The notes under the pieces: generated by a model
What the model saw: only the letters and a program-made list of their open reading frames with translations
Database searches by the model: none
What the model was told of the DNA's origin: nothing
In this document: positions 1 to 64,000 of the stretch, piece after piece
Layout of the letters: each line of letters starts with the position of its first letter
Position numbering within the stretch: position 1 is the first letter of the stretch
Made by a program: the position numbers and the translations under genes
NCBI RefSeq assembly: GCF_000423405.1
Contig: NZ_AUHX01000011.1
Location: 1-64,000 of the forward strand
From: Mesonia mobilis DSM 19841
GTDB lineage: Bacteria > Bacteroidota > Bacteroidia > Flavobacteriales > Flavobacteriaceae
DNA length: 64,000 nucleotides
Direction: 5' to 3'

Positions 1-18
1 AGATCAAACCGACGATTT

Positions 19-124
<106 letters not shown>

Positions 125-130
125 CTTTAT

Positions 131-166
131 AAAAGCCCTTTATCATAAGATAAAGGGCTTTTTTTA
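131..166 (+). terminator. Terminator of the rRNA operon
   Basis: An inverted repeat AAAGCCCTTTAT / ATAAAGGGCTTT with a short loop is followed by a run of T. It lies a few bases after the 5S rRNA, as expected for an intrinsic rRNA operon terminator. Confidence 0.9.
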
Positions 167-490
167 TAACCAAAAATCAAGAAACTGACCCCAACGTTAG
201 GGATAGCGCTTTTCGACTACGCTCAAAACAAGCTATCTGTTTAAGCCCTTTTATTTTTAATCAAAACATAAAAAGTGAGTTGCGATAGCACGACCCAAAG
301 AGTAACGCTATAGAAATAAATTATCTTATAATTTTGGAATCTTCATAAAATAAATATTTATTTATTCTTAAATATAAACTGGCTAAGCTATTACTTCGAA
401 AATTCTTATAGTTTTCTTAAAATTCTTATTTCAATTTTTCATTCTGAGAATTTAACTAACTTTAAAATCTTTTAAAATTCATTTATTAGG
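167..490. other. Non-coding gap between the rRNA operon and the sugar transferase gene
   Basis: This stretch of more than 300 bases has no convincing reading frame. Around 194-204 it contains CGTTAGGGATA, the inverse of the ATCCCTAACG found at 17842-17851, so it may hold an end of the same dispersed intergenic element. The rest is very AT-rich and I see no clear promoter or RNA in it. Confidence 0.4.
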
Positions 491-1057
491 TTGTATTTAA
501 AGTTTTTTAAACCCCTTTTTGATTTTTTTGTAGCGTTAGTAATGTTACTTCTAATTTCACCATTATTATTGATATTGGGTATAATTCTATCTATACATTT
601 AACTGAGCATCCTATTTTTTTACAAGAACGTATTGGTAAAAATGGAAAATCTTTTATCATTTTTAAGTTCAAAACGATCTCTCACTTGGGATATAAAACT
701 AAGCTTACCGAAATATTTAGAAAATTTAAATTAGATGAACTTCCGCAATTGTTCAATATATTGAGAGGAGAAATGTCTGTAGTTGGTCCGAGACCAGATA
801 TTCCCGGTTACTATGATTGTTTAGAAGGAGATAGTAGAAAGATATTAAAATTAAAACCTGGCCTCACCGGATGTGCATCTTTAGCATATTACAATGAAGA
901 AGAAGTTTTAGCGAATGTGGATGATCCTAAACGCTATAATGATGAAGTTATTTTTCCGAAGAAAATAGAATTAAACTTATGGTATTTAAATCATATTTCT
1001 TTTCAGTTAGATTTAAAGTTAATTTTTAAAACTATATTTTTACCTTTTTCGAGATAA
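491..1057 (+). CDS. Undecaprenyl-phosphate sugar-1-phosphate transferase (PglC/WcaJ-type)
   Basis: This is a predicted monotopic membrane phosphoglycosyl transferase that would load a sugar phosphate on undecaprenyl phosphate to start a glycan. A hydrophobic segment lies at about residues 8-33. The family signature follows: ERIGKNGKSF, KFKT, the catalytic Asp-Glu in LDELPQL, then MSVVGPRP and LKPGLTG. The start is TTG; the only in-frame options after the upstream stop are this TTG or an unusual ATT. At 188 residues it is slightly short: the loop between KFKT and LDELPQ is about 12-15 residues shorter than in typical members. The aminotransferase gene follows 9 bases later, which fits a surface glycan or glycoprotein pathway using an amino-deoxy sugar. 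The sugar itself cannot be told. Confidence 0.85.
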   Translation: MYLKFFKPLFDFFVALVMLLLISPLLLILGIILSIHLTEHPIFLQERIGKNGKSFIIFKFKTISHLGYKTKLTEIFRKFKLDELPQLFNILRGEMSVVGPRPDIPGYYDCLEGDSRKILKLKPGLTGCASLAYYNEEEVLANVDDPKRYNDEVIFPKKIELNLWYLNHISFQLDLKLIFKTIFLPFSR

Positions 1058-1066
1058 ATATGATTT

Positions 1067-2209
1067 ATGAAAAACAATAAAATCTGGTTATCGTCTCCTC
1101 ATATGGGAGGTACAGAACTGAATTATATTAATTCAGCATTTGAGAATAATTGGATCGCTCCTTTAGGTCCGAATGTGGTTGGTTTTGAAAATTCAATCCA
1201 ACAATATTTAAATAAAGATAAATTTATAGCAGCACTTTCCAGTGGTACTGCAGCACTTCACTTAAGTCTTTTAATGCTAGGTGTAAATCGTGATGATTTT
1301 GTGATTTGCCAGAGTATGACCTTTTCAGCGTCTGCTAATCCTATAAAATATGCCGGCGCACAACCAATTTTTACCGATAGTGAACCTCAAACCTGGAATA
1401 TGTGTCCGGTTGCATTAGAAAAAGCAATTAACTATTCTATTGATCAAGGCAGAAAAGCGAAAGCTGTGATCTGTGTTCATTTATATGGAATGCCCGCTAA
1501 ATTAGATGAAATAAAAGCAGTTTGTAAAAAGTATGAAGTTCCTTTAATAGAAGATGCCGCTGAAGCTTTAGGATCGACTTATAAAGATCAAAAATGCGGA
1601 ACTTTTGGAGATTATGGGGTTTTATCTTTCAATGGAAATAAAATAATTACCACAAGCGGAGGTGGAGCTTTAATTTGTCCTTCAGAAGAAGCTCAAAAGA
1701 AAGTTGTTTTTTATGCAACACAAGCTAGAGATAATGCTCCGCATTATCAACATTCAGAAATCGGTTATAATTATCGTCTGAGTAACATTTCTGCAGGAAT
1801 TGGTCGCGGACAAATGGAAGTTTTAGATCAACATATTGCTTTAAGAAGACAAATGAATGCTTTTTATCAAGGTTTATTTAAGGATATTGATGGAATTACC
1901 GTTTTTAAAGAACCCAATAGTGATTACTTTTCTAATCATTGGTTAAGTGCAATTTTAGTCGATTCAACCAAAACTAAAAATCAAATTAATCGAGAAGATC
2001 TTCGTTTAGCGTTTGAAGAAGAAAATATTGAATCTAGACCGCTTTGGAAACCTATGCATTTGCAACCCGTATTTAAAGATGCACTTTATTTTGGCGGAAC
2101 TGTTGCAGAAGATCTATTTAAAGATGGATTATGTTTACCTTCGGGATCAAATTTAACCGATGAAGATCGAGAAAGGATTGCTCAAGTGATTCAGAAATTA
2201 TTTAAATAA
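1067..2209 (+). CDS. DegT/DnrJ/EryC1/StrS-family PLP aminotransferase (PglE-like)
   Basis: This is a sugar aminotransferase of the DegT family, which converts a nucleotide-linked 4-keto sugar to the amino sugar using pyridoxal phosphate. Visible family features are the N-terminal LSSPHMGG and ENNWIAPLGP, the SSGTAALHL segment, the PLP-contacting IEDAAEALGS, and the Schiff-base lysine in SFNGNKIITTSGGG. The C-terminal half has ESRPLWKPMHLQPVF and a final CLPSGSNLT. Its 380 residues are full length. It lies 9 bases after the sugar-phosphate transferase and 6 bases before a nitroreductase, so the three are probably co-transcribed. Together with PglC-type transferases this class makes bacillosamine-like sugars, but the exact substrate is inference. 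Confidence 0.9.
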   Translation: MKNNKIWLSSPHMGGTELNYINSAFENNWIAPLGPNVVGFENSIQQYLNKDKFIAALSSGTAALHLSLLMLGVNRDDFVICQSMTFSASANPIKYAGAQPIFTDSEPQTWNMCPVALEKAINYSIDQGRKAKAVICVHLYGMPAKLDEIKAVCKKYEVPLIEDAAEALGSTYKDQKCGTFGDYGVLSFNGNKIITTSGGGALICPSEEAQKKVVFYATQARDNAPHYQHSEIGYNYRLSNISAGIGRGQMEVLDQHIALRRQMNAFYQGLFKDIDGITVFKEPNSDYFSNHWLSAILVDSTKTKNQINREDLRLAFEEENIESRPLWKPMHLQPVFKDALYFGGTVAEDLFKDGLCLPSGSNLTDEDRERIAQVIQKLFK

Positions 2210-2215
2210 AAACTT

Positions 2216-2767
2216 ATGATTGAAGAAATAATAAAAAATAGGAGATCGGTATTTCCTGTTCAATATAATTCAGAAGAAATTAGCAGAGAAACCATTGAAA
2301 AAATTCTTGAAACGGCTAATTGGGCGCCAACCCATAAAAAAACAGAACCTTGGCGTTTTAAGGTCATGCAAGGTAAAAAATTAGAACATTTAGGTCAGTT
2401 CTTAGCAGATAAATATAAAGAAACTGCTGAAAAACCTTCAGACTTCAAATACAAAAAACTTCAAACCAATCCTTCCAAAGCAAGTTGTGTGATCGCTATT
2501 TGTATGCAGCGCGATCCTAAAGAAAATTTACCTGAATGGGAAGAAATTGCTGCAGTAGCAATGGCTGTTCAAAATATGTGGTTAACTGCAAGTCACTACG
2601 GCATTGGAGCGTATTGGTCTTCACCTGGATTAATTAAATATATGGATGAATTTTTCAGCCTTAAAGAAGGTGAAAAATGTTTAGGTTTTTTTTATATGGG
2701 AAATCATGATGAAACCGAATTACAAGGGGAACGTACTTCAATTGAAGCTAAGGTTGAATGGCTTTAA
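2216..2767 (+). CDS. Nitroreductase family protein
   Basis: This is a 183-residue FMN-dependent nitroreductase-like oxidoreductase, similar in layout to the small single-domain YdjA type. The N-terminal IKNRRSVFPVQY supplies the usual FMN phosphate-binding arginines. APTHKKTEPWRFKV is the second flavin-contacting block, and GIGAYWSSPG near residue 135 is typical of the family. The physiological substrate is unknown. It directly follows the aminotransferase gene. Its 3' end overlaps the converging DUF456 gene by 4 bases (TTAA), so no terminator lies between the two. Confidence 0.88.
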   Translation: MIEEIIKNRRSVFPVQYNSEEISRETIEKILETANWAPTHKKTEPWRFKVMQGKKLEHLGQFLADKYKETAEKPSDFKYKKLQTNPSKASCVIAICMQRDPKENLPEWEEIAAVAMAVQNMWLTASHYGIGAYWSSPGLIKYMDEFFSLKEGEKCLGFFYMGNHDETELQGERTSIEAKVEWL

Positions 2768-3264
2768 AATAAAATATCTTGGTGTTGAAAGCATAAATAC
2801 ACAAAAACACCTAAATAAATAACGGCAACAAAAAACTTCATAAAAGTTGAAGCTAAGAAGCCCATAAAAGAACCAAAAGCAGCTCTTAATGCAATTTTAG
2901 AGCTGCTTTTGTTAAATATAAACTCTCCGATAAAAGCACCTACAAACGGACCAATTAAAAAGCCTAGCGGAATTGGAATAAAAATTCCTACGATTAACCC
3001 TACTGTGGTACCAATGGCTCCGGCTTTACTACCTCCATATTTTTTGGTCCCGGCTGCGGGAATAATATAATCTAAAATAAAAATGAGTATGGCTATAAAA
3101 AGTGTACCGCCCAATAGCCAGTAATTCCACTCCATCTCATCCACGAAATAGAGTAGTAATAAACCTAACCAACTTATTGGCGGTCCCGGTAATATGGGTA
3201 AAAGGCTTCCAATAATCCCTACGATACACAATAAGAAGCCGATAATAACTAAGAGTAAATCCAT
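2764..3264 (-). CDS. DUF456 family integral membrane protein
   Basis: This is a small inner-membrane protein of 166 residues made almost entirely of hydrophobic helices. It has Gly/Pro-rich turns such as GSLLPILPGPP near residue 20 and the glycine-rich GFLIGPFVGAFIGEF in the middle, both typical of DUF456. No catalytic residues are apparent and the function of the family is unknown. It is divergent from blaI. A TAAATTTG -7-like element for it lies at 3290-3297 on the minus strand, so the first BlaI-like palindrome (3307-3322) would sit in its upstream promoter region. Confidence 0.85.
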   Translation of the reverse strand: MDLLLVIIGFLLCIVGIIGSLLPILPGPPISWLGLLLLYFVDEMEWNYWLLGGTLFIAILIFILDYIIPAAGTKKYGGSKAGAIGTTVGLIVGIFIPIPLGFLIGPFVGAFIGEFIFNKSSSKIALRAAFGSFMGFLASTFMKFFVAVIYLGVFVYLCFQHQDILF

Positions 3265-3289
3265 TATTCAATTTTATCTCTAAAATACA

Positions 3290-3297
3290 CAAATTTA
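3290..3297 (-). promoter_or_regulatory. Candidate -7 element for the DUF456 gene
   Basis: On the minus strand this reads TAAATTTG, a match to the Bacteroidota TAnnTTTG -7 consensus, 26 bases before the DUF456 start. No clear TTTG -33 element was found at the right distance. The -33 region would fall inside the palindrome at 3307-3322. Confidence 0.35.
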
Positions 3298-3306
3298 AAT
3301 TTTAAC

Positions 3307-3372
3307 AACTAAAATATTAGTTTAAACTAAACTTTTAGTTATATTTGATATAGTAGAACTAAATAATTAGTT
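3307..3372 (+). promoter_or_regulatory. Three BlaI-type operator palindromes around the blaI promoter
   Basis: Three 16-base sites share the form AACTA-N6-TAGTT: 3307-3322, 3325-3340 and 3357-3372. A TATATTTG -7 element (3340-3347) lies between the second and third sites, and the start codon of the BlaI-like repressor gene is at 3379. BlaI/MecI proteins are dimers that bind dyad operators of this size and repress their own promoter, so these are very probably the binding sites. The assignment to this repressor is inference from position and symmetry. Confidence 0.7.
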
Positions 3373-3378
3373 GAAAAA

Positions 3379-3741
3379 ATGAAAGAACTTACCAAAGCCG
3401 AAGAAGAAATCATGCAATTGCTCTGGCAGCTTAACGAAGCAAATGTAGCGACATTAATAGAAGAAATGCCAGAACCAAAACCTGCTTATAATACGGTTTC
3501 AACGATTGTTAGAATTCTAGAAAATAAAGGTTTTGTAGGATTTCGAAAAGAGGGAAGAGGTCATATTTACTATCCGTTAATAGAAAAAGACAGTTACAGT
3601 AAATTCTCGATGACCAAACTGCTGAATAATTATTTCGACGGCTCCGTAAAAAGTATGCTTTCTTTCTTTGTGAAGAAAAATGATCTAAGCATTCGAGAAT
3701 TAGAAGAAGTACTTTCAGAAATTAATAAAAACAAAAAGTAA
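3379..3741 (+). CDS. blaI: BlaI/MecI/CopY-family transcriptional repressor
   Basis: This is a 120-residue winged-helix repressor. It opens with KELTKAEEEIMQLLWQL, the typical BlaI first helix. The recognition-helix region PAYNTVSTIVRILENKGFV follows, then the wing GRGHIYYPLI. The C-terminal half is the helical dimerisation domain. It overlaps the M56 peptidase gene by one base (the A of TAATG), the classic repressor/sensor-protease pairing. In this family the sensor peptidase triggers cleavage of the repressor. Three dyad sites upstream suggest autoregulation. No beta-lactamase gene is nearby, so the regulon is probably the downstream locus and other genes rather than beta-lactam resistance. 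Confidence 0.92.
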   Translation: MKELTKAEEEIMQLLWQLNEANVATLIEEMPEPKPAYNTVSTIVRILENKGFVGFRKEGRGHIYYPLIEKDSYSKFSMTKLLNNYFDGSVKSMLSFFVKKNDLSIRELEEVLSEINKNKK

Positions 3742-5384
3742 TGGTGACCTATATCCTACAGTTAAGTGTTTTTTTACTTCTATTTTGGGGAGTTTACGAG
3801 CTGTTTTTAAAGAAAGAAACCTTTTTTACTTACAACCGTTGGTACTTGTTGCTTACGCCTATCATTTCAGCATTACTGCCATTTTTAAGTTTTAATGTAT
3901 TAGAAAGTTATGCGGTAGAAGCACAACAACTGGTTCAATTGCCGGCTGTGTTTATTGGTGATCCTGTGATTAAAGAAATTCCTAATAAAACTGTCACCAA
4001 CTTAACTAATTCTATAGGTTTTTTCGAGAAGTATGCTTGGTGGTTGGCTTATGGTTTAGGAGTGTTGATCAGTCTTTTATTATTGATTAAAAAGATTTTT
4101 CAGTTTCAACAAATCAGAAAGCAAGGTAAAGTCTCTTACCTAAACGATTTAAAACTTGTTGAAGTTGAAAACAGCTCGATGGCTTGTACTTTCTTTAAAA
4201 CTATTTATTTAGGAAGTGATCTAGCGGAAACCGAAAAAGCCCAAATTTTAAAACACGAGCAAGTCCACGCGCAACAATACCATAGTTTAGACTTGTTGTT
4301 TTTTGAAATTTTAAAAATCGCTATTTGGTTTAATCCGGTGGTGTATATCTATCAAAAGCAAATCACCAATATACACGAATACATCGCCGATGCAGAAGCG
4401 ACTAAAAATTCAGACAAAAAATCGTATTACGAAAGTTTACTTAAGGTAGCTTTTGGGAGCGAACAAATATCATTCATCAATCAATTTTTTAATCATTCAT
4501 TAATCAAAACACGAATTCTTATGTTACAAAAATCAAAATCGGCAAGAGCCGCTAAATTCAAATTTTTAATTCTGATCCCATTAATCTTTGCGATGCTTAC
4601 GTATGTGTCGTGTTCAGATACTACAAATTTAATAGATGGGGAAAATGAAAATATGGAAGTGCCAACTCCACCGACACCACCGGCGCCACCTGAAGCTTTA
4701 TCTCAAGAAGATGCTGAACTTGTGAATCAATTAGAAAGTGAACTTAAACAAATGGAGGAAAACGGAAAATCATTTTTTGAAATTTCTGAATCTTTTATGA
4801 TCGAGAAAGATAAGCATATCATATCTAAAGAAGCATTTTATAGAATGCGTGTATTTTCAGAATGGATGTTTCAAAGTAATAAAGAAAGAAAATTAGCAGA
4901 AGGAACTTGGACTGAAGAAAACGAAAGTAATCACCAAGAAATGATGCAAAAGGCTTGGGCTCAATCCTACGAAGACTATGTAGCTTACCGAAAAAGTCAG
5001 TCCAAAAAAGAAAATACTTCAACAGAAGGAGTTCCTTTTACAGCGATTGAAACAGTACCTACTTATCCCGGTTGTGAGAATTTAGATAATGCAGCCGCAA
5101 AAAAATGTATGAGTGAGCAAATCACAAACTTTGTGAATAAAAATTTCGATACCAATGCAGTAAAACCTTATGCTGAAAAAGGGACAAACAGAATTTATGT
5201 GCGTTTTGTGATCACCAAAGACGGGAATATCGATAATATTCAAGCGAGAGCATCTTCACCAGAATTAGTTGAAGAAGGGAAACGTGTGGTAGCGCTATTA
5301 CCCAAAATGAAACCGGGAAAAAACGACGGAAAGCCTGTTGGCGTTTTATACAGTTTACCCATCATTTTTCAAGTAAGTGAATAA
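3741..5384 (+). CDS. BlaR1-like M56 membrane metallopeptidase with C-terminal TonB-like domain
   Basis: This is a sensor-type zinc peptidase of the inner membrane. Transmembrane segments lie near residues 3-20, 36-52, about 90-112 and 275-290. The HEQVH motif (residues 172-176) is the HEXXH zinc site, on the cytoplasmic loop, and FNPVVYIYQKQITNIHEYIADAEA supplies further family residues. After the last membrane helix comes a Pro/Thr-rich linker, an acidic helical stretch, and a TonB C-terminal-like domain (YVRFVITKDGNID to the end) preceded by a YPGCENL segment. Known BlaR1 proteins end in a penicillin-binding domain; this one does not, so the ligand is not a beta-lactam by homology. Its last 8 bases overlap the TPR gene. 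Confidence 0.9.
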   Translation: MVTYILQLSVFLLLFWGVYELFLKKETFFTYNRWYLLLTPIISALLPFLSFNVLESYAVEAQQLVQLPAVFIGDPVIKEIPNKTVTNLTNSIGFFEKYAWWLAYGLGVLISLLLLIKKIFQFQQIRKQGKVSYLNDLKLVEVENSSMACTFFKTIYLGSDLAETEKAQILKHEQVHAQQYHSLDLLFFEILKIAIWFNPVVYIYQKQITNIHEYIADAEATKNSDKKSYYESLLKVAFGSEQISFINQFFNHSLIKTRILMLQKSKSARAAKFKFLILIPLIFAMLTYVSCSDTTNLIDGENENMEVPTPPTPPAPPEALSQEDAELVNQLESELKQMEENGKSFFEISESFMIEKDKHIISKEAFYRMRVFSEWMFQSNKERKLAEGTWTEENESNHQEMMQKAWAQSYEDYVAYRKSQSKKENTSTEGVPFTAIETVPTYPGCENLDNAAAKKCMSEQITNFVNKNFDTNAVKPYAEKGTNRIYVRFVITKDGNIDNIQARASSPELVEEGKRVVALLPKMKPGKNDGKPVGVLYSLPIIFQVSE

Positions 5385-6525
5385 ACTATTTTTAAGCATA
5401 TTAGTTTTATTTTTATGGAAAGCCGAAGCACAAACTTCGGCTTTACCGCTTGCAGATAGTTTATATGCTATCGGGAATTATCAAAATGCGATCGAGCTTT
5501 ATCAAAATTCTTCTTCAACTTCCGCGGTAACCTATCAGAAAATTGCCCAAGCTTACCAAGCCACCGGAAATATTGGTTTAGCGATTAATAATTATGAAAA
5601 GGCAATTCAGCTAGATCAAAAATTAATTATCGCGAAAAGCAATTTAGGTAAATTGTATTATCAAAGTAGAAACTATCAAATTGCCGATAGTGTTTTTAAA
5701 AAGCTTGTAGAGGATTACCCTAAAAATCCCGATTTTTATTATCGTTTAGGTTTGGCTAAAGAACAGCTGGATGATACCACGGCGATTCAGGATTTTCAAA
5801 AAGTTTTGGAGTTAAATGAAAATCATCAAAAAACCTTATATGAAGTTGCTAAGCATCATTACCGAAAGAAAAATTATCAAAAAGTAGAAGAATTAGGTGA
5901 AAAAGCTTTGCTAAGTTATCCTGAAAATACAAGGATGATTAGTCTTCTGGCTCAAAATGCGGTGGCTCTAAAAAATCTAGTTTCCGCTAAAAATAGATTT
6001 GAACAGTTAATAGAATTCAATCAAAAATCGGTATTTATTCATTTTAATTTAGGTTCGTGTTATTTCAATTTAAAAAAATATGAAAAAGCTTACGAGCAAT
6101 TTGTAAAAGTAATTCAGCTAGAAAAAAATCATATACAGGCATTTTTGTTTGCAGGTAAAAGCTTAAATGAATTAGAACGCTACCAGGAAGCCACAGAGTT
6201 TTTAAAAGTGGCGGTTTTATTGGCAGATCAACCGGTAGATGAGTTTTATACTACTTATGCGATTAGTTTACAAAAGCAAGAGCAATTTAAAAAAGCGATC
6301 GAAAATTTTAAAACTGCGTTAGAAGAAAATTCTCAAAATTACAGGGCGCAATACGAGTTAGCGGTTTGTGCCGATAATTACTATAAAGATTTAGTTACAA
6401 GAATTAATTATTACCAGCTTTTTGTGCGCAAATTTCAAAATGAACCTAAAGCGAAGTATTACTTGTATTTAGCTAAAAACCGGTTAAGTGATTTAAAAGA
6501 ACAGCAGCATCTCGCCAAAAACTAA
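5377..6525 (+). CDS. Exported tetratricopeptide-repeat protein
   Basis: This 382-residue protein starts with a signal peptide (about residues 1-18, ending KAEAQ). The rest is consecutive TPR units, for example around AINNYEKAIQLDQ, ADSVFKKLVEDYPKNPDFYYRLG and KAIENFKTALEENSQNY. It is probably a periplasmic scaffold. The start is GTG and overlaps the end of the M56 gene by 8 bases, which argues for translational coupling and a shared job with the BlaI/M56 system. Such a TPR partner after a Bacteroidota M56 gene would be a natural periplasmic interaction partner of its TonB-like domain, but that is inference. No enzymatic motif is visible. Confidence 0.88.
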   Translation: MNKLFLSILVLFLWKAEAQTSALPLADSLYAIGNYQNAIELYQNSSSTSAVTYQKIAQAYQATGNIGLAINNYEKAIQLDQKLIIAKSNLGKLYYQSRNYQIADSVFKKLVEDYPKNPDFYYRLGLAKEQLDDTTAIQDFQKVLELNENHQKTLYEVAKHHYRKKNYQKVEELGEKALLSYPENTRMISLLAQNAVALKNLVSAKNRFEQLIEFNQKSVFIHFNLGSCYFNLKKYEKAYEQFVKVIQLEKNHIQAFLFAGKSLNELERYQEATEFLKVAVLLADQPVDEFYTTYAISLQKQEQFKKAIENFKTALEENSQNYRAQYELAVCADNYYKDLVTRINYYQLFVRKFQNEPKAKYYLYLAKNRLSDLKEQQHLAKN

Positions 6526-6600
6526 ATGTTTATAAGCTTGTTATTAAAATTAAGGTGAAATACGAAGTTTGCTTTGTAAAGAATACTTAATTTTACTTTT

Positions 6601-7074
6601 ATGAAGTATAGTTACCTTTTGCTGTTACTTTTATGTTTTGGATGCCAAAACTTTGAAACCAAAAAAATCTCTTCTGAAGACTTAGTTGAAGAAGAATTAA
6701 AAGAATTGAATTGGCAAGAAGTAGAGGTTTATCCTGCTTTTGAAGCTTGCGAAAATCTTTCTGAAACGCAAGCAAAAAAATCTTGTTTCGAGCAGCAATT
6801 TGCCTTACAACTTCACGAATCTCTTCAGCAGAAAAAAGTGATTTTATCAGATTCGATCCAAGAGAAAATGCTATTGTATATTTCAATCAACGCAACCGGA
6901 AAGCCAAGTTTAGATTCCTTAGAAACTTCCGCTTTAATTGAAGAAAAAATGCCTCAAATGCAATCTTGGTTGCAAGAATCAATTCAAAAAATGCCAAAAA
7001 TATACCCCGCTAGAAAGCGAGGTATTCCTGTAAAAACTTCGTTTAAATTACCCTTGGTAATTGCTTCAGAATAA
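6601..7074 (+). CDS. Small lipoprotein resembling the TonB-like tail of the M56 protein
   Basis: This is a 157-residue predicted lipoprotein: a signal peptide of about 14 residues ends in a lipobox-like LCFGC with the lipid-bearing cysteine at position 15. The segment YPAFEACENLSETQAKKSC matches the order and spacing of YPGCENLDNAAAKKC in the M56 protein two genes upstream. The later IS-INATGKPSLDS resembles the TonB C-terminal strand pattern there. The last part again ends in a strand KTSFKLPLVI like YSLPIIFQV. I infer a paralogous domain. It lies 75 bases after the TPR gene and ends 2 bases before the converging gene. The function is unknown. Confidence 0.75.
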   Translation: MKYSYLLLLLLCFGCQNFETKKISSEDLVEEELKELNWQEVEVYPAFEACENLSETQAKKSCFEQQFALQLHESLQQKKVILSDSIQEKMLLYISINATGKPSLDSLETSALIEEKMPQMQSWLQESIQKMPKIYPARKRGIPVKTSFKLPLVIASE

Positions 7075-7076
7075 GT

Positions 7077-7964
7077 TTAGAGATTAAATTTTAATCCGGC
7101 GGTAAAATCGATAGGGAATTCACCGTTATTATCTTTTCCTAAAGACACAAAATCATTATAACTTAACGTAAAGAAAGTCTCTTTACCAATTCGAATGGCA
7201 ACTCCCGCTCCAAGACTTAACGGTAGATCTAAAGAAAAATCGTCTCTTCGCTCAACATCGGTAATCTCATTAGAATCTGCATCGTAAATATAACGTGGCT
7301 CTTCAGTATAATAAAGTTCAATCGCTTCAGCTTCAAGATAAAAATGAAACCATTCTGCATTGATCACTTTAAAACGGTAGTTAAAAGTAAGACCAGTGTA
7401 GTTGTATTCGTAATCATCTTTTTCAAAAACGTGTCTCACTTGCGTGAAAATAGAATGTCTATCGAACTTTTTACTGCTGTATAATTCTAATTCGATTCCT
7501 GCAACTGCGGTAGTTTCGTTAGTTGGGTTGGGTGAATAAACAGCATTAGTTATTCCGCCAAAAATACCAAAACGAGCTTCCGGTTTAACAGCATCGTCTT
7601 CAGCCACAAAATCTTGATCGACAGCAGCATTATGTTCGTTAATATATTTTCTTAAACTGCTTAAAGTTAACTTTACTTTATCGGTTGCAATTTCTGTTTC
7701 TGGAGTTACTTGCGCTAGAGTTTCTTTATACTGAGCCTGAAAGCGATTTTTTTCTCCAAAACGCGTATTAGTTAACTCGTAGGTTTCGCCATCTTTAACC
7801 ACAAAATATCGGTATTGGTTATCGATTGTATTCCAAAGCAAAGTCACATCTCCTTCAACGGCGGTGTAAAGTGATAAATTTTCACCATCGATGGTATAAT
7901 TTTCTTGAGCAAATGTAGATAAGCTCAAAAAAGCAATGCAAATAATCAGTAAATATCGTTTCAT
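7077..7964 (-). CDS. Exported protein, probable small outer-membrane beta-barrel
   Basis: This 295-residue protein has a signal peptide (about 1-19, ending TFAQ). The N-terminal part (20-125) is soluble, with repeated short strands (QYRYFVVKDGETYEL). From about residue 130 to the end it shows alternating hydrophobic/polar strands of 10-12 residues separated by charged turns, and the final strand is FTAGLKFNL, typical of outer-membrane barrels. I do not recognise a named family. It is transcribed toward the lipoprotein gene with only 2 bases between the two stops. No terminator is visible there. Confidence 0.7.
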   Translation of the reverse strand: MKRYLLIICIAFLSLSTFAQENYTIDGENLSLYTAVEGDVTLLWNTIDNQYRYFVVKDGETYELTNTRFGEKNRFQAQYKETLAQVTPETEIATDKVKLTLSSLRKYINEHNAAVDQDFVAEDDAVKPEARFGIFGGITNAVYSPNPTNETTAVAGIELELYSSKKFDRHSIFTQVRHVFEKDDYEYNYTGLTFNYRFKVINAEWFHFYLEAEAIELYYTEEPRYIYDADSNEITDVERRDDFSLDLPLSLGAGVAIRIGKETFFTLSYNDFVSLGKDNNGEFPIDFTAGLKFNL

Positions 7965-8038
7965 GGGTATATTTTTTCTGAAGTAAAAGTAAGCATTTTT
8001 TAAAAATCGCCGAGCGATACGTCTTTAAAATCAATAGT

Positions 8039-9163
8039 TTATTTATGGTATGTTCTTCCTTTCCATTCGTAAGAAGTTAAGAAAGACTGTATAGCGGTAC
8101 TTGTCACGAATATAGGATGTAAGAAAGCGATGATGACATAGTTTTTTAGCAAATGTAAATTCTGGTAAAATGCCGCTGTATTGTAAAGAATTAAAAAATC
8201 GATGTTGAATTTAACAACGAACAAAATTAGAAACGCCTGCCAAGTTATAAGTTTTAAAATCGCTCCTAAGGCGAAGATAATAAAACCCAGATTTGCCAAA
8301 AATACGACGATCGCAGTAAGTAAACTTGTAGGATTTTTGTAAGCTGAAGTTTTTGCAGCCCAACGCACTCGTTGTTGAAAAAGTGCTTTTAAGTTTTGCG
8401 GCGGAAGCGTTTTTACTTGCGCTTCGTGATGCGATAAATAATCAATTTTCTTTTGAGCAAATTTCATTTTTTCGAGCATAAAAATATCATCGCCACTGGC
8501 AATTTTATCGTTCTCAAAACCACTGAGTTCTATAAATGTTTTTTTTCTAAAACAAAGATTAGCGCCATTACATAAAAAAGGTTTTTTATTCCCAAAACCT
8601 CCTAAGGTCGCGGCTTGCAGACTTAAAAAATCTAGAGACTGAAATTTATCTAGAAATGATTTTTTTGAAAGATAACTTACCGGACCGGCGATAAAATCTG
8701 ATTGTTCTTGTATTACCATCGCATTAAAATATTGCAACCATTTTTCAGGAACTATACAATCGGCATCGGTCGTTACAATATATTTTTTAGTAGAAGCTTT
8801 AATCGCCTTACTCAGCGCTTCTTTTTTTGGAGAAATTGCTTTTGTTGAATTCTCTAAAAGCTGAATAGAAAATTCTGAATATTGCTGAATAAATTCTTCT
8901 ACGATCGCTTCTGAATGATCTTCAGAACAGTCATTAATAAAGATGATCTCAAAAAGCTCAGCAGGATATTCAATTTTTTTTAGACTTGCTATAAGTCGCG
9001 GTAAATTTTCAGCTTCATTTCTAAACGGTATGCAAATCGTAAAGCTGGTTTTTTGTTCTTCGTCCTGAAGTGGAAAAGGTTTTAATTTGAAAATTCCGTA
9101 GAGTAACCACAACATAAGTGTTGCGTAACTAGCCGATACGAACATCGAAAAAATTATTTCCAT
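8039..9163 (-). CDS. Membrane glycosyltransferase, GT2 family
   Basis: This is a 374-residue inverting family-2 glycosyltransferase. A membrane helix at about residues 5-25 precedes the GT-A domain: FTICIPFRNEAENLPRLIASL (N-terminal strand-loop), FINDCSEDHS, the DAD metal motif in VTTDADCIVP, a GANLCFRKKTF acceptor-site block, and QQRVRW, which fits the Q-x-x-R-W motif of processive or membrane-anchored GT2 enzymes. Three hydrophobic segments near the C-terminus (about 280-360) anchor it again. It overlaps the preceding flippase-like gene by 10 bases, so the pair is probably one transcription unit acting on a lipid-linked or lipid substrate. Donor and acceptor are unknown. Confidence 0.88.
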   Translation of the reverse strand: MEIIFSMFVSASYATLMLWLLYGIFKLKPFPLQDEEQKTSFTICIPFRNEAENLPRLIASLKKIEYPAELFEIIFINDCSEDHSEAIVEEFIQQYSEFSIQLLENSTKAISPKKEALSKAIKASTKKYIVTTDADCIVPEKWLQYFNAMVIQEQSDFIAGPVSYLSKKSFLDKFQSLDFLSLQAATLGGFGNKKPFLCNGANLCFRKKTFIELSGFENDKIASGDDIFMLEKMKFAQKKIDYLSHHEAQVKTLPPQNLKALFQQRVRWAAKTSAYKNPTSLLTAIVVFLANLGFIIFALGAILKLITWQAFLILFVVKFNIDFLILYNTAAFYQNLHLLKNYVIIAFLHPIFVTSTAIQSFLTSYEWKGRTYHK

Positions 9164-10119
9164 AGCGTTGAAAATTTCAAATCGAATCGAGGCTGAAATT
9201 TAAACCACAGTAAACTGCCAATCACTCCGAGTAATGCGAAATTTAACAACCACATCGTTAAAGAAATTGCCAAGACCGGTAAAGCTTCTACCTGAAAAAA
9301 GGAAAAAAGCCAAACTGCAACTCCGCCTTTTATTACCGCATCTAACAAAAATACACTCGGTAAAATCGACGCTAAAAAGTACATGCTAAAAATGCAACTC
9401 ATCGCATCGAAGTAAGAAATATCGACATTCAGCAAGACCAATAAAAAGTAAAATTGATGACTAAATATCAAATATCTACCTATCGATAACTCTAAAATTT
9501 CAATTTGTTGAATAACCGAAAACTGAAGAAAAGCTTTTTTAAGTTTATTGAATTGTTGTTGGAACCAAACCAATTTCCACAGAAAAAAAAGAACAATTAG
9601 AATTATTCCTACTGTAATTAATACTTGTTGAAGGGAAATAAAATTGAATTTAAAAGCAGAATTATTTAATAAAAAAGTAATTCCGATGATTCCAAAAATG
9701 ACCGTTGCGAATAGCTGACTCATATTTCCGAAGAAATTATAAAGCACAATTTTTTTCCAATATTTTTTATGGAAGAACATTGGTTTCGCTCCATATTCCC
9801 CAATTCGATTTGGCGTGAGAATAGCAACTGCGTGCGCAATTAATAGTTGAAATGCACTTTCCTGAAAAGAAATTGAACTTATTTTCTGGGTTAATTTTTT
9901 CCATTTAAAGATTTCTAAACTCCAATTAAGCACGGTAAAAATGAATAGAACAATAAATTCTTTCCAAGAAATGCTTTGAAGTTGATCTCTGAAATTTATC
10001 CAGCTTAGCTCTTGGTTTGCGGTGAGTTTATGATAAATAAAAAAACAAATGGCAGAAAGCAAGGCTACTTTTAAAAGTAGTAAAAACAATTGCTTAGATT
10101 TGTAGGGAAGCCAGCGCAT
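9154..10119 (-). CDS. Lysylphosphatidylglycerol synthase TM-domain (UPF0104) membrane protein
   Basis: This is an inner-membrane protein with seven to eight hydrophobic helices over about 321 residues. It shows the conserved LLIAHAVAILTPNRIGEYGAKP stretch near residues 90-110 that marks the UPF0104/AglD-like flippase-related family. Such proteins occur alone or fused to lipid-modifying enzymes. Here the partner appears to be the overlapping GT2 gene. I chose the ATG at 10117-10119 rather than the TTG two codons upstream because it leaves a usual short basic N-terminus. Only 23 bases separate it from the divergent ruvC start. Whether it transports a lipid is inference. Confidence 0.82.
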   Translation of the reverse strand: MRWLPYKSKQLFLLLLKVALLSAICFFIYHKLTANQELSWINFRDQLQSISWKEFIVLFIFTVLNWSLEIFKWKKLTQKISSISFQESAFQLLIAHAVAILTPNRIGEYGAKPMFFHKKYWKKIVLYNFFGNMSQLFATVIFGIIGITFLLNNSAFKFNFISLQQVLITVGIILIVLFFLWKLVWFQQQFNKLKKAFLQFSVIQQIEILELSIGRYLIFSHQFYFLLVLLNVDISYFDAMSCIFSMYFLASILPSVFLLDAVIKGGVAVWLFSFFQVEALPVLAISLTMWLLNFALLGVIGSLLWFKFQPRFDLKFSTLWK

Positions 10120-10142
10120 ACACAAAGAAACAAATATTTAGA

Positions 10143-10694
10143 TTGAAAACAGAAAAAATAATTTTAGGCATCGATCCGGGAACTACCATAATGGGTTTTG
10201 GACTTATAAAAGTGGTAGGTAAGCAGATGGAATTTATGCAACTCAACGAATTGATGCTGAAAAAATATGACGACCATTACGTAAAACTCAAGCTGATTTT
10301 TGAACGAACGATCGATTTGATCGACGCTTATCATCCCGACGAAATCGCGATCGAAGCTCCGTTTTTTGGTAAAAACGTACAATCGATGCTAAAGTTAGGA
10401 AGAGCACAAGGTGTGGCAATGGCTGCCGGTTTGAGTAGAGAAGTTCCGGTGACAGAATATTCACCTAAAAAAATTAAAATGGCGATTACCGGTAACGGGA
10501 ATGCCAGTAAAGAACAAGTGGCAAGAATGCTGCAAAGCACGTTGAAGTTGAAAAGTTTACCGAAAAACTTAGATTCTACCGATGGTTTGGCAGCGGCAGT
10601 TTGCCATTTTTATAATTCGAGTCGAGTAGAAACCGGTAAAAGTTATTCGGGTTGGGCTTCGTTTGTAAAAAAAAACCCGGGGAAAGTAAAATAG
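10143..10694 (+). CDS. ruvC: Crossover junction endodeoxyribonuclease RuvC
   Basis: RuvC cuts Holliday junctions after RuvAB branch migration. The RNase H-like fold is clear: ILGIDPGTTIMGFG carries the first catalytic aspartate (D11), AIEAPFFGKNVQSMLKLGRAQG carries the glutamate and the conserved helix, and STDGLAAAVCH carries the C-terminal aspartate. Its 183 residues are normal. The start is TTG at 10143; no in-frame ATG lies before the catalytic motif. The last part (SGWASFVKKNPGKVK) is a short basic tail. The exported glutathione peroxidase gene starts 2 bases after the stop, so they are co-transcribed. Confidence 0.95.
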   Translation: MKTEKIILGIDPGTTIMGFGLIKVVGKQMEFMQLNELMLKKYDDHYVKLKLIFERTIDLIDAYHPDEIAIEAPFFGKNVQSMLKLGRAQGVAMAAGLSREVPVTEYSPKKIKMAITGNGNASKEQVARMLQSTLKLKSLPKNLDSTDGLAAAVCHFYNSSRVETGKSYSGWASFVKKNPGKVK

Positions 10695-10696
10695 AA

Positions 10697-11251
10697 ATGA
10701 TGAAAAAAGGAATATTGATTTGCTTGATGTTCATAGGATTTTTAACGCAAGCACAAAACCAAAAACAAATGGAAAACACAATTTATCAATTTAAAGTTGA
10801 AGATATTGAAGGAAATACTTTCGATCTAGCTTCTTTAAAAGGGAAAAAAGTGATGATTGTGAACACCGCGAGTAAATGCGGTTTAACCCCACAATACGAG
10901 CAATTAGAAGCGATTTACAAAGCTTACCAAGATCAAAACTTTGTGATCATTGGTTTTCCTGCCAATAATTTTGCAAGTCAGGAGCCGGGAAGTGATGAAG
11001 AGATCGCTCAGTTTTGCGAACGCAATTACGGAGTTACTTTCCCGATGATGAGTAAAATCTCGGTAAAGGGAGAAGATATGCACGAGTTATATGAATTTCT
11101 CACTCAAAAATCTAAAAATGGTTTTGCCGATTCTGAAGTAGCTTGGAATTTTCAGAAATATTTAATTAGTGAAGAAGGGAAAGTAGTAAATGTGATCGAT
11201 CCCAGAACTTTACCAACCGATGAGAAAATCGTTAAATGGATTAAAGAATAA
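10697..11251 (+). CDS. Exported glutathione peroxidase (thiol peroxidase type)
   Basis: This is a peroxidase of the GPx family in a cysteine form. From the ATG at 10697 the protein has 184 residues with a signal peptide (about 1-20, ending TQAQ), so it acts in the periplasm. The peroxidatic cysteine is C61 in NTASKCGLTPQYEQLE. The catalytic partners are Q95 in SQEPG and W150-N151 in AWNF. C107 in EIAQFCERNYGVTFP matches the resolving cysteine of yeast Gpx3, so it is probably reduced by thioredoxin-like partners rather than glutathione. A longer in-frame reading into ruvC exists but would hide the signal peptide, so I reject it. Confidence 0.93.
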   Translation: MMKKGILICLMFIGFLTQAQNQKQMENTIYQFKVEDIEGNTFDLASLKGKKVMIVNTASKCGLTPQYEQLEAIYKAYQDQNFVIIGFPANNFASQEPGSDEEIAQFCERNYGVTFPMMSKISVKGEDMHELYEFLTQKSKNGFADSEVAWNFQKYLISEEGKVVNVIDPRTLPTDEKIVKWIKE

Positions 11252-11266
11252 TTTATTGATAGATAT

Positions 11267-11299
11267 GATGAGATCCTGAATCAAGTTCAGGATGACGAA
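11267..11299 (+). repeat. Small palindromic repeat, copy 1
   Basis: A 33-base unit contains the hairpin ATCCTGAA-TCAAG-TTCAGGAT (11273-11293) flanked by GATGAG and GACGAA. The same unit occurs at 15756-15788 with a compensated base-pair change in the stem. Confidence 0.75.
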
Positions 11300-11305
11300 C
11301 AAACA

Positions 11306-11343
11306 AATAAAAATCCCGAATAGAATTGTTCGGGATTTTTATT
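11306..11343. terminator. Bidirectional terminator between the peroxidase and toxin genes
   Basis: A perfect 15-base inverted repeat (AATAAAAATCCCGAA at 11306-11320 and its complement at 11329-11343) has A-rich and T-rich outer arms, so it can end transcription from both converging units. Confidence 0.9.
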
Positions 11344-11356
11344 TAGTATATAATTT

Positions 11357-11659
11357 CTATTTCAGTCTTTTTTTAATATCCATTCGTTGATGAAGAATTC
11401 TAACAATTTCTATCGTATCATTTTCAACTTTTCGGTAAAATATAAGATGCGATTTAATTTTAGTTACTCGATAATTTTTCCTTGTTTGCTCTACCGATTT
11501 ACCGGTAAAGAAATTATCAGCTATAAATCTAATTTCATTAATTATTAAATCGTAATAATGGTCTGCTTGTTCTTTTGACCATTTCTTAAAAGTATATAAC
11601 CAAATATTATTTAAATCTTTTATCGCTTGACGACTTATACGATATTTGGTAGAATTCAT
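11357..11659 (-). CDS. RelE/ParE-family toxin
   Basis: This 100-residue basic protein has the RelE/ParE pattern: KYRISRQAIKDLNNIWLYTFKKWSKEQADHYYD helices, then strands ending in YRVTKIKSHLIFYRKVENDTIEIVRILHQRMD. ParE members act on DNA gyrase and RelE members cut mRNA at the ribosome; the sequence here, with the I-x-I-x-R-I-L-H-x-R-M-D end, is closer to the ParE branch. It overlaps the antitoxin stop by 4 bases (ATGA), so translation is coupled. It is the downstream gene of the pair. Confidence 0.9.
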   Translation of the reverse strand: MNSTKYRISRQAIKDLNNIWLYTFKKWSKEQADHYYDLIINEIRFIADNFFTGKSVEQTRKNYRVTKIKSHLIFYRKVENDTIEIVRILHQRMDIKKRLK

Positions 11660-11898
11660 AAATGCTCTTGATGAAGTTTTTTTAAGTTTTCTGTAGGGTC
11701 AAAATCGTCTACAAATCCGCTTTGTTCTCCAACTACTAATGCTTTTATTAATTCTTTTTCTTTTCTTTCTTCTTGTTCTAAAAGCCTTAGAGCAGATCTT
11801 ATAACTTCACTAACTGAGTTATACCTTCCAGAATTTACTTCTTCTTTAATAAATTCTTCAAAATAGCTTCCTAACGTAATAGACGTATTCTTTTCCAT
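11656..11898 (-). CDS. ParD-family antitoxin
   Basis: This is an 80-residue antitoxin of the CopG/ParD type. A ribbon-helix-helix domain is visible at the N-terminus (MEKNTSITLGSYFEEFIKEEV, then GRYNSVSEVIRSALRLLEQEE), followed by an acidic tail that would wrap the toxin. I start it at the ATG at 11896-11898; a longer reading to 11949 adds an unrelated hydrophobic lead. RHH antitoxins repress their own promoter. A short dyad CCAA-AAC-TTGG lies upstream near 11929-11939 and could be an operator. Confidence 0.88.
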   Translation of the reverse strand: MEKNTSITLGSYFEEFIKEEVNSGRYNSVSEVIRSALRLLEQEERKEKELIKALVVGEQSGFVDDFDPTENLKKLHQEHL

Positions 11899-11946
11899 TG
11901 TTAAAATGATAGTTTGTTCTAATATACCAAAACTTGGCAATGATGT

Positions 11947-11954
11947 CAAATTTA
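11947..11954 (-). promoter_or_regulatory. Candidate -7 element for the parD-toxin operon
   Basis: The minus strand reads TAAATTTG, matching TAnnTTTG, about 49 bases before the parD start. No matching -33 element was found at the expected distance, so the call is weak. Confidence 0.3.
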
Positions 11955-11964
11955 TTTAAATCGA

Positions 11965-13989
11965 CTAAATCAATCCTGCGCGTTTCAATAAAGCTTCAGG
12001 GTTTGGCTCTTTTCCACGGAAACGTTTATATAAAACCATCGGGTCTTCCGTGCCGCCTTTACTAAGAATGTTATCTTTAAATTTATCAGCTACTGTTTTA
12101 TTAAAAATTCCTTCTTCCTGAAAATATGCAAACGCATCGGCATCCAATACTTCTGCCCATTTATAAGAATAATAACCTGCCGAATAACCTCCTTGAAAAA
12201 TATGAGAGAACGAAGTACTCATACAATTTTCAGCAACATCAGGATATAGTTTTGTCGCTTCAAAAGCTTTTAATTCATTTTCTTTTACAGAATTGATTGC
12301 TGAAGGATCGACGGCGTGCCAAGCCATATCTAACATCCCAAAACTTAGCTGGCGAACGTTTTGCATCCCTTCGTGAAAGTTGGCCGATTTTTTAATCTTC
12401 TCGATCATTTCCATCGGGATCACTTCATCGGTTTCATAATGGCGAGCAAATAGTTCTAAAGCTTCCGGCTCGTAACACCAGTTTTCTAACACCTGGCTTG
12501 GTAATTCAACAAAATCCCAATAGACTGAAGCTCCCGATAAACTCGGGTAAGTTGAGTTAGCCAGCATCCCGTGTAAAGCGTGACCAAACTCGTGAAATAA
12601 CGTGGTTACTTCATTAAATGTAAGTAAGGATGGTTTTTTAGAAGTTGGTCGCGTAAAATTACAAACGTTAGAAACATGCGGACGCTCATTTTTACCGTCT
12701 TTCACTTTTTGGTCTTTGTAAATCGTCATCCAAGCGCCATTTCTTTTGCCTTCTCTCGGATGAAAATCGGCATAAAAAAGAGCCATAAAGTTATGATCAC
12801 CATCATAAACCTCGTAAGTTTTTACTTCTTCGTGGTATTTATCTATGTCAAATACTTCTTTAAAATGAAGATCGTATAATTTTTTGGCTACCGTAAAAAC
12901 TCCGTGAATTACATTATCGAGTTTAAAATAAGGCTTCAATTGTTCGTCGTCTAGCTGAAAACGCTTTTGCTTCAACTTTTCAGCATAATAAGCGCTGTCC
13001 CATTTTTCTAAATGGTCGATATCGTCTAATTCTTTTGCAAATTGTTCTAATTCTTGAAACTCTTTTTCAGCCGCAGGTTTTGCTTTTTCGAGCATTTCAT
13101 TTAAAAAATCATTTACTTTTTCAGGGCTTTTTGCCATTCGCTCTTCTAAAATGAAATGTGCGTGGGTTTGAAAACCTAATAAATTAGCCCGCTGGTGACG
13201 AAGTTTAGCAATCTTCAATACATTTTCTTGATTATCGTATTCATCATTCTGAAAACCTTTCGCTCCAAAAGCAATCGAAAGTTTTTTACGCAGTTCTCGA
13301 TTTTCTGCATACTTCATAAACGGAATATAACTCGGGTATTGAAGTGTAAAAATATAGCCGTTCTTTCCTTTAGCTTTGGCTAATAAATTAGCGTTTTCTA
13401 ATTCGCTTTCCGGTAAGCCTTTTAAATCTTTTTCATCTTCAATATGAAGTTCGTAACGATTGGTTTCTGCTAACACATTTTCACCAAACGAAAGTGAAAG
13501 TTTAGAAAGATCTTTGTCGATTTCTCGAAGTTGCTCTTTTTTTTCTTCCGGTAAATTAGCCCCGTTTCTCGTGAAACTTTTGTAATGTTTATCGAGCAGT
13601 GTTTTTTGTTCTACACTCAGTTCTAAGCTGTCTTTTTGCTCGTAAACGCTTTTTACACGTTTAAATAATTCTTCATTTAAGGTAAGATCATTACTGAATT
13701 CACTTAACCAAGGAGAAACTTCTTGTGCGATTTTCTGAATTTCTTCATTGGTTTCTGCCGAATTTAAATTGAAAAATATGCTCGAAACTCGACTTAAGGT
13801 TTCACCTGCAAATTCTAACGCTTCTAAAGTATTTTCGAAAGTTGGCGCTTCTTCATTAGAAGTAATGCTATCGATTTCTGCTTTTGCTTTGGCAATGGCT
13901 TCTTGAAAAGCCGGTTTAAAATGTTCATTTTTTATTTTAGAAAATGGAGCAGCATCAAAAGGCTCCAATAACGGGTTTTCCTGACTCAT
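11965..13989 (-). CDS. M3-family oligopeptidase (OpdA/Dcp type)
   Basis: This is a 674-residue cytoplasmic zinc peptidase of the thimet oligopeptidase family, which degrades short peptides. The zinc motif HEFGH lies at residues 466-470 in TLFHEFGHALHGML, with the third zinc ligand expected in the following helix (VELPSQVLENW). It has no signal peptide. The length and the N-terminal helical region (NPLLEPFDAAPFSKIKNEHF) fit the Dcp/OpdA branch. The window also encodes a secreted subtilase and a probable peptide importer, so this enzyme could finish the breakdown of imported peptides. That link is inference. Confidence 0.95.
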   Translation of the reverse strand: MSQENPLLEPFDAAPFSKIKNEHFKPAFQEAIAKAKAEIDSITSNEEAPTFENTLEALEFAGETLSRVSSIFFNLNSAETNEEIQKIAQEVSPWLSEFSNDLTLNEELFKRVKSVYEQKDSLELSVEQKTLLDKHYKSFTRNGANLPEEKKEQLREIDKDLSKLSLSFGENVLAETNRYELHIEDEKDLKGLPESELENANLLAKAKGKNGYIFTLQYPSYIPFMKYAENRELRKKLSIAFGAKGFQNDEYDNQENVLKIAKLRHQRANLLGFQTHAHFILEERMAKSPEKVNDFLNEMLEKAKPAAEKEFQELEQFAKELDDIDHLEKWDSAYYAEKLKQKRFQLDDEQLKPYFKLDNVIHGVFTVAKKLYDLHFKEVFDIDKYHEEVKTYEVYDGDHNFMALFYADFHPREGKRNGAWMTIYKDQKVKDGKNERPHVSNVCNFTRPTSKKPSLLTFNEVTTLFHEFGHALHGMLANSTYPSLSGASVYWDFVELPSQVLENWCYEPEALELFARHYETDEVIPMEMIEKIKKSANFHEGMQNVRQLSFGMLDMAWHAVDPSAINSVKENELKAFEATKLYPDVAENCMSTSFSHIFQGGYSAGYYSYKWAEVLDADAFAYFQEEGIFNKTVADKFKDNILSKGGTEDPMVLYKRFRGKEPNPEALLKRAGLI

Positions 13990-14005
13990 AATTTATTTTT
14001 CTGTA

Positions 14006-14013
14006 CAAACGTA
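14006..14013 (-). promoter_or_regulatory. Candidate -7 element for the M3 peptidase gene
   Basis: The minus strand reads TACGTTTG, an exact TAnnTTTG match, 17 bases before the start codon. No good -33 element is seen, so confidence is moderate to low. Confidence 0.4.
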
Positions 14014-14065
14014 AAGATACAAAGAGTAGGAGAGTTGAGGTCTTAATTTTTAGTCAAAAAAGAGT

Positions 14066-15553
14066 TTACAATTCAAACTCTTCCAATTCTCGATCGGGAG
14101 AAATAATATTGTAACCTTCCCAAACTGAAGCATCGTATTTGCGAATGTAATCTAGCTTTTTACCTTTATTTTCTTCGATACTATTAAATTGTTCTGAAGT
14201 TACCGGCGAAGAGTTCACAAACAAAATCTCGGTATTCATGTTTGATTGATTTTCGACAAGCATATCAAATTTGAATTTGATTCGCTTAGAACGATCTTCA
14301 GTATTTTCTTTGAATTTAAAACTACGATTAAAGTAAATATATTGGTTGGTTTTACTTTTAGCATAAACAGGATCGTAGGTGTTATTTTCATTCTTTTTGA
14401 AAATGATTAAGCCGGTGTCTTTAGTTTGTTCAGCTTTGATCCCTAATAAGAATTTCATATTAATTCCGGAAGCTTTTTCGCCTTCTTCTAAATGATATTC
14501 GGCTTTAATTATCGCAAAACTTTCAGCAGAAACGTAAAGTTTTCCTAGATAATCGGCGCGACCACGATCGGGTTCAAACGATAAAATATAAACCATTTCT
14601 CCGTTAAAACCGGTAATGTCTTCAATGGTATAAGCATAATCTTCGTACTCTCTTACAAAATCAAATTTTCCCAAATTTAATTTATCGTTGTACTTAAAAT
14701 AATCTACATAACTTTCTTTGAGATTCTTGGTGTAAATAGAATCACTTTTTTTGGTTTGAACTTTAAATTTCTTACCGACTTTTAGAGAATCGTCTATCGG
14801 TAAAATTCCGCTTTTTACTTTAAAAGTATTTTCACTGTTAAGATTCTGACCTATTTTTTTCATGACTTCTGAAGAAAAACTTTCTACATCACTCGATTGG
14901 GTGGTGTCTTTTAAAACGGTAGCTTTTTGAATATCGACTTTTAGACTGTCTATTTTTTCGCCTAACGAAACACGAATAAATTTTTCTGAATACGATTTTG
15001 AAGTAACATTCTTGGTCGTTTTTAGTAATTCTTCTAATTCAGTATTAAATTTTTTAGTGACTTTTTTCTCTAAAAAAGTGGCTTTGTTAATTTCGAATTC
15101 GGCATCGAGAATTTCATTGTCACTTTCATTTCTAATAAACAGGTCGTATTGGCGCAAGCTGTAGTTATAATTTTTGGCAAGATTTTCATTCACCTTTGCC
15201 ATAATTTCTTGCGGAGAAAGTTTTTTGTTGATCAAATAAACATCTTCTAATTCACTTACATCTTCTTTTAAATAAATGATCGTGTCTTGTACAAAATCTT
15301 TTAAAGCAATTCGCGTCGATTGATAACCTAACGATGAAAAACGAAGCGAATCCTTCTCGGTAAAACGATCGACGTTAATTTGAAATTCACCTTCGTTATT
15401 AGTGATGACACCGTAGTTTTTCCCAATTTCTACAGAAGCGTAAGGAATGCTTTCGTTGGTTTCTTTACTAAAAAGTGAACCTGAAAGATCTTGCGCGGTT
15501 AACGGGAGAAAAAATATAAAAGTTAGAGCGAGTGGTAAGTAAGTTTTGAGCAT
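14066..15553 (-). CDS. Exported CarboxypepD_reg-like domain protein
   Basis: This 495-residue protein begins with a signal peptide (about 1-20, ending LTAQ). A CarboxypepD_reg-like beta-sandwich domain follows at about 21-95 (LFSKETNESIPYASVEIGKNYGVITNNEGEF is its signature pattern, as in TonB receptor N-termini). The rest has strands rich in YxYF/K patterns and no recognised catalytic motif. Related Bacteroidota proteins sit at the outer membrane or in the periplasm with unknown function. The gene stands alone between the M3 peptidase gene (76 bases) and the purE terminator. Confidence 0.78.
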   Translation of the reverse strand: MLKTYLPLALTFIFFLPLTAQDLSGSLFSKETNESIPYASVEIGKNYGVITNNEGEFQINVDRFTEKDSLRFSSLGYQSTRIALKDFVQDTIIYLKEDVSELEDVYLINKKLSPQEIMAKVNENLAKNYNYSLRQYDLFIRNESDNEILDAEFEINKATFLEKKVTKKFNTELEELLKTTKNVTSKSYSEKFIRVSLGEKIDSLKVDIQKATVLKDTTQSSDVESFSSEVMKKIGQNLNSENTFKVKSGILPIDDSLKVGKKFKVQTKKSDSIYTKNLKESYVDYFKYNDKLNLGKFDFVREYEDYAYTIEDITGFNGEMVYILSFEPDRGRADYLGKLYVSAESFAIIKAEYHLEEGEKASGINMKFLLGIKAEQTKDTGLIIFKKNENNTYDPVYAKSKTNQYIYFNRSFKFKENTEDRSKRIKFKFDMLVENQSNMNTEILFVNSSPVTSEQFNSIEENKGKKLDYIRKYDASVWEGYNIISPDRELEEFEL

Positions 15554-15622
15554 AGTAGAGGTTGAGTAAATAACTTCTATAAATATGCAAAAAATCTTTG
15601 AATGTTGAACAAATTGAAATAA

Positions 15623-15652
15623 AAAAACCTTCTCTAATAGAGAAGGTTTTTG
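15623..15652 (-). terminator. Terminator after purE
   Basis: The hairpin AACCTTCTCT-AAT-AGAGAAGGTT has flanking A- and T-runs and lies in the gap downstream of purE on the minus strand. It is nearly symmetric and could act both ways. Confidence 0.75.
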
Positions 15653-15708
15653 GATTTATGAGAAAAACTAACGTTGTTTTTCTGAAATTAATAGAGCGTG
15701 ATACTTTC

Positions 15709-15738
15709 TTCATTCCGGACTTGATCCGGAATCTCATG
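15709..15738 (-). repeat. Small palindromic repeat, diverged copy 2
   Basis: The hairpin ATTCCGGA-CTTGA-TCCGGAAT (15712-15732) read on the minus strand has the TCAAG loop and ATGAG / GAA flanks of the copies at 11267 and 15756, but a different stem sequence that still pairs perfectly. Confidence 0.6.
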
Positions 15739-15755
15739 TTAGGTGGAAAAAATAA

Positions 15756-15788
15756 GATGAGACCCTGAATCAAGTTCAGGGTGACGAA
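15756..15788 (+). repeat. Small palindromic repeat, copy 3
   Basis: The hairpin ACCCTGAA-TCAAG-TTCAGGGT (15762-15782), flanked by GATGAG and GACGAA, is the same 33-base unit as at 11267-11299. One stem pair is changed from T-A to C-G on both sides. Confidence 0.75.
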
Positions 15789-15804
15789 ATGTAATTTTTC
15801 CTAC

Positions 15805-16293
15805 CTACTTCTTTTTAACTTCCTCAGCGCCTTTAATCACTTTTTGTTTAAGGCCTTCTTTGTACACTAAAATTTTGTCAAGCACACATTTATCTGCTGC
15901 GCCAATAATTTGAGCTGCTAAAATTCCGGCATTTTTGGCTCCGTCTAAAGCTACGGTTGCTACCGGAACACCGCCCGGCATTTGTAAAATAGAAAGCACA
16001 GAATCCCAACCATCGATCGAGTTTCTCGATTTTACAGGAACACCAATCACAGGTAACGGAGAAAGAGAAGCGATCATCCCAGGAAGGTGAGCTGCACCGC
16101 CGGCACCGGCGATAATAACGTTAAAACCACGTTCGTGAGCGTTTTTTCCGTAATCGAATAGTTTTTCCGGAGTTCTGTGTGCCGAGACAATATCGACTTC
16201 TACCTCAATATCAAAACCTTTTAAAATATCGATGGCTTCTTGCATCACAGGAAGATCACTCGTGCTTCCCATTATAATTCCTACTTTACTCAT
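15805..16293 (-). CDS. purE: 5-(carboxyamino)imidazole ribonucleotide mutase PurE
   Basis: Class I PurE moves the carboxyl group of N5-CAIR to give CAIR in purine synthesis. Conserved motifs are GIIMGSTSDLPVM at the N-terminus, SAHRTPEKLFDY, IAGAGGAAHLPGM, GVPVKS and SILQMPGGVPVATVAL. I start at the ATG at 16291-16293 (162 residues, the normal size); the longer reading upstream is AT-rich intergenic sequence. purK lies upstream on the same strand, 215 bases away, with a hairpin and a heptamer repeat in between. Confidence 0.97.
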   Translation of the reverse strand: MSKVGIIMGSTSDLPVMQEAIDILKGFDIEVEVDIVSAHRTPEKLFDYGKNAHERGFNVIIAGAGGAAHLPGMIASLSPLPVIGVPVKSRNSIDGWDSVLSILQMPGGVPVATVALDGAKNAGILAAQIIGAADKCVLDKILVYKEGLKQKVIKGAEEVKKK

Positions 16294-16376
16294 ATTTTTA
16301 TTTTTTTGCTTTTGGCTATTTAAAATTTGCCTTCTGCTTTTATTAATTTTTATTTTAAACCCTTCCGCCTTCGGCA

Positions 16377-16407
16377 CCTTCCCTTAAAAAGGGAAGGATT
16401 TTTTTTT
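16377..16407 (+). terminator. Hairpin with T-tract facing away from purE
   Basis: CCTTCCCTT-AAA-AAGGGAAGG is followed by A and nine T on the plus strand. It would end plus-strand transcription, but both neighbouring genes are on the minus strand, so it may be part of an intergenic repeat or block antisense transcription. It lies in the purK-purE gap. Confidence 0.5.
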
Positions 16408-16466
16408 GAGTTGTTGACAAAGAAATTACTTTTTAGAAAATAAATGAATTAGATTTTTTCAACTTT

Positions 16467-16515
16467 CTAACCTCTAACCTCTAACCTCTAACCTCTAACC
16501 TCTAACCTCTAACCT
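16467..16515. repeat. Heptanucleotide tandem repeat, seven CTAACCT units
   Basis: Seven perfect consecutive copies of CTAACCT (AGGTTAG on the minus strand) run through the 3' end of purK: the last full copy, 16509-16515, contains its TAG stop codon. The array could change length by slippage after the stop codon without altering the protein. Confidence 0.95.
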
Positions 16516-17669
16516 CTACTTATTACTTTAATTTCTTTCTTCACTTCTTCTGCAATTCTTCGAGCTTCCCCTAAATCTTTATTTACGATGGTCACGTGTC
16601 CCATTTTTCTAAAAGGTCTCGTTTGTTTTTTACCATAAATATGTGGTGTTACGCCGGGCATTTGCATAATCTTTCCGATGTTTTGGTAATGTACTTGGCC
16701 TTCGTGATTTTCATCACCAACTAAATTTACCATCACGCCACCAACTTTACTTTCTGTTTCTCCTAAAGGCAGATCTAAAATCGCGCGCAGGTGTTGCTCA
16801 AACTGATTGGTGAAACTCGCTTCAATACTATAATGACCGCTATTGTGAGGTCTTGGCGCCACTTCGTTCACTAAAATCTCATCATCTTCGGTTTGGAACA
16901 TTTCTACCGCCAATAAACCTACGTGCTCAAAACTTTCTGAAACTTTTTTAGCAACAGCTCTGGCTTTTTCTGCAACGTGATCTTCTATTCTTGCCGGGCA
17001 AATCACATATTCCACTTGGTTGGCTTCAGGATGAAATTCCATCTCGACTACCGGATAAGTTTTTACTTCACCCGAAACATTTCTGGCAACGATCACCGCT
17101 AATTCATTTTTAAACGGAATCATTTTTTCGGCTAAGCAAGCACCTTCCGGTAACGGAATTAAATCTTCTTCATCTCTAATCACAGAAACGCCTTTCCCGT
17201 CGTAACCACCGGTACAACTTTTCCATACAAACGGGTAATCCCATTCTTTTCGCACCAAAGCTTCGGTTAATTCATCTTTTTCAGTATATACCGTAAAATC
17301 GGCTGTTGGGATTCCTTTTTCAGCATAAAATTGTTTTTGCACACCTTTATCCTGAATTTTTCTCAACGTAGCCGAAGAAGGATATACCTTTTTGCCTTCA
17401 CTTTCTAATTGCTCTAAGGCATCGACATTCACCAATTCGATCTCGAACGTAAGTACATCTACTTTTCGACCAAAATTCACCACGGTATCAAAATCCATTA
17501 AATCGCCTTGCTCAAAAACATCGCAAGCAATTTTACATGGCGCTTCGGGGCTGGCGTCAAGCACATATGTCTGGATGTCGTATTTACGCGTGTCGTACAA
17601 CATCATTTTACCCAACTGGCCGCCGCCAAGAATACCAAGCTTAAAATCTGAAGAAAAATAGTTATGCAT
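16509..17669 (-). CDS. purK: 5-(carboxyamino)imidazole ribonucleotide synthase PurK
   Basis: PurK is an ATP-grasp enzyme that carboxylates AIR with bicarbonate to N5-CAIR, the substrate of PurE. The N-terminus has GILGGGQLGKMM (nucleotide-binding Rossmann-like loop). ATP-grasp elements follow in order: VWKSCTGGYDGKGV, CLAEKMIPFKNELAVIVARN, and the metal-binding LVNEVAPRPHNSGHYSIEA. Its 386 residues are full length. The C-terminal codons and stop lie in the heptanucleotide repeat. It is probably co-transcribed with purE. Confidence 0.97.
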   Translation of the reverse strand: MHNYFSSDFKLGILGGGQLGKMMLYDTRKYDIQTYVLDASPEAPCKIACDVFEQGDLMDFDTVVNFGRKVDVLTFEIELVNVDALEQLESEGKKVYPSSATLRKIQDKGVQKQFYAEKGIPTADFTVYTEKDELTEALVRKEWDYPFVWKSCTGGYDGKGVSVIRDEEDLIPLPEGACLAEKMIPFKNELAVIVARNVSGEVKTYPVVEMEFHPEANQVEYVICPARIEDHVAEKARAVAKKVSESFEHVGLLAVEMFQTEDDEILVNEVAPRPHNSGHYSIEASFTNQFEQHLRAILDLPLGETESKVGGVMVNLVGDENHEGQVHYQNIGKIMQMPGVTPHIYGKKQTRPFRKMGHVTIVNKDLGEARRIAEEVKKEIKVISRG

Positions 17670-17740
17670 TTTTATTATGTTGAAGGTTTCTGGTTTATCA
17701 TTTAATTTTTTCGACTATCACATGGAGCGGAGTCAAAATG

Positions 17741-17853
17741 TGGGCGTTTCCCTATCGGGTCGGGCTTTCGGCACTCGCTTTTTGTTTTGTTTTTCAGCTT
17801 TGCTAGAACAACAAAACAAAAGAGCTTAAACAAATGCCTCAATCCCTAACGCA
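17741..17853. repeat. Probable dispersed flavobacterial intergenic element
   Basis: A short GC-richer stretch (GGGCGTTTCCC, TCGGGTCGGGCTTTCGGCAC) is followed by an imperfect inverted repeat (CTTTTTGTTTTGT at 17778-17790 against ACAAAACAAAAGA at 17811-17823) and ends ATCCCTAACG. The composition differs from its surroundings. From memory, sequences of this kind recur in flavobacterial genomes; I could not check copies here beyond the CGTTAGGGAT at 195-204. Confidence 0.45.
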
Positions 17854-17904
17854 ACTTGTTTCGGCAAAAATAAATCTTTTTAAGAGATTACACGAAAAAA
17901 TAGG

Positions 17905-17930
17905 CTTTCTCTCTGTAATCCTTATCTTTG
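17905..17930 (+). promoter_or_regulatory. Promoter for hpt-adk-obg
   Basis: TATCTTTG at 17923-17930 is an exact TAnnTTTG -7 element, 29 bases before the hpt start codon. A weak -33 candidate (CTTTCT) lies near 17905. It supports the ATG at 17960 as the start and not the longer upstream reading. Confidence 0.55.
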
Positions 17931-17959
17931 CACAAAACCGAGTGAAAACTCAACTAAGC

Positions 17960-18484
17960 ATGCTTCAGTTACACGATTTAACTTTTGTCCCTTTTATTAC
18001 TTCAGCAGAAATTGAAGAACGTATTGCTCAACTAGCGCAACAAATTAGCGCAGATTATCACGAAAAAACACCAGTATTTTTAGGAGTTTTAAATGGAGCT
18101 TACCAATTTACAGCAGCTTTAACACAACAATTTAACGGCGATTGCGAGGTAGAATTTACCAAGCTAAAATCTTACGAAGGCACTACGTCTACAGGAACGA
18201 TTCAAAATTTAATTGGCGTAAATAATCTAAAAGGGAAACACGTGATCGTGGTCGAAGATATTGTCGATACCGGCAATACCATTTCAGAAATTATAAAAAT
18301 TTTAGAAACAGAAGAAGTCGCAAGTTATCGTATCGCTACACTTTGCTATAAACCTGAAGCTTATAAAAAATCGCATAAAATAGATTATATTGGGTTAGAA
18401 ATACCAAATAAGTTTATTGTAGGTTATGGCTTAGATTATGACGGTTTAGGAAGAAATTTACCAGAAATATATCAACTAAAATAA
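17960..18484 (+). CDS. hpt: Hypoxanthine phosphoribosyltransferase
   Basis: This is a purine salvage enzyme that joins hypoxanthine or guanine to PRPP. The PRPP-binding motif VIVVEDIVDTGNTI is clear, with the N-terminal VFLGVLNGAYQFTAAL and FTKLKSYEGTTSTG flexible loop (the SY dipeptide) also present. I use the ATG at 17960, giving 174 residues, the normal size; the longer frame from 17834 runs through a promoter and a dispersed repeat. adk follows after 6 bases. Confidence 0.93.
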   Translation: MLQLHDLTFVPFITSAEIEERIAQLAQQISADYHEKTPVFLGVLNGAYQFTAALTQQFNGDCEVEFTKLKSYEGTTSTGTIQNLIGVNNLKGKHVIVVEDIVDTGNTISEIIKILETEEVASYRIATLCYKPEAYKKSHKIDYIGLEIPNKFIVGYGLDYDGLGRNLPEIYQLK

Positions 18485-18490
18485 ATCTAA

Positions 18491-19063
18491 ATGACAAACA
18501 TCGTATTGTTTGGCCCTCCGGGAGCCGGAAAAGGAACACAGGCAGATATTTTAAAAAAGAAATACGAATTGGTACACATCTCTACCGGAGATGTTTTTCG
18601 TTACAATATTAAAAACGAAACAGAACTTGGTAAAACCGCAAAATCGTATATCGATAAAGGTCAGTTAGTGCCCGATGAGGTTACCATTAATATGTTAAAC
18701 GCAGAGGTTGATAAACATCCGGAAGCTAAAGGAATTATTTTTGATGGTTTCCCACGTACCGAAGCTCAAGCCGGTGCTTTAGATAAATTATTAGAAAGCA
18801 AAAACGATGCTGTTAATGCCATGATCGCTTTAGAAGTAGAAGATGAGGTGTTGGTAAAACGTTTATTAGAACGCGGTAAAACTTCTGGTCGTGCCGATGA
18901 TGCCGATGAAGAGGTGATTAGAAATCGTATCAAAGTTTATTACGATGAAACTGCGATTCTAAAAAATTACTACAAAAAGCAAGACAAATATTTTGGTGTA
19001 GATGGTGTTGGGAGTATCGACGAGATCACACAACGTTTAAGCCAAGTGATCGATCAATTATAA
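18491..19063 (+). CDS. adk: Adenylate kinase
   Basis: This enzyme interconverts ATP plus AMP and two ADP. The P-loop GPPGAGKGTQ is at residues 8-17, with the AMP-binding HISTGDVFR, the DGFPRTEAQA segment and a short LID region (RGKTSGRADDADEEVIRNR). Its 190 residues mark the short-LID form, which lacks the zinc-binding LID cysteines. It lies between hpt and obg in one direction, 6 bases after hpt. Confidence 0.97.
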   Translation: MTNIVLFGPPGAGKGTQADILKKKYELVHISTGDVFRYNIKNETELGKTAKSYIDKGQLVPDEVTINMLNAEVDKHPEAKGIIFDGFPRTEAQAGALDKLLESKNDAVNAMIALEVEDEVLVKRLLERGKTSGRADDADEEVIRNRIKVYYDETAILKNYYKKQDKYFGVDGVGSIDEITQRLSQVIDQL

Positions 19064-19116
19064 GCTGTTTTTAGCAAGAAGAATTTTAAAAATTTCCACA
19101 AAAGTGGACCAGGAAT

Positions 19117-20130
19117 ATGAAAGAAGGAAATTTTATAGACTACGTAAAACTTCACGTTTCTTCGGGTAAAGGCGGGAGTGGTTCTTCGCATTTGCACCGA
19201 GAAAAATATATTGAAAAAGGCGGTCCCGATGGTGGTGATGGTGGTCGTGGTGGTCACGTAATTATTCGTGGAAATGAAAATTTATGGACGCTTATCGAGT
19301 TCAGTTTTAAGCGTCACATTAAAGCCGGTCACGGAGGTAATGGTAGTAAACAACGAAGTACGGGAGCCGATGGAGAAGATGTGTATATTGAAGTACCTTT
19401 AGGAACCGTGATTCGTGATACCGATACCGAAGAAATTATCGATGAAGTAACCGACCACAACGAAGAAATTATCATCGCTGAAGGCGGAATGGGCGGTCGA
19501 GGTAACTGGCATTTTAAATCGTCTACCAATCAAACGCCACGTTATTCGCAACCCGGTATCGATGGGCAAGAACGCAATATTACCTTAGAACTAAAAGTTT
19601 TGGCAGACGTTGGTCTGGTAGGTTTCCCAAATGCAGGAAAATCGACTTTACTTTCGGTAATTACCGCGGCAAAACCTAAAATTGCGAATTATGAATTTAC
19701 TACGCTAAAACCAAATTTGGGAATCGTAAAATACCGCGATTACCAAAGTTTTGTAGTGGCAGATATTCCCGGAATTATTGAAGGAGCTGCAGAAGGTAAA
19801 GGTTTAGGTTATCGTTTTTTAAGACATATCGAGCGTAATTCAACTTTATTATTTTTAATTCCGTGTGATGCCGATGATGTAAAGAAACAATACGAAATTT
19901 TGTTAGATGAATTACGTCGCTACAATCCGGAATTATTAGATAAAGATCGATTGATCGCTATCTCGAAAACCGATATGCTTGATGAAGAACTAAAAGCAGA
20001 GCTCGATGAACAATTACAGGAAGATTTTAAAGAAATTCCTTATGTATTTATTTCATCGGTGGCGCAATTAGGATTACAAGAATTGAAAGATCAACTTTGG
20101 AAAATCTTAAATAAAAGTCCTGAAGCATAA
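19117..20130 (+). CDS. obg: Obg-family GTPase (CgtA/ObgE)
   Basis: This is a ribosome-associated GTPase involved in 50S assembly and stress control. The glycine-rich Obg fold fills residues 1-160 ([35 protein letters not shown]). The G domain follows with GFPNAGKST (G1), the [16 protein letters not shown] switch II and SKTD (G4). It ends at 337 residues, so it lacks the C-terminal OCT domain of some Gram-positive members. It lies 53 bases after adk and ends before a strong terminator. Confidence 0.97.
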
Positions 20131-20157
20131 ATTCAACTTTAATTGAATAAAATATGA

Positions 20158-20189
20158 AAGCGGAAACTGTTGAGGTTTCCGCTTTTTTG
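20158..20189 (+). terminator. Terminator after obg
   Basis: AAAGCGGAAAC pairs with GTTTCCGCTTT around a 7-base loop and is followed by a T-run. It closes the hpt-adk-obg unit. Confidence 0.92.
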
Positions 20190-20258
20190 TTAACGCTAGG
20201 TTATATTTCGCTGGGAAAGAATAGTTTTTCTTATTTTTAGTAGATTAAATCTAATAAT

Positions 20259-20795
20259 ATGAAACGATTTTTACCTGTAATATTTTTATTCTCTATTCTG
20301 CTTTTAACTTCTTGTGGCGGACCCAAAGCTTACTTCGATTACGATCAAAAAGCAAATTTTAATCAGTTTGAATCCTATAACTTTTATGATCAAATGGAAA
20401 CCGAAACCGGTTTAAATGAATTAGACGAAGATCGAATGATCCAAGCCTTAAATACCGGTTTGAGTAAACGCGGATTTATCTCTTCAGCAACACCCGATTT
20501 TAAAATAAATTTTTATACCGAAGTTTTTGAAAAGCAAAGTAATTCTAGCATTGGTTTAGGTGTTGGCGGCGGAGGCGGAGTCGTTGGTGGTGGCGTTTCC
20601 GGTGGTATTCCTGTTGGTGGTTCACGTCTTTATATGAGCATTACCATAGAATTTACGAATGCTACCGATGATGAATTGTATTGGCAAGCTGTAGTAGAGC
20701 ATCAGTTTAATCAAGACGCCAGTCCGGAAGAACGTATGTATTTTTTTACTGAAGTTGTAGAAAAAGCTTTAGAAAACTATCCGCCGGAAGAATAG
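20259..20795 (+). CDS. DUF4136 lipoprotein
   Basis: This is a 178-residue predicted lipoprotein: the signal peptide ends LLLTSCGG with the modified cysteine at residue 19. The N-terminal YFDYDQKANFNQFESYNFYD and the middle DFKINFYTEV strand pattern are typical of DUF4136. A striking glycine/valine-rich insert (about residues 102-122) makes a flexible loop before the last conserved block (YWQAVVEHQFNQDASPEE). The function of the family is unknown. It stands alone, with about 70 bases to the next gene. Confidence 0.85.
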   Translation: MKRFLPVIFLFSILLLTSCGGPKAYFDYDQKANFNQFESYNFYDQMETETGLNELDEDRMIQALNTGLSKRGFISSATPDFKINFYTEVFEKQSNSSIGLGVGGGGGVVGGGVSGGIPVGGSRLYMSITIEFTNATDDELYWQAVVEHQFNQDASPEERMYFFTEVVEKALENYPPEE

Positions 20796-20870
20796 TTTAA
20801 GGATGTTTCTAAAACCGAAGCTTGCAACACTTTAGTTTCCTCACAGTCTTTTTTATTAAATGATCATTTT

Positions 20871-21473
20871 ATGAAAAAGCTTTTACTGTTATTTTTAGTC
20901 GTATTTCTTGGTTCTTTTTCTTCACAAGCAAAAGAAATCGTAGCTCGTGTAGTTTTTGAAAATAGAACCGATGAGCGACTTACTTCCGGTGAATTTTTTA
21001 TTATCGAATTGAATAAAACTATTCAAATTAATTCTGAAGAAGATTTCAATATTACTTTACCGGAGAAAGGGAAATATCGCTTCTCGTTTATCTCCACTAA
21101 ATTTGATGTTTACACGTATTATCCGGCAAAAATCTCTCAAAAAAATAACCAGATAACGATCAGGTTGCAGGAAAAAGGAAAAGCTTTCCAATATTCAAAA
21201 GAAAAAAATAGCTATAGTTTTTCAATGAAAAATGTGAAAGCTAAAAGTAATCAGCCTTATTTTATCTTTAACGGAATAAATAACACTCCAATCGATTTTG
21301 AAAATTTCAAAGAAAAATATGGAGTAGGAATGCGTACAGAAAATTGTGTGATAGATCCTTTTACGTTGAAGGAAACAATTCAGCATAATAAAGCGATCGT
21401 AAAGTATTTAAACGAAAAGTTTGGCGATCAATGGATAGAAGATTTACCTGCGCAGCCTTTCGGAATAAAATAG
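20871..21473 (+). CDS. Exported protein of unknown function
   Basis: This 200-residue protein has a signal peptide (about 1-20, ending SSQAK). The mature part begins with a strand-rich domain (IVARVVFENRTDERLTSGEFFI; KGKYRFSFISTKF). A longer C-terminal region has no recognised motif. I do not recognise the family. It ends just before a strong bidirectional terminator shared with the macroglobulin gene on the other strand. Confidence 0.7.
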   Translation: MKKLLLLFLVVFLGSFSSQAKEIVARVVFENRTDERLTSGEFFIIELNKTIQINSEEDFNITLPEKGKYRFSFISTKFDVYTYYPAKISQKNNQITIRLQEKGKAFQYSKEKNSYSFSMKNVKAKSNQPYFIFNGINNTPIDFENFKEKYGVGMRTENCVIDPFTLKETIQHNKAIVKYLNEKFGDQWIEDLPAQPFGIK

Positions 21474-21483
21474 TTATACTTAA

Positions 21484-21519
21484 AAAAGTCAGCTTGCATC
21501 TAGGTACAAGCTGACTTTT
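21484..21519. terminator. Bidirectional terminator
   Basis: AAAAGTCAGCTTG and CAAGCTGACTTTT form a 13-pair stem with A- and T-rich ends between converging genes, so it can serve both strands. Confidence 0.92.
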
Positions 21520-21522
21520 ATA

Positions 21523-24500
21523 TTAATTCTTCTTCAACTCTACTCGGCTTCCTTCGGTTTGCACTTTAAACTCCGGGGCGTACATACTTTGCAATTGTGA
21601 GATTCCGTTAGAGAAATTGCCGGGATTGTTGACGCGTAAATCATATTCAAAAACATAAGTTCCTTGGCTAATTTCATCAAAGAAAAAGTGCGTTGCAACA
21701 TCTTTTGTACTTTGATAATAACCTAAACCATCTTGCCATTTGTAGGTAGAAAGTACATCTACCGGTTCTAAACCTGCGGCGCGCATATCTTTTAAATGCA
21801 TAAAACTAAAATTTTCTTTCGCCTTCATCACCAATCTTACCGTTACCAAATCGCCAATTTTTAAAGAAGTTTTATCTAAACTCACTAACGTTGTTCCTTC
21901 GTTACTTTCTACTTTTTTAAACAGTTCTTTTTCAATAGAAAGTTCGGTTTGGTTGTTGGCTTTTACCTGATCAGCTTCTTCAAAATACTGCCAATACATC
22001 GCTCCGTATTGTGGCGAATCTGAGTTATTTTTAATTTCAACTTCAGCCATTTCTGGAGTAATTTCTTCCGCAGAAAACCGCGTTTTTACATATCCGGCCT
22101 TGTTATTATTGCCTAAAATTAATTTTTGATCACCGATCTTAATTTTTGGAGCTTCCGCATTTACATAGTCTTGATCTCCTTGAATAAGCAATGCATAAAC
22201 CGCTTCGGTCGTCGCTTTGGTAGAACTCCAAGCTTCGGTTTTTTTGTTCCGAAGTAACCAAGTTTTCAATTGATTGATGCTTTCTTCATCTTTATCTATT
22301 TCTGTAAAAGCTTCGATGGCTAAAGCTTGCGTGGCGATCGGTGCGTTATACCAAGCACGACTGTTAACGACCTCTTTCCAATACATTCCGTGTTCAGCAT
22401 CGATAACGGCATTTTCTTTGAGCGAGGCCAAAATATTTTTCGCTAGTTTTTGTTTCTCGTAACGATGCGCAACCATTGCTAACGTAAGTTTTGACTGAAT
22501 CGAAAGTGTGATCCATTTTTTATCGAAATCTTCTAATAATAAGGTTTTAAACGCATCAAATTTTTCATCTTTAAAACCTTCGAAAAAACTTCTTGCGTAC
22601 ACATAGTTAAGATCGCTGTGGTAGAAATTAAAATCTTTTCGTTTAAAGTCTTGATTCAGAAACTTTTCATCTAAATAATCGATCAGATCGATCGAAATAT
22701 CGTCAAACGTATCGTTATCTTCTAATTCTGGTGCGATTTTTAGCAATCTTCCCATTCCTTTTAAAATGTGTAAAGAGATCGCCCTGTTGGCTCGGCCGCC
22801 GCTAAACCAAGGGAAAGCTCCGGAACTTAATTGAAGCTCAGACAATTTATTTAATGCCTGTTGAGTTTTGGCTTTTGTTTCTTGAATGTCGAGTAATTGC
22901 GCCAAACGTTTTTGTTGCTCTTCTTCAGTTTCTGCATCTTTTAACCAAGGCGTTTCTTGCAACACGATTTGCTTTAATTCTTCATTGGTATTGAAGGGCG
23001 AAAGCTCGGTTTTATTGGCCTTCCATTGCTGAAGCGTTTGCTGAATTTCCGGATTTTTCTCTAAAAGAACCGTTGTTAAATAATTGGCGAACATTTTAGA
23101 GAAAGTCTGTTCGGCACAATCGTGCGGATATTCAATTAAATACGGAAGCGCTTGCAAGCTTGTCCACGCCGGGTTCGACGTATATTCAAAAACCAGTTGA
23201 TGATTTTCTAGCGTGGTTGAAGTATTGTTTTTAAGGTTGTTGAAAGTGATACTTTTCTTCTCCTTCGGATTCACCCAGATCGGAAGCGTTTCTGTAATAA
23301 AAATGCGGTTCGATAAGACCGGAATAATACTTTCTTCTCCGTCTGAAAAATTTCCGGCTTTAGCGACAATGCGATAACGCGCTGCTGAAAGTCCTTCGGG
23401 AATAAAAAGCGTCCAACTCACTTCGGTATTTCCTTTTGGAGGAATTTGAAAGTTTTTGATGGTGTTTTTATCGGTGACCAGTTTTATTTTTTCTTGCGTC
23501 ACTTCATCGGTAAATTCTAATTGAATCATTCCGTTGAGTACTTTTTTTGATAGATTGTTCACTTTCGCAGAAATCACAAGCGTATCCTTGCTTCTAAAAA
23601 ATCGCGGAAAGTTTGGAATAATGTTGAGGTCTTTTTGTGTGATCGTTGTCAAATCAAGCTTGGCCTGATGCAGATTTTTATCATGCGCAAAAGCCTGAAA
23701 ATTCCAACGGGTTAAGGCTTCCGGACTTTCAAACTCAAAGATCACTTCTCCTTTTTTGTTGGTTTTTAACTGTGGAAAGAAAAAAGCGGTTTCTTTTAAA
23801 TTGGTTCGTGTTTCTACTTGTTGCAATTCTTCTTCCGCAGCTTTGGTGGTAATAATGATCACTCCATTAGCTGCTCGAGAACCGTAAAGAGCAGTTGCGC
23901 TTGCGTCTTTGAGCACATTGACAGATGTAATATTTTCAGTTGCTAACTTTTTATATTCATTCTCAGAAACAGGAACACCATCTACTACGAAAAGAGGTTC
24001 GGCATTACCGTTAATTGAACCAACTCCTCTTAAAACTATGCTTGAAGAATCGTTAGAATTTTGAACACCTGGAGAGTTATTTTGTACTTGAGTAACACTC
24101 CCAGTTAAGCTTTCTTTTCTTTGGTTACCGTAAGCTGTTACTAGGACTTCATCCAGTTCGGTGACTTTTTTTGAGACATTATCATTTTTGGAAGCTCTTT
24201 CTTGAATTTCTTTAATTAACTGGTTAAGATAAACTTTATTCGTATTTGTAGTATTCGTAAAATGATAACCAAAATTTTGAAAGAAACTATAACTTAACGA
24301 ATAGCTGTAATGATTTGGTGTGTAATAATTGCTTTTGTGAAAATTATTGGTGTAATAATTATTTAAATGAATACTTGAATTTGGTAAACCATTTCCTTTG
24401 TAAGAATACGGAGTTCTATAAAGTTGTGTATTCCAATTATGAGAAACAAACTCATCTAAACTTGCATCATACATACTGGCTAAAACTTCGGCGTTTGCCG

Positions 24501-27500
24501 GCTTTTTATGATGATCGAGCACTTTTAATCGCCAAGTTTCTTGACTGCCTGGTTCTAATTTGTTTTTAAAATGGATAACTTCAAACTCAAGGTTTTCTTT
24601 AGTATTTACAGGTTGAGGTAAATTGACACTTTTTCTCTCTTTAAAATAATAGCCCAATCGGTTACATACGTATTCTAGATAAATATTCTCGGTTGCTTTT
24701 GAAATGGTGTAAGTGAAAGAATTTTCTCCTTTCTTGAGCTGAAATATTTCTTGTTTAACCAAAGTGTCATCAAAAGCTAGATTCACTAAAATAGGAAGGC
24801 TATCTAGTAGCGTAGTAAATTTGAAATTCACTTCTTTTTTACCTTTTACTTCCTTTAAATCGTAAGTGTAGTTGATGAAATTTTTATCAAATTGGTCAAG
24901 TTTATCTTTCGGGTTTTTGATCGATTTTTTGGTTTCTGCTTCAACTTCGTAACCTAACTTTCCTTTTCCTTTAAATTCAAATACATAATCTCCAGTTCTC
25001 CATTCTTCTTTGTAATCATCAATTTGTAAAGTAGCCAAAGAATCTATTTTTAACGGGATGGTATTGATGAGTTTTTTAGGCCAATTTTCTTTAAGGTCTA
25101 AACTGTCATAAGGCGTAAACGGGAAATGTTTTATAAATTTTTCTTTCGGAATTTGCTGAATCTCGGGAGCAGCCCAACTTCTTTTTGTTAGAATTCGGTT
25201 TGGCTTCACATATTTATAAACTTTAAGTTCACCTTCAGCTTTCGATGCTAAATTATTGAGATCTCGAGCGTATATTTTTAGTTCTTGCTTTTCTCCAATT
25301 ATAGTTTCGTATGGCGCTTGAATCGAAATTTCTGTAGCGTGATAACCAACGCGAATATTTTGCGATGCCGTATGTGTTTCTCCATTTACATCGGTTACTG
25401 TAGCTTCTATAGAATACGTGAAAGTTGGTTGAAAATCACTATCAATAGCTTCATCGGGAATAGCTTTAAAATCGATAGTGAAATTTCCTTTTGCATCGGT
25501 GGTGGTTTCTCCGGTAGTTAGACGTTCAGAAGATCTGCTATGATATGAGTAATTATAACGATAATTATAATTCAGTTTTCGCTCAACGGTGTATTTTACT
25601 TGTGCATTAGTAATATTGCCTCCAAAAAATGCTTTGGCTTTTCCTTTTAATTGAACAGAATCGTTGAGTACGTAGGTTGAATCGATATCGTTGAATATAA
25701 CTTCAAATTTTGGACGTTTGTATTCTTCAACTCTAACCTCTGCATACGTATCGTTAAAATAAACATCATAATAAGGAGAGTTTTCCTCGAAATCTTCATC
25801 TATAGTAATTTCAAACTCTCCGGTTATTATATTTTTCGGGATCTTAAATTCACCTTGTACAGAGCCAAATTCATTCGTTCTTAAACTAAGACTATCTACC
25901 AAATCGTAATTTTCATCGTATAACTTTACATAAACACGCTCATTAGGAACTACTTTTCTTTCGATTTTACTTTGGAAGGAGAGAATTCCTTTAAAATAAA
26001 TGGTTTGCCCCGGTCGGTAAATGCCGCGATCAGTAAATAAATGACTTCTTATTTCAGGTTTTTGCTCATCGCTACTGCTTTGATAATTTTTTTTACGAAA
26101 AGTAACTTCTGAATATAAAGTGTCATTTTTACTAATTAAGATAATAGATTCTTGTTGATAATAGCTTTTAGGTTTCTGATGTATTTTTACCAAACCATCT
26201 TGATTGGTAGTGTAGATTTTTTTCTGCTTATTTTTAAGAAAAACTTTTACATTTTCTAGCGGCTGCCCGGTTGTTCGGTTAGTAACGAATAATTGTTGGT
26301 CTTCCTGAAAGTCGAAGTTGGTATAAGAAAGATTCGTAATTTGTAATTGCTGAAATTGATAATCAGATTTTTCAAGATCGATCACTTTAGCCTTACTAAA
26401 AAGCAATACATAGTTTCCTACAGGCAATTCATCTAGCAAGAGTTCTGTAGAATAAGAAAAATGATTTTCAATTTTCGGAAGCTGAAATTCTTGTTGCTGA
26501 AAAATTTTCGTATTTCTATATAAATCTCGCGCTAAAGAATCTTGACTATAATCGTATTGCGTTAAAATTTTATGCGGAATTTGATAAATTCTTAAATATA
26601 AACTGTCGGTATTTTTAAAATTAACCAACGCACGAAACTTACGATGGGGTAATGGTTTTTGTTTGGTTTTAATCGTGATTTGCGAAGAAGTAATTGCGCG
26701 TTCAATTTTTAAAGCCTGTTTGCCGGGATGTGAGTTGGGGAGCAAGTCTTTAATTTTTTCAACCTGAGAAAGACTTTTGTTGAGGTAATCTGGATTCGTT
26801 TTCTTGTTTGCGTTTTGATAGTAAAATTCAGCTAATTTATAATGTATCCAAGCTTTTTCTTTTGGAGTGTTTACCGCGTTTAAATACTTCAGCAGCGCTT
26901 CTTTATAATTTTCTTTAGGAGTAGAATACGAGCCTTTTTCCTTTAAATACTCAAGTCGCTCTAAGGTGGTGATCACTACCGAAAGTGTATTTTTCTGTTG
27001 AAGATGCAAGCGCGTAAGATCTTGATAGGTTTTTAAAATTTCCATCTTTTGAGAGCCATCTTCGTAAGCTGAAAGATCGATCGAAACAAAATCTTTTGGT
27101 AAACCGTAAAACTCAGTTTCGATGAGATAATGCGATTTTTTATTTTCCGGATTATAGCTGTGATGTTTTAAAAAGGTGAGGTAACGATTGGCAAGAACAT
27201 CGTAAAGTGTACTTCGATAGTTGTTATAATTCTCTCCGTAGTTTAAAATTTCGGTAAAATCTTTTAGCGGAGTTTCGATAAGTTTTTGTTCCGAAGAAAG
27301 CGATTTTTGATAGTAACTCATGATCTTCGATTGAAAATCGTCTTTACTCCACGTTAAAAAATCCCTTGCAATCGAGTCTGTGTTTGTACGTTGATTGATG
27401 CGGTAACGGTTTTCTTTATAATAATCGTTTAAACTTTCTGCTAAAAACGAATAAAGCACTTGTCGGGTAGGAGCATTTTGATCTTCAATTTCAGTTAAAA

Positions 27501-27765
27501 AATCTTGGTAAACTTCTTCTTCGCTATCTTTTTTTAAGATCAATTTATACTTGGCAACATAGAGAAAAGCCTTTAGAAACTGTTGCGGGTTCTCTTTTCG
27601 GTCGGCTTTGCGTTTAATCTTCTCAGCTCTTTCGAGCGCACTTACCGATTTACCTTGCAGCTCCAATTCTTCAATTTCATCCCACCATTTATCAAATTTT
27701 TGTTGCGCATAATGAACTTGTGTGACCAACAGACAACACAGGCTTAGCAGGTAAACTTTTTTCAT
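21523..27765 (-). CDS. Alpha-2-macroglobulin family protein with an embedded SusC-like plug segment
   Basis: This is a giant exported protein of 2080 residues starting at the ATG at 27763-27765 (signal peptide ending YAQ, about residue 21). Residues about 25-400 are helical and TPR-like. Macroglobulin domains begin near 570 with FTDRGIYRPGQTIYFKG, the MG2 signature. Residues about 1201-1306 read like a TonB receptor plug: DEVLVTAYGNQRKESLTGSV, then LRGVGSINGNAEPLFVVDG and ALYGSRAANGVIIITTK. The A2M/MG7 block (FFFPQL, then PEALTRW near 1347) follows directly, so the plug is where the bait region lies in classical members. The thioester-type motif is CAEQ at C1550, within YPHDCAEQTFSK, then a helical thioester domain. 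Such proteins trap proteases in the periplasm or on the outer membrane. The plug's function is unknown. Confidence 0.9.
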   Translation of the reverse strand: MKKVYLLSLCCLLVTQVHYAQQKFDKWWDEIEELELQGKSVSALERAEKIKRKADRKENPQQFLKAFLYVAKYKLILKKDSEEEVYQDFLTEIEDQNAPTRQVLYSFLAESLNDYYKENRYRINQRTNTDSIARDFLTWSKDDFQSKIMSYYQKSLSSEQKLIETPLKDFTEILNYGENYNNYRSTLYDVLANRYLTFLKHHSYNPENKKSHYLIETEFYGLPKDFVSIDLSAYEDGSQKMEILKTYQDLTRLHLQQKNTLSVVITTLERLEYLKEKGSYSTPKENYKEALLKYLNAVNTPKEKAWIHYKLAEFYYQNANKKTNPDYLNKSLSQVEKIKDLLPNSHPGKQALKIERAITSSQITIKTKQKPLPHRKFRALVNFKNTDSLYLRIYQIPHKILTQYDYSQDSLARDLYRNTKIFQQQEFQLPKIENHFSYSTELLLDELPVGNYVLLFSKAKVIDLEKSDYQFQQLQITNLSYTNFDFQEDQQLFVTNRTTGQPLENVKVFLKNKQKKIYTTNQDGLVKIHQKPKSYYQQESIILISKNDTLYSEVTFRKKNYQSSSDEQKPEIRSHLFTDRGIYRPGQTIYFKGILSFQSKIERKVVPNERVYVKLYDENYDLVDSLSLRTNEFGSVQGEFKIPKNIITGEFEITIDEDFEENSPYYDVYFNDTYAEVRVEEYKRPKFEVIFNDIDSTYVLNDSVQLKGKAKAFFGGNITNAQVKYTVERKLNYNYRYNYSYHSRSSERLTTGETTTDAKGNFTIDFKAIPDEAIDSDFQPTFTYSIEATVTDVNGETHTASQNIRVGYHATEISIQAPYETIIGEKQELKIYARDLNNLASKAEGELKVYKYVKPNRILTKRSWAAPEIQQIPKEKFIKHFPFTPYDSLDLKENWPKKLINTIPLKIDSLATLQIDDYKEEWRTGDYVFEFKGKGKLGYEVEAETKKSIKNPKDKLDQFDKNFINYTYDLKEVKGKKEVNFKFTTLLDSLPILVNLAFDDTLVKQEIFQLKKGENSFTYTISKATENIYLEYVCNRLGYYFKERKSVNLPQPVNTKENLEFEVIHFKNKLEPGSQETWRLKVLDHHKKPANAEVLASMYDASLDEFVSHNWNTQLYRTPYSYKGNGLPNSSIHLNNYYTNNFHKSNYYTPNHYSYSLSYSFFQNFGYHFTNTTNTNKVYLNQLIKEIQERASKNDNVSKKVTELDEVLVTAYGNQRKESLTGSVTQVQNNSPGVQNSNDSSSIVLRGVGSINGNAEPLFVVDGVPVSENEYKKLATENITSVNVLKDASATALYGSRAANGVIIITTKAAEEELQQVETRTNLKETAFFFPQLKTNKKGEVIFEFESPEALTRWNFQAFAHDKNLHQAKLDLTTITQKDLNIIPNFPRFFRSKDTLVISAKVNNLSKKVLNGMIQLEFTDEVTQEKIKLVTDKNTIKNFQIPPKGNTEVSWTLFIPEGLSAARYRIVAKAGNFSDGEESIIPVLSNRIFITETLPIWVNPKEKKSITFNNLKNNTSTTLENHQLVFEYTSNPAWTSLQALPYLIEYPHDCAEQTFSKMFANYLTTVLLEKNPEIQQTLQQWKANKTELSPFNTNEELKQIVLQETPWLKDAETEEEQQKRLAQLLDIQETKAKTQQALNKLSELQLSSGAFPWFSGGRANRAISLHILKGMGRLLKIAPELEDNDTFDDISIDLIDYLDEKFLNQDFKRKDFNFYHSDLNYVYARSFFEGFKDEKFDAFKTLLLEDFDKKWITLSIQSKLTLAMVAHRYEKQKLAKNILASLKENAVIDAEHGMYWKEVVNSRAWYNAPIATQALAIEAFTEIDKDEESINQLKTWLLRNKKTEAWSSTKATTEAVYALLIQGDQDYVNAEAPKIKIGDQKLILGNNNKAGYVKTRFSAEEITPEMAEVEIKNNSDSPQYGAMYWQYFEEADQVKANNQTELSIEKELFKKVESNEGTTLVSLDKTSLKIGDLVTVRLVMKAKENFSFMHLKDMRAAGLEPVDVLSTYKWQDGLGYYQSTKDVATHFFFDEISQGTYVFEYDLRVNNPGNFSNGISQLQSMYAPEFKVQTEGSRVELKKN

Positions 27766-27871
27766 AAGATTGGTAATTTGTTTAAAGATACAGATTATTA
27801 TCAATTTTTGCCGAAAACGTATTTTTTGAAATATTCAGCAACTTTGGCAGCACTTTTGTTATTTTTAGCCT

Positions 27872-28606
27872 GTGAGAAAACAACTTTTATACCTATTCAT
27901 TTTAATAAGCGTTTCTGTAAACGCGCAAACTTCTTTTGAAAAAGGAGAAAAATTTTTTGAAGCCGAAAAATGGAATTCAGCTAAAAAAGAATTTCAGCAA
28001 GTTTCCACTTCATCTCAACAATTTGCAAAGTCACAAGAGTATTTAGGAGATATTGCTGCGCACCAAAAAGAATGGGACGAGGCTTTAGATTTTTATGAAG
28101 CTTTAGTTGAAAAATATCCCGATAACGCCAATTATAATTTTAAATACGGCGGCGCTTTAGGGATGAAGGCACTTACGTTATCTAAAATGCAAGCCGCTTT
28201 TTATATTTCAGACATCAAACATTATTTAAAACGGGCGGCAATATTAGATGCAACACACATTGAAGCACGTTGGGCTTTGGTCGAATTGTATATGAAACTC
28301 CCCGGAATTTTAGGCGGAAGTGCAGAAACTTCTTATAAATATGCGCATCAACTACAGGAAATTAGTGACGTAGACGGTTGGTTGGCAAAAGGTTTTATTG
28401 CAAAAGAAGAAGAAGAATTTGAGCTGGCTGAAACCTATTATAAAAATGCGTTGAAAGTAGGAGGTTCTGTAACTTGCTATGAGAAATTGTTAGAATTGTA
28501 TTTAGACAGAACGAATGAGCATCACAAAGCTAAAGATCTGTTAGAAGAAGCTAAAAAAGTACATCCCAACACCAACTGGTCTTCTTTTGTAAGTAAATTT
28601 TCTTAA
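27872..28606 (+). CDS. Exported TPR protein
   Basis: This 244-residue protein starts at GTG (27872) with a signal peptide (MRKQLLYLFILISVSVNAQ, 1-19). TPR-like helices include KEWDEALDFYEALVEKYPDN, LAETYYKNALKVGGS and KAKDLLEEAKKVHPN. The middle (MKLPGILGGSAETSYKYA) is typical of small Bacteroidota TPR proteins. It is divergent from the macroglobulin gene. No enzymatic motif is seen and its partner is unknown. Confidence 0.85.
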   Translation: MRKQLLYLFILISVSVNAQTSFEKGEKFFEAEKWNSAKKEFQQVSTSSQQFAKSQEYLGDIAAHQKEWDEALDFYEALVEKYPDNANYNFKYGGALGMKALTLSKMQAAFYISDIKHYLKRAAILDATHIEARWALVELYMKLPGILGGSAETSYKYAHQLQEISDVDGWLAKGFIAKEEEEFELAETYYKNALKVGGSVTCYEKLLELYLDRTNEHHKAKDLLEEAKKVHPNTNWSSFVSKFS

Positions 28607-28670
28607 TCTAAATTTTTCTGCTGAATTTTTACTAAAATACGATGATCAATAATCTCAAAGCTTTCTGTTA

Positions 28671-28700
28671 TTGATAATCGGCGATGAATTAATATCTTTA
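28671..28700 (+). promoter_or_regulatory. Promoter for mpl
   Basis: TTGA (28671-28674) and TATCTTTA (28693-28700) are spaced 18 bases apart, close to the TTTG / TAnnTTTG arrangement of Bacteroidota promoters. The mpl start codon is 25 bases further on. Confidence 0.5.
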
Positions 28701-28725
28701 CATTTTACAACCAAAAAACTATTCT

Positions 28726-30078
28726 ATGCGCGTACATTTTATTGCGATTGGCGGTAGCGCTATGCATAACCTTGCATTAGCTTTACACGAAAAAGGAGAT
28801 GAAGTAACCGGAAGCGATGATGCGATTTTTGAACCTTCGAAATCGAGATTAGAAAAAGCTGAATTATTACCGGAAGAAATGGGATGGTTTCCCGAAAAAA
28901 TTTCTTCAGCTATTGACGCGGTAATTTTAGGAATGCACGCTAAAGAAGACAATCCGGAGCTAAAGAAAGCGCAAGAATTAGGCTTAAAAATTTATTCTTA
29001 CCCGGAGTTTTTATACGAACAAAGTAAAGATAAAACTCGTGTGGTTATTGGCGGTTCTCACGGTAAAACAACTATTACTTCAATGATTTTGCACGTGTTG
29101 CATTACCACGATAAAGAAGTCGATTTTATGGTAGGCGCGCAATTAGAAGGTTTCGATACGATGGTTCATCTCACCGATGAGAATGATTTTATGTTGTTAG
29201 AGGGCGATGAGTATTTATCTTCACCGATCGATCGTCGACCAAAATTTCATTTATATCAACCTAACATTGCTCTATTAAGTGGTATCGCTTGGGATCATAT
29301 TAATGTTTTCCCGACGTTTGAAAATTATGTTGAGCAGTTTAAACTGTTTACAGATTCAATGGTAAATGGTAGTATTTTGGTGTATAATGAAGAAGATCCT
29401 TTAGTAAAACAAATTGCTGAAAGTGCTACAAAACCAACCCGAAAACACCCATATGTTACTCCGGAATATTTTGTAGAAGATGGCGAAACTTTTTTAAAGA
29501 CACCCGAAGGAGATATGCCAATCGAAGTGTTTGGAGAACATAACCTAAACAATCTTGCCGGCGCCAAATGGATTTGCCAGCATATGGGAATCGATGAAGA
29601 AGATTTTTATGAGGCAATTGCTACGTTCAAAGGAGCTTCAAAACGTTTAGAGAAAATCTCAGATTTACGCGGTACGCTGGCTTTTAAAGATTTTGCGCAT
29701 AGTCCTTCAAAAGTAAAAGCAACCACAGAAGCCGTAAAGCAACAATATCCTGAAAAAGATTTAGTAGCTTGTTTAGAATTGCATACCTATAGCAGTCTTA
29801 ATGCAGAATTTCTTCAGCAATATAAAGACTCGTTAGCTGCGGCCGATAAAGCCATAGTTTTTTATTCACCGGAAGCGGTTCAGCTTAAAAATCTTCAGGA
29901 AATAGATGCAAAACAGATAGAAGAGGCTTTTCAGCATAAGAATTTAAAAGTATATACAAATCCGCAACTATTTCAAGAATATTTAAAAACCGAAGCATTT
30001 ACCAACTCCGTCATTTTATTTATGAGTAGCGGTAATTACGGCGGATTAGATTTTGATCAAGTAAAAGAATGGATTTAA
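28726..30078 (+). CDS. mpl: UDP-MurNAc-tripeptide ligase Mpl (murein recycling)
   Basis: This is a Mur ligase family enzyme that attaches recycled tripeptide to UDP-MurNAc. The N-terminal VHFIAIGGSAMHNLALAL is the Mpl/MurC-like nucleotide-binding fold, with the MurC GIGGxGM loop replaced by AIGGSAM as in Mpl. The ATP loop is GGSHGKTTITSM near residues 108-119, followed by LLEGDEYLSSP and LSGIAWDHINVFPTFENY. GASKRLEKI and DFAHSPSKVKATTEAV mark the C-terminal domain. Its 450 residues match Mpl. It has its own likely promoter. Confidence 0.9.
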   Translation: MRVHFIAIGGSAMHNLALALHEKGDEVTGSDDAIFEPSKSRLEKAELLPEEMGWFPEKISSAIDAVILGMHAKEDNPELKKAQELGLKIYSYPEFLYEQSKDKTRVVIGGSHGKTTITSMILHVLHYHDKEVDFMVGAQLEGFDTMVHLTDENDFMLLEGDEYLSSPIDRRPKFHLYQPNIALLSGIAWDHINVFPTFENYVEQFKLFTDSMVNGSILVYNEEDPLVKQIAESATKPTRKHPYVTPEYFVEDGETFLKTPEGDMPIEVFGEHNLNNLAGAKWICQHMGIDEEDFYEAIATFKGASKRLEKISDLRGTLAFKDFAHSPSKVKATTEAVKQQYPEKDLVACLELHTYSSLNAEFLQQYKDSLAAADKAIVFYSPEAVQLKNLQEIDAKQIEEAFQHKNLKVYTNPQLFQEYLKTEAFTNSVILFMSSGNYGGLDFDQVKEWI

Positions 30079-30169
30079 TTGCTGAATTGGGTAAAGTGAT
30101 GAAATAAATCTTTATTGCATTTTGCCCCATTCTTCTTTTGAAAATTTTCTGATTATTTGGAGTAGTTTC

Positions 30170-30198
30170 TTGGTTTTAAATTTTTGTTCTTATCTTTA
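30170..30198 (+). promoter_or_regulatory. Promoter for radC
   Basis: TTGG (30170-30173) and TATCTTTA (30191-30198) are spaced 17 bases apart. The ATG at 30202 lies only 3 bases after the -7 element, so the transcript may have almost no leader. Confidence 0.4.
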
Positions 30199-30201
30199 AG
30201 A

Positions 30202-30897
30202 ATGCAAGAAAATAAACCTTTTTCAATTAAATATTGGGCAGAAGGAGATCGGCCGCGAGAAAAATTACTTCAGAAAGGGAAAATGAGTTTGAGTGATGCA
30301 GAGCTGATCGCGATCTTAATAGGTTCCGGTAGTAGAGAAGAAAGCGCAGTACAATTATCTAAACGTATTTTAGCTGCTTCTGAAAATAAACTGAATGAAC
30401 TCGGTAAACTTTCTGTGCAACAACTCACCAAATTTAAAGGAATAGGAGAGGCGAAGGCAATCACGATCGTCGCTGCGATGGAATTAGGAAGGCGAAGAAG
30501 AGGAGAAGAAGCCGTGCAACGAAAACAAATTACATCGGCAGATGCTGTTTTTGAAGTCATGCAACCTATAATCGGCGATTTAGGTCACGAAGAATTCTGG
30601 ATTCTTTATTTAAATAATTCTAATAAAATTTTACAGAAACTTCAATTAAGTAAAGGCGGAATGACCGGTACTTTAGTCGATGTTCGCCTGGCGTTTAAAA
30701 ACGCTTTAGAAGTAGGCGCGACGTCTGTAATTTTAGCGCATAACCATCCTTCAGGAACTTTAAAACCAAGCGAAGCCGATAAGCAACTCACTCGAAAATT
30801 AAAACTTGCCGGAGAAAGTTTAGATATTAAAGTGCTAGACCATTTAATTGTGACGCAAAAGTCCTATTTTAGCTTTGCAAACGAAGGCATTTTATGA
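30202..30897 (+). CDS. radC: RadC-family JAB-domain protein
   Basis: This 231-residue protein has a helix-hairpin-helix segment (LTKFKGIGEAKAITIVAAMELGRRR) and a C-terminal JAB/MPN metalloprotease-like domain. Its zinc motif is AHNHPSGTLKPSEAD (H-x-H-P-x-G-x(4)-S-x(2)-D), preceded by EEFWILYLNN. Historically it was called a DNA repair protein, but its true role is unsettled. I start at the ATG at 30202 because the TTG at 30184 precedes the likely -7 element. The next gene overlaps its stop by 4 bases (ATGA). Confidence 0.92.
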   Translation: MQENKPFSIKYWAEGDRPREKLLQKGKMSLSDAELIAILIGSGSREESAVQLSKRILAASENKLNELGKLSVQQLTKFKGIGEAKAITIVAAMELGRRRRGEEAVQRKQITSADAVFEVMQPIIGDLGHEEFWILYLNNSNKILQKLQLSKGGMTGTLVDVRLAFKNALEVGATSVILAHNHPSGTLKPSEADKQLTRKLKLAGESLDIKVLDHLIVTQKSYFSFANEGIL

Positions 30898-32198
30898 GCG
30901 ATTCGCCTAAATTATTAATTTATGTAAGTGCAGTTACGCCTAGAATTAATTATACATTCAGGCATATTTGTACGCATATTTTAGGTTTAAAAGTTAAGTT
31001 TACTTCTAAAATTGAAGAGTTTATTGCTTACGAAGGCATGAAACTCTCCTATGGAAAACAAAAATTGGGTAACGAATTGTTTATTCAATCTTCCGGATTA
31101 TTGTCTGAACAAGGTTTTACCGATGTTGAGGTGCGCGTTTCTAAATGGGAAAATACTGTTTGTTTTTTTAGAACTTCAAAAGAAAGCGATTTACCTTTCG
31201 ATATTTTTGCGGCTTCTTTTTATATGTTGAGTCGCTATGAAGAATATTTGCCGCACGTAAAAGATGAGCACGGTCGATATCCTTCTTCAGAAAGCTTAGC
31301 TTATAGAAAAAAATTCTTAGATCAACCTGTAGTCGATATTTGGGCTTTAAAATTTAAATTGAAACTCATTGAGCGTTTCGATTATTTAGAATTTCCTACC
31401 AGAACCTATAACACTAAAAATATTTTAGCAGTTGCAGAAGCTTACAAATACAAGAAAAAAGGAATTGTAAGAAGTATTGGTGCGAGCATTCGAGATTTAT
31501 TCAGTTTTAATATGAATATGTTTCTGGAGCGTTTAGAAGTTTTATTGTATTTAAAAAATGACCCTTACGATATTTACGACGAGCTTATTCATTTTTCTAA
31601 ACAAGAAAAATTAGACTGGTATTTTATGTTTCAGCTAAGTAATTACAGCGTACACAGTAAAAATATTAGTTATAATAAAATCAATTACCACGCGCTTATT
31701 AAATCGATGGGAGATTATGGGAAAATCGGTTTATTACCGGGATTTGAAGCCCTATCTAAAATTAAGACACTTAAATTAGAAAAAAATAGGTGGGAGGCGA
31801 TTGTAAACCGTCCGTTAGAAATGTGTTTGAGTCATTTTTTCGATATTAATTTACCCGACTTGTATAACAATTTTGATAAGCTAGAGATCAAAGAAGATTT
31901 TTCGATGGCATTTGTCGATGTTCCCGGTTTTAGAGCCGGAACTTGCAGTTCGTTTTTATTTTACGATATTAATTTTGAAAGAATCTCACCACTTGTTATT
32001 CATCCGCCGGCAGTAAATAGTTATGCGTTTGAAGATTATTCATACTTCGAGATGAAAAAAACGCTTGAAAACTTAAAAAATAACGTAAAACAAGTAAACG
32101 GAACACTTTCTGTAGTGTTTAAAAATTCAGATTTTAAAGACTCGCAAAAAGACGGAAAAATATTAGATTTAATAAAAATGATTAATGAAAACGAATAA
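30894..32198 (+). CDS. DUF7033-type deacetylase-like protein, apparently degenerate
   Basis: This 434-residue protein is organised like Bacteroidota polysaccharide-deacetylase-family proteins: an N-terminal DUF7033-like region (LPFDIFAASFYMLSRYEEYLPHVKDEHGRYP at about 100-130 and FLDQPVVDIWALKFK) and a NodB-like second half. GFRAGT is present (residues about 345-350). The stretch expected to hold the metal-binding Asp reads NILAVAEAYKYKKKG, and the expected His motif reads GLLPGF. Both metal-binding positions therefore seem lost, so an inactive or altered enzyme is likely. It overlaps radC by 4 bases and the next gene by 14, giving a tight operon. Confidence 0.75.
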   Translation: MSDSPKLLIYVSAVTPRINYTFRHICTHILGLKVKFTSKIEEFIAYEGMKLSYGKQKLGNELFIQSSGLLSEQGFTDVEVRVSKWENTVCFFRTSKESDLPFDIFAASFYMLSRYEEYLPHVKDEHGRYPSSESLAYRKKFLDQPVVDIWALKFKLKLIERFDYLEFPTRTYNTKNILAVAEAYKYKKKGIVRSIGASIRDLFSFNMNMFLERLEVLLYLKNDPYDIYDELIHFSKQEKLDWYFMFQLSNYSVHSKNISYNKINYHALIKSMGDYGKIGLLPGFEALSKIKTLKLEKNRWEAIVNRPLEMCLSHFFDINLPDLYNNFDKLEIKEDFSMAFVDVPGFRAGTCSSFLFYDINFERISPLVIHPPAVNSYAFEDYSYFEMKKTLENLKNNVKQVNGTLSVVFKNSDFKDSQKDGKILDLIKMINENE

Positions 32199-32871
32199 AG
32201 TAGCTCATATTTTTTTCGATTTAGATCACACACTTTGGGATTTTGAAAGAAATTCAGCCTTGGCTTTTACAGAAATTTTTAAGAAGAATGACCTTCAAAT
32301 CGATATCACAACATTTTTGAAGACTTACATACCCATTAATAATTTTTATTGGGGCAAGTACAGAAATAATTTAGTAACGAAAGCAGACTTGCGTTACGGT
32401 AGGCTAAACGATACGTTTACAGAATTGGCAATGCAGGTAAGCCAAGAGCAGATTCATAATTTATCTGAAGATTATATTGCGCATCTACCGAATAATAATT
32501 ATTTATTTGATGATGCTCAACATACCTTAGAAAAACTACAACAAAAGTACACGTTGCACGTTATTACCAATGGTTTTTCTGAAGTTCAGAATTTAAAACT
32601 GAACAATAGCAAGATCGATCATTATTTTAGAACAATTACCACTTCAGAAGAAGTAGGCGTTAAAAAGCCGCATCCGGAAATTTTTGAATATGCGCTACAA
32701 AAAGCAAACGCTCATCCGGAGCAAAGTGTGATGATTGGCGATAATATTGAAGCCGATATTTTGGGCGCCGAAAAATTTGGAATGAGTTCTATTTTATTTG
32801 ATGGTGAAAATGTGAACGATTATTCAGGAAAAAAAGTAAATCAATTAAAACAACTTTTAGAGATATTATAG
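32185..32871 (+). CDS. YjjG-family HAD nucleotidase
   Basis: This is a 228-residue haloacid dehalogenase-superfamily phosphatase of the YjjG type, which removes phosphate from non-canonical pyrimidine nucleotides. The catalytic aspartates are D12 and D14 in FFDLDHTLWDFERNS, a motif diagnostic of YjjG. The threonine motif is in HVITNGFSE, the lysine in GVKKPHPEIF, and the metal-binding aspartates in MIGDNIEADILGA. The cap is helical. It overlaps the upstream gene by 14 bases and ends 2 bases before the next. Confidence 0.93.
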   Translation: MKTNKVAHIFFDLDHTLWDFERNSALAFTEIFKKNDLQIDITTFLKTYIPINNFYWGKYRNNLVTKADLRYGRLNDTFTELAMQVSQEQIHNLSEDYIAHLPNNNYLFDDAQHTLEKLQQKYTLHVITNGFSEVQNLKLNNSKIDHYFRTITTSEEVGVKKPHPEIFEYALQKANAHPEQSVMIGDNIEADILGAEKFGMSSILFDGENVNDYSGKKVNQLKQLLEIL

Positions 32872-32873
32872 AA

Positions 32874-33701
32874 ATGAAAAAGATTAGTTTATTACTAATT
32901 GGGTTGATCGCGATGGTTTTTTCAACCCAAATAAAAGCTCAAGAAACGCAAGAGCTGGAAGATCTTAATTATTTTAAATATGTAGTGATTCCGATTCAGT
33001 TTAAATTTCAAAAAAAGGATAACGAATATTTAATAAATTCACTTGTTAAACATCTTTTAAATGAACAGGGTTTTGAGACATTTATGGATGTTGAGGATAA
33101 GCCTAAAGATTTGAAATTTAATAACTGTTTGGCATTATATGTAGATTTGCAAAGTGAATCAGAATCATTTTTTTCCTTACAGACCGAATTGAATTTGATT
33201 TTTAGAGATTGTAATAATCAGATTATATTTGAATCAGAAGGACAGAGCAAAGTAAAAGATTTTAAAGAATCTTATCATGATGCTTTGTATAAGGCTTTTG
33301 AGATATTTGAAGGATCTAATTTTTATTACGAATACAACGGTAAAAATTCTTATGATTCTTCAAAATTTGAAGAAGGAGAACAAAAATCCCCAATTAAAAA
33401 AGAACCAAAAAAGGAAACAAAAAGCTTTGAAGAAACCGTCAAAGAAAAATTGATTGGTACTTATTCACTTTTCAATGAAGAATATAGCATAAGTAAAATT
33501 GAAGCCGGTTATATTTTAACCAATACCGCAACGGCCGAGAAAAAAGCTTTTATTAATGTAACGAGTAATAACTCCTTATTGTTTAACTCAGATACCATTA
33601 ATGGTACGTTAGTGATTAACGACGATGGAGATTTGGAAGTCGAATATTTTAATAATGCTTCAGGTAAAGTTGAAAAGGCTACACTCTACAGAGTCGAATA
33701 A
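32874..33701 (+). CDS. Exported protein of unknown function
   Basis: This 275-residue protein has a signal peptide (about 1-22, ending IKAQ). The N-terminal domain (NYFKYVVIPIQFKFQKKDNEYLINSLV, and later LIFRDCNNQIIFESEGQSKVKDF) looks like an alpha/beta repeat seen in exported Bacteroidota proteins. A charged linker (about 175-200) leads to a C-terminal strand-rich domain. I cannot name a family. It follows the HAD gene by 2 bases and ends one base from the converging rarA stop. Confidence 0.75.
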   Translation: MKKISLLLIGLIAMVFSTQIKAQETQELEDLNYFKYVVIPIQFKFQKKDNEYLINSLVKHLLNEQGFETFMDVEDKPKDLKFNNCLALYVDLQSESESFFSLQTELNLIFRDCNNQIIFESEGQSKVKDFKESYHDALYKAFEIFEGSNFYYEYNGKNSYDSSKFEEGEQKSPIKKEPKKETKSFEETVKEKLIGTYSLFNEEYSISKIEAGYILTNTATAEKKAFINVTSNNSLLFNSDTINGTLVINDDGDLEVEYFNNASGKVEKATLYRVE

Positions 33702-33702
33702 A

Positions 33703-34980
33703 TTAATATTCATATTTGCCCTTCCATAAAGCTTTAAGGTATTCCCTTAGAGCTTTTTCTCTTTTATTATTTCCCGGTTCGTATAGTGTTGTATTTTTTA
33801 TTTCTTCCGGTAAAAATTCAGCTTGCGTAAAGTTGTTTTCATAGTTGTGCGCATACTTGTAATCTTTTCCGTAGCCTAGATCTTTCATAAGTTTGGTTGG
33901 CGCATTTCTAATGTCTAACGGTACCGAAAGATCTCCTGTTTGTTTAACCAATTGTTGAGCGTAATTGAGTGCCATATAACTGGCATTACTTTTTGCTGAA
34001 GTCGCTAAATAAATAGCACATTGACTTAAAATAATTCGAGCTTCAGGATAACCGATCATTCTCACCGATTGAAAGGTGTTTAACGCAACTTGTAGCGCTG
34101 TTGGGTTGGCATTCCCAATATCTTCACTTGCCAAAATAAGCATTCTTCTAGCAATAAATTTTACATCTTCGCCTCCTTCGATCATTCTCGCTAACCAATA
34201 CACCGCTGCGTTAGGATCACTACCACGAATCGATTTAATAAAAGCTGAAATAATATCGTAGTGTTGCTCTCCGGTTTTATCGTAGCGAACCGTGTTTTTC
34301 TGAATTTTGTGTTCGACCATATCATTGGTGATCGTCACTTTTTTAGCGTCTTCTGAAGTGACAATCAATTCAAAAATGTTCAGCAATTTTCGAGCATCGC
34401 CGCCGCTCATTTTCAAAAGTGCTTCACTTTCTTTGATATTAATCTCATAACTAGCCATAACTTTATCTTCAGTCATCGCTCTTTCTAAAAGCTGAATTAA
34501 GTCTTCTTTAGAAAATTCTTTAAGAATATAAACCTGACATCTGGACAGTAATGCAGGAATCACTTCAAAACTAGGATTCTCTGTTGTAGCGCCAATTAAC
34601 GTTACCCAGCCTTTTTCTACCGCACCTAATAGCGAATCTTGTTGAGATTTACTGAATCGGTGAATTTCATCAATAAATAAAATCGGGTTTTTGGTAGTGA
34701 ATAAACCATCTTGTTTTTTTGCTTTTTCAATAACCTCACGAACATCTTTTACTCCGCTGCTAATTGCACTTAGCGTGAAGAAAGGTCGTTCAGTCTCATT
34801 GGCAATAATATTGGCAAGTGTAGTTTTACCAACACCCGGCGGTCCCCATAAAATTAACGATGGGATAATGCCTTTTTTTATCTGATTTTTTAGAGAACCA
34901 TTTTCGCCAATCAAATGAGTTTGACTTAAATATTCTTCTAACTTTTGTGGTCTTAATCGTTCTGCAAGTGGTTTACTCAT
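33703..34980 (-). CDS. rarA: Replication-associated recombination protein RarA (MgsA)
   Basis: This AAA+ ATPase works at stalled replication forks. The Walker A motif GPPGVGKT is at residues 46-53, Walker B is in LFIDEIHRF, sensor 1 is in IGATTEN, and the arginine finger region is ALLSRCQVYIL. The C-terminal MgsA/RarA domain (SFIKSIRGSDPNAAVYWLARMIEGGEDVKFIARR and beyond) is complete. Its 425 residues are normal. A TATTTTTG -7 element on the minus strand (34985-34992) abuts the start codon, which suggests a nearly leaderless transcript. Confidence 0.96.
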   Translation of the reverse strand: MSKPLAERLRPQKLEEYLSQTHLIGENGSLKNQIKKGIIPSLILWGPPGVGKTTLANIIANETERPFFTLSAISSGVKDVREVIEKAKKQDGLFTTKNPILFIDEIHRFSKSQQDSLLGAVEKGWVTLIGATTENPSFEVIPALLSRCQVYILKEFSKEDLIQLLERAMTEDKVMASYEINIKESEALLKMSGGDARKLLNIFELIVTSEDAKKVTITNDMVEHKIQKNTVRYDKTGEQHYDIISAFIKSIRGSDPNAAVYWLARMIEGGEDVKFIARRMLILASEDIGNANPTALQVALNTFQSVRMIGYPEARIILSQCAIYLATSAKSNASYMALNYAQQLVKQTGDLSVPLDIRNAPTKLMKDLGYGKDYKYAHNYENNFTQAEFLPEEIKNTTLYEPGNNKREKALREYLKALWKGKYEY

Positions 34981-34984
34981 ATTG

Positions 34985-34992
34985 CAAAAATA
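34985..34992 (-). promoter_or_regulatory. -7 element for rarA
   Basis: The minus strand reads TATTTTTG, an exact TAnnTTTG match, ending 4 bases before the rarA start codon. No clear -33 TTTG at the usual distance was found. Confidence 0.4.
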
Positions 34993-34995
34993 TAA

Positions 34996-35024
34996 TTTGT
35001 ATGTGACAATTTTGCCTATTTTTA
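34996..35024 (+). promoter_or_regulatory. Promoter for the rhomboid gene
   Basis: TTTG (34996-34999) and TATTTTTA (35017-35024) are spaced 17 bases apart, upstream of the ATG at 35058. It lies back to back with the rarA -7 element. Confidence 0.5.
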
Positions 35025-35057
35025 AAATTGGTTAAGCATTTGCTTGTTTTGAATTAA

Positions 35058-35834
35058 ATGAAGACTGAAAAAAATATACAAGCCTTAGATCCTGTGAATT
35101 TAGGAGTTCCTCTATTTTCGGTTTTAATTATTTGGATCGTTTATTGGGCAGAAGTGAAATTTAATTTTTCACTAAATTACTTGGGCGTTTCACCACATAG
35201 TTTTGTGGGACTTCGAGGTGTAATTTTCTCTCCTCTAATTCACGGAAGTATTGAGCATCTTTACAGCAATACCATTCCGTTATTTTTGCTCACATTAGCT
35301 TTATTTTATTTCTACAGGAAATTAGCTTTCAAGGTTTTTTTGATGGGTTGGTTGCTAAGCGGTTTACTAACCTGGTTAATGGGCGAGGAGGGAAGCCATC
35401 ATATTGGTGCTAGCGGACTCATTTATGTGTTTGCTAGCTTCTTATTTTTTAAAGGAATTTGGTCGAAACATTACCGCTTAATGTCGCTTTCTTTTATCGT
35501 AGTATTTTTATACGGAAGTTTAGTTTGGGGAGTTTTACCAGGAGTTCCCGGGATTAGTTGGGAAGGTCATTTAGCCGGTTTTATTGCAGGTTTATTACTA
35601 GCCTTATTTTATCGTAATGTTATTGTTGTTGAAAAGAAAAAATATGAATGGGAAAAAGAATCCTATTTAGAAGAAGAGGATGAGTTTATGAAACATTTCG
35701 ACGAAAACGGAAATTTTATTCCAACTTCAGAACTTTATCCAGATGTTGAAGAAGAAAACTCAACCCAGTCAGATTCTAGTGATAATGAATTAAAAATTAT
35801 CTATAGTTTTAAAGCCAAAGAGAATAAAGAATAA
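35058..35834 (+). CDS. Rhomboid-family intramembrane serine protease
   Basis: This is a 258-residue membrane protease with about six hydrophobic helices in the first 190 residues. The catalytic serine S119 lies in HHIGASGLIYVFASFLFF and the catalytic histidine H171 in WEGHLAGFIAGL. The HGSIEHLYSN loop near residue 70 is also typical. A charged, acidic tail of about 65 residues follows the last helix and has no assigned role. It converges on rlmB with 9 bases between stops. Confidence 0.93.
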   Translation: MKTEKNIQALDPVNLGVPLFSVLIIWIVYWAEVKFNFSLNYLGVSPHSFVGLRGVIFSPLIHGSIEHLYSNTIPLFLLTLALFYFYRKLAFKVFLMGWLLSGLLTWLMGEEGSHHIGASGLIYVFASFLFFKGIWSKHYRLMSLSFIVVFLYGSLVWGVLPGVPGISWEGHLAGFIAGLLLALFYRNVIVVEKKKYEWEKESYLEEEDEFMKHFDENGNFIPTSELYPDVEEENSTQSDSSDNELKIIYSFKAKENKE

Positions 35835-35843
35835 GACTTTACT

Positions 35844-36581
35844 TTAGCTTTGGCGTTGTCTTACCATTTCGTATAAAATAGCACCACAAGCTACTGATAC
35901 ATTTAACGATAAAGTTTCTCCTAACATTGGTAGCTTGGCTTTAACCTTTGCCATTTGTAAGGCGTTTTTAGAAACCCCTCTCCCTTCGCTACCCATAATT
36001 AATGCTGTTGGTTTTTTGAAATCTACTTCGTAAACGCTTTGATCGGTTTTCTCGGTAGCTGCTACGGTTTGGACCTGATAGCTATCCATATAAAATAAAA
36101 CATCTTTAATATGGTCTACTTTGCAAATAGGAATATTAAAAATTGCTCCTGTTGAAGTTTTTACGGTTTGATCGTTTATGGCTGCACCTCCTTGTTTAAG
36201 TGTGATAATTCCATCGACATTTGTACATTCTGCCGTTCGAATAATAGCACCAACATTTCTTACATCACTTAATTCATCTAAAATAATGAAGAAAGGATCT
36301 TCTTTTTTTGAAAATGAATTTTCTAATAAATCTTCAATATTTACGTAACTAATCGGAGAAATCTTAGCAAAAACACCTTGGTGATTATTATTTTTACTTA
36401 GCTTGTTTAGCTTTTCAACAGGCACGTAACTTACTGGAATGTGTTGCTCACTAGCTAAATGTATAATCTCTTTTAGTCCTTCATTTTTTATATTCTTCTG
36501 AACAAAAATTTTATCAATAGTTTGATTAGCATGAAGTGCTTCCAACGTAGGCTTTATACCGTAAATTTCAGATGTTTTCAT
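35844..36581 (-). CDS. rlmB: 23S rRNA 2'-O-methyltransferase RlmB (SpoU/TrmH family)
   Basis: This SPOUT methyltransferase would methylate G2251 of 23S rRNA. The N-terminal substrate-binding domain (IYGIKPTLEALHANQTIDKIFV) leads to the knotted domain, with LDELSDVRNVGAIIRTAECTNVDGI (motif 1), LIMGSEGRGVSKN (motif 2) and LPMLGETLSLNVSVACGAILYE (motif 3). I use the ATG at 36579-36581 (245 residues); the longer reading would extend through a terminator hairpin. An RlmB versus general TrmH assignment is family-level. Confidence 0.92.
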   Translation of the reverse strand: MKTSEIYGIKPTLEALHANQTIDKIFVQKNIKNEGLKEIIHLASEQHIPVSYVPVEKLNKLSKNNNHQGVFAKISPISYVNIEDLLENSFSKKEDPFFIILDELSDVRNVGAIIRTAECTNVDGIITLKQGGAAINDQTVKTSTGAIFNIPICKVDHIKDVLFYMDSYQVQTVAATEKTDQSVYEVDFKKPTALIMGSEGRGVSKNALQMAKVKAKLPMLGETLSLNVSVACGAILYEMVRQRQS

Positions 36582-36595
36582 AAAGCAAATGTATA

Positions 36596-36628
36596 AAAAA
36601 AGGCTAGCAAATTTGCTAGCCTTTTTTT
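36596..36628. terminator. Terminator after the subtilase gene
   Basis: A symmetric hairpin AAAAGGCTAGCAAAT / TTTGCTAGCCTTTT has A- and T-runs on both sides, between the subtilase stop and the rlmB start. Confidence 0.9.
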
Positions 36629-36645
36629 GAAATATAGAATTTATA

Positions 36646-38562
36646 TTATTCTTTGATAATTTTCTTCTGGAACGATTGATTTCCATTTCTAAAATCTAAG
36701 ATATATAATCCTTTGGATAAAGTTGAAATATTAACTGTTTCTGTGTCAATGTTTTTCATTATCATTCTTCCTTGTAAATCATATAAATTAATATCATAAT
36801 CTGAAATATCTGATTTTTCAGAAGTGATATTGATAAAGTTGTTAGCAGGGTTTGGCCAAACATTAAATAATTTGTTCTTATTCAAGTTTTTAGTTGATAA
36901 TTCGATTGAGTTAGTCCCACTTATAATTAGAGAAAAGTCTTGAGCATCACCAACTAAATTATCTTTATGTGTAACTTGAATTGTATAAGTTTGAGCAGTT
37001 GCTGAAGAATTATTTAAATCTACTTTCTCGATATTATCAACAATGTTATCTCCTTTATTTGCAGCAGAATTTACATTGTTAATATCTAATCTCCAAGGGA
37101 AATATTCGTTATTATCTGAATCAATTATTCTTAAATCAAGATCATTAACTAATACAGGTGTAGTTGAATTTAAAGAACCCGACATATCTTGACCAGATGG
37201 GTCATTCCAACTTAAACTTGCTTGAAGTGATTGTGGATCATTGGTTGTTACTTGAATAGTAAATGTAGCATTATTGTTTAAAGTTGATTCTATAATTTTT
37301 CCTTCAATTCCTGCAACATCATCAGCAATTAAAAGTGCGGCGTCTTCAGAATTTAATAGACCCCAGCCAAATCTTGGATCTGGCCCTACTCTAAAATTGT
37401 CATCAGTAGCAGTGTGGCAAACTAAACCTTTAAGTGTAGCAGCTCTCATATAGCTGTCGTTTAATTGTTCGTAGTATTGCTGTAATAATAACAAGCTTCC
37501 AGCAACATTAGGAGAGGCCATCGAGGTACCTGTTGAAGTACCATATTCATCATTTGCACTGTTTGATGTAGAGAAAACACCAGTACCTTCTCCTGCAATG
37601 TCAGGTTTTATTCTTCCGTCATCACTTGGTCCTTGACTACTTGAATTGTTAATTGAGAAAGTAGTTATTTCTCCTGTAATAGGATTTACAGAAGCGTTAG
37701 CATTAGCGACAACTAAGTTGTTTTTTGAATTTTTATTTCCATTCAATTTGTCATATCCTGAGGCAAAACCCCCTTCGTAACTTTGTTGTCCGTCATTACC
37801 AGCAGAAAAAACAGCCAAGTAATATGGCATTGAATTAGAAATGTCGTCCCAATCTTTTGCATCAGTATTATAGCAGCCCATGTACCAAACCGGTACATTT
37901 AATTCATTATTATCATTATAAATTGGAACCCCATAACTATGATTAGAGATAAGTAATGAGTTTGCGGCTGCAGCAGTAACTTCTGCTTCATCATTATCCC
38001 AAGTATAAGAAAGTATATTTGATTGAGGAGCCATACCTTTTGCATTAGGGTTTACACCTTGAGCTCCAATTGTACCGGCAACATGTGTTCCGTGAAATTC
38101 TGTAGGAGGGTTACTTGAAAACGCATCTGGATAACTTACTCTAGATTCTGAGTTTCCTGCATTTGTAAACTCAACATGAGAACCTAATACATATCCGCCA
38201 TCCCAAACGCCGATATTCATATTTTGCCCTTCTAAATTTAAACCTAAAGATCCTCCAGAATGAAGAGTATTTGTTTTAGTAGCTCTAGCACTATTTGCAT
38301 TATCTGTAGATCTATAAACCGGTTTGTTGTTTATAATATCTACAACTTGAAATTTTTTGTTATTTTTTGAAAAAATAGTCTTTTGAACATTTGGATGTTG
38401 AGAAAGGTAGTTTTCTATTTTTTCTTTTTGAACTATGTGTTGCTCCTGAAATTTTTCTTCAAGCTTTTTAACTTCATTTAGGTCATAAGTATCAGAAACT
38501 TCTTGAGCAGAGGTTAATCCTGCATAAAATAGGATAGTTAAAATTAATAATATCTTTTTCAT
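36646..38562 (-). CDS. Secreted subtilisin-like (S8) protease with type IX secretion sorting tail
   Basis: This 638-residue subtilase starts at the ATG at 38560-38562 with a signal peptide (about 1-20, ending SAQ) and a propeptide-like region. The catalytic triad is D121 (GVWDGG), H157 (HGTHVAG) and S347 (GTSMASP). A Proprotein-convertase P-like segment appears around 430-540 (NNATFTIQVTTNDPQSLQASLSWNDPSG). The last 75 residues, NVWPNPANNFINI to QSFQKKIIKE, are a type A sorting domain, directing export across the outer membrane. It lies downstream of a SusCD pair, suggesting protein degradation outside the cell, with uptake by SusCD. Long reading frames opposite it are shadows. Confidence 0.95.
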   Translation of the reverse strand: MKKILLILTILFYAGLTSAQEVSDTYDLNEVKKLEEKFQEQHIVQKEKIENYLSQHPNVQKTIFSKNNKKFQVVDIINNKPVYRSTDNANSARATKTNTLHSGGSLGLNLEGQNMNIGVWDGGYVLGSHVEFTNAGNSESRVSYPDAFSSNPPTEFHGTHVAGTIGAQGVNPNAKGMAPQSNILSYTWDNDEAEVTAAAANSLLISNHSYGVPIYNDNNELNVPVWYMGCYNTDAKDWDDISNSMPYYLAVFSAGNDGQQSYEGGFASGYDKLNGNKNSKNNLVVANANASVNPITGEITTFSINNSSSQGPSDDGRIKPDIAGEGTGVFSTSNSANDEYGTSTGTSMASPNVAGSLLLLQQYYEQLNDSYMRAATLKGLVCHTATDDNFRVGPDPRFGWGLLNSEDAALLIADDVAGIEGKIIESTLNNNATFTIQVTTNDPQSLQASLSWNDPSGQDMSGSLNSTTPVLVNDLDLRIIDSDNNEYFPWRLDINNVNSAANKGDNIVDNIEKVDLNNSSATAQTYTIQVTHKDNLVGDAQDFSLIISGTNSIELSTKNLNKNKLFNVWPNPANNFINITSEKSDISDYDINLYDLQGRMIMKNIDTETVNISTLSKGLYILDFRNGNQSFQKKIIKE

Positions 38563-38574
38563 ATTTATTAAGGA

Positions 38575-38601
38575 AAAAAAAGCCACCGAAAGGTGGCTTT
38601 T
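38575..38601. terminator. Terminator between the lipoprotein and subtilase genes
   Basis: AAAAGCCACC-GAAA-GGTGGCTTTT is a GNRA-looped hairpin with A/T-rich ends. It separates the susC-susD-lipoprotein unit from the subtilase gene. Partial readthrough could still couple them. Confidence 0.88.
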
Positions 38602-38619
38602 AGTAATTAATATTAAATG

Positions 38620-39393
38620 TTATTCAACAGTAAATTCTAAAGTTGTGTTTTGACCAAATTCTGCATTACCATTAACAACAGTTCCATCTGCTAAAGTAAC
38701 AGCGAAAGCACCGTCACCATAATCACAGCAAAATCCGTCACCATATTCATCATAAACAGCAAGAATATAATCACCGCTTTCTAGACAAAGTACTTGCTCA
38801 AAACTAGTCATATCTTCATAAACACCAGCTTCTACACTATTAACTAGTACAGGAGACCCATTTTCATATCTGTATAACTCCCACGAAGTTTCTTCTGCGT
38901 AATCATCAAATGTAAAGCCTAAACTAACTTCATTGAATAGACATAAAGGAGAATACTCAATAACAGTAGTCATTTTTGTATTGTTGATAGTCTGTGGTAT
39001 CGCTAACGTGTCAACAATCGAAAATACGATCTGTTTAGTTTCACCAACATTTAATTGACTAAAATCAAAGTCTACAGTTGTTGAACCTGTAAGTTCTCCA
39101 GCAGGAATAACAATAGTTCCATTTGTGCTAAAGTCCGCTGCATCAGCTGTATGTTCAGCAGAGTCATAGTTATTATTAATTTCGAAATTTAAAGTTAAGT
39201 CACTATCCAATGGTGTTGTAGTGGCTGCTTCAAGTTCGTAAGTAGCGTTATCTTCTTCTAAAAGAAGTACAGGATTAGCATACTTAAATCCTACAGCTGT
39301 TGCCGGAGGGTCTACAGCAGGGTCATAGTCTTCACAATTTACCATTAGTACCGATAATGCAGTAATGGCTAATATATATTTAATTTTTTTCAT
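38620..39393 (-). CDS. Surface lipoprotein of the SusCD locus
   Basis: This is a 257-residue predicted lipoprotein: the signal peptide ends LMVNCEDYDP, with the modified cysteine at residue 20. The acidic residues after the cysteine resemble the surface-export signal of Bacteroidota lipoproteins. The middle (about 35-145) is a strand-rich domain with Calx-beta-like character (TVDFDFSQLNVGETKQIVFSIVD). The C-terminal domain contains YILAVYDEYGDGFCCDYGDGAFAVTLADG, a cysteine-containing pattern found in secreted Bacteroidota proteases and surface proteins. It is 23 bases after susD. It may help capture the substrate. Confidence 0.8.
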   Translation of the reverse strand: MKKIKYILAITALSVLMVNCEDYDPAVDPPATAVGFKYANPVLLLEEDNATYELEAATTTPLDSDLTLNFEINNNYDSAEHTADAADFSTNGTIVIPAGELTGSTTVDFDFSQLNVGETKQIVFSIVDTLAIPQTINNTKMTTVIEYSPLCLFNEVSLGFTFDDYAEETSWELYRYENGSPVLVNSVEAGVYEDMTSFEQVLCLESGDYILAVYDEYGDGFCCDYGDGAFAVTLADGTVVNGNAEFGQNTTLEFTVE

Positions 39394-39416
39394 TTTATAT
39401 TAATGTTTGGTAGGGA

Positions 39417-40874
39417 TTAAAATGGATTTTGAAATTCAATTTCAGTATTAGCGTTTAATTCAGCTTGAGGAATTTGAAATTTAAATTTATCAGAATTTGC
39501 TGCGTAATCTAACTGCCCAAAAGTTGCGTGATTAGTTCCAGGATATGTTCTGTTTAAAGCAACGTCCCATCTTTTCATATCGTACCAAGCAAATCCTTCA
39601 CCCCATAGTTCAATTCTTCTATGTAATTTAATCTCATCAAGTAAAGCCTGACCTGAGTTAGCAGATAAGTCATATTCGCTATCTCTAGTAGATATTAAGT
39701 CGAACAATACTTGTCTAGCTCCAGATTCGTCTCCTGACTGAGCTCTTGCTTCAGCTTCAATTAGATACATTTCTGCTGCTCTCATAAATACATAGTCACC
39801 CACAAAGCTTGTTCCTGATTCATCAAAGAACTTAACGTTTGCATACTGTGGTAAGCCAAAAGAGTTTCCTGAATCTAAAAACCAATCTTTTCTTGCATCA
39901 GAATCTGAAATTTCTTCAAATAACCTACTGTCAATAGTTTTGTAAACCTGAAGTAGTCCTGCATAACCTTCATTTAAATTACTCATATGAGAGAAAAATG
40001 AAGCGTAAATTGTAGAGGTTGAAGTGTTAATATCTGCTCCCCACATCCATTCTGGGTTGTCGATTCTACTAAACCCGTCTGTTAATCCAGCGTTATCCAT
40101 TGGAGCATAACCTCCTCTAGCAATTTGTGCGTAAGTAGCGGCTTGTCCATATTGCTCATCCCATAAGTAATACCTAGCTAGGATACCTGCAGCAACATTT
40201 TGGTCAACTTCCATTTTAGAAGATCTTTGGTAGCCGGCAACTAGATCGTAAGCTTCTGTTAGATCTTGCTCAATTAATGCTTTAACGTCAGCTACAGGAA
40301 CTCTATTTAAATTTTGTTCATCTTCTGTATAAATAGGTATTCCTAGATCATCATAAGCATAAATTTGTAATAAGTAAAAATAAGCAAATCCTCTCATTGC
40401 AAGCAATCTACCTCTGATTTGCAATACTTCTGGACTAGTACTTGTCGCAGGAGTTAAAGGTAGTGCATCATTCACGTTACTAATTACTCTATAATAAAAT
40501 TTCCAAACCATATCTGTTCTTGATGAGGTTTGTACTCTCGCTGTGTAGTTGTAGTAGTTCACAAACCAATGAGACTGAGTCATTACAACATCATTACTCA
40601 TTAAGTCTGTACCTAAATTCACTGCCATATGACCAAAGTCATCATGTAAACCACCATTATCACCGGTATCAAATTGAACTAAATAATTATAATTACCAGT
40701 TTCTAAACCTGATGATAATATTAAAGATGCTTCAGGGCTTGATTCTGCTAATTGAGAAAGTTGTTCTGAAGAAACTGTGCTCTTTGGGGAGTTATCTAAA
40801 TACTCCTCAGAACACGATACAGTCATAAAAGCTATCACTGTAAGTGTTAAATAAAGTACATTAAATCTTTTCAT
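39417..40874 (-). CDS. susD: SusD/RagB-family outer-membrane nutrient-binding lipoprotein
   Basis: This 485-residue lipoprotein has the lipid cysteine near residue 21 in MTVSCSEEYLDNSPKS. The SusD fold is seen in the helical TPR-like segments (QIRGRLLAMRGFAYFYLLQIYA; AAGILARYYLWDEQYGQAATYAQIARGGY) and the ending RIELWGEGFAWYDMKRWD and IPQAELNANTEIEFQNPF, which are typical closing motifs. SusD closes as a lid over the SusC transporter. It follows susC by 12 bases. The substrate class cannot be read from it, but the locus context points to peptides. Confidence 0.95.
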   Translation of the reverse strand: MKRFNVLYLTLTVIAFMTVSCSEEYLDNSPKSTVSSEQLSQLAESSPEASLILSSGLETGNYNYLVQFDTGDNGGLHDDFGHMAVNLGTDLMSNDVVMTQSHWFVNYYNYTARVQTSSRTDMVWKFYYRVISNVNDALPLTPATSTSPEVLQIRGRLLAMRGFAYFYLLQIYAYDDLGIPIYTEDEQNLNRVPVADVKALIEQDLTEAYDLVAGYQRSSKMEVDQNVAAGILARYYLWDEQYGQAATYAQIARGGYAPMDNAGLTDGFSRIDNPEWMWGADINTSTSTIYASFFSHMSNLNEGYAGLLQVYKTIDSRLFEEISDSDARKDWFLDSGNSFGLPQYANVKFFDESGTSFVGDYVFMRAAEMYLIEAEARAQSGDESGARQVLFDLISTRDSEYDLSANSGQALLDEIKLHRRIELWGEGFAWYDMKRWDVALNRTYPGTNHATFGQLDYAANSDKFKFQIPQAELNANTEIEFQNPF

Positions 40875-40886
40875 AATTTATTTTTT

Positions 40887-43800
40887 TTAAAATTTCACGT
40901 TTACACCAAATGAAACATTTCTAAGAATAGAATAGTTATTTGATGAGTTACCAGTCACTCCACTATTTCTAGGGTCAAATCCTTGTCTTTTACTCCATAA
41001 CCCAACATTATCAGCTAAGCCATAAACTCTAAGACTTGATAAGTTAAGTTGGTCAGTAATTTTATCGTTAAATGTATATCCTAAAGATACATTTTGAATA
41101 CTTAAGTAGTCAGATTCTATTAAACCTAATGTACTTGTACCATAGTAAAGATTAGGATCTTCAGCATCTACTCTTGGTAAAGTTGCAGTAGTATTTTCTG
41201 GTGTCCAAGTGTTAGTTATGTCTGAGTGGTAGTTTTCACCTCTTGAAGGTGATATTGCACCCATCCAAACGCTATCATATGAGTAACCACCATATTGATA
41301 TGCAAATTGTATGCCAGCATCAAAACCTTTATATCTAGCATTGAATCCAAAACCTCCATAAACATCTGGTAAAGCTGTTTTATCCATTTTATAAAGCGTA
41401 GCTTCTGCAAAATTTTCAGTTACAATTTTATTACCATTATCATCATCCATATAGAATAGAGAAGCACCTGTATTTGGGTTAACACCAGCAAACTCTCTTA
41501 AGTAGTAGTCGTAAGCTCCTCCGCCTTCTTCGTATGCATAAAGACCAGTTACAATTCTGTTATTTGGGTTATCGTTAGCAGGTAGTCTTGTAATCTCATT
41601 TTTGTAATGAGTTGCATTTAAGTTAGCAGATAAAGAGAAATCTTTAGTTCTAATGATTTCTGCATTAATACTTACTTCAAAACCTTTGTTTTCCATATCT
41701 CCAATATTTTCTGGAAGATCAGAAAAACCTGAAGACGTTGGTAGAGGCTTGAAGAATAACATATCTTCTACTACTCTTTGGAAATATTCTGCTTCAATAT
41801 CTAAACGATTGTTAAATAAACTAGCGTTAAGACCGAAGTTGGCGTTTTTGTTAGTTTCCCAAGTAATATCTGGGTTTCCGATATAGGTTTTATTGTAAGA
41901 TAGTGGTAAGCTATTATCAATGGTTGAAGTTACAGTAAATTGCGTTAAGTATGGTAATTCAATACCTAAGTTGTCATTACCTTGCTCACCGTAACTAGCT
42001 TTTAACTTTAGTTCGTTAAGCCAAGAAATATCTTCCATAAATGATTCTTGAGAAATTCTCCAAGCACCACCTAAACCGTAAAAAGTACCCCATCTGTTAT
42101 CTGGGTGGAATCTTGACGATCCATCTCTACGAATACTTGCGTTTACAAAATACTTATCATCAAAATCATAAGTTAATCTACTAAAGAAACCTTCTAAGTC
42201 ATAATTTACTTGATATCCAGAGTTTCCTTGGATAAGACCGGCATGGTCGATAATTCCAGACTCTGGTAAAAATAAATCAGATCTTGAAGCAGAAACATAA
42301 TTATTTCTTCTGTTTAAGGTTTCATGACCTAATAATAAGTTGAAATCGTGATCGCCAAATGATTTGTCGTAGGTTAAAAGTTGTTGTTGTGTTAAAGAGA
42401 ATCTTCTACTATTCACATAATCAACTCGTCCGTTTACGTCTGGATTAGCAGCATCACCGTAAAGAGGTGTATCCATACTTCTGGTAGACCGATTAAATAA
42501 TTCTCCAGTCGCAGTATATTTAAAGTTTAATCCCTCAAGTAATTCAACAGCAGCAAAACCACTTACAAATAAGTTATCTGTAGTATATTCTTTAATATCG
42601 TTTACTGCAGTTGCGTAAGGGTGCTGTAATGATCCAAAAGGTCTTATTGGCACACCTAGTTGTCCTCCGTTTCCGGTACCATCGTCAAATAAATGATTTC
42701 CGTTTGGTCCAAATACTGGGTTGCCGTCATTGTCATAAAGTCTTACACCGTAAATAGGAGCAATACTTCTAGTCCATAAAAATGGGTTGCTATATGAACT
42801 ATCACCTGTGTACCCATCTAAATAATCTTGTTTGAAATGAGTATAACTCATGTTCATTCCAGATGTGATTTTTTCTGTAACTTCTGTGTCTAATTTTAAT
42901 CTAGTCGATATTTTTTCTAAACCAGAGTTAACAACATATCCTTCATTTTTTTCATAACCTACAGAAAAATAATGATTTGTTTTTTCTGTTGCTCCAGATA
43001 CACTAAAGTTTGTCTGAGTAAAAAAACCATCATTAAATAAATAATCTTCCCAATCTTCCGGTTGATAAAGTAAAGCTGCATTAGGGTTTAAGCTTCCTGT
43101 TGTAGGATCGATTAACTGATCATTCGCTACATTGTAGATGTTGTACCTAAGGCCTAAATCTCCATCGATTAATGCATTAGCTGCACTTATTCCTGCAGCA
43201 CTAGCAGACTGACCATTGTTAAATTGAAAATTGTTTTTCAACCTTTGGTAGTAAGCTTCGTAAAAGCCTCTTGGGCTATCGATTAAATCATAATCTTCAA
43301 CAGCTCTTGATGCAAAACCAGCTTTAGAATCGAAAGTGATGGTAGATTTACCTTGTTTTCCTTTTTTTGTTGTAATAATTACAACTCCATTTGCACCTCT
43401 GTTACCATAAAGTGCTGCGGCAGCTGCATCTTTTAAGAATGTCATCGATGCAATGTCTTGAGAGTTAATAGAAGCTACATCTCCATTAAAAGGAACACCG
43501 TCAACTACGTATAGAGGAGCAGAGGATGCGTTTAAAGATCCGATACCTCTAATTCTAATTGTCGGGCCGTCACCAGGAAGTCCACTACCGTTGAAAACTT
43601 GAACACCGGCTACTTTACCTACAGTTCCCTGTAATACGTTACCTGTTGTTATTTTTTCAACTTCTTCGGCTTTAATTTCTCCAACCGATCCAGTAATTGC
43701 TTCTTTCTTTTGAACACCATAAGCAACTACTACAATTTCATCCAATTCGTTTCCTGATGCTAATTGGATGTTGAAATCTTGAGTTTCACCTACTACAAAA

Positions 43801-44045
43801 GATTGAGGTGTAAATCCTACGTAACTAAATACTATAGTTTCGCCTTCAGAAGCTTCAATGGTGTAATTACCATCAAAATCTGTTTGCGTTCCTGTAGAGG
43901 TTCCCTCAATTAAAACATTAACCCCCGGTAAGGGTAGGCCCGCATCATCGGTAACCGTACCGGAAATTGTTTGTTCTTGTGCAAAAGTTAATTGCACAAC
44001 AAACGCTAGAATTAGCGTTAAAATTCCACTAAACTTTGTTCTCAT
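40887..44045 (-). CDS. susC: SusC/RagA-family TonB-linked outer-membrane transporter
   Basis: This 1052-residue TonB-dependent importer has a signal peptide (about 1-23, ending TFAQ). A CarboxypepD_reg-like domain follows at about 25-95 (ISGTVTDDAGLPLPGVNVLIEGT). The plug begins at LDEIVVVAYGVQKKEAITGS and includes ALYGNRGANGVVIITTKKGKQG. The rest is a 22-strand barrel with the usual Tyr/Phe-rich strands, ending SLGYTF and ILRNVSFGVNVKF. It pairs with SusD in the downstream gene and imports large substrates. The final phenylalanine is typical for barrel assembly. Confidence 0.96.
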   Translation of the reverse strand: MRTKFSGILTLILAFVVQLTFAQEQTISGTVTDDAGLPLPGVNVLIEGTSTGTQTDFDGNYTIEASEGETIVFSYVGFTPQSFVVGETQDFNIQLASGNELDEIVVVAYGVQKKEAITGSVGEIKAEEVEKITTGNVLQGTVGKVAGVQVFNGSGLPGDGPTIRIRGIGSLNASSAPLYVVDGVPFNGDVASINSQDIASMTFLKDAAAAALYGNRGANGVVIITTKKGKQGKSTITFDSKAGFASRAVEDYDLIDSPRGFYEAYYQRLKNNFQFNNGQSASAAGISAANALIDGDLGLRYNIYNVANDQLIDPTTGSLNPNAALLYQPEDWEDYLFNDGFFTQTNFSVSGATEKTNHYFSVGYEKNEGYVVNSGLEKISTRLKLDTEVTEKITSGMNMSYTHFKQDYLDGYTGDSSYSNPFLWTRSIAPIYGVRLYDNDGNPVFGPNGNHLFDDGTGNGGQLGVPIRPFGSLQHPYATAVNDIKEYTTDNLFVSGFAAVELLEGLNFKYTATGELFNRSTRSMDTPLYGDAANPDVNGRVDYVNSRRFSLTQQQLLTYDKSFGDHDFNLLLGHETLNRRNNYVSASRSDLFLPESGIIDHAGLIQGNSGYQVNYDLEGFFSRLTYDFDDKYFVNASIRRDGSSRFHPDNRWGTFYGLGGAWRISQESFMEDISWLNELKLKASYGEQGNDNLGIELPYLTQFTVTSTIDNSLPLSYNKTYIGNPDITWETNKNANFGLNASLFNNRLDIEAEYFQRVVEDMLFFKPLPTSSGFSDLPENIGDMENKGFEVSINAEIIRTKDFSLSANLNATHYKNEITRLPANDNPNNRIVTGLYAYEEGGGAYDYYLREFAGVNPNTGASLFYMDDDNGNKIVTENFAEATLYKMDKTALPDVYGGFGFNARYKGFDAGIQFAYQYGGYSYDSVWMGAISPSRGENYHSDITNTWTPENTTATLPRVDAEDPNLYYGTSTLGLIESDYLSIQNVSLGYTFNDKITDQLNLSSLRVYGLADNVGLWSKRQGFDPRNSGVTGNSSNNYSILRNVSFGVNVKF

Positions 44046-44164
44046 TTTATAATTTATTTGAATTAGCCAGTGCCAAAAATCCTAATTAAAAGTTAATTAC
44101 ACAACTATTTTTCATTAAAATTTACCTTTTATTAAAGTTAAGATTAAGAAAATGGTCATTTTTT

Positions 44165-45838
44165 TTAGAAAAATGTAGTTAAACTTAAATGAACTTTTGT
44201 GTTTCTAAATTCGAAATTTTGTTCATCTGTTTTTCCATTGGCGAAAATTAATTTTAATAATCCGCTGTTTGTTTCCAGTCCAATCCCGAACCCAAAACTA
44301 TATACGGTATTTTGTAAGTTTTGGTTTTTATTTTCTATTCTTCCGAAGTCAAAAATGCTATTTGCGTATAAATTTTGATCTAGTAGGTATCTATATTCTG
44401 TGTTGAAAAAGCTGAATAATTCACCAACTAAACTATTTTCTTGAAATCCTCTAAGTGTTTTGATTCCGCCGGTTCTGAATAATTCATTGTCTATGTAATT
44501 GTTTGAATTTATAAAACCGCTATGGTTGGCGATGTAGATGTGGTTCCTGTAATTTAGGCTGAAAATCTTCTCTGCATCAAGTTGAATTCGTTGTTGTTTA
44601 TTATTGGTTGAAGAGGTTTTTCTGTTTCCGGTTCCTAGGTTTATCGAGGCGTTGGTGTTGTATTGGAAAGTTTTGTATTGGCTTCTTTTTTGGTAACTTA
44701 ATTCAATATTCAAGAAAGAGGCCTCGTAGTCTTCATTGGTTTCGATTGTAGTGTTGTTGTCTTCTTGAAGGAAATTTGAGTTCTCGTATAAGTAAGATGT
44801 TTTGATGTTGATTTTCGGTGATACTTGATAGTTTAGTCCAATAGTTTGCTGGTTTGTAGTGAAAGTGGAGTCTTGGTTGGTGATGCTTATGGATGCTTCT
44901 GGACTTATCGGAGTGTTGAATAAAAAGGGGAGTTTGGCTTTAGCGAAAAAATAAGAAAATTCTTCTCCGTTATTTTTGTATTCAATGTTTAGTGATTCTC
45001 CGAAATTTAAATTATTGTTCAGGTTTACATTGATATAGCCATTGAGGGTTAGGTTATTGCTGTTTTCTTCATTTGAAAACCCTAAAAATCCGTCAAAGTT
45101 ATTGCTGTTTCTTTTTTCTAAATATAGATATAGGGTGGTTGAGTCTTTGGTGAAAAGAACTTCTGGTTCTCTAGTAGATCTTGCAAAATCGATTTCAGAA
45201 AGTTCATTCAGTTTTTTGTCAATTAGCTTTTTGTTGAAAGTTTTCCCGGTTTTTAAGTTTAAAAAGTTTTTAAGGTAGCTTTTGGGGAATTCTTCATATC
45301 CTTTAATAACGATTTTGTCGAGTGTTCGTTGCTGAGTTTTGTTAATTGTTAATATGGCTTTTGCTGTGTTTTGATTTAAAATGTTGATTTTTTTTAGCTG
45401 AAGGGAATTAAAAGGTTTTCCTTGATTGGCGATTTCTTCATTTAGTTTATTGAGGAAAGTTTCTATTTGATTGAAGGGGATTTTGAATAATTTTTTGTCT
45501 TTTAAGTATTCTGGTAATTCTTTTTGAATGGAGTCGGGAATATGAATTTGTAATCTTTCAATCCTGTTTTTAAAATTCACTATATATATATGTAATTTAT
45601 CATTTATTTTGTGTTGACTTTGGTAGTTTATAAATCCTAGTTTTTTTATTCTTTTATTGAATTCTGTTATTTCTTCTTGCAGGTCTTTTTGGTTGGTAAA
45701 ATTTTTCTCGTAACCGATTGAATCAATAATCTTATGGTTCGATTTTTTAAAACTTTCAATTTGAAGCTTGGTTTCCTGACCTTGGCAGAGATGAATTCCT
45801 AGTAAGAAAATAAATGTTATGTAGGCTCTAGCTTTAAT
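44165..45838 (-). CDS. Outer-membrane POTRA/BamA-TamA-like barrel protein with apparent ATT start
   Basis: The frame usually found here would begin at a GTG at 45578-45580 (471 residues) and would lack a signal. Reading the same frame upstream gives 86 more codons with no stop, starting KARAYITFIFLLGIHLCQGQ, a clear signal peptide, then a charged first domain. The only codons between the upstream stop (45857-45859) and this peptide that could initiate are ATT; I choose the ATT at 45836-45838 (557 residues). A POTRA-like segment (IVIKGYEEFPKSYLKNFLNLKTGKTFN) precedes a barrel with LRGFQENSLVGELFSFFNTEYRYLL, the BamA/TamA-type LRGF motif, and ends LSLTTFF. It is probably an outer-membrane insertion or export factor. 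Confidence 0.75.
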   Translation of the reverse strand: MKARAYITFIFLLGIHLCQGQETKLQIESFKKSNHKIIDSIGYEKNFTNQKDLQEEITEFNKRIKKLGFINYQSQHKINDKLHIYIVNFKNRIERLQIHIPDSIQKELPEYLKDKKLFKIPFNQIETFLNKLNEEIANQGKPFNSLQLKKINILNQNTAKAILTINKTQQRTLDKIVIKGYEEFPKSYLKNFLNLKTGKTFNKKLIDKKLNELSEIDFARSTREPEVLFTKDSTTLYLYLEKRNSNNFDGFLGFSNEENSNNLTLNGYINVNLNNNLNFGESLNIEYKNNGEEFSYFFAKAKLPFLFNTPISPEASISITNQDSTFTTNQQTIGLNYQVSPKINIKTSYLYENSNFLQEDNNTTIETNEDYEASFLNIELSYQKRSQYKTFQYNTNASINLGTGNRKTSSTNNKQQRIQLDAEKIFSLNYRNHIYIANHSGFINSNNYIDNELFRTGGIKTLRGFQENSLVGELFSFFNTEYRYLLDQNLYANSIFDFGRIENKNQNLQNTVYSFGFGIGLETNSGLLKLIFANGKTDEQNFEFRNTKVHLSLTTFF

Positions 45839-45944
45839 AATGAAATTAATAATGAATTATGGTTTTGGTGATGAACGAAAATAAATCTTTTGTAGTGTAG
45901 TTCCGTAGAAATTTTTAATCCTCTTGAAAATTAATGAATTATAA

Positions 45945-45975
45945 TTTGAATAGTAAAAATATATTTCTACATTTG
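45945..45975 (+). promoter_or_regulatory. Promoter of the str-S10-spc-alpha ribosomal cluster
   Basis: TTTG at 45945-45948 and TACATTTG at 45968-45975 are separated by 19 bases, an essentially perfect Bacteroidota promoter (TTTG / TAnnTTTG). It lies 55 bases before rpsL. A short hairpin CCCTA-AAAA-TAGGG follows at 45980-45993, near the expected 5' end of the mRNA. Confidence 0.85.
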
Positions 45976-46030
45976 CAAACCCTAAAAATAGGGTATATTT
46001 AAATTTAATTAATTAGTTGTAATAAATTTT

Positions 46031-46405
46031 ATGCCAACAATTTCACAATTAGTACGAAAAGGAAGAGCCAAAATAACTAAGAAGAGTAAATCGGCTGCTT
46101 TAGATTCGTGTCCTCAAAGAAGAGGGGTTTGTACGCGTGTTTATACTACTACGCCTAAAAAACCTAACTCTGCTATGCGTAAAGTAGCAAGGGTAAGGTT
46201 GACAAATGGTAAGGAAGTGAATGCTTACATCCCTGGCGAAGGTCACAATTTACAAGAGCACTCGATAGTATTAGTTAGAGGTGGAAGGGTAAAAGATTTG
46301 CCTGGTGTTAGATATCACATCGTTAGAGGTGCTTTAGATACCGCAGGTGTCGAAGGTAGAACTCAGCGTAGATCTAAGTATGGTGCAAAACGCCCTAAAA
46401 AGTAA
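46031..46405 (+). CDS. rpsL: Ribosomal protein S12
   Basis: S12 is a decoding-centre protein of the 30S subunit. The invariant [22 protein letters not shown] is present, with lysines K43 and K44 (E. coli K42 and K43), and K88 lies in GGRVKDLPG. These are the wild-type residues at the classical streptomycin-resistance positions, so this allele predicts normal sensitivity by this criterion. Its 124 residues are normal. It is first gene of the cluster, 55 bases after a strong promoter. Confidence 0.99.
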
Positions 46406-46429
46406 TTAAAGAACTTTTAAAAAGAAGAA

Positions 46430-46906
46430 ATGAGAAAAAGACAGGCTAAAAAAAGACCTCTTTTACCGGATCCAAAATTTAATGATCAGTTAGTGACGCG
46501 TTTCGTTAACATGATGATGTGGGACGGTAAGAAATCTATATCATTTAAGATTTTTTATGATGCTATGGATATCGTTGAGGAAAAAAAGCAAGACGAAGAA
46601 AAGACTGCGTTAGAAGTATGGAAAGATGCTTTATCTAATGTGATGCCGCACGTTGAAGTGAGAAGTAGAAGAGTGGGTGGTGCTACATTTCAGATTCCTA
46701 TGCAGATTAGACCAGATAGAAAAGTTTCAACAGCTATGAAATGGTTAATTTCTTTCGCTAGAAAAAGAAATGAAAAATCAATGGCTGCTAAATTAGCTGC
46801 AGAAGTATTAGCTGCTGCTAAAGAAGAAGGTGCTGCTGTTAAGAAGAGAGTTGATACTCACAGAATGGCAGAGGCAAACAAAGCATTCTCACATTTTAGA
46901 TTCTAA
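46430..46906 (+). CDS. rpsG: Ribosomal protein S7
   Basis: S7 starts assembly of the 30S head and contacts the E-site tRNA. Conserved blocks include [22 protein letters not shown] near the N-terminus, [30 protein letters not shown] and the ending [15 protein letters not shown]. Its 158 residues are normal. It lies 24 bases after rpsL and 5 before fusA. In E. coli S7 represses its own operon; no equivalent site was sought here. Confidence 0.99.
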
Positions 46907-46911
46907 AAATA

Positions 46912-49020
46912 ATGGCACAAAGAGATTTAAAATTTACAAGAAATATAGGTATTGCGGCTCATATTGATGCTGGTAAAACAACAACAACGGAGCGTATACT
47001 TTATTATACAGGTATTAGTCACAAGATAGGAGAGGTGCACGATGGTGCTGCTACTATGGACTGGATGGAGCAAGAGCAAGAAAGAGGTATTACAATTACT
47101 TCAGCTGCTACGCACTGTACTTGGCTTTATAGAGATCAAGAGTATACAGTGAATATTATTGATACTCCTGGTCACGTTGATTTTACTGTAGAAGTTGAGC
47201 GTTCTTTACGTGTGCTTGATGGGGTTGTTGCATTATTTAGTGCTGTAGATGGTGTTGAACCACAATCAGAAACAGTTTGGAGACAGGCTGATAAATATAG
47301 AGTACCTCGTTTAGGATTCGTTAATAAAATGGACCGTCAAGGTTCAGATTTCTTTAACGTATGTAATCAGGTTAAAGAAATGTTAGGTGGTAATCCTGTT
47401 CCTTTGCAAGTTCCAATCGGAGAAGAGATGGACTTTAAGGGTGTGGTTGATTTGATTTCAAAAAAAGCAATTATTTGGAATGATGATGATCATGGGATGA
47501 CTTACGAGGAAATTGAAATTCCTGCAGAGTTAGCAGATGATGTAGATATGTATAGAGCTCAGTTAGTAGAAGCTGTTGCTGAATATGATGAAGCTTTGAT
47601 GGAGAAATTCTTCGAAGACGAAAGTTCTATTACTGAAGATGAGATTATCGCTGCGCTTAGAGCTGCAACTATAGATATGTCTATCATCCCTATGATGTGT
47701 GGTTCTGCGTTTAAAAATAAAGGTGTTCAGGCAATGTTAGATGCAGTTATGCGTTACTTGCCTTCTCCTGTAGATGTAGATGCAATTGTTGGTACAAATC
47801 CAGATACTGGAGAAGAGGAATCTCGTAAGCCAAATGTAGATTCTCCATTCTCTGCATTAGCATTTAAAATTGCTACCGATCCTTTCGTTGGTCGTTTAGC
47901 ATTCTTCCGTACTTATTCAGGTACACTCGATGCTGGTTCTTACGTATTAAACGTTCGTTCTGGTAAAAAAGAGCGTATATCTAGAATGTATCAGATGCAC
48001 TCAAATAAACAAGAGCCGATCGATAAGATTGAAGCTGGAGATATTGGGGCTGCTGTTGGTTTTAAAGATATTAAAACCGGAGATACATTAACAGATTTAG
48101 ATCACCCGATCGTTTTAGAATCTATGACTTTCCCGGCGCCGGTAATTGGTATCGCGGTAGAGCCAAAGACTAAAGCAGATGTTGATAAAATGGGTATGGC
48201 TTTAGCTAAATTAGCTGAAGAAGATCCAACTTTCGTAGTGAAAACTGACGAAGTTTCTGGTCAAACTATTATTTCTGGTATGGGAGAATTACATATCGAA
48301 ATCTTAGTAGATCGTTTAAAGAGAGAATTTAAAGTAGAGGTTAACGAAGGTGAGCCTCAAGTTGAATACAAGGAAACAGTAACCAGAACTGCTCAGCATA
48401 GAGAAGTTTACAAAAAGCAATCTGGTGGACGTGGTAAGTTCGCAGATATCGTTTTTGAAATGGGACCTGTAGATGAAGATTTTGAAGGTAAGGGTCTTCA
48501 GTTTGTTGATGAGATTAAAGGTGGTAGAATTCCAAAAGAATTTATTCCTTCAGTTCAGAAAGGTTTCGAAGAAGCAATGAAGAACGGTCCATTGGCAGGT
48601 TTCCAAGTAGATACTTTAAAGGTAGTTTTAAAAGACGGATCTTTCCACCCGGTAGATTCAGATCAATTATCTTTCGAATTGGCTGCGAAAATGGGATTCA
48701 AGGCTGCTGCTAAAGCTGCAGGTGCGGTAATTCTTGAGCCAATTATGAAGAATGAAGTAGTAACTCCTGAGGAAAACATGGGAGATATCGTAGGTGACTT
48801 GAATAGAAGAAGAGGTCAAGTAAACAGTATGTCAGACAGATCTGGTGCTAAAGTAATTAAAGCTGAAGTGCCGTTATCTGAAATGTTTGGATACGTTACA
48901 ACATTAAGAACTTTATCTTCTGGTAGAGCAACATCAACTATGGAATTTTCTCACTATGCTGAAACTCCTTCTAATATTTCAGAAGAAGTAATTAAAGCAG
49001 CTAAAGGAGCAAACGATTAA
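46912..49020 (+). CDS. fusA: Elongation factor G
   Basis: EF-G is a GTPase that moves tRNA and mRNA through the ribosome. The G1 loop is [19 protein letters not shown], switch I has [13 protein letters not shown]3 is [12 protein letters not shown] and G4 is NKMD in [12 protein letters not shown]. Domains II-V follow to a total of 702 residues, including [11 protein letters not shown] and [13 protein letters not shown]. It sits between S7 and S10. The tuf gene that follows fusA in many bacteria is absent, as usual in Bacteroidota. Confidence 0.99.
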
Positions 49021-49030
49021 AATTAGGAAA

Positions 49031-49336
49031 ATGAGTCAGAAAATTAGAATAAAATTAAAGTCTTACGATCATAATTTAGTAGATAAATCTGCTGAAAAGA
49101 TTGTGAAAACTGTAAAGACTACAGGAGCTGTGGTAACTGGTCCAATTCCATTACCAACTCATAAAAAGATTTTTACAGTACTTCGTTCTCCTCACGTAAA
49201 CAAAAAGTCTAGAGAGCAATTTCAATTAAGTTCTTATAAAAGATTACTTGATATTTATAGCTCTTCATCAAAGACAATTGATGCGTTGATGAAACTTGAA
49301 TTGCCAAGTGGAGTAGAAGTAGAGATTAAAGTGTAA
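49031..49336 (+). CDS. rpsJ: Ribosomal protein S10
   Basis: S10 is a 30S head protein and, in other bacteria, a partner of the NusB antitermination complex. Visible are [52 protein letters not shown] and the ending [11 protein letters not shown]. Its 101 residues are normal. It follows fusA by 10 bases. A long gap (134 bases) with two hairpins separates it from rplC, unlike the tight spacing elsewhere in the cluster. Confidence 0.99.
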
Positions 49337-49341
49337 TCTTA

Positions 49342-49444
49342 TTTCTGAGAATATTCTCAGAAAACATGTCCTAAGCTGCGAGCGAAGGAAAAACGGAAAA
49401 TTATATTCAGGGCTTGAATGTATTTTCTTGCCCTGAAATTTTTT
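49342..49444 (+). promoter_or_regulatory. Candidate ribosomal-protein attenuator between rpsJ and rplC
   Basis: A perfect 22-base palindrome (49342-49363) is followed by an unpaired purine-rich stretch. A hairpin TTCAGGGC (49406-49413) with GCCCTGAA (49430-49437) then leads directly into ATTTTTT (49438-49444), the shape of an intrinsic terminator. Because it lies inside the cluster, it must be partly read through. L3 and L4 are encoded just after it, and in other bacteria L4 controls the S10 operon, so an attenuation switch is a fair inference. Confidence 0.55.
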
Positions 49445-49470
49445 AAATAAATCATTAATTAATAATTATT

Positions 49471-50088
49471 ATGTCTGGGTTAATAGGAAAAAAAATCGGT
49501 ATGACCAGCATTTTCGACGAGAACGGGAAAAACATCCCTTGTACCGTTATTCAAGCTGGGCCATGCGTAGTTACCCAAGTCAGAACCAAAGAGGTTGACG
49601 GGTATGAAGCAATTCAACTTGGTTTCGATGACAAGACAGACAAGAGTACTACAAGTGCAGAAAAAGGTCACTTTAAAAAAGCTGGTACTGTTGCTAAACG
49701 TCGCGTTGTTGAATTTCAAGGGTTTAAAGAAGAATTGAAATTAGGTGACGAAGTTACTGCAGAGCATTTTCAAGAAGGAGAATTTGTAGATGTTTCAGGT
49801 ACTTCTAAAGGTAAAGGTTTTCAAGGGGTTGTTAAAAGACACGGCTTTGGTGGTGTTGGACAACAAACTCACGGTCAACATAACCGTTTAAGAGCGCCTG
49901 GTTCGATTGGTGCGGCATCTTATCCTGCAAGAGTATTCAAAGGAATGCGTATGGCAGGTCAAATGGGTGGCGATAAAGTTAAAGTACAAAACCTTAAAGT
50001 GTTAAAAGTAGTTGCAGATAAGAATCTACTTGTGGTAAAAGGATGTGTTCCTGGCCATAAAAACGCTTATGTAATCATTCAGAAGTAA
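49471..50088 (+). CDS. rplC: Ribosomal protein L3
   Basis: L3 is an early 50S assembly protein near the peptidyl transferase centre. It opens with [19 protein letters not shown] and contains [21 protein letters not shown], the loop carrying the methylated glutamine in E. coli, then [16 protein letters not shown]. Its 205 residues are normal. It lies 27 bases after the terminator-like hairpin and overlaps rplD by one base. Confidence 0.99.
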
Positions 50089-50717
50089 TGGAAGTAGCAG
50101 TATTAGATATTAAAGGAAAAGAAACAGGTAGAAAGGTTACTCTTTCTGATGCTGTTTTTGGTGTAGAGCCTAATGAGCATGCTATTTATTTAGATGTTAA
50201 GCAATACTTGGCTAACCAACGTCAAGGTACGCATAAAGCTAAAGAACGTGCAGAGATTACTGGAAGTACCCGTAAGATTAAAAAACAAAAAGGTACAGGT
50301 ACTGCGCGTGCAGGTAGTATAAAGTCTCCTATCTTCAAAGGTGGAGGTAGAGTATTTGGTCCAAGACCAAGAAACTACGGTTTCAAATTAAACAAGAGTT
50401 TAAAGAAACTTGCAAGAAAATCTGCATTAAGTCAGAAAGCAAAAAACAATGAAGTTTTAGTTGTTGAGAATTTAGAATTTGATTCAGCAAAAACAAAAAA
50501 TTTCATTTCATTATTGCAAGGTCTTGGTATTGAGGGGAAAAAATCATTATTTGTGTTGTCAGAGTCAAATAATAATGTATATTTGTCCTCACGTAATTTG
50601 AAGGCTGCTGAAGTCGTAACTGCTTCAGAATTAAATACTTACAAAATATTATATTCAAATAATATTGTGTTTGTTGAAGGGTCTTTAGAAGGAGTAGAGT
50701 CGAATTTGAGTAAATAA
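50088..50717 (+). CDS. rplD: Ribosomal protein L4
   Basis: L4 is a 50S protein lining the exit tunnel and the autoregulator of the S10 operon in E. coli. The tunnel loop [26 protein letters not shown] is intact, followed by [19 protein letters not shown]. Its 209 residues are normal. The start codon shares one base with the rplC stop. It could act on the attenuator-like element between rpsJ and rplC. Confidence 0.99.
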
Positions 50718-50722
50718 ACGTT

Positions 50723-51013
50723 ATGAGTATCTTAATAAAACCTATTATTACTGAAAAAGCTACGAACGATAGTGAGATGAATAATCGTTTCGCGTTTGTG
50801 GTTAATAATAAGGCGAACAAGATTGAAATTAAAGACGCAGTAGAGTCTGCTTATGGCGTTTCAGTAGAAAAAGTTCGCACTATGAATGTTCGTCCAGATC
50901 GCAGAACTCGTTACACGAAAACTGGGATCGTAACTGGTAAAACAAATGCTTATAAGAAAGCAATTGTACAGTTGGCGGAAGGTGAAACAATTGATTTATA
51001 TGCTAATCTTTAA
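50723..51013 (+). CDS. rplW: Ribosomal protein L23
   Basis: L23 sits at the tunnel exit, where signal recognition particle and trigger factor dock. It has the usual LIKPIITEKATNDSEMNNRFAF start, then NKIEIKDAVESAYGVSVEKVRTMNV and TGKTNAYKKAIVQLAEGETI. Its 96 residues are normal. It follows rplD by 5 bases and precedes rplB by 9. Confidence 0.99.
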   Translation: MSILIKPIITEKATNDSEMNNRFAFVVNNKANKIEIKDAVESAYGVSVEKVRTMNVRPDRRTRYTKTGIVTGKTNAYKKAIVQLAEGETIDLYANL

Positions 51014-51022
51014 GATTAAAAA

Positions 51023-51850
51023 ATGTCTGTAAGAAAATTAAAACCAATCACACCTGGTCAGCGTTTTAGAGTTGTTAATGGTTATGACGCTATTACAACT
51101 GATAAGCCGGAGAAGAGTTTATTGGCTCCGAAAAAAAGATCTGGTGGTAGAAACAGTCAGGGAAAAATGACCATGCGCTATTTAGGTGGTGGTCATAAAA
51201 AGCGTTACCGTATTATCGACTTTAAAAGAGATAAGCAGGGAGTTCCTGGAACGGTAGCGACTATTGAGTATGATCCAAACCGTACCGCTTTTATCGCATT
51301 ATTAAATTACCAAGATGGTGAGAAAAGATATGTGATTGCGCAAAATGGTTTACAAGTAGGTCAAAATTTAGTTTCTGGAAAGTCAGATGTGGCTACAGAA
51401 ATTGGTAACGCAATGCCTTTGTCGCAGATACCTTTAGGTACTGTTATTTCTTGTATTGAATTACGTCCTGGTCAAGGAGCTGTAATGGCTCGTAGTGCTG
51501 GTGCTTTTGCTCAGTTAATGGCGAGAGAAGGTAAGTATGCTACAATTAAACTTCCTTCTGGTGAAGTTAGAATGATTTTAGCAGATTGTATGGCTACTAT
51601 TGGAGCAGTTTCTAATAGTGATCATCAGTTGTTAGTTTCTGGTAAAGCTGGTAGAAAACGTTGGTTAGGTAGAAGACCTAGAACTAGACCAGTTGTAATG
51701 AACCCAGTAGATCACCCAATGGGTGGTGGTGAAGGTCGTGCTTCTGGAGGTCATCCAAGATCTAGAAAAGGTCTTCCGGCTAAAGGATTTAGAACACGTT
51801 CTAAAACCAAATCGAGTAATAAGTATATTGTAGAACGTAGAAAGAAATAA
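51023..51850 (+). CDS. rplB: Ribosomal protein L2
   Basis: L2 binds 23S rRNA and supports peptide transfer. Conserved [30 protein letters not shown] and the terminal [21 protein letters not shown] are present; the histidine in VDHPMGG corresponds to the functionally important His229 of E. coli. Its 275 residues are normal. It is 6 bases before rpsS. Confidence 0.99.
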
Positions 51851-51856
51851 TAAGAT

Positions 51857-52135
51857 ATGGCACGTTCATTAAAAAAAGGACCTTACGTTCACTATAAATT
51901 AGAGAAAAAAGTAGCTCAAAATGTAGAGTCTGGAAAGAAGACTGTGATCAAGACTTGGTCTCGCGCTTCGATGATTACTCCAGATTTTGTTGGGCAAACT
52001 ATCGGGGTGCATAACGGGAAACAGTTTGTTCCTGTTTATGTAACAGAGAATATGGTAGGTCATAAATTAGGAGAATTTTCACCAACTCGTTCTTTTAGAG
52101 GACACGCTGGTGCTAAAAATAAAGGTAAAAGATAA
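51857..52135 (+). CDS. rpsS: Ribosomal protein S19
   Basis: S19 is a 30S head protein forming a complex with S13. It opens [18 protein letters not shown] and contains [25 protein letters not shown] and [18 protein letters not shown]. Its 92 residues are normal. It lies 6 bases after rplB and 8 before rplV. Confidence 0.99.
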
Positions 52136-52143
52136 TTGAAGCT

Positions 52144-52551
52144 ATGGGAGTTCGTAAAAAAGAAAGAGCAGAGCAAATAAAAGAAGCTAAGAAGCAAGTG
52201 GCTTTTGCCAAGCTGAATAACTGCCCTACTTCACCAAGAAAAATGCGCTTAGTTGCAGATTTAGTTCGTGGTGAAGATGTAGAGAAAGCGCTTCAAATTC
52301 TTAAGTTTAATAATAAAGAAGCTTCTTTAAGACTAGAGAAATTACTTCTTTCTGCAATTGCTAACTGGCAAATGAAGAATGAAGATGCTAGCGTTGAAGA
52401 GGCAGAATTATTTGTTAAGGAAATCCGTGTAGATGGTGGTGCAATGTTGAAGAGACTAAGACCAGCTCCACAAGGAAGAGCACATAGGATAAGAAAAAGA
52501 TCTAACCATGTTACATTAGTGGTTGGGGCTAAAAATAATACACAAAGCTAA
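52144..52551 (+). CDS. rplV: Ribosomal protein L22
   Basis: L22 lines the exit tunnel with a long beta-hairpin and is a macrolide-resistance site. The conserved [19 protein letters not shown] and the tunnel hairpin [19 protein letters not shown] are present without an obvious deletion. Its 135 residues include a basic N-terminal lead longer than in E. coli. It is 8 bases before rpsC. Confidence 0.99.
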
Positions 52552-52559
52552 GAAGTAGT

Positions 52560-53279
52560 ATGGGACAGAAAACAAATCCAATCGGTAATAGACTTGGTAT
52601 CATTAGAGGATGGGAATCTAACTGGTACGGAGGTAACGACTACGGTGATAAATTAGCCGAAGACGATAAGATTAGAAAGTATATCCACGCACGTCTTTCT
52701 AAAGCTAGTGTATCGAGAGTAATTATTGAGCGTACGCTTAAACTTGTAACCGTTACTATCACTACTGCAAGACCTGGTATTATTATCGGTAAAGGCGGGC
52801 AAGAGGTAGACAAGTTAAAAGAAGAGCTTAAGAAAATTACAGGTAAAGAAGTTCAGGTTAATATTTTTGAAATTAAAAGACCTGAATTGGATGCTCATTT
52901 AGTAGGTGCAAGTGTTGCAAGACAGATAGAAAATAGAATTTCTTACCGTCGTGCAATCAAAATGGCAATTGCAGCTGCAATGCGTATGAATGCTGAAGGA
53001 ATTAAAATCCAGATTTCAGGTCGTTTAAACGGAGCTGAAATGGCGCGTTCAGAAGCTTATAAAGATGGTAGAATCCCCTTATCTACGTTTAGAGCTGATA
53101 TTGATTATGCTTTAGTTGAGGCACATACTACTTATGGTAGATTAGGTGTTAAAGTATGGATCATGAAAGGTGATGTTTACGGAAAAAGAGAATTATCTCC
53201 ACTAGTTGGTTTATCTAAAAAGCAAGGAGGGAAATCTGGATCTGGACGAGGTGGTAACAAATCACGTCGTAGAAAGTAA
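52560..53279 (+). CDS. rpsC: Ribosomal protein S3
   Basis: S3 is at the mRNA entry channel of the 30S subunit. It has the start [21 protein letters not shown], a KH domain with [18 protein letters not shown], and the C-terminal [22 protein letters not shown] and [16 protein letters not shown]. Its 239 residues end in a Gly/Arg-rich tail. It lies between rplV and rplP. Confidence 0.99.
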
Positions 53280-53297
53280 TTTTTTAAAGTAAGAGAA

Positions 53298-53717
53298 ATG
53301 TTACAGCCTAAAAGAACAAAATATAGAAAACAGCAAAAGGGACGTATGAAAGGTCTTGCTCAAAGAGGGCATAGATTATCAAACGGAACTTTTGGAATCA
53401 AATCTTTAGATTCAAGTTTTGTTACAGCGAGACAAATCGAAGCTGCTCGTATTGCTGCTACTCGTTATATGAAAAGGGAAGGATCAATCTGGATCAAAAT
53501 TTTCCCAGACAAGCCAATTACCAAAAAGCCTCTTGAGGTTCGTATGGGTAAAGGTAAAGGTAACGTAGAGTATTGGGCGGCAGTAGTGAAGCCGGGAAGA
53601 ATTCTTTTTGAGTTAGGTGGTGTGCCAATGGCAACTGCTAAAGAAGCGTTGCGTTTAGCAGCACAGAAACTTCCGGTGAGAACTAAGTTTATCGTTGCAA
53701 GGGATTATCAAGAATAA
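53298..53717 (+). CDS. rplP: Ribosomal protein L16
   Basis: L16 contacts the A-site tRNA elbow in the 50S subunit. It opens [20 protein letters not shown] and has [29 protein letters not shown]-like [23 protein letters not shown], and [15 protein letters not shown]. Its 139 residues are normal. It lies 18 bases after rpsC and 12 before the rpmC ATG. Confidence 0.99.
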
Positions 53718-53729
53718 TTTTTGAAAGTT

Positions 53730-53933
53730 ATGAAACAATCAGAAGTAGAAAAATTATCAGTAGCTGAATTACAAGATGAGTTAGCGAATACTAGAAAATC
53801 TTATACAGATTTAAGAATGGCTCACGTAATTACGCCTTTAGATAACCCGGCGCAGTTAAGAACTGTAAGAAGGACTATAGCGCGTTTAGCAACAGAATCG
53901 AGAAAAAGAGAATTGAATAATTCTGCTGAGTAA
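53730..53933 (+). CDS. rpmC: Ribosomal protein L29
   Basis: L29 is a small helical 50S protein at the tunnel exit beside L23. It reads [24 protein letters not shown], then [23 protein letters not shown] use the ATG at 53730 (67 residues), because the TTG at 53721 adds only three residues not expected in L29. rpsQ starts one base after its stop. Confidence 0.97.
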
Positions 53934-53934
53934 G

Positions 53935-54192
53935 ATGGAAAAAAGAAATTTAAGAAAAGAGCGTATAGGTGTAGTTACTAGTAACAAAATGGAGAAATCT
54001 ATTGTTGTTTCAGAAGTAAAGAAAATGAAGCACCCTATGTATGGTAAATTCGTATTAAAAACGAAAAAATACGTAGCACACGACGAGAAAAATGACTGCA
54101 ACGAAGGTGATACTGTAAAGATCATGGAAACACGACCTTTAAGTAAAACTAAAAGTTGGAGATTAGTAGAAATAATTGAAAGAGCGAAGTAA
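53935..54192 (+). CDS. rpsQ: Ribosomal protein S17
   Basis: S17 is an OB-fold 16S rRNA-binding protein. It has [43 protein letters not shown] and [24 protein letters not shown]. Its 85 residues are normal. It begins one base after the rpmC stop and ends 2 bases before rplN. Confidence 0.99.
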
Positions 54193-54194
54193 TT

Positions 54195-54563
54195 ATGGTA
54201 CAACAAGAATCTAGATTAAGAGTAGCTGATAATACTGGTGCTAAAGAAGTTTTAGCAATTAGAGTATTAGGTGGTACAAAGAAGCGTTACGCTTCTGTAG
54301 GTGATAAAATTGTTGTGAGTGTAAAAGAAGCAACTCCTAATGGTAACATTAAAAAAGGAGCGGTTTCTACAGCAGTTGTAGTTCGTACCAAAAAAGAAGT
54401 TCGCAGACCAGATGGTTCTTATATTCGTTTCGACGATAACGCATGTGTTTTATTAAACCCTGCTGGAGAAATGAGAGGAACTCGTGTATTTGGACCTGTA
54501 GCTAGAGAACTTCGTGATAGACAATTTATGAAGATTGTATCATTAGCACCAGAGGTGCTTTAA
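54195..54563 (+). CDS. rplN: Ribosomal protein L14
   Basis: L14 is at the subunit interface of the 50S and contacts 16S rRNA. It opens [21 protein letters not shown] and has [36 protein letters not shown] and [15 protein letters not shown]. Its 122 residues are normal. It is the start of the classical spc order (L14-L24-L5-S14-S8-L6). Confidence 0.99.
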
Positions 54564-54573
54564 TACACAAAAG

Positions 54574-54885
54574 ATGGCAAAGCTTAAAATTAAGTCAGGA
54601 GATACTGTAAAGGTAATTGCTGGAGAACACAAAGGTCAGCAAGGAACTGTGAAAACAGTATTAATTGAAAAAAATAAAGCAATCGTTGAAGGGGTTAACA
54701 TGATTTCGAAACATGAGAAGCCAAGCGCTGCTAACCCTCAAGGCGGAATTGTTAAAAAAGAAGCTCCGATCCATATTTCAAATCTTTCTTTATTAACTAA
54801 AGACGGAGAAACTACGCGAGTAGGTTTTAAAATGGAAGGAGATAAAAAAGTGAGATTTTCTAAAAAATCTAATGAAGTAATTTAG
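54574..54885 (+). CDS. rplX: Ribosomal protein L24
   Basis: L24 starts 50S assembly. A KOW motif is seen at the N-terminus ([21 protein letters not shown]), then [13 protein letters not shown] and [17 protein letters not shown]. Its 103 residues are normal. It follows rplN by 10 bases and precedes rplE by 2. Confidence 0.99.
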
Positions 54886-54887
54886 TT

Positions 54888-55439
54888 ATGAGTTACGTAC
54901 CAAGACTTAGACAAGAGTATAAAGACAAGGTCATTTCTGCTCTTACCGAAGAATTTAGTTACGAAAATGTAATGCAAGTGCCAAAACTTACTAAAATTGT
55001 AGTAAGTAGAGGTGTTGGTGCAGCTGTAGCAGATAAAAAGTTAATTGATCATGCTGTTGATGAATTATCTACTATTACTGGTCAAAAAGCTGTAGCGACA
55101 ATATCTAAAAAAGATGTTGCTTCATTCAAGTTACGTAAAGGTATGCCTATCGGAGCTAAAGTAACACTTAGAGGAGATCGCATGTACGAATTTTTAGATC
55201 GTTTGATCACAGCTTCACTTCCACGTGTACGTGATTTTGACGGTATAAAAGCTACTGGTTTTGACGGTAGAGGGAATTATAACTTAGGTATTACTGAGCA
55301 AATTATTTTCCCAGAAATTAATATCGATAGAGTAAATAAAATTGCTGGTATGGATATTACTTTCGTGACTACTGCAAATACAGATAAGGAAGCAAAATCA
55401 TTGTTAACAGAACTAGGATTACCTTTTAAAAAGAATTAA
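54888..55439 (+). CDS. rplE: Ribosomal protein L5
   Basis: L5 binds 5S rRNA and contacts the P-site tRNA. It reads [20 protein letters not shown], then the [17 protein letters not shown] and [28 protein letters not shown] blocks, and [20 protein letters not shown]. Its 183 residues are normal. It ends 2 bases before rpsN. Confidence 0.99.
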
Positions 55440-55441
55440 TT

Positions 55442-55711
55442 ATGGCTAAAGAATCAATGAAAGCCCGTGAGGTAAAAAGACAAGAGTTGGTAAAAAAGTA
55501 TGCTGAAAAGAGAGAGGCTTTAAAAGAAGCTGGAGACTACGAAGCATTACAGAAATTACCTAAAAACTCTTCTCCGGTTCGTTTACATAACAGATGTAAG
55601 CTAACAGGAAGACCAAAGGGTTATATGAGACAATTTGGAATATCTCGTGTTATGTTCAGAGAAATGGCTAACAAAGGGTTAATTCCGGGAGTTAAAAAAG
55701 CTAGTTGGTAA
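55442..55711 (+). CDS. rpsN: Ribosomal protein S14, zinc-free form
   Basis: S14 is a 30S head protein. It is 89 residues long with only one cysteine ([13 protein letters not shown]), so it lacks the CxxC pairs of the shorter zinc-binding form. The conserved [19 protein letters not shown] and [17 protein letters not shown] are present. A 58-base gap with a two-part hairpin follows before rpsH. Confidence 0.99.
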
Positions 55712-55721
55712 AAATTTAATC

Positions 55722-55755
55722 GGTTGAAGGTTCTAAACTAAAGAAAACCACAACC
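55722..55755 (+). promoter_or_regulatory. Candidate S8 translational-control hairpin
   Basis: GGTTG (55722-55726) pairs with CAACC (55751-55755) and GGTT (55729-55732) with AACC (55746-55749), leaving an asymmetric AA/A internal loop in the rpsN-rpsH gap. S8 in other bacteria represses its operon by binding a hairpin with an asymmetric internal loop, and here rpsH is the very next gene. The link is inference. Confidence 0.45.
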
Positions 55756-55769
55756 ACAAATCAAAATAG

Positions 55770-56168
55770 ATGAATACAGATCCTATTGCAGATTATTTAA
55801 CTAGAATTAGAAATGCTGTGGCAGCAAGTCACCGTGTGGTAGAGATACCAGCTTCTAATTTAAAGAAACAAATTACTAAAATATTATTCGATCAAGGGTA
55901 TATTCTTAGTTATAAGTTTGAGGAAGAGGGTTCAAGAGGGACAATTAAAATCGCTCTTAAGTATGATAAAGATACTAAAGACTCTGTAATCAAAAAGATA
56001 CAAAGAATTAGTAAGCCTGGTCTTCGAAAGTATGCTGGTGCGGGTGAATTACCACGTATTTTAAACGGACTTGGAATTGCAATCGTTTCTACTTCTCACG
56101 GAGTAATGACAGATAAGCAAGCGAGAAAAGAGAATGTAGGTGGTGAAGTTCTTTGCTACGTTTACTAA
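55770..56168 (+). CDS. rpsH: Ribosomal protein S8
   Basis: S8 is a central 30S assembly protein and the autoregulator of the spc operon in E. coli. It opens [31 protein letters not shown] and has KRISKPGLR-like [14 protein letters not shown] and [29 protein letters not shown]. Its 132 residues are normal. A hairpin lies just upstream, a candidate binding site. Confidence 0.99.
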
Positions 56169-56186
56169 TATTTAAAAGACGAAAAC

Positions 56187-56729
56187 ATGTCAAGAATAGG
56201 TAAAAGTCCAGTATCGATTCCAGAAGGCGTAACTGTAAGCGTAAAAGACGGAGTAGTTACTGTAAAAGGAAAATTAGGAGAGTTAACTCAAGAATTTTCA
56301 GATATCGATATTAAAGTTGAAGAGAACGAAGTAGTGTTAGAGAGACCTTCTGAAAAGAAGATTTTTAAATCAAAGCACGGTCTTTACAGAGCTTTAATTC
56401 AGAATATGGTTGAAGGTGTATCTAACGGATTTACAAAACAACTAGAATTAGTTGGTGTAGGTTACCGTGCATCTAACCAAGGTCAAAAGTTAGATTTAGC
56501 GATTGGATTTTCTCATAATATTGTATTAGATTTGGCGCCTGAAGTTAAGGTTGAAACCATTTCTGAAAAAGGTAAGAATCCTATCGTAAAATTAACTTCT
56601 TACGATAAGCAATTAGTAGGTCAAGTAGCTGCTAAGATCAGATCTTTCCGTAAGCCTGAACCATACAAAGGAAAAGGTATCAAGTTCGTAGGTGAGCATA
56701 TTAGAAGAAAAGCAGGTAAATCTGCTTAA
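56187..56729 (+). CDS. rplF: Ribosomal protein L6
   Basis: L6 has two similar halves and sits near the GTPase centre of the 50S subunit. It opens SRIGKSPVSIPEGVTVSVKDG and contains MVEGVSNGFTKQLELVGVGYRA, DKQLVGQVAAKIRSFRKPEPYKGKGIKF and RRKAGKSA. Its 180 residues are normal. It lies between rpsH and rplR. Confidence 0.99.
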   Translation: MSRIGKSPVSIPEGVTVSVKDGVVTVKGKLGELTQEFSDIDIKVEENEVVLERPSEKKIFKSKHGLYRALIQNMVEGVSNGFTKQLELVGVGYRASNQGQKLDLAIGFSHNIVLDLAPEVKVETISEKGKNPIVKLTSYDKQLVGQVAAKIRSFRKPEPYKGKGIKFVGEHIRRKAGKSA

Positions 56730-56741
56730 TAAAGTATAATT

Positions 56742-57095
56742 ATGGCATTTTCAAAAGTAAAAAGAAGAAATAAAATTAGAAGAAGGATCCGTCAATCAAT
56801 TTCGGGTACTGAGAGTAAACCACGTCTATCTGTTTTTAGAAGTAATAAAGAGATTTATGCTCAATTAATAGATGATGTAAGTGGTAAAACTATTGCAGCA
56901 GCTTCTTCTAGAGACAAAGGAGTTTCTGATAAAGGAACCAAAAGCGAGGTAGCGACTGCCGTAGGTAAAGCTATCGCTGAAAAAGCAAAAGAAGCCGGAG
57001 TAGAAGTTATTTCGTTCGATAGAAGCGGATATTTATATCACGGAAGAGTTAAATCATTAGCAGAAGGTGCTCGCGAAGGCGGACTAAAATTCTAA
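56742..57095 (+). CDS. rplR: Ribosomal protein L18
   Basis: L18 binds 5S rRNA with L5 and L25. It has [45 protein letters not shown] and [26 protein letters not shown]. Its 117 residues are normal. It ends 6 bases before rpsE. Confidence 0.99.
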
Positions 57096-57101
57096 AAGAT
57101 T

Positions 57102-57626
57102 ATGTATCAAGATTATAAAAATGTAGAGCTTGTTAAGCCAAGTGGCTTAGATTTAAAAGATCGTTTAGTTGGTGTACAACGTGTAACTAAAGTTACTAAA
57201 GGTGGTAGAGCATTTGGTTTTTCTGCTATCGTAGTTGTAGGAGACGAAAACGGAGTTGTAGGTCACGGTTTAGGTAAGTCTAAAGAGGTAGCTGAAGCAA
57301 TTGCTAAAGCTGTAGAAGATGCAAAAAAGAATTTAGTTCGTATTCCTTTAAATAAGGGTACTTTACCACACGAGCAAAAAGGTAAATACGGTGGAGCAAG
57401 AGTTTTATTACTTCCTGCTGCAACGGGTACCGGAGTTATTGCTGGTGGTGCCATTCGTGCGGTATTAGAAGCAGTTGGTGTTCATGATGTATTATCAAAG
57501 AACCAAGGATCTTCTAACCCTCACAATGTGGTAAAAGCTACTTTCGACGCATTATTGCAATTAAGAAGTGCTGAGACTGTTGCAAAACAACGTGGTATTT
57601 CATTAGACAAGGTATTTAACGGATAA
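57102..57626 (+). CDS. rpsE: Ribosomal protein S5
   Basis: S5 helps maintain decoding accuracy and is a spectinomycin-resistance site. It has [67 protein letters not shown] and [27 protein letters not shown]. The spectinomycin-loop residues VTKGGRAF are intact. Its 174 residues are normal. Confidence 0.99.
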
Positions 57627-57638
57627 TATTCAAGGAAA

Positions 57639-57821
57639 ATGGGAAAGATTAAAGTAACTAAAGTGAAAAGTGCTATCAATCGCACCAAGAACCAAAAGCT
57701 TACCTTAGAAGCTTTAGGTTTAAGAAAGATGGGGCAAACTGTCGAACACGAAGATTCGCCTAATATCCTTGGAATGATAAATAAAGTACAACATTTAGTT
57801 TCTGTTGAAGAAACAAAATAA
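57639..57821 (+). CDS. rpmD: Ribosomal protein L30
   Basis: L30 is a small 50S protein. It reads [21 protein letters not shown], then [31 protein letters not shown]. Its 60 residues are normal. It lies 12 bases after rpsE and 9 before rplO in the standard spc order. Confidence 0.99.
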
Positions 57822-57830
57822 ACTTATACG

Positions 57831-58283
57831 ATGGAATTAAATAACTTAAGACCTGCAAAGGGTTCAGTTCGAGCAAATAGTAAGCGTATAGGTAGAGGTG
57901 AAGGATCTGGTAAAGGTGGAACTTCTACACGCGGACACAAAGGAGCTAAATCTCGTTCAGGATATTCTAAGAAAATCGGATTTGAAGGTGGGCAAATGCC
58001 ACTTCAAAGACGAGTTCCTAAATTTGGTTTCAATAACAGAAATCGTAAAGAATATCAAGGGGTTAATTTAGATACACTTCAAAAGTTAGTAGATAACGGT
58101 AAAATTAATGATACTGTAGATTTACAAACTTTATTAGATAATAGATTAGCAACAAAAACAGATTTAGTAAAAATCTTAGGAAGAGGAGAGCTTAAAGCTA
58201 AACTTAAAGTTTCTGCTCACAAATTCACCGCATCTGCTAAAGAAGCAATCGAAGCTGCCGGTGGTGAAGCTGTAACTTTATAA
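57831..58283 (+). CDS. rplO: Ribosomal protein L15
   Basis: L15 is a late 50S assembly protein. It has the start ELNNLRPAKGSVRANSKRIGRG, a Gly/Lys-rich stretch GSGKGGTSTRGHKGAKSRSGY, FEGGQMPLQRRVPKFGFNN and a C-terminal domain ending EAIEAAGGEAVTL. Its 150 residues are normal. It is 9 bases before secY. Confidence 0.99.
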   Translation: MELNNLRPAKGSVRANSKRIGRGEGSGKGGTSTRGHKGAKSRSGYSKKIGFEGGQMPLQRRVPKFGFNNRNRKEYQGVNLDTLQKLVDNGKINDTVDLQTLLDNRLATKTDLVKILGRGELKAKLKVSAHKFTASAKEAIEAAGGEAVTL

Positions 58284-58292
58284 AAGTAAAGA

Positions 58293-59636
58293 ATGAAATT
58301 TATTGAAACAATAAAGAACGTTTGGAAAATAGAAGAGCTAAAGAATCGTATTTTGATTACTTTAGGTCTTCTATTGGTTTATCGTTTTGGTACTCAAGTA
58401 GTACTTCCGGGTATAGATGCATCGCAATTGTCTAATTTAGCAAGCCAAACCGACGACGGTTTATTAGGTTTGCTTAACGCATTTACAGGTGGTGCTTTTT
58501 CTAATGCATCGATTTTTGCATTAGGGATTATGCCTTACATTTCTGCATCGATTGTGGTGCAGTTAATGGGTATTGCAGTTCCTTATCTTCAAAAACTTCA
58601 AAAAGAAGGTGAAAGTGGTAGAAAGAAAATTAACCAAATTACACGTTGGTTAACCATCGCTATTACTTTGGTACAAGGTCCTGGTTATATCTATAACTTA
58701 TACGGAACTTTACCTCAAAGTGCTTTCTTGTTAGGAGATTCAATAAGTTTTGTTGTTTCTTCAGTAATTATCCTTACTACAGGCTGTATTTTTGCAATGT
58801 GGTTAGGTGAAAGAATTACAGATAAAGGTATAGGAAACGGTATTTCTTTATTAATTATGGTAGGTATCATCGCTAGACTTCCGCAGTCATTCATACAAGA
58901 ATGGGTTTCTAGAGTTTCTGGAGCCGATGCAAATGGAGGTTTAATTATGATCCTTATTGAGTTGTTTATTTGGTTTGCAATCATTTTCGCATCTGTGATG
59001 TTGGTGATGGCTGTAAGGCAGATACCGGTTCAATATGCTAGGCGAAATGCGACTGGAGGTTATGAAAAAAATATCTTTGGAGGAGCAAGACAGTTTATTC
59101 CTTTAAAGTTAAATGCTTCAGGAGTAATGCCTATTATTTTTGCACAAGCAATTATGTTTATTCCTTCTGCTGTTGCAGGAATGTCAGATTCTGAAATGGC
59201 TCAAGGAATTACCGCAGAATTTAATAATATCTTCGGTTTATGGTATAACGTAGTGTTTGCATTACTAATTATCATATTCACTTATTTCTATACCGCGATT
59301 ACAGTGCCAACTAATAAGATGGCAGATGATTTAAAAAGAAGTGGTGGTTTTATTCCTGGGATCAGACCGGGTACAGAAACAGCAGAATACTTAGATAGAA
59401 TTATGTCTCAAATCACATTGCCAGGATCTGTTTTCTTAGCATTAATTGCAGTATTCCCTGCGGTTGTTGTTTCGATAGGTGTTCAGCAAGGTTGGGCGTT
59501 ATTCTTTGGAGGTACTTCTCTTATCATTATGGTAGGTGTGGCGATCGATACAATGCAGCAGATCAATTCTTATTTATTGAATAAGCATTACGATGGTTTA
59601 ATGAAATCTGGAAGAAATAGAAAAGCAGTAGCATAA
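58293..59636 (+). CDS. secY: SecY protein translocase subunit
   Basis: SecY is the central channel of the Sec translocon in the inner membrane. It has ten hydrophobic helices over 447 residues. The conserved N-terminal FRLG-like [16 protein letters not shown], the plug region with [33 protein letters not shown], and the ribosome-binding loops [15 protein letters not shown] and [17 protein letters not shown] are present. As in many bacteria it closes the spc segment. infA follows after 2 bases. Confidence 0.99.
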
Positions 59637-59638
59637 TT

Positions 59639-59854
59639 ATGGCAAAGCAACCAGCAATAGAGCAAGACGGAACAATTATCGAGGCATTATCTAATGCAAT
59701 GTTTAGAGTAGAGTTGGAAAACGGTCACGTGGTCACAGCTCACATCTCAGGAAAAATGAGAATGCATTACATTAAGCTTTTGCCGGGAGATAAAGTTAAA
59801 TTGGAAATGAGTCCTTACGATTTAACGAAGGCTCGTATAACCTATAGATACTAA
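59639..59854 (+). CDS. infA: Translation initiation factor IF-1
   Basis: IF-1 is an OB-fold factor that occupies the ribosomal A site during initiation. It reads [24 protein letters not shown], then [38 protein letters not shown]. Its 71 residues are normal. It follows secY by 2 bases. A 113-base gap with an internal promoter separates it from rpmJ. Confidence 0.99.
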
Positions 59855-59867
59855 TAAATCTTATAAA

Positions 59868-59899
59868 TGTGATTAATTCAAAATTTTTTATTACTTTTG
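59868..59899 (+). promoter_or_regulatory. Internal promoter before rpmJ-rpsM
   Basis: TACTTTTG (59892-59899) is an exact TAnnTTTG -7 element; a weak TGTG sits at 59868-59871 at the right distance. It lies in the infA-rpmJ gap, 68 bases before rpmJ. It could boost the alpha-operon segment and rpoA independently of the main promoter. Confidence 0.6.
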
Positions 59900-59967
59900 C
59901 GGTCTGAAAAATTTTGATAAGCTTCTAAAACACAGAAACTTTACATTTATCAGAAAAAACAATAGAG

Positions 59968-60084
59968 ATGAAAGTAAGAGCATCAATAAAAAAGAGAAGT
60001 GCCGACTGCAAGATTGTACGCAGAAAAGGGCGCCTTTACGTTATTAACAAAAAGAATCCTAGATTTAAACAAAGACAAGGCTAA
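59968..60084 (+). CDS. rpmJ: Ribosomal protein L36, zinc-free form
   Basis: L36 is a tiny 50S protein of 38 residues. It reads [19 protein letters not shown] and ends NPRFKQRQG. Of the four zinc ligands of the classical form (C11, C14, C27, H32), only C14 remains; positions 11, 27 and 32-33 are Ser, Asn and Arg-Phe. This is therefore the C-minus form. It lies 3 bases before rpsM and is too short to appear in many gene lists. Confidence 0.97.
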
Positions 60085-60086
60085 TT

Positions 60087-60461
60087 ATGGCGAGAATTGC
60101 AGGGGTAGATATACCTAAACAAAAGCGAGGAGTTATAGCATTAACCTATATCTTCGGAATTGGCAAGAGTAGAGCTCAAAAAATTCTTGAAACTGCCAAA
60201 GTAGATGAGAATACTAAAGTTTCAGATTGGACCGATGATGAAATCGGAAAAATTCGTGAAGCTGTAGGGCAATATACCATAGAAGGAGAATTAAGATCAG
60301 AAGTTCAGCTTAGTATTAAGCGTTTAATGGATATCGGTTGTTACCGTGGTATCCGTCACAGATCTAGCCTTCCGTTAAGAGGTCAGCGTACGAAGAATAA
60401 CTCTAGAACGCGTAAAGGAAAGAGAAAAACAGTTGCGAACAAGAAAAAAGCAACTAAATAA
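60087..60461 (+). CDS. rpsM: Ribosomal protein S13
   Basis: S13 bridges the subunits and contacts the P-site tRNA. It has [66 protein letters not shown] and the basic tail [20 protein letters not shown]. Its 124 residues are normal. It lies 3 bases after rpmJ and 9 before rpsK. Confidence 0.99.
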
Positions 60462-60470
60462 TAAGTAGTT

Positions 60471-60854
60471 ATGGCAAAGTCAACAACTAAGAAACGTAAA
60501 GTAATCGTTGATTCTTTTGGTGAGGCGCACATTACAGCTTCTTTCAATAATATCATTGTTTCTTTAACTAACAAAAAAGGAGATGTGATCTCTTGGTCTA
60601 CTGCCGGTAAAATGGGCTTTAGAGGATCTAAGAAAAACACTCCTTACGCAGCACAATTAGCAGCAGAAGATGCAGCTAAAGTAGCACACGAAGCTGGTTT
60701 AAGAAAAGTGAAAGTTTATGTGAAGGGACCTGGTAATGGTAGAGAATCTGCTATTCGTTCTATCCACAACGGAGGGATCGAAGTAACAGAGATTATCGAT
60801 ATCACACCAATTCCACACAACGGTTGTCGTCCACCAAAAAGACGTAGAGTTTAA
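60471..60854 (+). CDS. rpsK: Ribosomal protein S11
   Basis: S11 lies on the 30S platform near the mRNA exit. It has [66 protein letters not shown] and the ending [17 protein letters not shown]. Its 127 residues are normal. A 93-base gap with a closable stem structure separates it from rpsD. Confidence 0.99.
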
Positions 60855-60872
60855 TTAATAGTAAATATCAAC

Positions 60873-60934
60873 AAAGAGTATTACGATTATCGAAGGATTA
60901 TATTTTCAAAGACCTTAATTCATAATCACTCTTT
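60873..60934 (+). promoter_or_regulatory. Structured leader before rpsD, candidate S4 control site
   Basis: In the rpsK-rpsD gap, AAAGAGT (60873-60879) can pair with ACTCTTT (60928-60934), ATTA (60880-60883) with TAAT (60923-60926), and AAGG (60893-60896) with CCTT (60913-60916). This forms a nested stem that brackets the gap before the S4 start at 60948. S4 regulates the alpha operon in E. coli through a folded leader, so a similar role is plausible. Confidence 0.4.
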
Positions 60935-60947
60935 AAAATTTAAATAA

Positions 60948-61553
60948 ATGGCAAGATATACTGGTCCAAAAAGTAAAATAGCAAGAAAGTTTGGTGAAGC
61001 TATTTTTGGAGATGATAAGTCTTTTGAAAAAAGAAACTATCCTCCAGGTCAACACGGTAACAACAGACGCCGTGGTAAAAAATCTGAATACGCTGTCCAG
61101 TTAATGGAGAAGCAAAAAGCAAAATATACTTACGGTATATTAGAGCGTCAATTCAGAAATATGTTTAAGAAAGCAACAGCTGCACAAGGTATTACTGGTG
61201 AGGTTCTTTTACAATTATGTGAATCTCGTTTAGATAATGTTGTTTATAGAATGGGAGTTTCTCCTTCTAGAAGAGGTGCAAGACAATTGGTTTCTCACAG
61301 ACATATCACTGTAAACGGTGAAATCGTAAATATACCTTCTTACCAATTAAAAGCTGGTGATGTAGTAGGGGTAAGAGAAAAGTCTAAATCTTTAACAGCA
61401 ATCCAGTCTTCATTGGAGAGCTCAAGTAATGTTTACGAATGGATTACCTGGAATTCAGAGAAGAAAGAAGGAACTTATGTTTCTGTACCTTCAAGAATTC
61501 AAATTCCAGAAAACATTAACGAACAATTTATCGTCGAATTATATTCGAAATAA
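60948..61553 (+). CDS. rpsD: Ribosomal protein S4
   Basis: S4 is a primary 16S rRNA-binding protein and translational repressor of the alpha operon in E. coli. It opens [20 protein letters not shown], has the S4 RNA-binding domain from LESR-like [31 protein letters not shown], and ends [17 protein letters not shown]. The zinc-binding cysteines of some S4 proteins are absent. Its 201 residues are normal. Confidence 0.99.
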
Positions 61554-61577
61554 TCTTTAACAGACAGAACTCATAAT

Positions 61578-62570
61578 ATGGCCATACTTAATTTTCAGAA
61601 GCCCGATAAAGTTATCATGATTGATTCAACCGAGTTCGAGGGCAAGTTTGAATTTCGTCCCTTAGAACCAGGATATGGATTAACTGTAGGTAACGCTCTT
61701 AGACGAGTACTGTTGTCTTCATTAGAAGGTTTCGCAATAACCTCAGTAAGAATAGAAGGTGTAGATCATGAGTTTTCTACCATTGCTGGAGTTGTAGAAG
61801 ACGTTACCGAAATTATTTTAAATTTAAAACAAGTTCGTTTTAAAAGACAAATAGAAGAAGTAGATAACGAGACAGTAACTATTTCTTTCTCGGGTAAAGA
61901 TCAACTTACCGCAGGAGATTTTCAAAAATTCATTTCAGGATTTCAAGTACTAAACCCAGATTTAGTGATTTGTAATATGGAAGAGAATGTAAATCTTAAT
62001 ATCGAGTTAACAATCGATAAAGGTCGTGGTTATGTGCCTGCTGAAGAAAATAAAAAAGCTAACGCTCCTTTAGGAACCATCTTTACAGATTCTATCTATA
62101 CGCCAATTAAAAACGTAAAGTATAGTATCGAGAACTATCGTGTAGAGCAAAAAACTGACTACGAAAAGTTAGTTTTTGAGATCTCTTCAGACGGTTCAAT
62201 TCATCCAAAAGATGCTTTAACTGAAGCTGCTAAAATCTTAATCCATCACTTTATGTTATTCTCTGATGAGAGAATTACCCTTGAAGCCGATGAGATCGCT
62301 CAAACTGAAACTTACGATGAAGAATCACTTCATATGAGACAGTTATTGAAAACTAAATTGGTAGATTTAGATCTTTCAGTAAGAGCATTAAATTGTTTAA
62401 AAGCAGCAGAAGTAGATACTTTAGGAGACTTAGTATCATACAATAAAAATGATTTAATGAAGTTCCGTAACTTCGGTAAAAAATCTTTAACAGAGCTAGA
62501 AGAACTAGTAAATGTAAAAGGTCTTAACTTCGGAATGGATTTATCAAAATACAAATTAGATAAAGATTAA
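61578..62570 (+). CDS. rpoA: RNA polymerase alpha subunit
   Basis: This is the dimerising subunit of RNA polymerase. The N-terminal domain has [36 protein letters not shown] and [13 protein letters not shown]. The C-terminal DNA-contacting domain is present ([44 protein letters not shown]). Its 330 residues are normal. It lies 24 bases after rpsD and is followed by rplQ. Confidence 0.99.
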
Positions 62571-62634
62571 TACGTCATATTTTGCTCCTCACAAAATGAG
62601 TTTAGAAGCAAGATGATGATTAAACCAAAAGGTC

Positions 62635-63135
62635 ATGAGACACGGAAAAAAAGTAAACCACTTAGGTAGAAAAACTGCTCACAGAAAAGCAATGTTAGCC
62701 AATATGGCATCATCTTTAATCGAGCACAAAAGAATCAATACTACTGTTGCTAAAGCGAAAGCTTTAAAACAATTTATTGAGCCTTTAATAACTAAATCTA
62801 AAGAAGACACTACGCATAACAGACGATTAGTTTTCGCTAAACTTCGTAACAAATATGCAGTAAGTGAGCTTTTTAGAGAAGTTGCACCAAAAGTGGGAGA
62901 CCGTCCAGGTGGATATACAAGAATTATCAAACTTGGTAATCGTTTAGGAGATAATGCAGATATGGCACTTATCGAGTTAGTAGATTTTAACGAAATTTAC
63001 AACCCTAAAGGAGAAGGTAAGAAAAAATCTACTCGTCGTAGTAGAAGAGGTGGTAAGAAGAATGCTACAGAAACTGCAGCTTCTGAAACTACTGCTCCTA
63101 AAGCAGAAGATAAATCATCAAATGAAGAAGAGTAA
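62635..63135 (+). CDS. rplQ: Ribosomal protein L17 with C-terminal extension
   Basis: L17 is a 50S protein around the tunnel exit. The core [49 protein letters not shown] and [26 protein letters not shown] is normal. About 45 residues of Lys/Arg-rich then Ala/Thr/Glu-rich low-complexity sequence follow (166 residues in all), an extension that is common in Bacteroidota. It closes the cluster, before a strong terminator. Confidence 0.99.
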
Positions 63136-63161
63136 AATGAATTTTATTTTTCAATAATTTC

Positions 63162-63198
63162 AAAAGGATAAACTTTAAGGGTTTATCCTTTTTTTTTA
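63162..63198 (+). terminator. Terminator of the ribosomal cluster
   Basis: AAAAGGATAAACT and GGTTTATCCTTTT form a stable hairpin followed by a T-run, 26 bases after rplQ. It ends the cluster before carA. Confidence 0.92.
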
Positions 63199-63226
63199 AC
63201 TTAACCTAAATTATTATTCGATTGTA

Positions 63227-64000
63227 ATGAAATATCACGTTCGTAAAAAAGCAATTTTATTGTTAGAAGATGGTACAATTTTCCACGGAAAAGTTGTTGG
63301 AGATAGAGATGGTACTTCGTTTGGAGAAGTATGTTTTAATACCGGAATGACAGGATATCAAGAGATTTTTACAGATCCTTCATATTACGGACAATTAATG
63401 ATTACAACCAACGCCCACATTGGTAATTATGGTACTTTTTCTGAAGAAGTAGAATCTGAAGACATTAAAATTGCCGGATTAATTTGTAAGAATTTCAGCT
63501 ATAACTATTCAAGAGAGCGTTCAGATCTATCTTTAGAAGACTTTTTAACAAATAACAATCTCTTAGCGATCTCAGATGTAGATACTCGTGCACTAGTTTC
63601 TTATATAAGAAAACACGGTGCGATGAATGCTGTAATTTCTACGCGTATAGATGAAGTTGAAGCGCTTAAGAAAGAATTGGCAGCGATCCCTTCGATGAAA
63701 GGTTTAGAGCTTGCTTCTAAGGTTTCAACAAAAGAAACTTATTTTGTAGGTGAAGAAGATGCTGAATTTAAAGTGGCAGCTTTAGATATCGGGATCAAGA
63801 AAAATATTCTAAGAAACTTAGCGAAGAAAGGTTGTTACATTAATGTATTCCCATACGATACTAGTTTTGAAGAAATGGAATCTTGGAATCCTGATGGCTA
63901 CTTCTTATCTAATGGGCCTGGAGATCCGGAGCCGTTAACCAATGCTATAGATGTTGCTAAAAAGATCATCGAAAAAGATAAGCCGTTATTTGGTATTTGC
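63227..64000 (+). CDS. carA: Carbamoyl phosphate synthase small subunit, partial
   Basis: CarA removes ammonia from glutamine for carbamoyl phosphate synthesis (arginine and pyrimidines). The N-terminal domain has LLEDGTIFHGKVVGDRDGTSFGEVCFNTGMTGYQEIFTDPSY (in several blocks), TNAHIGNYG, and ISDVDTRALVSYIRKHGAMNAVIST. The glutaminase domain starts with VAALDIGIKKNILRNL and FLSNGPGDPEPL. The 258 codons visible end exactly at the catalytic cysteine of LFGIC, the window edge, so about 30 percent of the protein is missing. No frameshift is seen. Confidence 0.97.
   Translation, partial: MKYHVRKKAILLLEDGTIFHGKVVGDRDGTSFGEVCFNTGMTGYQEIFTDPSYYGQLMITTNAHIGNYGTFSEEVESEDIKIAGLICKNFSYNYSRERSDLSLEDFLTNNNLLAISDVDTRALVSYIRKHGAMNAVISTRIDEVEALKKELAAIPSMKGLELASKVSTKETYFVGEEDAEFKVAALDIGIKKNILRNLAKKGCYINVFPYDTSFEEMESWNPDGYFLSNGPGDPEPLTNAIDVAKKIIEKDKPLFGIC

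Follow-up and report, generated by a model that had tools for sequence, protein, structure and literature searches.

Architecture of the locus

The window, a stretch of 64,000 nucleotides from Mesonia mobilis DSM 19841, contains a gene for an alpha-2-macroglobulin (A2M) of 2080 residues. The original prediction gave no strand for this frame, which is established here as minus. The features are as follows, with residue numbers referring to the A2M.

21523..27765, minus strand: A2M gene, 2080 amino acids, from the ATG at 27765 to the end of the stop codon at 21523
Residues about 1-20: signal-peptide-I-like N-terminus, judged by eye
25780..26046, minus strand: MG2 domain, residues 574-662 (Pfam PF01835)
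23809..24255, minus strand: bait slot, residues 1171-1319, from FGxxF-type to RxNLxETAFF-type anchors (153-homologue alignment)
24127..24153, minus strand: Ton-box-like DEVLVTAYG, residues 1205-1213
23842..24153, minus strand: shortened SusC-type plug with Ton box, residues 1205-1308 (Pfam Plug, TIGR04057, SusC identity)
23842..23997, minus strand: C-terminal half of the plug, predicted SusC/RagA-like fold, residues 1257-1308 (AF2 models, Foldseek)
23521..23790, minus strand: A2M domain, residues 1326-1415 (Pfam PF00207)
23107..23118, minus strand: CAEQ thioester-like motif, residues 1550-1553
21571..21942, minus strand: bMG10 domain, residues 1942-2065 (Pfam)
40887..44045, minus strand: SusC/RagA-type transporter, comparison gene (NCBIfam, scoring against the bait)

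Membership of the A2M family is indicated by the MG2 and PF00207 domains, both above their curated Pfam cut-offs (61.4 bits against 32.8 and 49 against 21), and bMG10 scores 105 bits (cut-off 26.2). The thioester-like CAEQ had been described as retained; it is indeed present and, judged from the sequence, corresponds to the CxEQ motif of the family. The bait slot directly precedes PF00207 and is bounded by anchors common to 153 homologues. The protein is probably exported and located in the periplasm. No lipobox was seen by eye in its N-terminus, and neither a protease or transporter family nor a penicillin-binding protein was detected among the 10 scanned frames neighbouring the gene. A lipobox is a trait of ECAM-type A2Ms. 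The ECAM gene is linked with that of penicillin-binding protein 1C (PMC4498604). An ECAM-type A2M (L188) is also encoded in this genome; its gene lies on a separate contig, next to a transglycosylase gene read as a putative penicillin-binding-protein-1C-like gene. The window A2M is a different protein and showed neither of the two ECAM-type traits in its N-terminus or the 10 scanned frames.

A SusC-type plug at the bait position

The original prediction placed a SusC-like plug segment at the bait position of this A2M, and both profile searches and the homologue anchors bear this out, with the segment spanning approximately residues 1202-1309. Pfam Plug (PF07715) aligns to residues 1221-1302 over profile positions 22-107 of 107, with E 1.4e-12 and 48.5 bits against a cut-off of 23.9, and the NCBIfam SusC signature TIGR04057 scores 60.5 at residues 1279-1308 against a cut-off of 46.2, the two models together identifying a SusC/RagA plug domain. 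Since TIGR04057 exceeds its cut-off, naming models based on SusC signatures can mislabel such A2Ms. The SusC/RagA model TIGR04056 matches residues 1199-1324 (E 8.4e-35) with 120.4 bits, below its full-length cut-off of 368.25, and covers only profile positions 73-220 of 981; the protein does not qualify as a full-length SusC, and the Pfam scan gave no barrel family. The peptides quoted previously were all recovered (DEVLVTAYG at residues 1205-1213, LRGVGSIN at 1245-1252, LFVVDGVP at 1258-1265, and ALYGSRAANGVIIITTK at 1292-1308), and the reported match to the SusC gene at 40887-44045 was upheld by a plug identity of 51%. This transporter is also the top scorer against the bait among the 7 SusC proteins of the genome (242, with the rest at 160-240). 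The plug is without most of the SusC stretch that bears the GKVAGV-type motif, and the N-terminal extension present in L009, L010, and L011 is missing.

A sequence search of solved structures with the whole window protein returned nine matches, all of SusC/RagA type (best E 3.3e-16), and therefore the plug likeness is not due to chance; the best match of the plug is Bt1763 (5t3r), and no A2M structure was retrieved by this search. Mis-assembly joining two genes had been raised as a concern, and no support for it was found. Its probability is negligible, because the same fusion occurs in L009, L010, L011, and species of another genus, all from independent assemblies. The presence of a plug in this A2M is thus confirmed.

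Structure prediction, which had been suggested as a check, supported part of the segment. The mean pLDDT of two AF2 models was 56.9 and 55.7, the second having been built on an alignment of SusC and sister baits and thus being biased toward a plug. In both, the C-terminal half of the plug forms a plug-like beta-alpha-beta arrangement, and in the predicted model residues 1257-1308 superpose on RagA (6sml_B) at 1.4 Å over 53 columns (Foldseek E 9.9e-4), whereas the N-terminal half has a pLDDT below 50 in both models. When residues 1030-1425, modelled with low confidence, were searched with Foldseek, the E. coli A2M structures 4rtd and 5a42 ranked first and second (E 2.9e-3 and 3.8e-3), with 4u48 at rank 14; all are weak (TM 0.26-0.27 and rmsd 18-19 Å for the first two), and no hit for this segment reached E <= 0.001. 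As both models are weak, the structural claim is confined to the C-terminal half of the plug.

Bait slots across Bacteroidota

Homologue sets comprised the fetched part of the search matches. From 177 frames matching the core, 10 without the right-hand anchor as written and 14 duplicates were removed to leave 153; at least one of the 10 anchor-less frames is plug-like (L185), and the 153 baits are not independent, given uneven sampling of families and genera. A bait was considered to pass when it scored above all 30 of its own shuffles against the 7 SusC proteins of the window genome. The pass rate of 93 of 153 distinct bait slots favours a bait that imitates the cell's own transporters, and compares with 14 of 152 for equal-length segments just upstream, which were scored against the bait's shuffles and were lacking for one bait. 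Against such imitation stand the 60 baits of 153 without significant SusC likeness, among them 24 of the 32 baits outside the window's family. In a single-genus set (33 loci given, 31 with both anchors, 7 of these among the 153 and 24 not), all 31 baits pass versus 2 of 31 upstream segments, the latter judged against their own shuffles. Among 81 frames of at least 1900 residues, five motif patterns occurred 115 times in 9,468 bait residues versus 5 times in 158,721 other residues.

The likeness is concentrated in one part of the transporter, with 92 of the 93 passing baits aligning to the extension, Ton box, and plug (23% of SusC length) and one to the barrel; 39 of the 60 non-passing baits also align to the former part. 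Slots range from 51 to 258 residues, and long baits mostly keep the motif order of the transporter, whereas short baits often reverse it: of 14 short baits, 12 have GRVAG ahead of the Ton box, versus 1 of 19 long baits. These patterns bear on the alternative that recombination passively drops the best-conserved part of SusC into length-tolerant slots of exported proteins. On this account, SusC-type genes would offer a large, conserved, and repetitive supply of coding DNA, the bait would only have to be cleavable, and its resemblance to plugs would serve no purpose. We consider this account unlikely overall, though a serious competitor. Just one best alignment out of 93 falls in the barrel, which makes up 77% of SusC, and this argues against it, although the barrel may simply be too poorly conserved, or may not suit a soluble protein. 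The reversed order in short baits also argues against it, as does the result for ECAM-type A2Ms of the phylum, of which 0 of 30 baits (30 of 36 matches) pass and none of the 30 segments contains any of four counted motifs.

The composition of the slots is heterogeneous. Many baits are short fragments only. Of the baits that do not follow the SusC pattern, three were checked, and each is similar to the plug of another transporter family. The L081 bait is partly plug-like and partly a repeat from large unclassified frames, which suits passive capture and weighs against imitation of transporters. A CxEQ-type motif is kept in 138 of 153 homologues and 87 of the 93 passing ones, the latter count favouring a self-mimicking bait; the plug-bearing L058 and L061 are without the thioester cysteine, which is unfavourable to such a bait. 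By rough pattern, the N-terminus is signal-peptide-I-like in 76 of the 81 long frames and carries a lipobox in 3. A KALVFNSRTEQSGG-like piece recurs in five baits. In some Mesonia baits the plug is kept but no Ton box can be recognised. The slot of many Bacteroidota contains pieces of the extension, Ton box, and plug, which may be complete, incomplete, or rearranged. The search for the fusion across the phylum thus found recurrence, but not of a single odd fusion: the plug in the window is one state of a highly variable slot.

Turnover, constraint, and possible donors

Between the window and its sister species L009, dS is 0.81 in the bait and 0.21-0.22 in the flanks, approximately a fourfold excess that looks as if the bait had been replaced by recombination and so favours passive capture. 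Conversely, of 22 close pairs, the three that align without gaps (from three species) have a bait dN/dS of 0.21-0.23, which speaks against passive capture and for self-mimicry. The 19 gapped pairs, whose alignments are uncertain, give 0.18-0.93, and constraint is therefore unproven for all baits. Diversifying selection, the pattern expected from an arms race, was rejected, being seen in none of the 22 close pairs; this counts against a bait engaged in mimicry.

On the core tree (FastTree), the bait classes undergo 66 changes versus 83.2 in shuffles, indicating that they are clustered yet often change; the class labels come from rough patterns, by which L011, L012, L020, and L086 were mislabelled, their plugs being recognised by eye. 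A single origin of the bait classes was rejected on the same count. It is very improbable that the pieces are vestiges of one ancient, decaying fusion with no present role. The many baits reduced to short fragments would fit such decay, but the extension-plus-plug class changes at least 10 times on starred branches of this tree (with the same rough classes), constraint is seen in the gap-free pairs, and the likeness in three other lineages is to other transporter families.

In a comparison with 60 relatives, the window bait had its best matches outside A2Ms in SusC-sized frames (1030-1035 residues, assigned by size only), 53-61% identical in three same-genus genomes and 48-50% identical in its own genome, so this bait shows no special likeness to its own genome. 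These relatives yielded no recent donor, and the failure to find a specially close own-genome donor for this bait counts against self-mimicry. Closer own-genome resemblances, which favour self-mimicry, occur elsewhere. The L015 bait and a 1221-residue Plug-containing frame of the same genome share 60% identity over 53 residues, and the L074 bait matches two own-genome Plug-confirmed frames, one frame in a relative being slightly better. In G033, an unusual LxELxLGYVKKK stretch follows the extension both in an A2M bait and in a SusC encoded on its contig, and the bait is identical to this SusC at 60 of 88 columns versus 46 of 88 for the only other SusC fetched from that genome.

Similar pieces outside A2M baits

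SusC-like pieces also occur in 9 of 10 YfbK/VWA N-terminal tails, within the DUF4139 domain of L312, whose plug DNA is 74% identical over 284 bases to an own-genome SusC, and in a membrane-peptidase-like frame, where they are repeated and by reading show no Ton box. Bait logic cannot explain everything, given these occurrences. All of them favour passive capture, as does the DNA identity in L312. If passive capture holds, SusC genes would supply coding sequence to other exported proteins, a role for which no description was found among the literature matches listed.

These proteins also suit a third explanation, in which the pieces form a shared periplasmic module. Such a module would bind TonB, a barrel of a transporter, or the machinery of outer-membrane assembly, and would recruit A2M, YfbK, DUF4139, and membrane-peptidase-like proteins to transporters; the bait might even be pulled open by TonB. 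Consistent with this, the Ton-box-like pattern occurs in 67 of 153 baits, more than any other of the five, and is close to the tested Ton box of Bt1763, given as DEVVVTG (PMC7782687). We judge a shared module improbable, more so than passive capture: the pattern is missing in 86 of 153 baits, L020 keeps its plug with no recognisable Ton box, the membrane-peptidase-like repeats have none, and reordered short forms would be unlikely to fold as a plug.

A possible self-mimicking bait

Our preferred reading, held tentatively and at somewhat short of an even chance, is that the A2M bait mimics the cell's own transporters and traps proteases able to cut their plugs. The bait is a highly variable cassette resembling the N-terminal part of a transporter (extension, Ton box, and plug). 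Whenever transport or damage exposes a SusC plug on the periplasmic side, it would be open to protease attack; the same protease would cut the plug-like bait, whereupon the A2M would change shape, cage the protease, and bind it via the thioester, thereby protecting the transporter. More tentatively still, Bacteroidota may maintain a decoy repertoire in which baits are replenished with pieces copied from the cell's own TonB-dependent transporters and catch plug-cutting proteases, with neighbouring A2M genes, in twos or threes, differing in bait and so widening the repertoire. The original prediction had offered either a link between protease trapping and TonB-type transport or co-option of the fold as bait. 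Co-option fits best, and the transport link is unsupported so far, given the Ton box counts and L020.

A2M baits are usually regarded as generic, disordered protease targets. Many of the baits compared here can instead be recognised as resembling the cell's nutrient importers, and no earlier description of transporter-plug baits in A2Ms was found among the literature matches listed. If self-mimicry is correct, transporter plugs would be what is protected, the kind of protease trapped could be predicted, and direct tests of what bacterial A2Ms are for would become possible. In Bt1763, the plug was absent from closed transporters and proteolysed in one crystal form, which favours the proposal (PMC7782687). 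The authors judge the spontaneous plug loss there to be likely non-physiological, a detergent effect, which weighs against the proposal (PMC7782687).

Comparison with known systems

SusC/RagA transporters (Bt1763, 5t3r; RagA, 6sml) share Ton box and plug sequence with the baits, to which long baits add the extension, mostly in native order. Unlike these transporters, the baits have no beta-barrel, and their plug is shortened, reordered in some, and set within the central part of an A2M chain. The A2Ms of E. coli and Salmonella (ECAM and SaA2M; 4rtd, 5a42, and 4u48) share MG2, the A2M domain, CxEQ, and probably a bait slot before the A2M domain. Whereas the ECAM bait region is described as largely disordered (PMC4498604), the Bacteroidota slots of 51-258 residues often hold N-terminal pieces of transporters. 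Flavobacteriaceae YfbK/VWA proteins (L275-L283) share the extension, Ton box, and plug pieces, whole or partial, but carry them N-terminally rather than at a bait. In plants, NLR proteins with integrated decoy domains have a copy of an attacked host protein built into a defence protein. The proposed bait would follow the same logic with no homology, and the parallel is drawn as an analogy only.

A SusC-like plug in the bait slot

The alpha-2-macroglobulin (A2M) gene and the start of its product have the following features.

21523-27765, minus strand: A2M gene, ATG at 27765 to a stop ending at 21523, 2080 residues
N-terminus of the A2M protein: signal-peptide-I-like, judged by eye

The protein contains MG2, A2M and bMG10 domains, with a Plug domain at residues 1221-1302 ahead of the A2M domain. 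Residues 1199-1324 are the only part matched by the SusC/RagA profile (positions 73-220 of its 981), and the score of the SusC signature lies above its cut-off, bearing out the original prediction of a SusC-like plug at the bait position; the thioester-like CAEQ, described there as retained, is present at residues 1550-1553. The genome harbors 28 plug matches and two A2M matches.

In 153 distinct Bacteroidota homologues, the bait slot is bounded by FGxxF-type and RxNLxETAFF-type anchors, the latter close to the A2M domain start. The E. coli A2M carries its bait-region domain inside MG8, disordered for the most part (PMC4498604). Structure prediction, proposed earlier as a check on the plug fold, upheld only the C-terminal half of the plug, for which a beta-alpha-beta unit is predicted. 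When sister baits and the window SusC were supplied as the alignment for a second model, this half aligned with the plug of RagA (1.4 A over 53 columns). The stretch from the Ton box through the RG motif stays below pLDDT 50 in both models. The first model (residues 1030-1425) had a mean pLDDT of 56.9; its top two Foldseek hits were E. coli A2M structures, both weak (E 2.9e-3 and 3.8e-3; TM 0.26-0.27; rmsd 18-19 A), and RagA ranked 25th.

Recurrence across Bacteroidota

Homologues were drawn from overlapping samples, comprising a named-genome scan (15 loci), 60 and 199 family genomes, and 247 phylum genomes. The A2M core was matched in 104 of the 199 family genomes and 47 of the 247 phylum genomes; the whole window protein was matched in all 60 family genomes of the smaller set, with many of those matches being SusC plugs. 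The slots are between 51 and 258 aa long. Many long baits carry an extension, Ton box and plug ordered as in the transporter, and others hold extension plus Ton box, plug alone or short motifs, with some showing nothing recognisable. A second piece, KALVFNSRTEQSGG-like, recurs in the slots of five loci (L089, L135, L138, L143 and L163).

The suggested search across Bacteroidota found a recurrent likeness to SusC in the slot: 93 of 153 baits outscored all 30 of their own shuffles when compared with seven SusC proteins from the window's genome (85/121 within the window's family, 8/32 outside), and of 152 upstream segments of equal length, 14 exceeded the threshold set by the bait's shuffles. All but one of the 93 passing baits align ahead of the plug end, which marks 23% of SusC (binomial p 4e-57, a value that treats loci as independent, though they are not), as do 39 of the 60 baits that do not pass. 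For five motif patterns, the numbers of baits with a match are 67, 42, 39, 31 and 28 of 153, and no upstream segment has any of them; the 81 frames that are 1900 aa or longer contain 115 occurrences in baits versus 5 in the 17-times-longer remainder. Within one genus, 31/31 baits pass (7 already among the 153), against 2/31 upstream segments tested on their own shuffles. Some genomes have two or three neighbouring A2M genes with differing baits, for instance a long plug-containing one next to a short one (L087/L130, L096/L176, L144/L145 and L033/L166/L167).

The control set consisted of A2Ms like that of E. coli (ECAM type), a type to which the second A2M of the window's genome belongs by reading. 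With that protein as query, 36 of 118 phylum genomes matched and 30 loci were taken; none of the 30 segments ending at the bait passed the shuffle test or contained any of four motifs sought.

Probable bait replacement and candidate donors

Identity between the window A2M and that of its sister species is 0.92 before the bait, 0.59 within it and 0.96 after it, with dS of 0.222, 0.812 and 0.208, respectively. The high bait dS points to replacement of the bait by recombination in one of the two lineages. Three gap-free pairs from three species of another genus gave dN/dS of 0.21-0.23 for bait and 0.10-0.13 for core, and bait values in 19 gapped pairs were 0.18-0.93. On the core tree, bait class changed 66 times versus a shuffled mean of 83.2, and for the extension-plus-plug class a minimum of 10 changes fell on starred branches; both figures come from a FastTree tree and rough classes.

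An own-genome donor specially close to the window's bait was sought and not found. In genome G033, the A2M bait (L033), a YfbK tail (L282) and a SusC (L310) have a common unusual stretch after the extension; this bait is identical to L310 in 60 of 88 columns and to L311, the only other SusC fetched from that genome, in 46. About 13-30 kb separate the A2M gene from a SusC-sized, plug-matching frame in the window (21523-27765 vs 40887-44045), G033, G053, G049, G034, G014 and G437, a spacing that possibly reflects synteny or linked exchange.

In baits with both patterns, the order Ton box then GRVAG is seen in 18/19 long baits (at least 110 aa) versus 2/14 short ones (Fisher p 3e-6), and Ton box then RG motif in 17/22 versus 1/10. 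Simple deletion from a captured segment does not yield the short-bait order, which reflects either an old permutation being kept or short pieces added separately.

Searches with three baits that do not follow the SusC pattern pointed to other transporter families. The bait of L015 matches one Plug-containing frame in the same genome, at 60% over 53 aa, and another in L018's genome, at 56%. That of L074 aligns, with one internal gap, with own-genome frames L263 and L265, both confirmed to contain Plug, and is slightly better matched by L259, a frame of a relative. The L081 bait is chimeric, with one half matching a repeat of the large frames L267 and L268, in which Pfam found no family, and the other matching the plug of a relative's transporter (L269). 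Both repeat and plug piece recur in a VWA protein of the same genome (L270, G249:C75).

Plug pieces outside A2M

Plug pieces also reside in the following proteins.

L275-L283, first ~150-235 aa: YfbK/VWA frames with SusC-like extension/Ton box/plug, some whole, some fragmentary
L312:1677-3596, minus strand, residues 315-406: Plug within a DUF4139 domain (G033)
C2:267000-271000 of the window's own genome: L201, three to four half-plug repeats in the C-terminal part

The YfbK C-terminal family was found in 10 of 60 family genomes; 9 of 10 N-tails pass the shuffle test, the exception being the window genome's own, and 0/10 following segments do. The Plug DNA of L312 is 74% identical over 284 bases to SusC L310 of the same genome. 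L201 is presumably an M56-type membrane peptidase. These YfbK/VWA, DUF4139 and membrane-peptidase-like cases weigh most heavily against a role confined to baits. The main rival explanation is passive capture of plug pieces from a large gene family.

A proposed self-mimicking bait and comparison with Bt1763

The favoured reading is that window-type A2Ms present a self-mimicking bait: a protease cutting the transporter plug would also cut the plug sequence in the bait, and the A2M would then trap it. CxEQ is kept in the A2Ms of 87 of the 93 passing baits; in two plug-bearing A2Ms (L058 and L061), a serine takes the place of the thioester cysteine (SAEQ). The literature matches listed include no description of plug pieces inside an A2M. 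In the transporter Bt1763 (PMC7782687), the plug was missing from closed transporters and proteolysed in an earlier crystal form; its authors considered spontaneous plug loss likely non-physiological and suggested that TonB may extract the whole plug. The Ton box is patchy among baits, which argues against TonB binding as a common function; judging from sequence, TonB may nevertheless bind, because the window's DEVLVTA is close to DEVVVTG, the Ton box of Bt1763 (PMC7782687).
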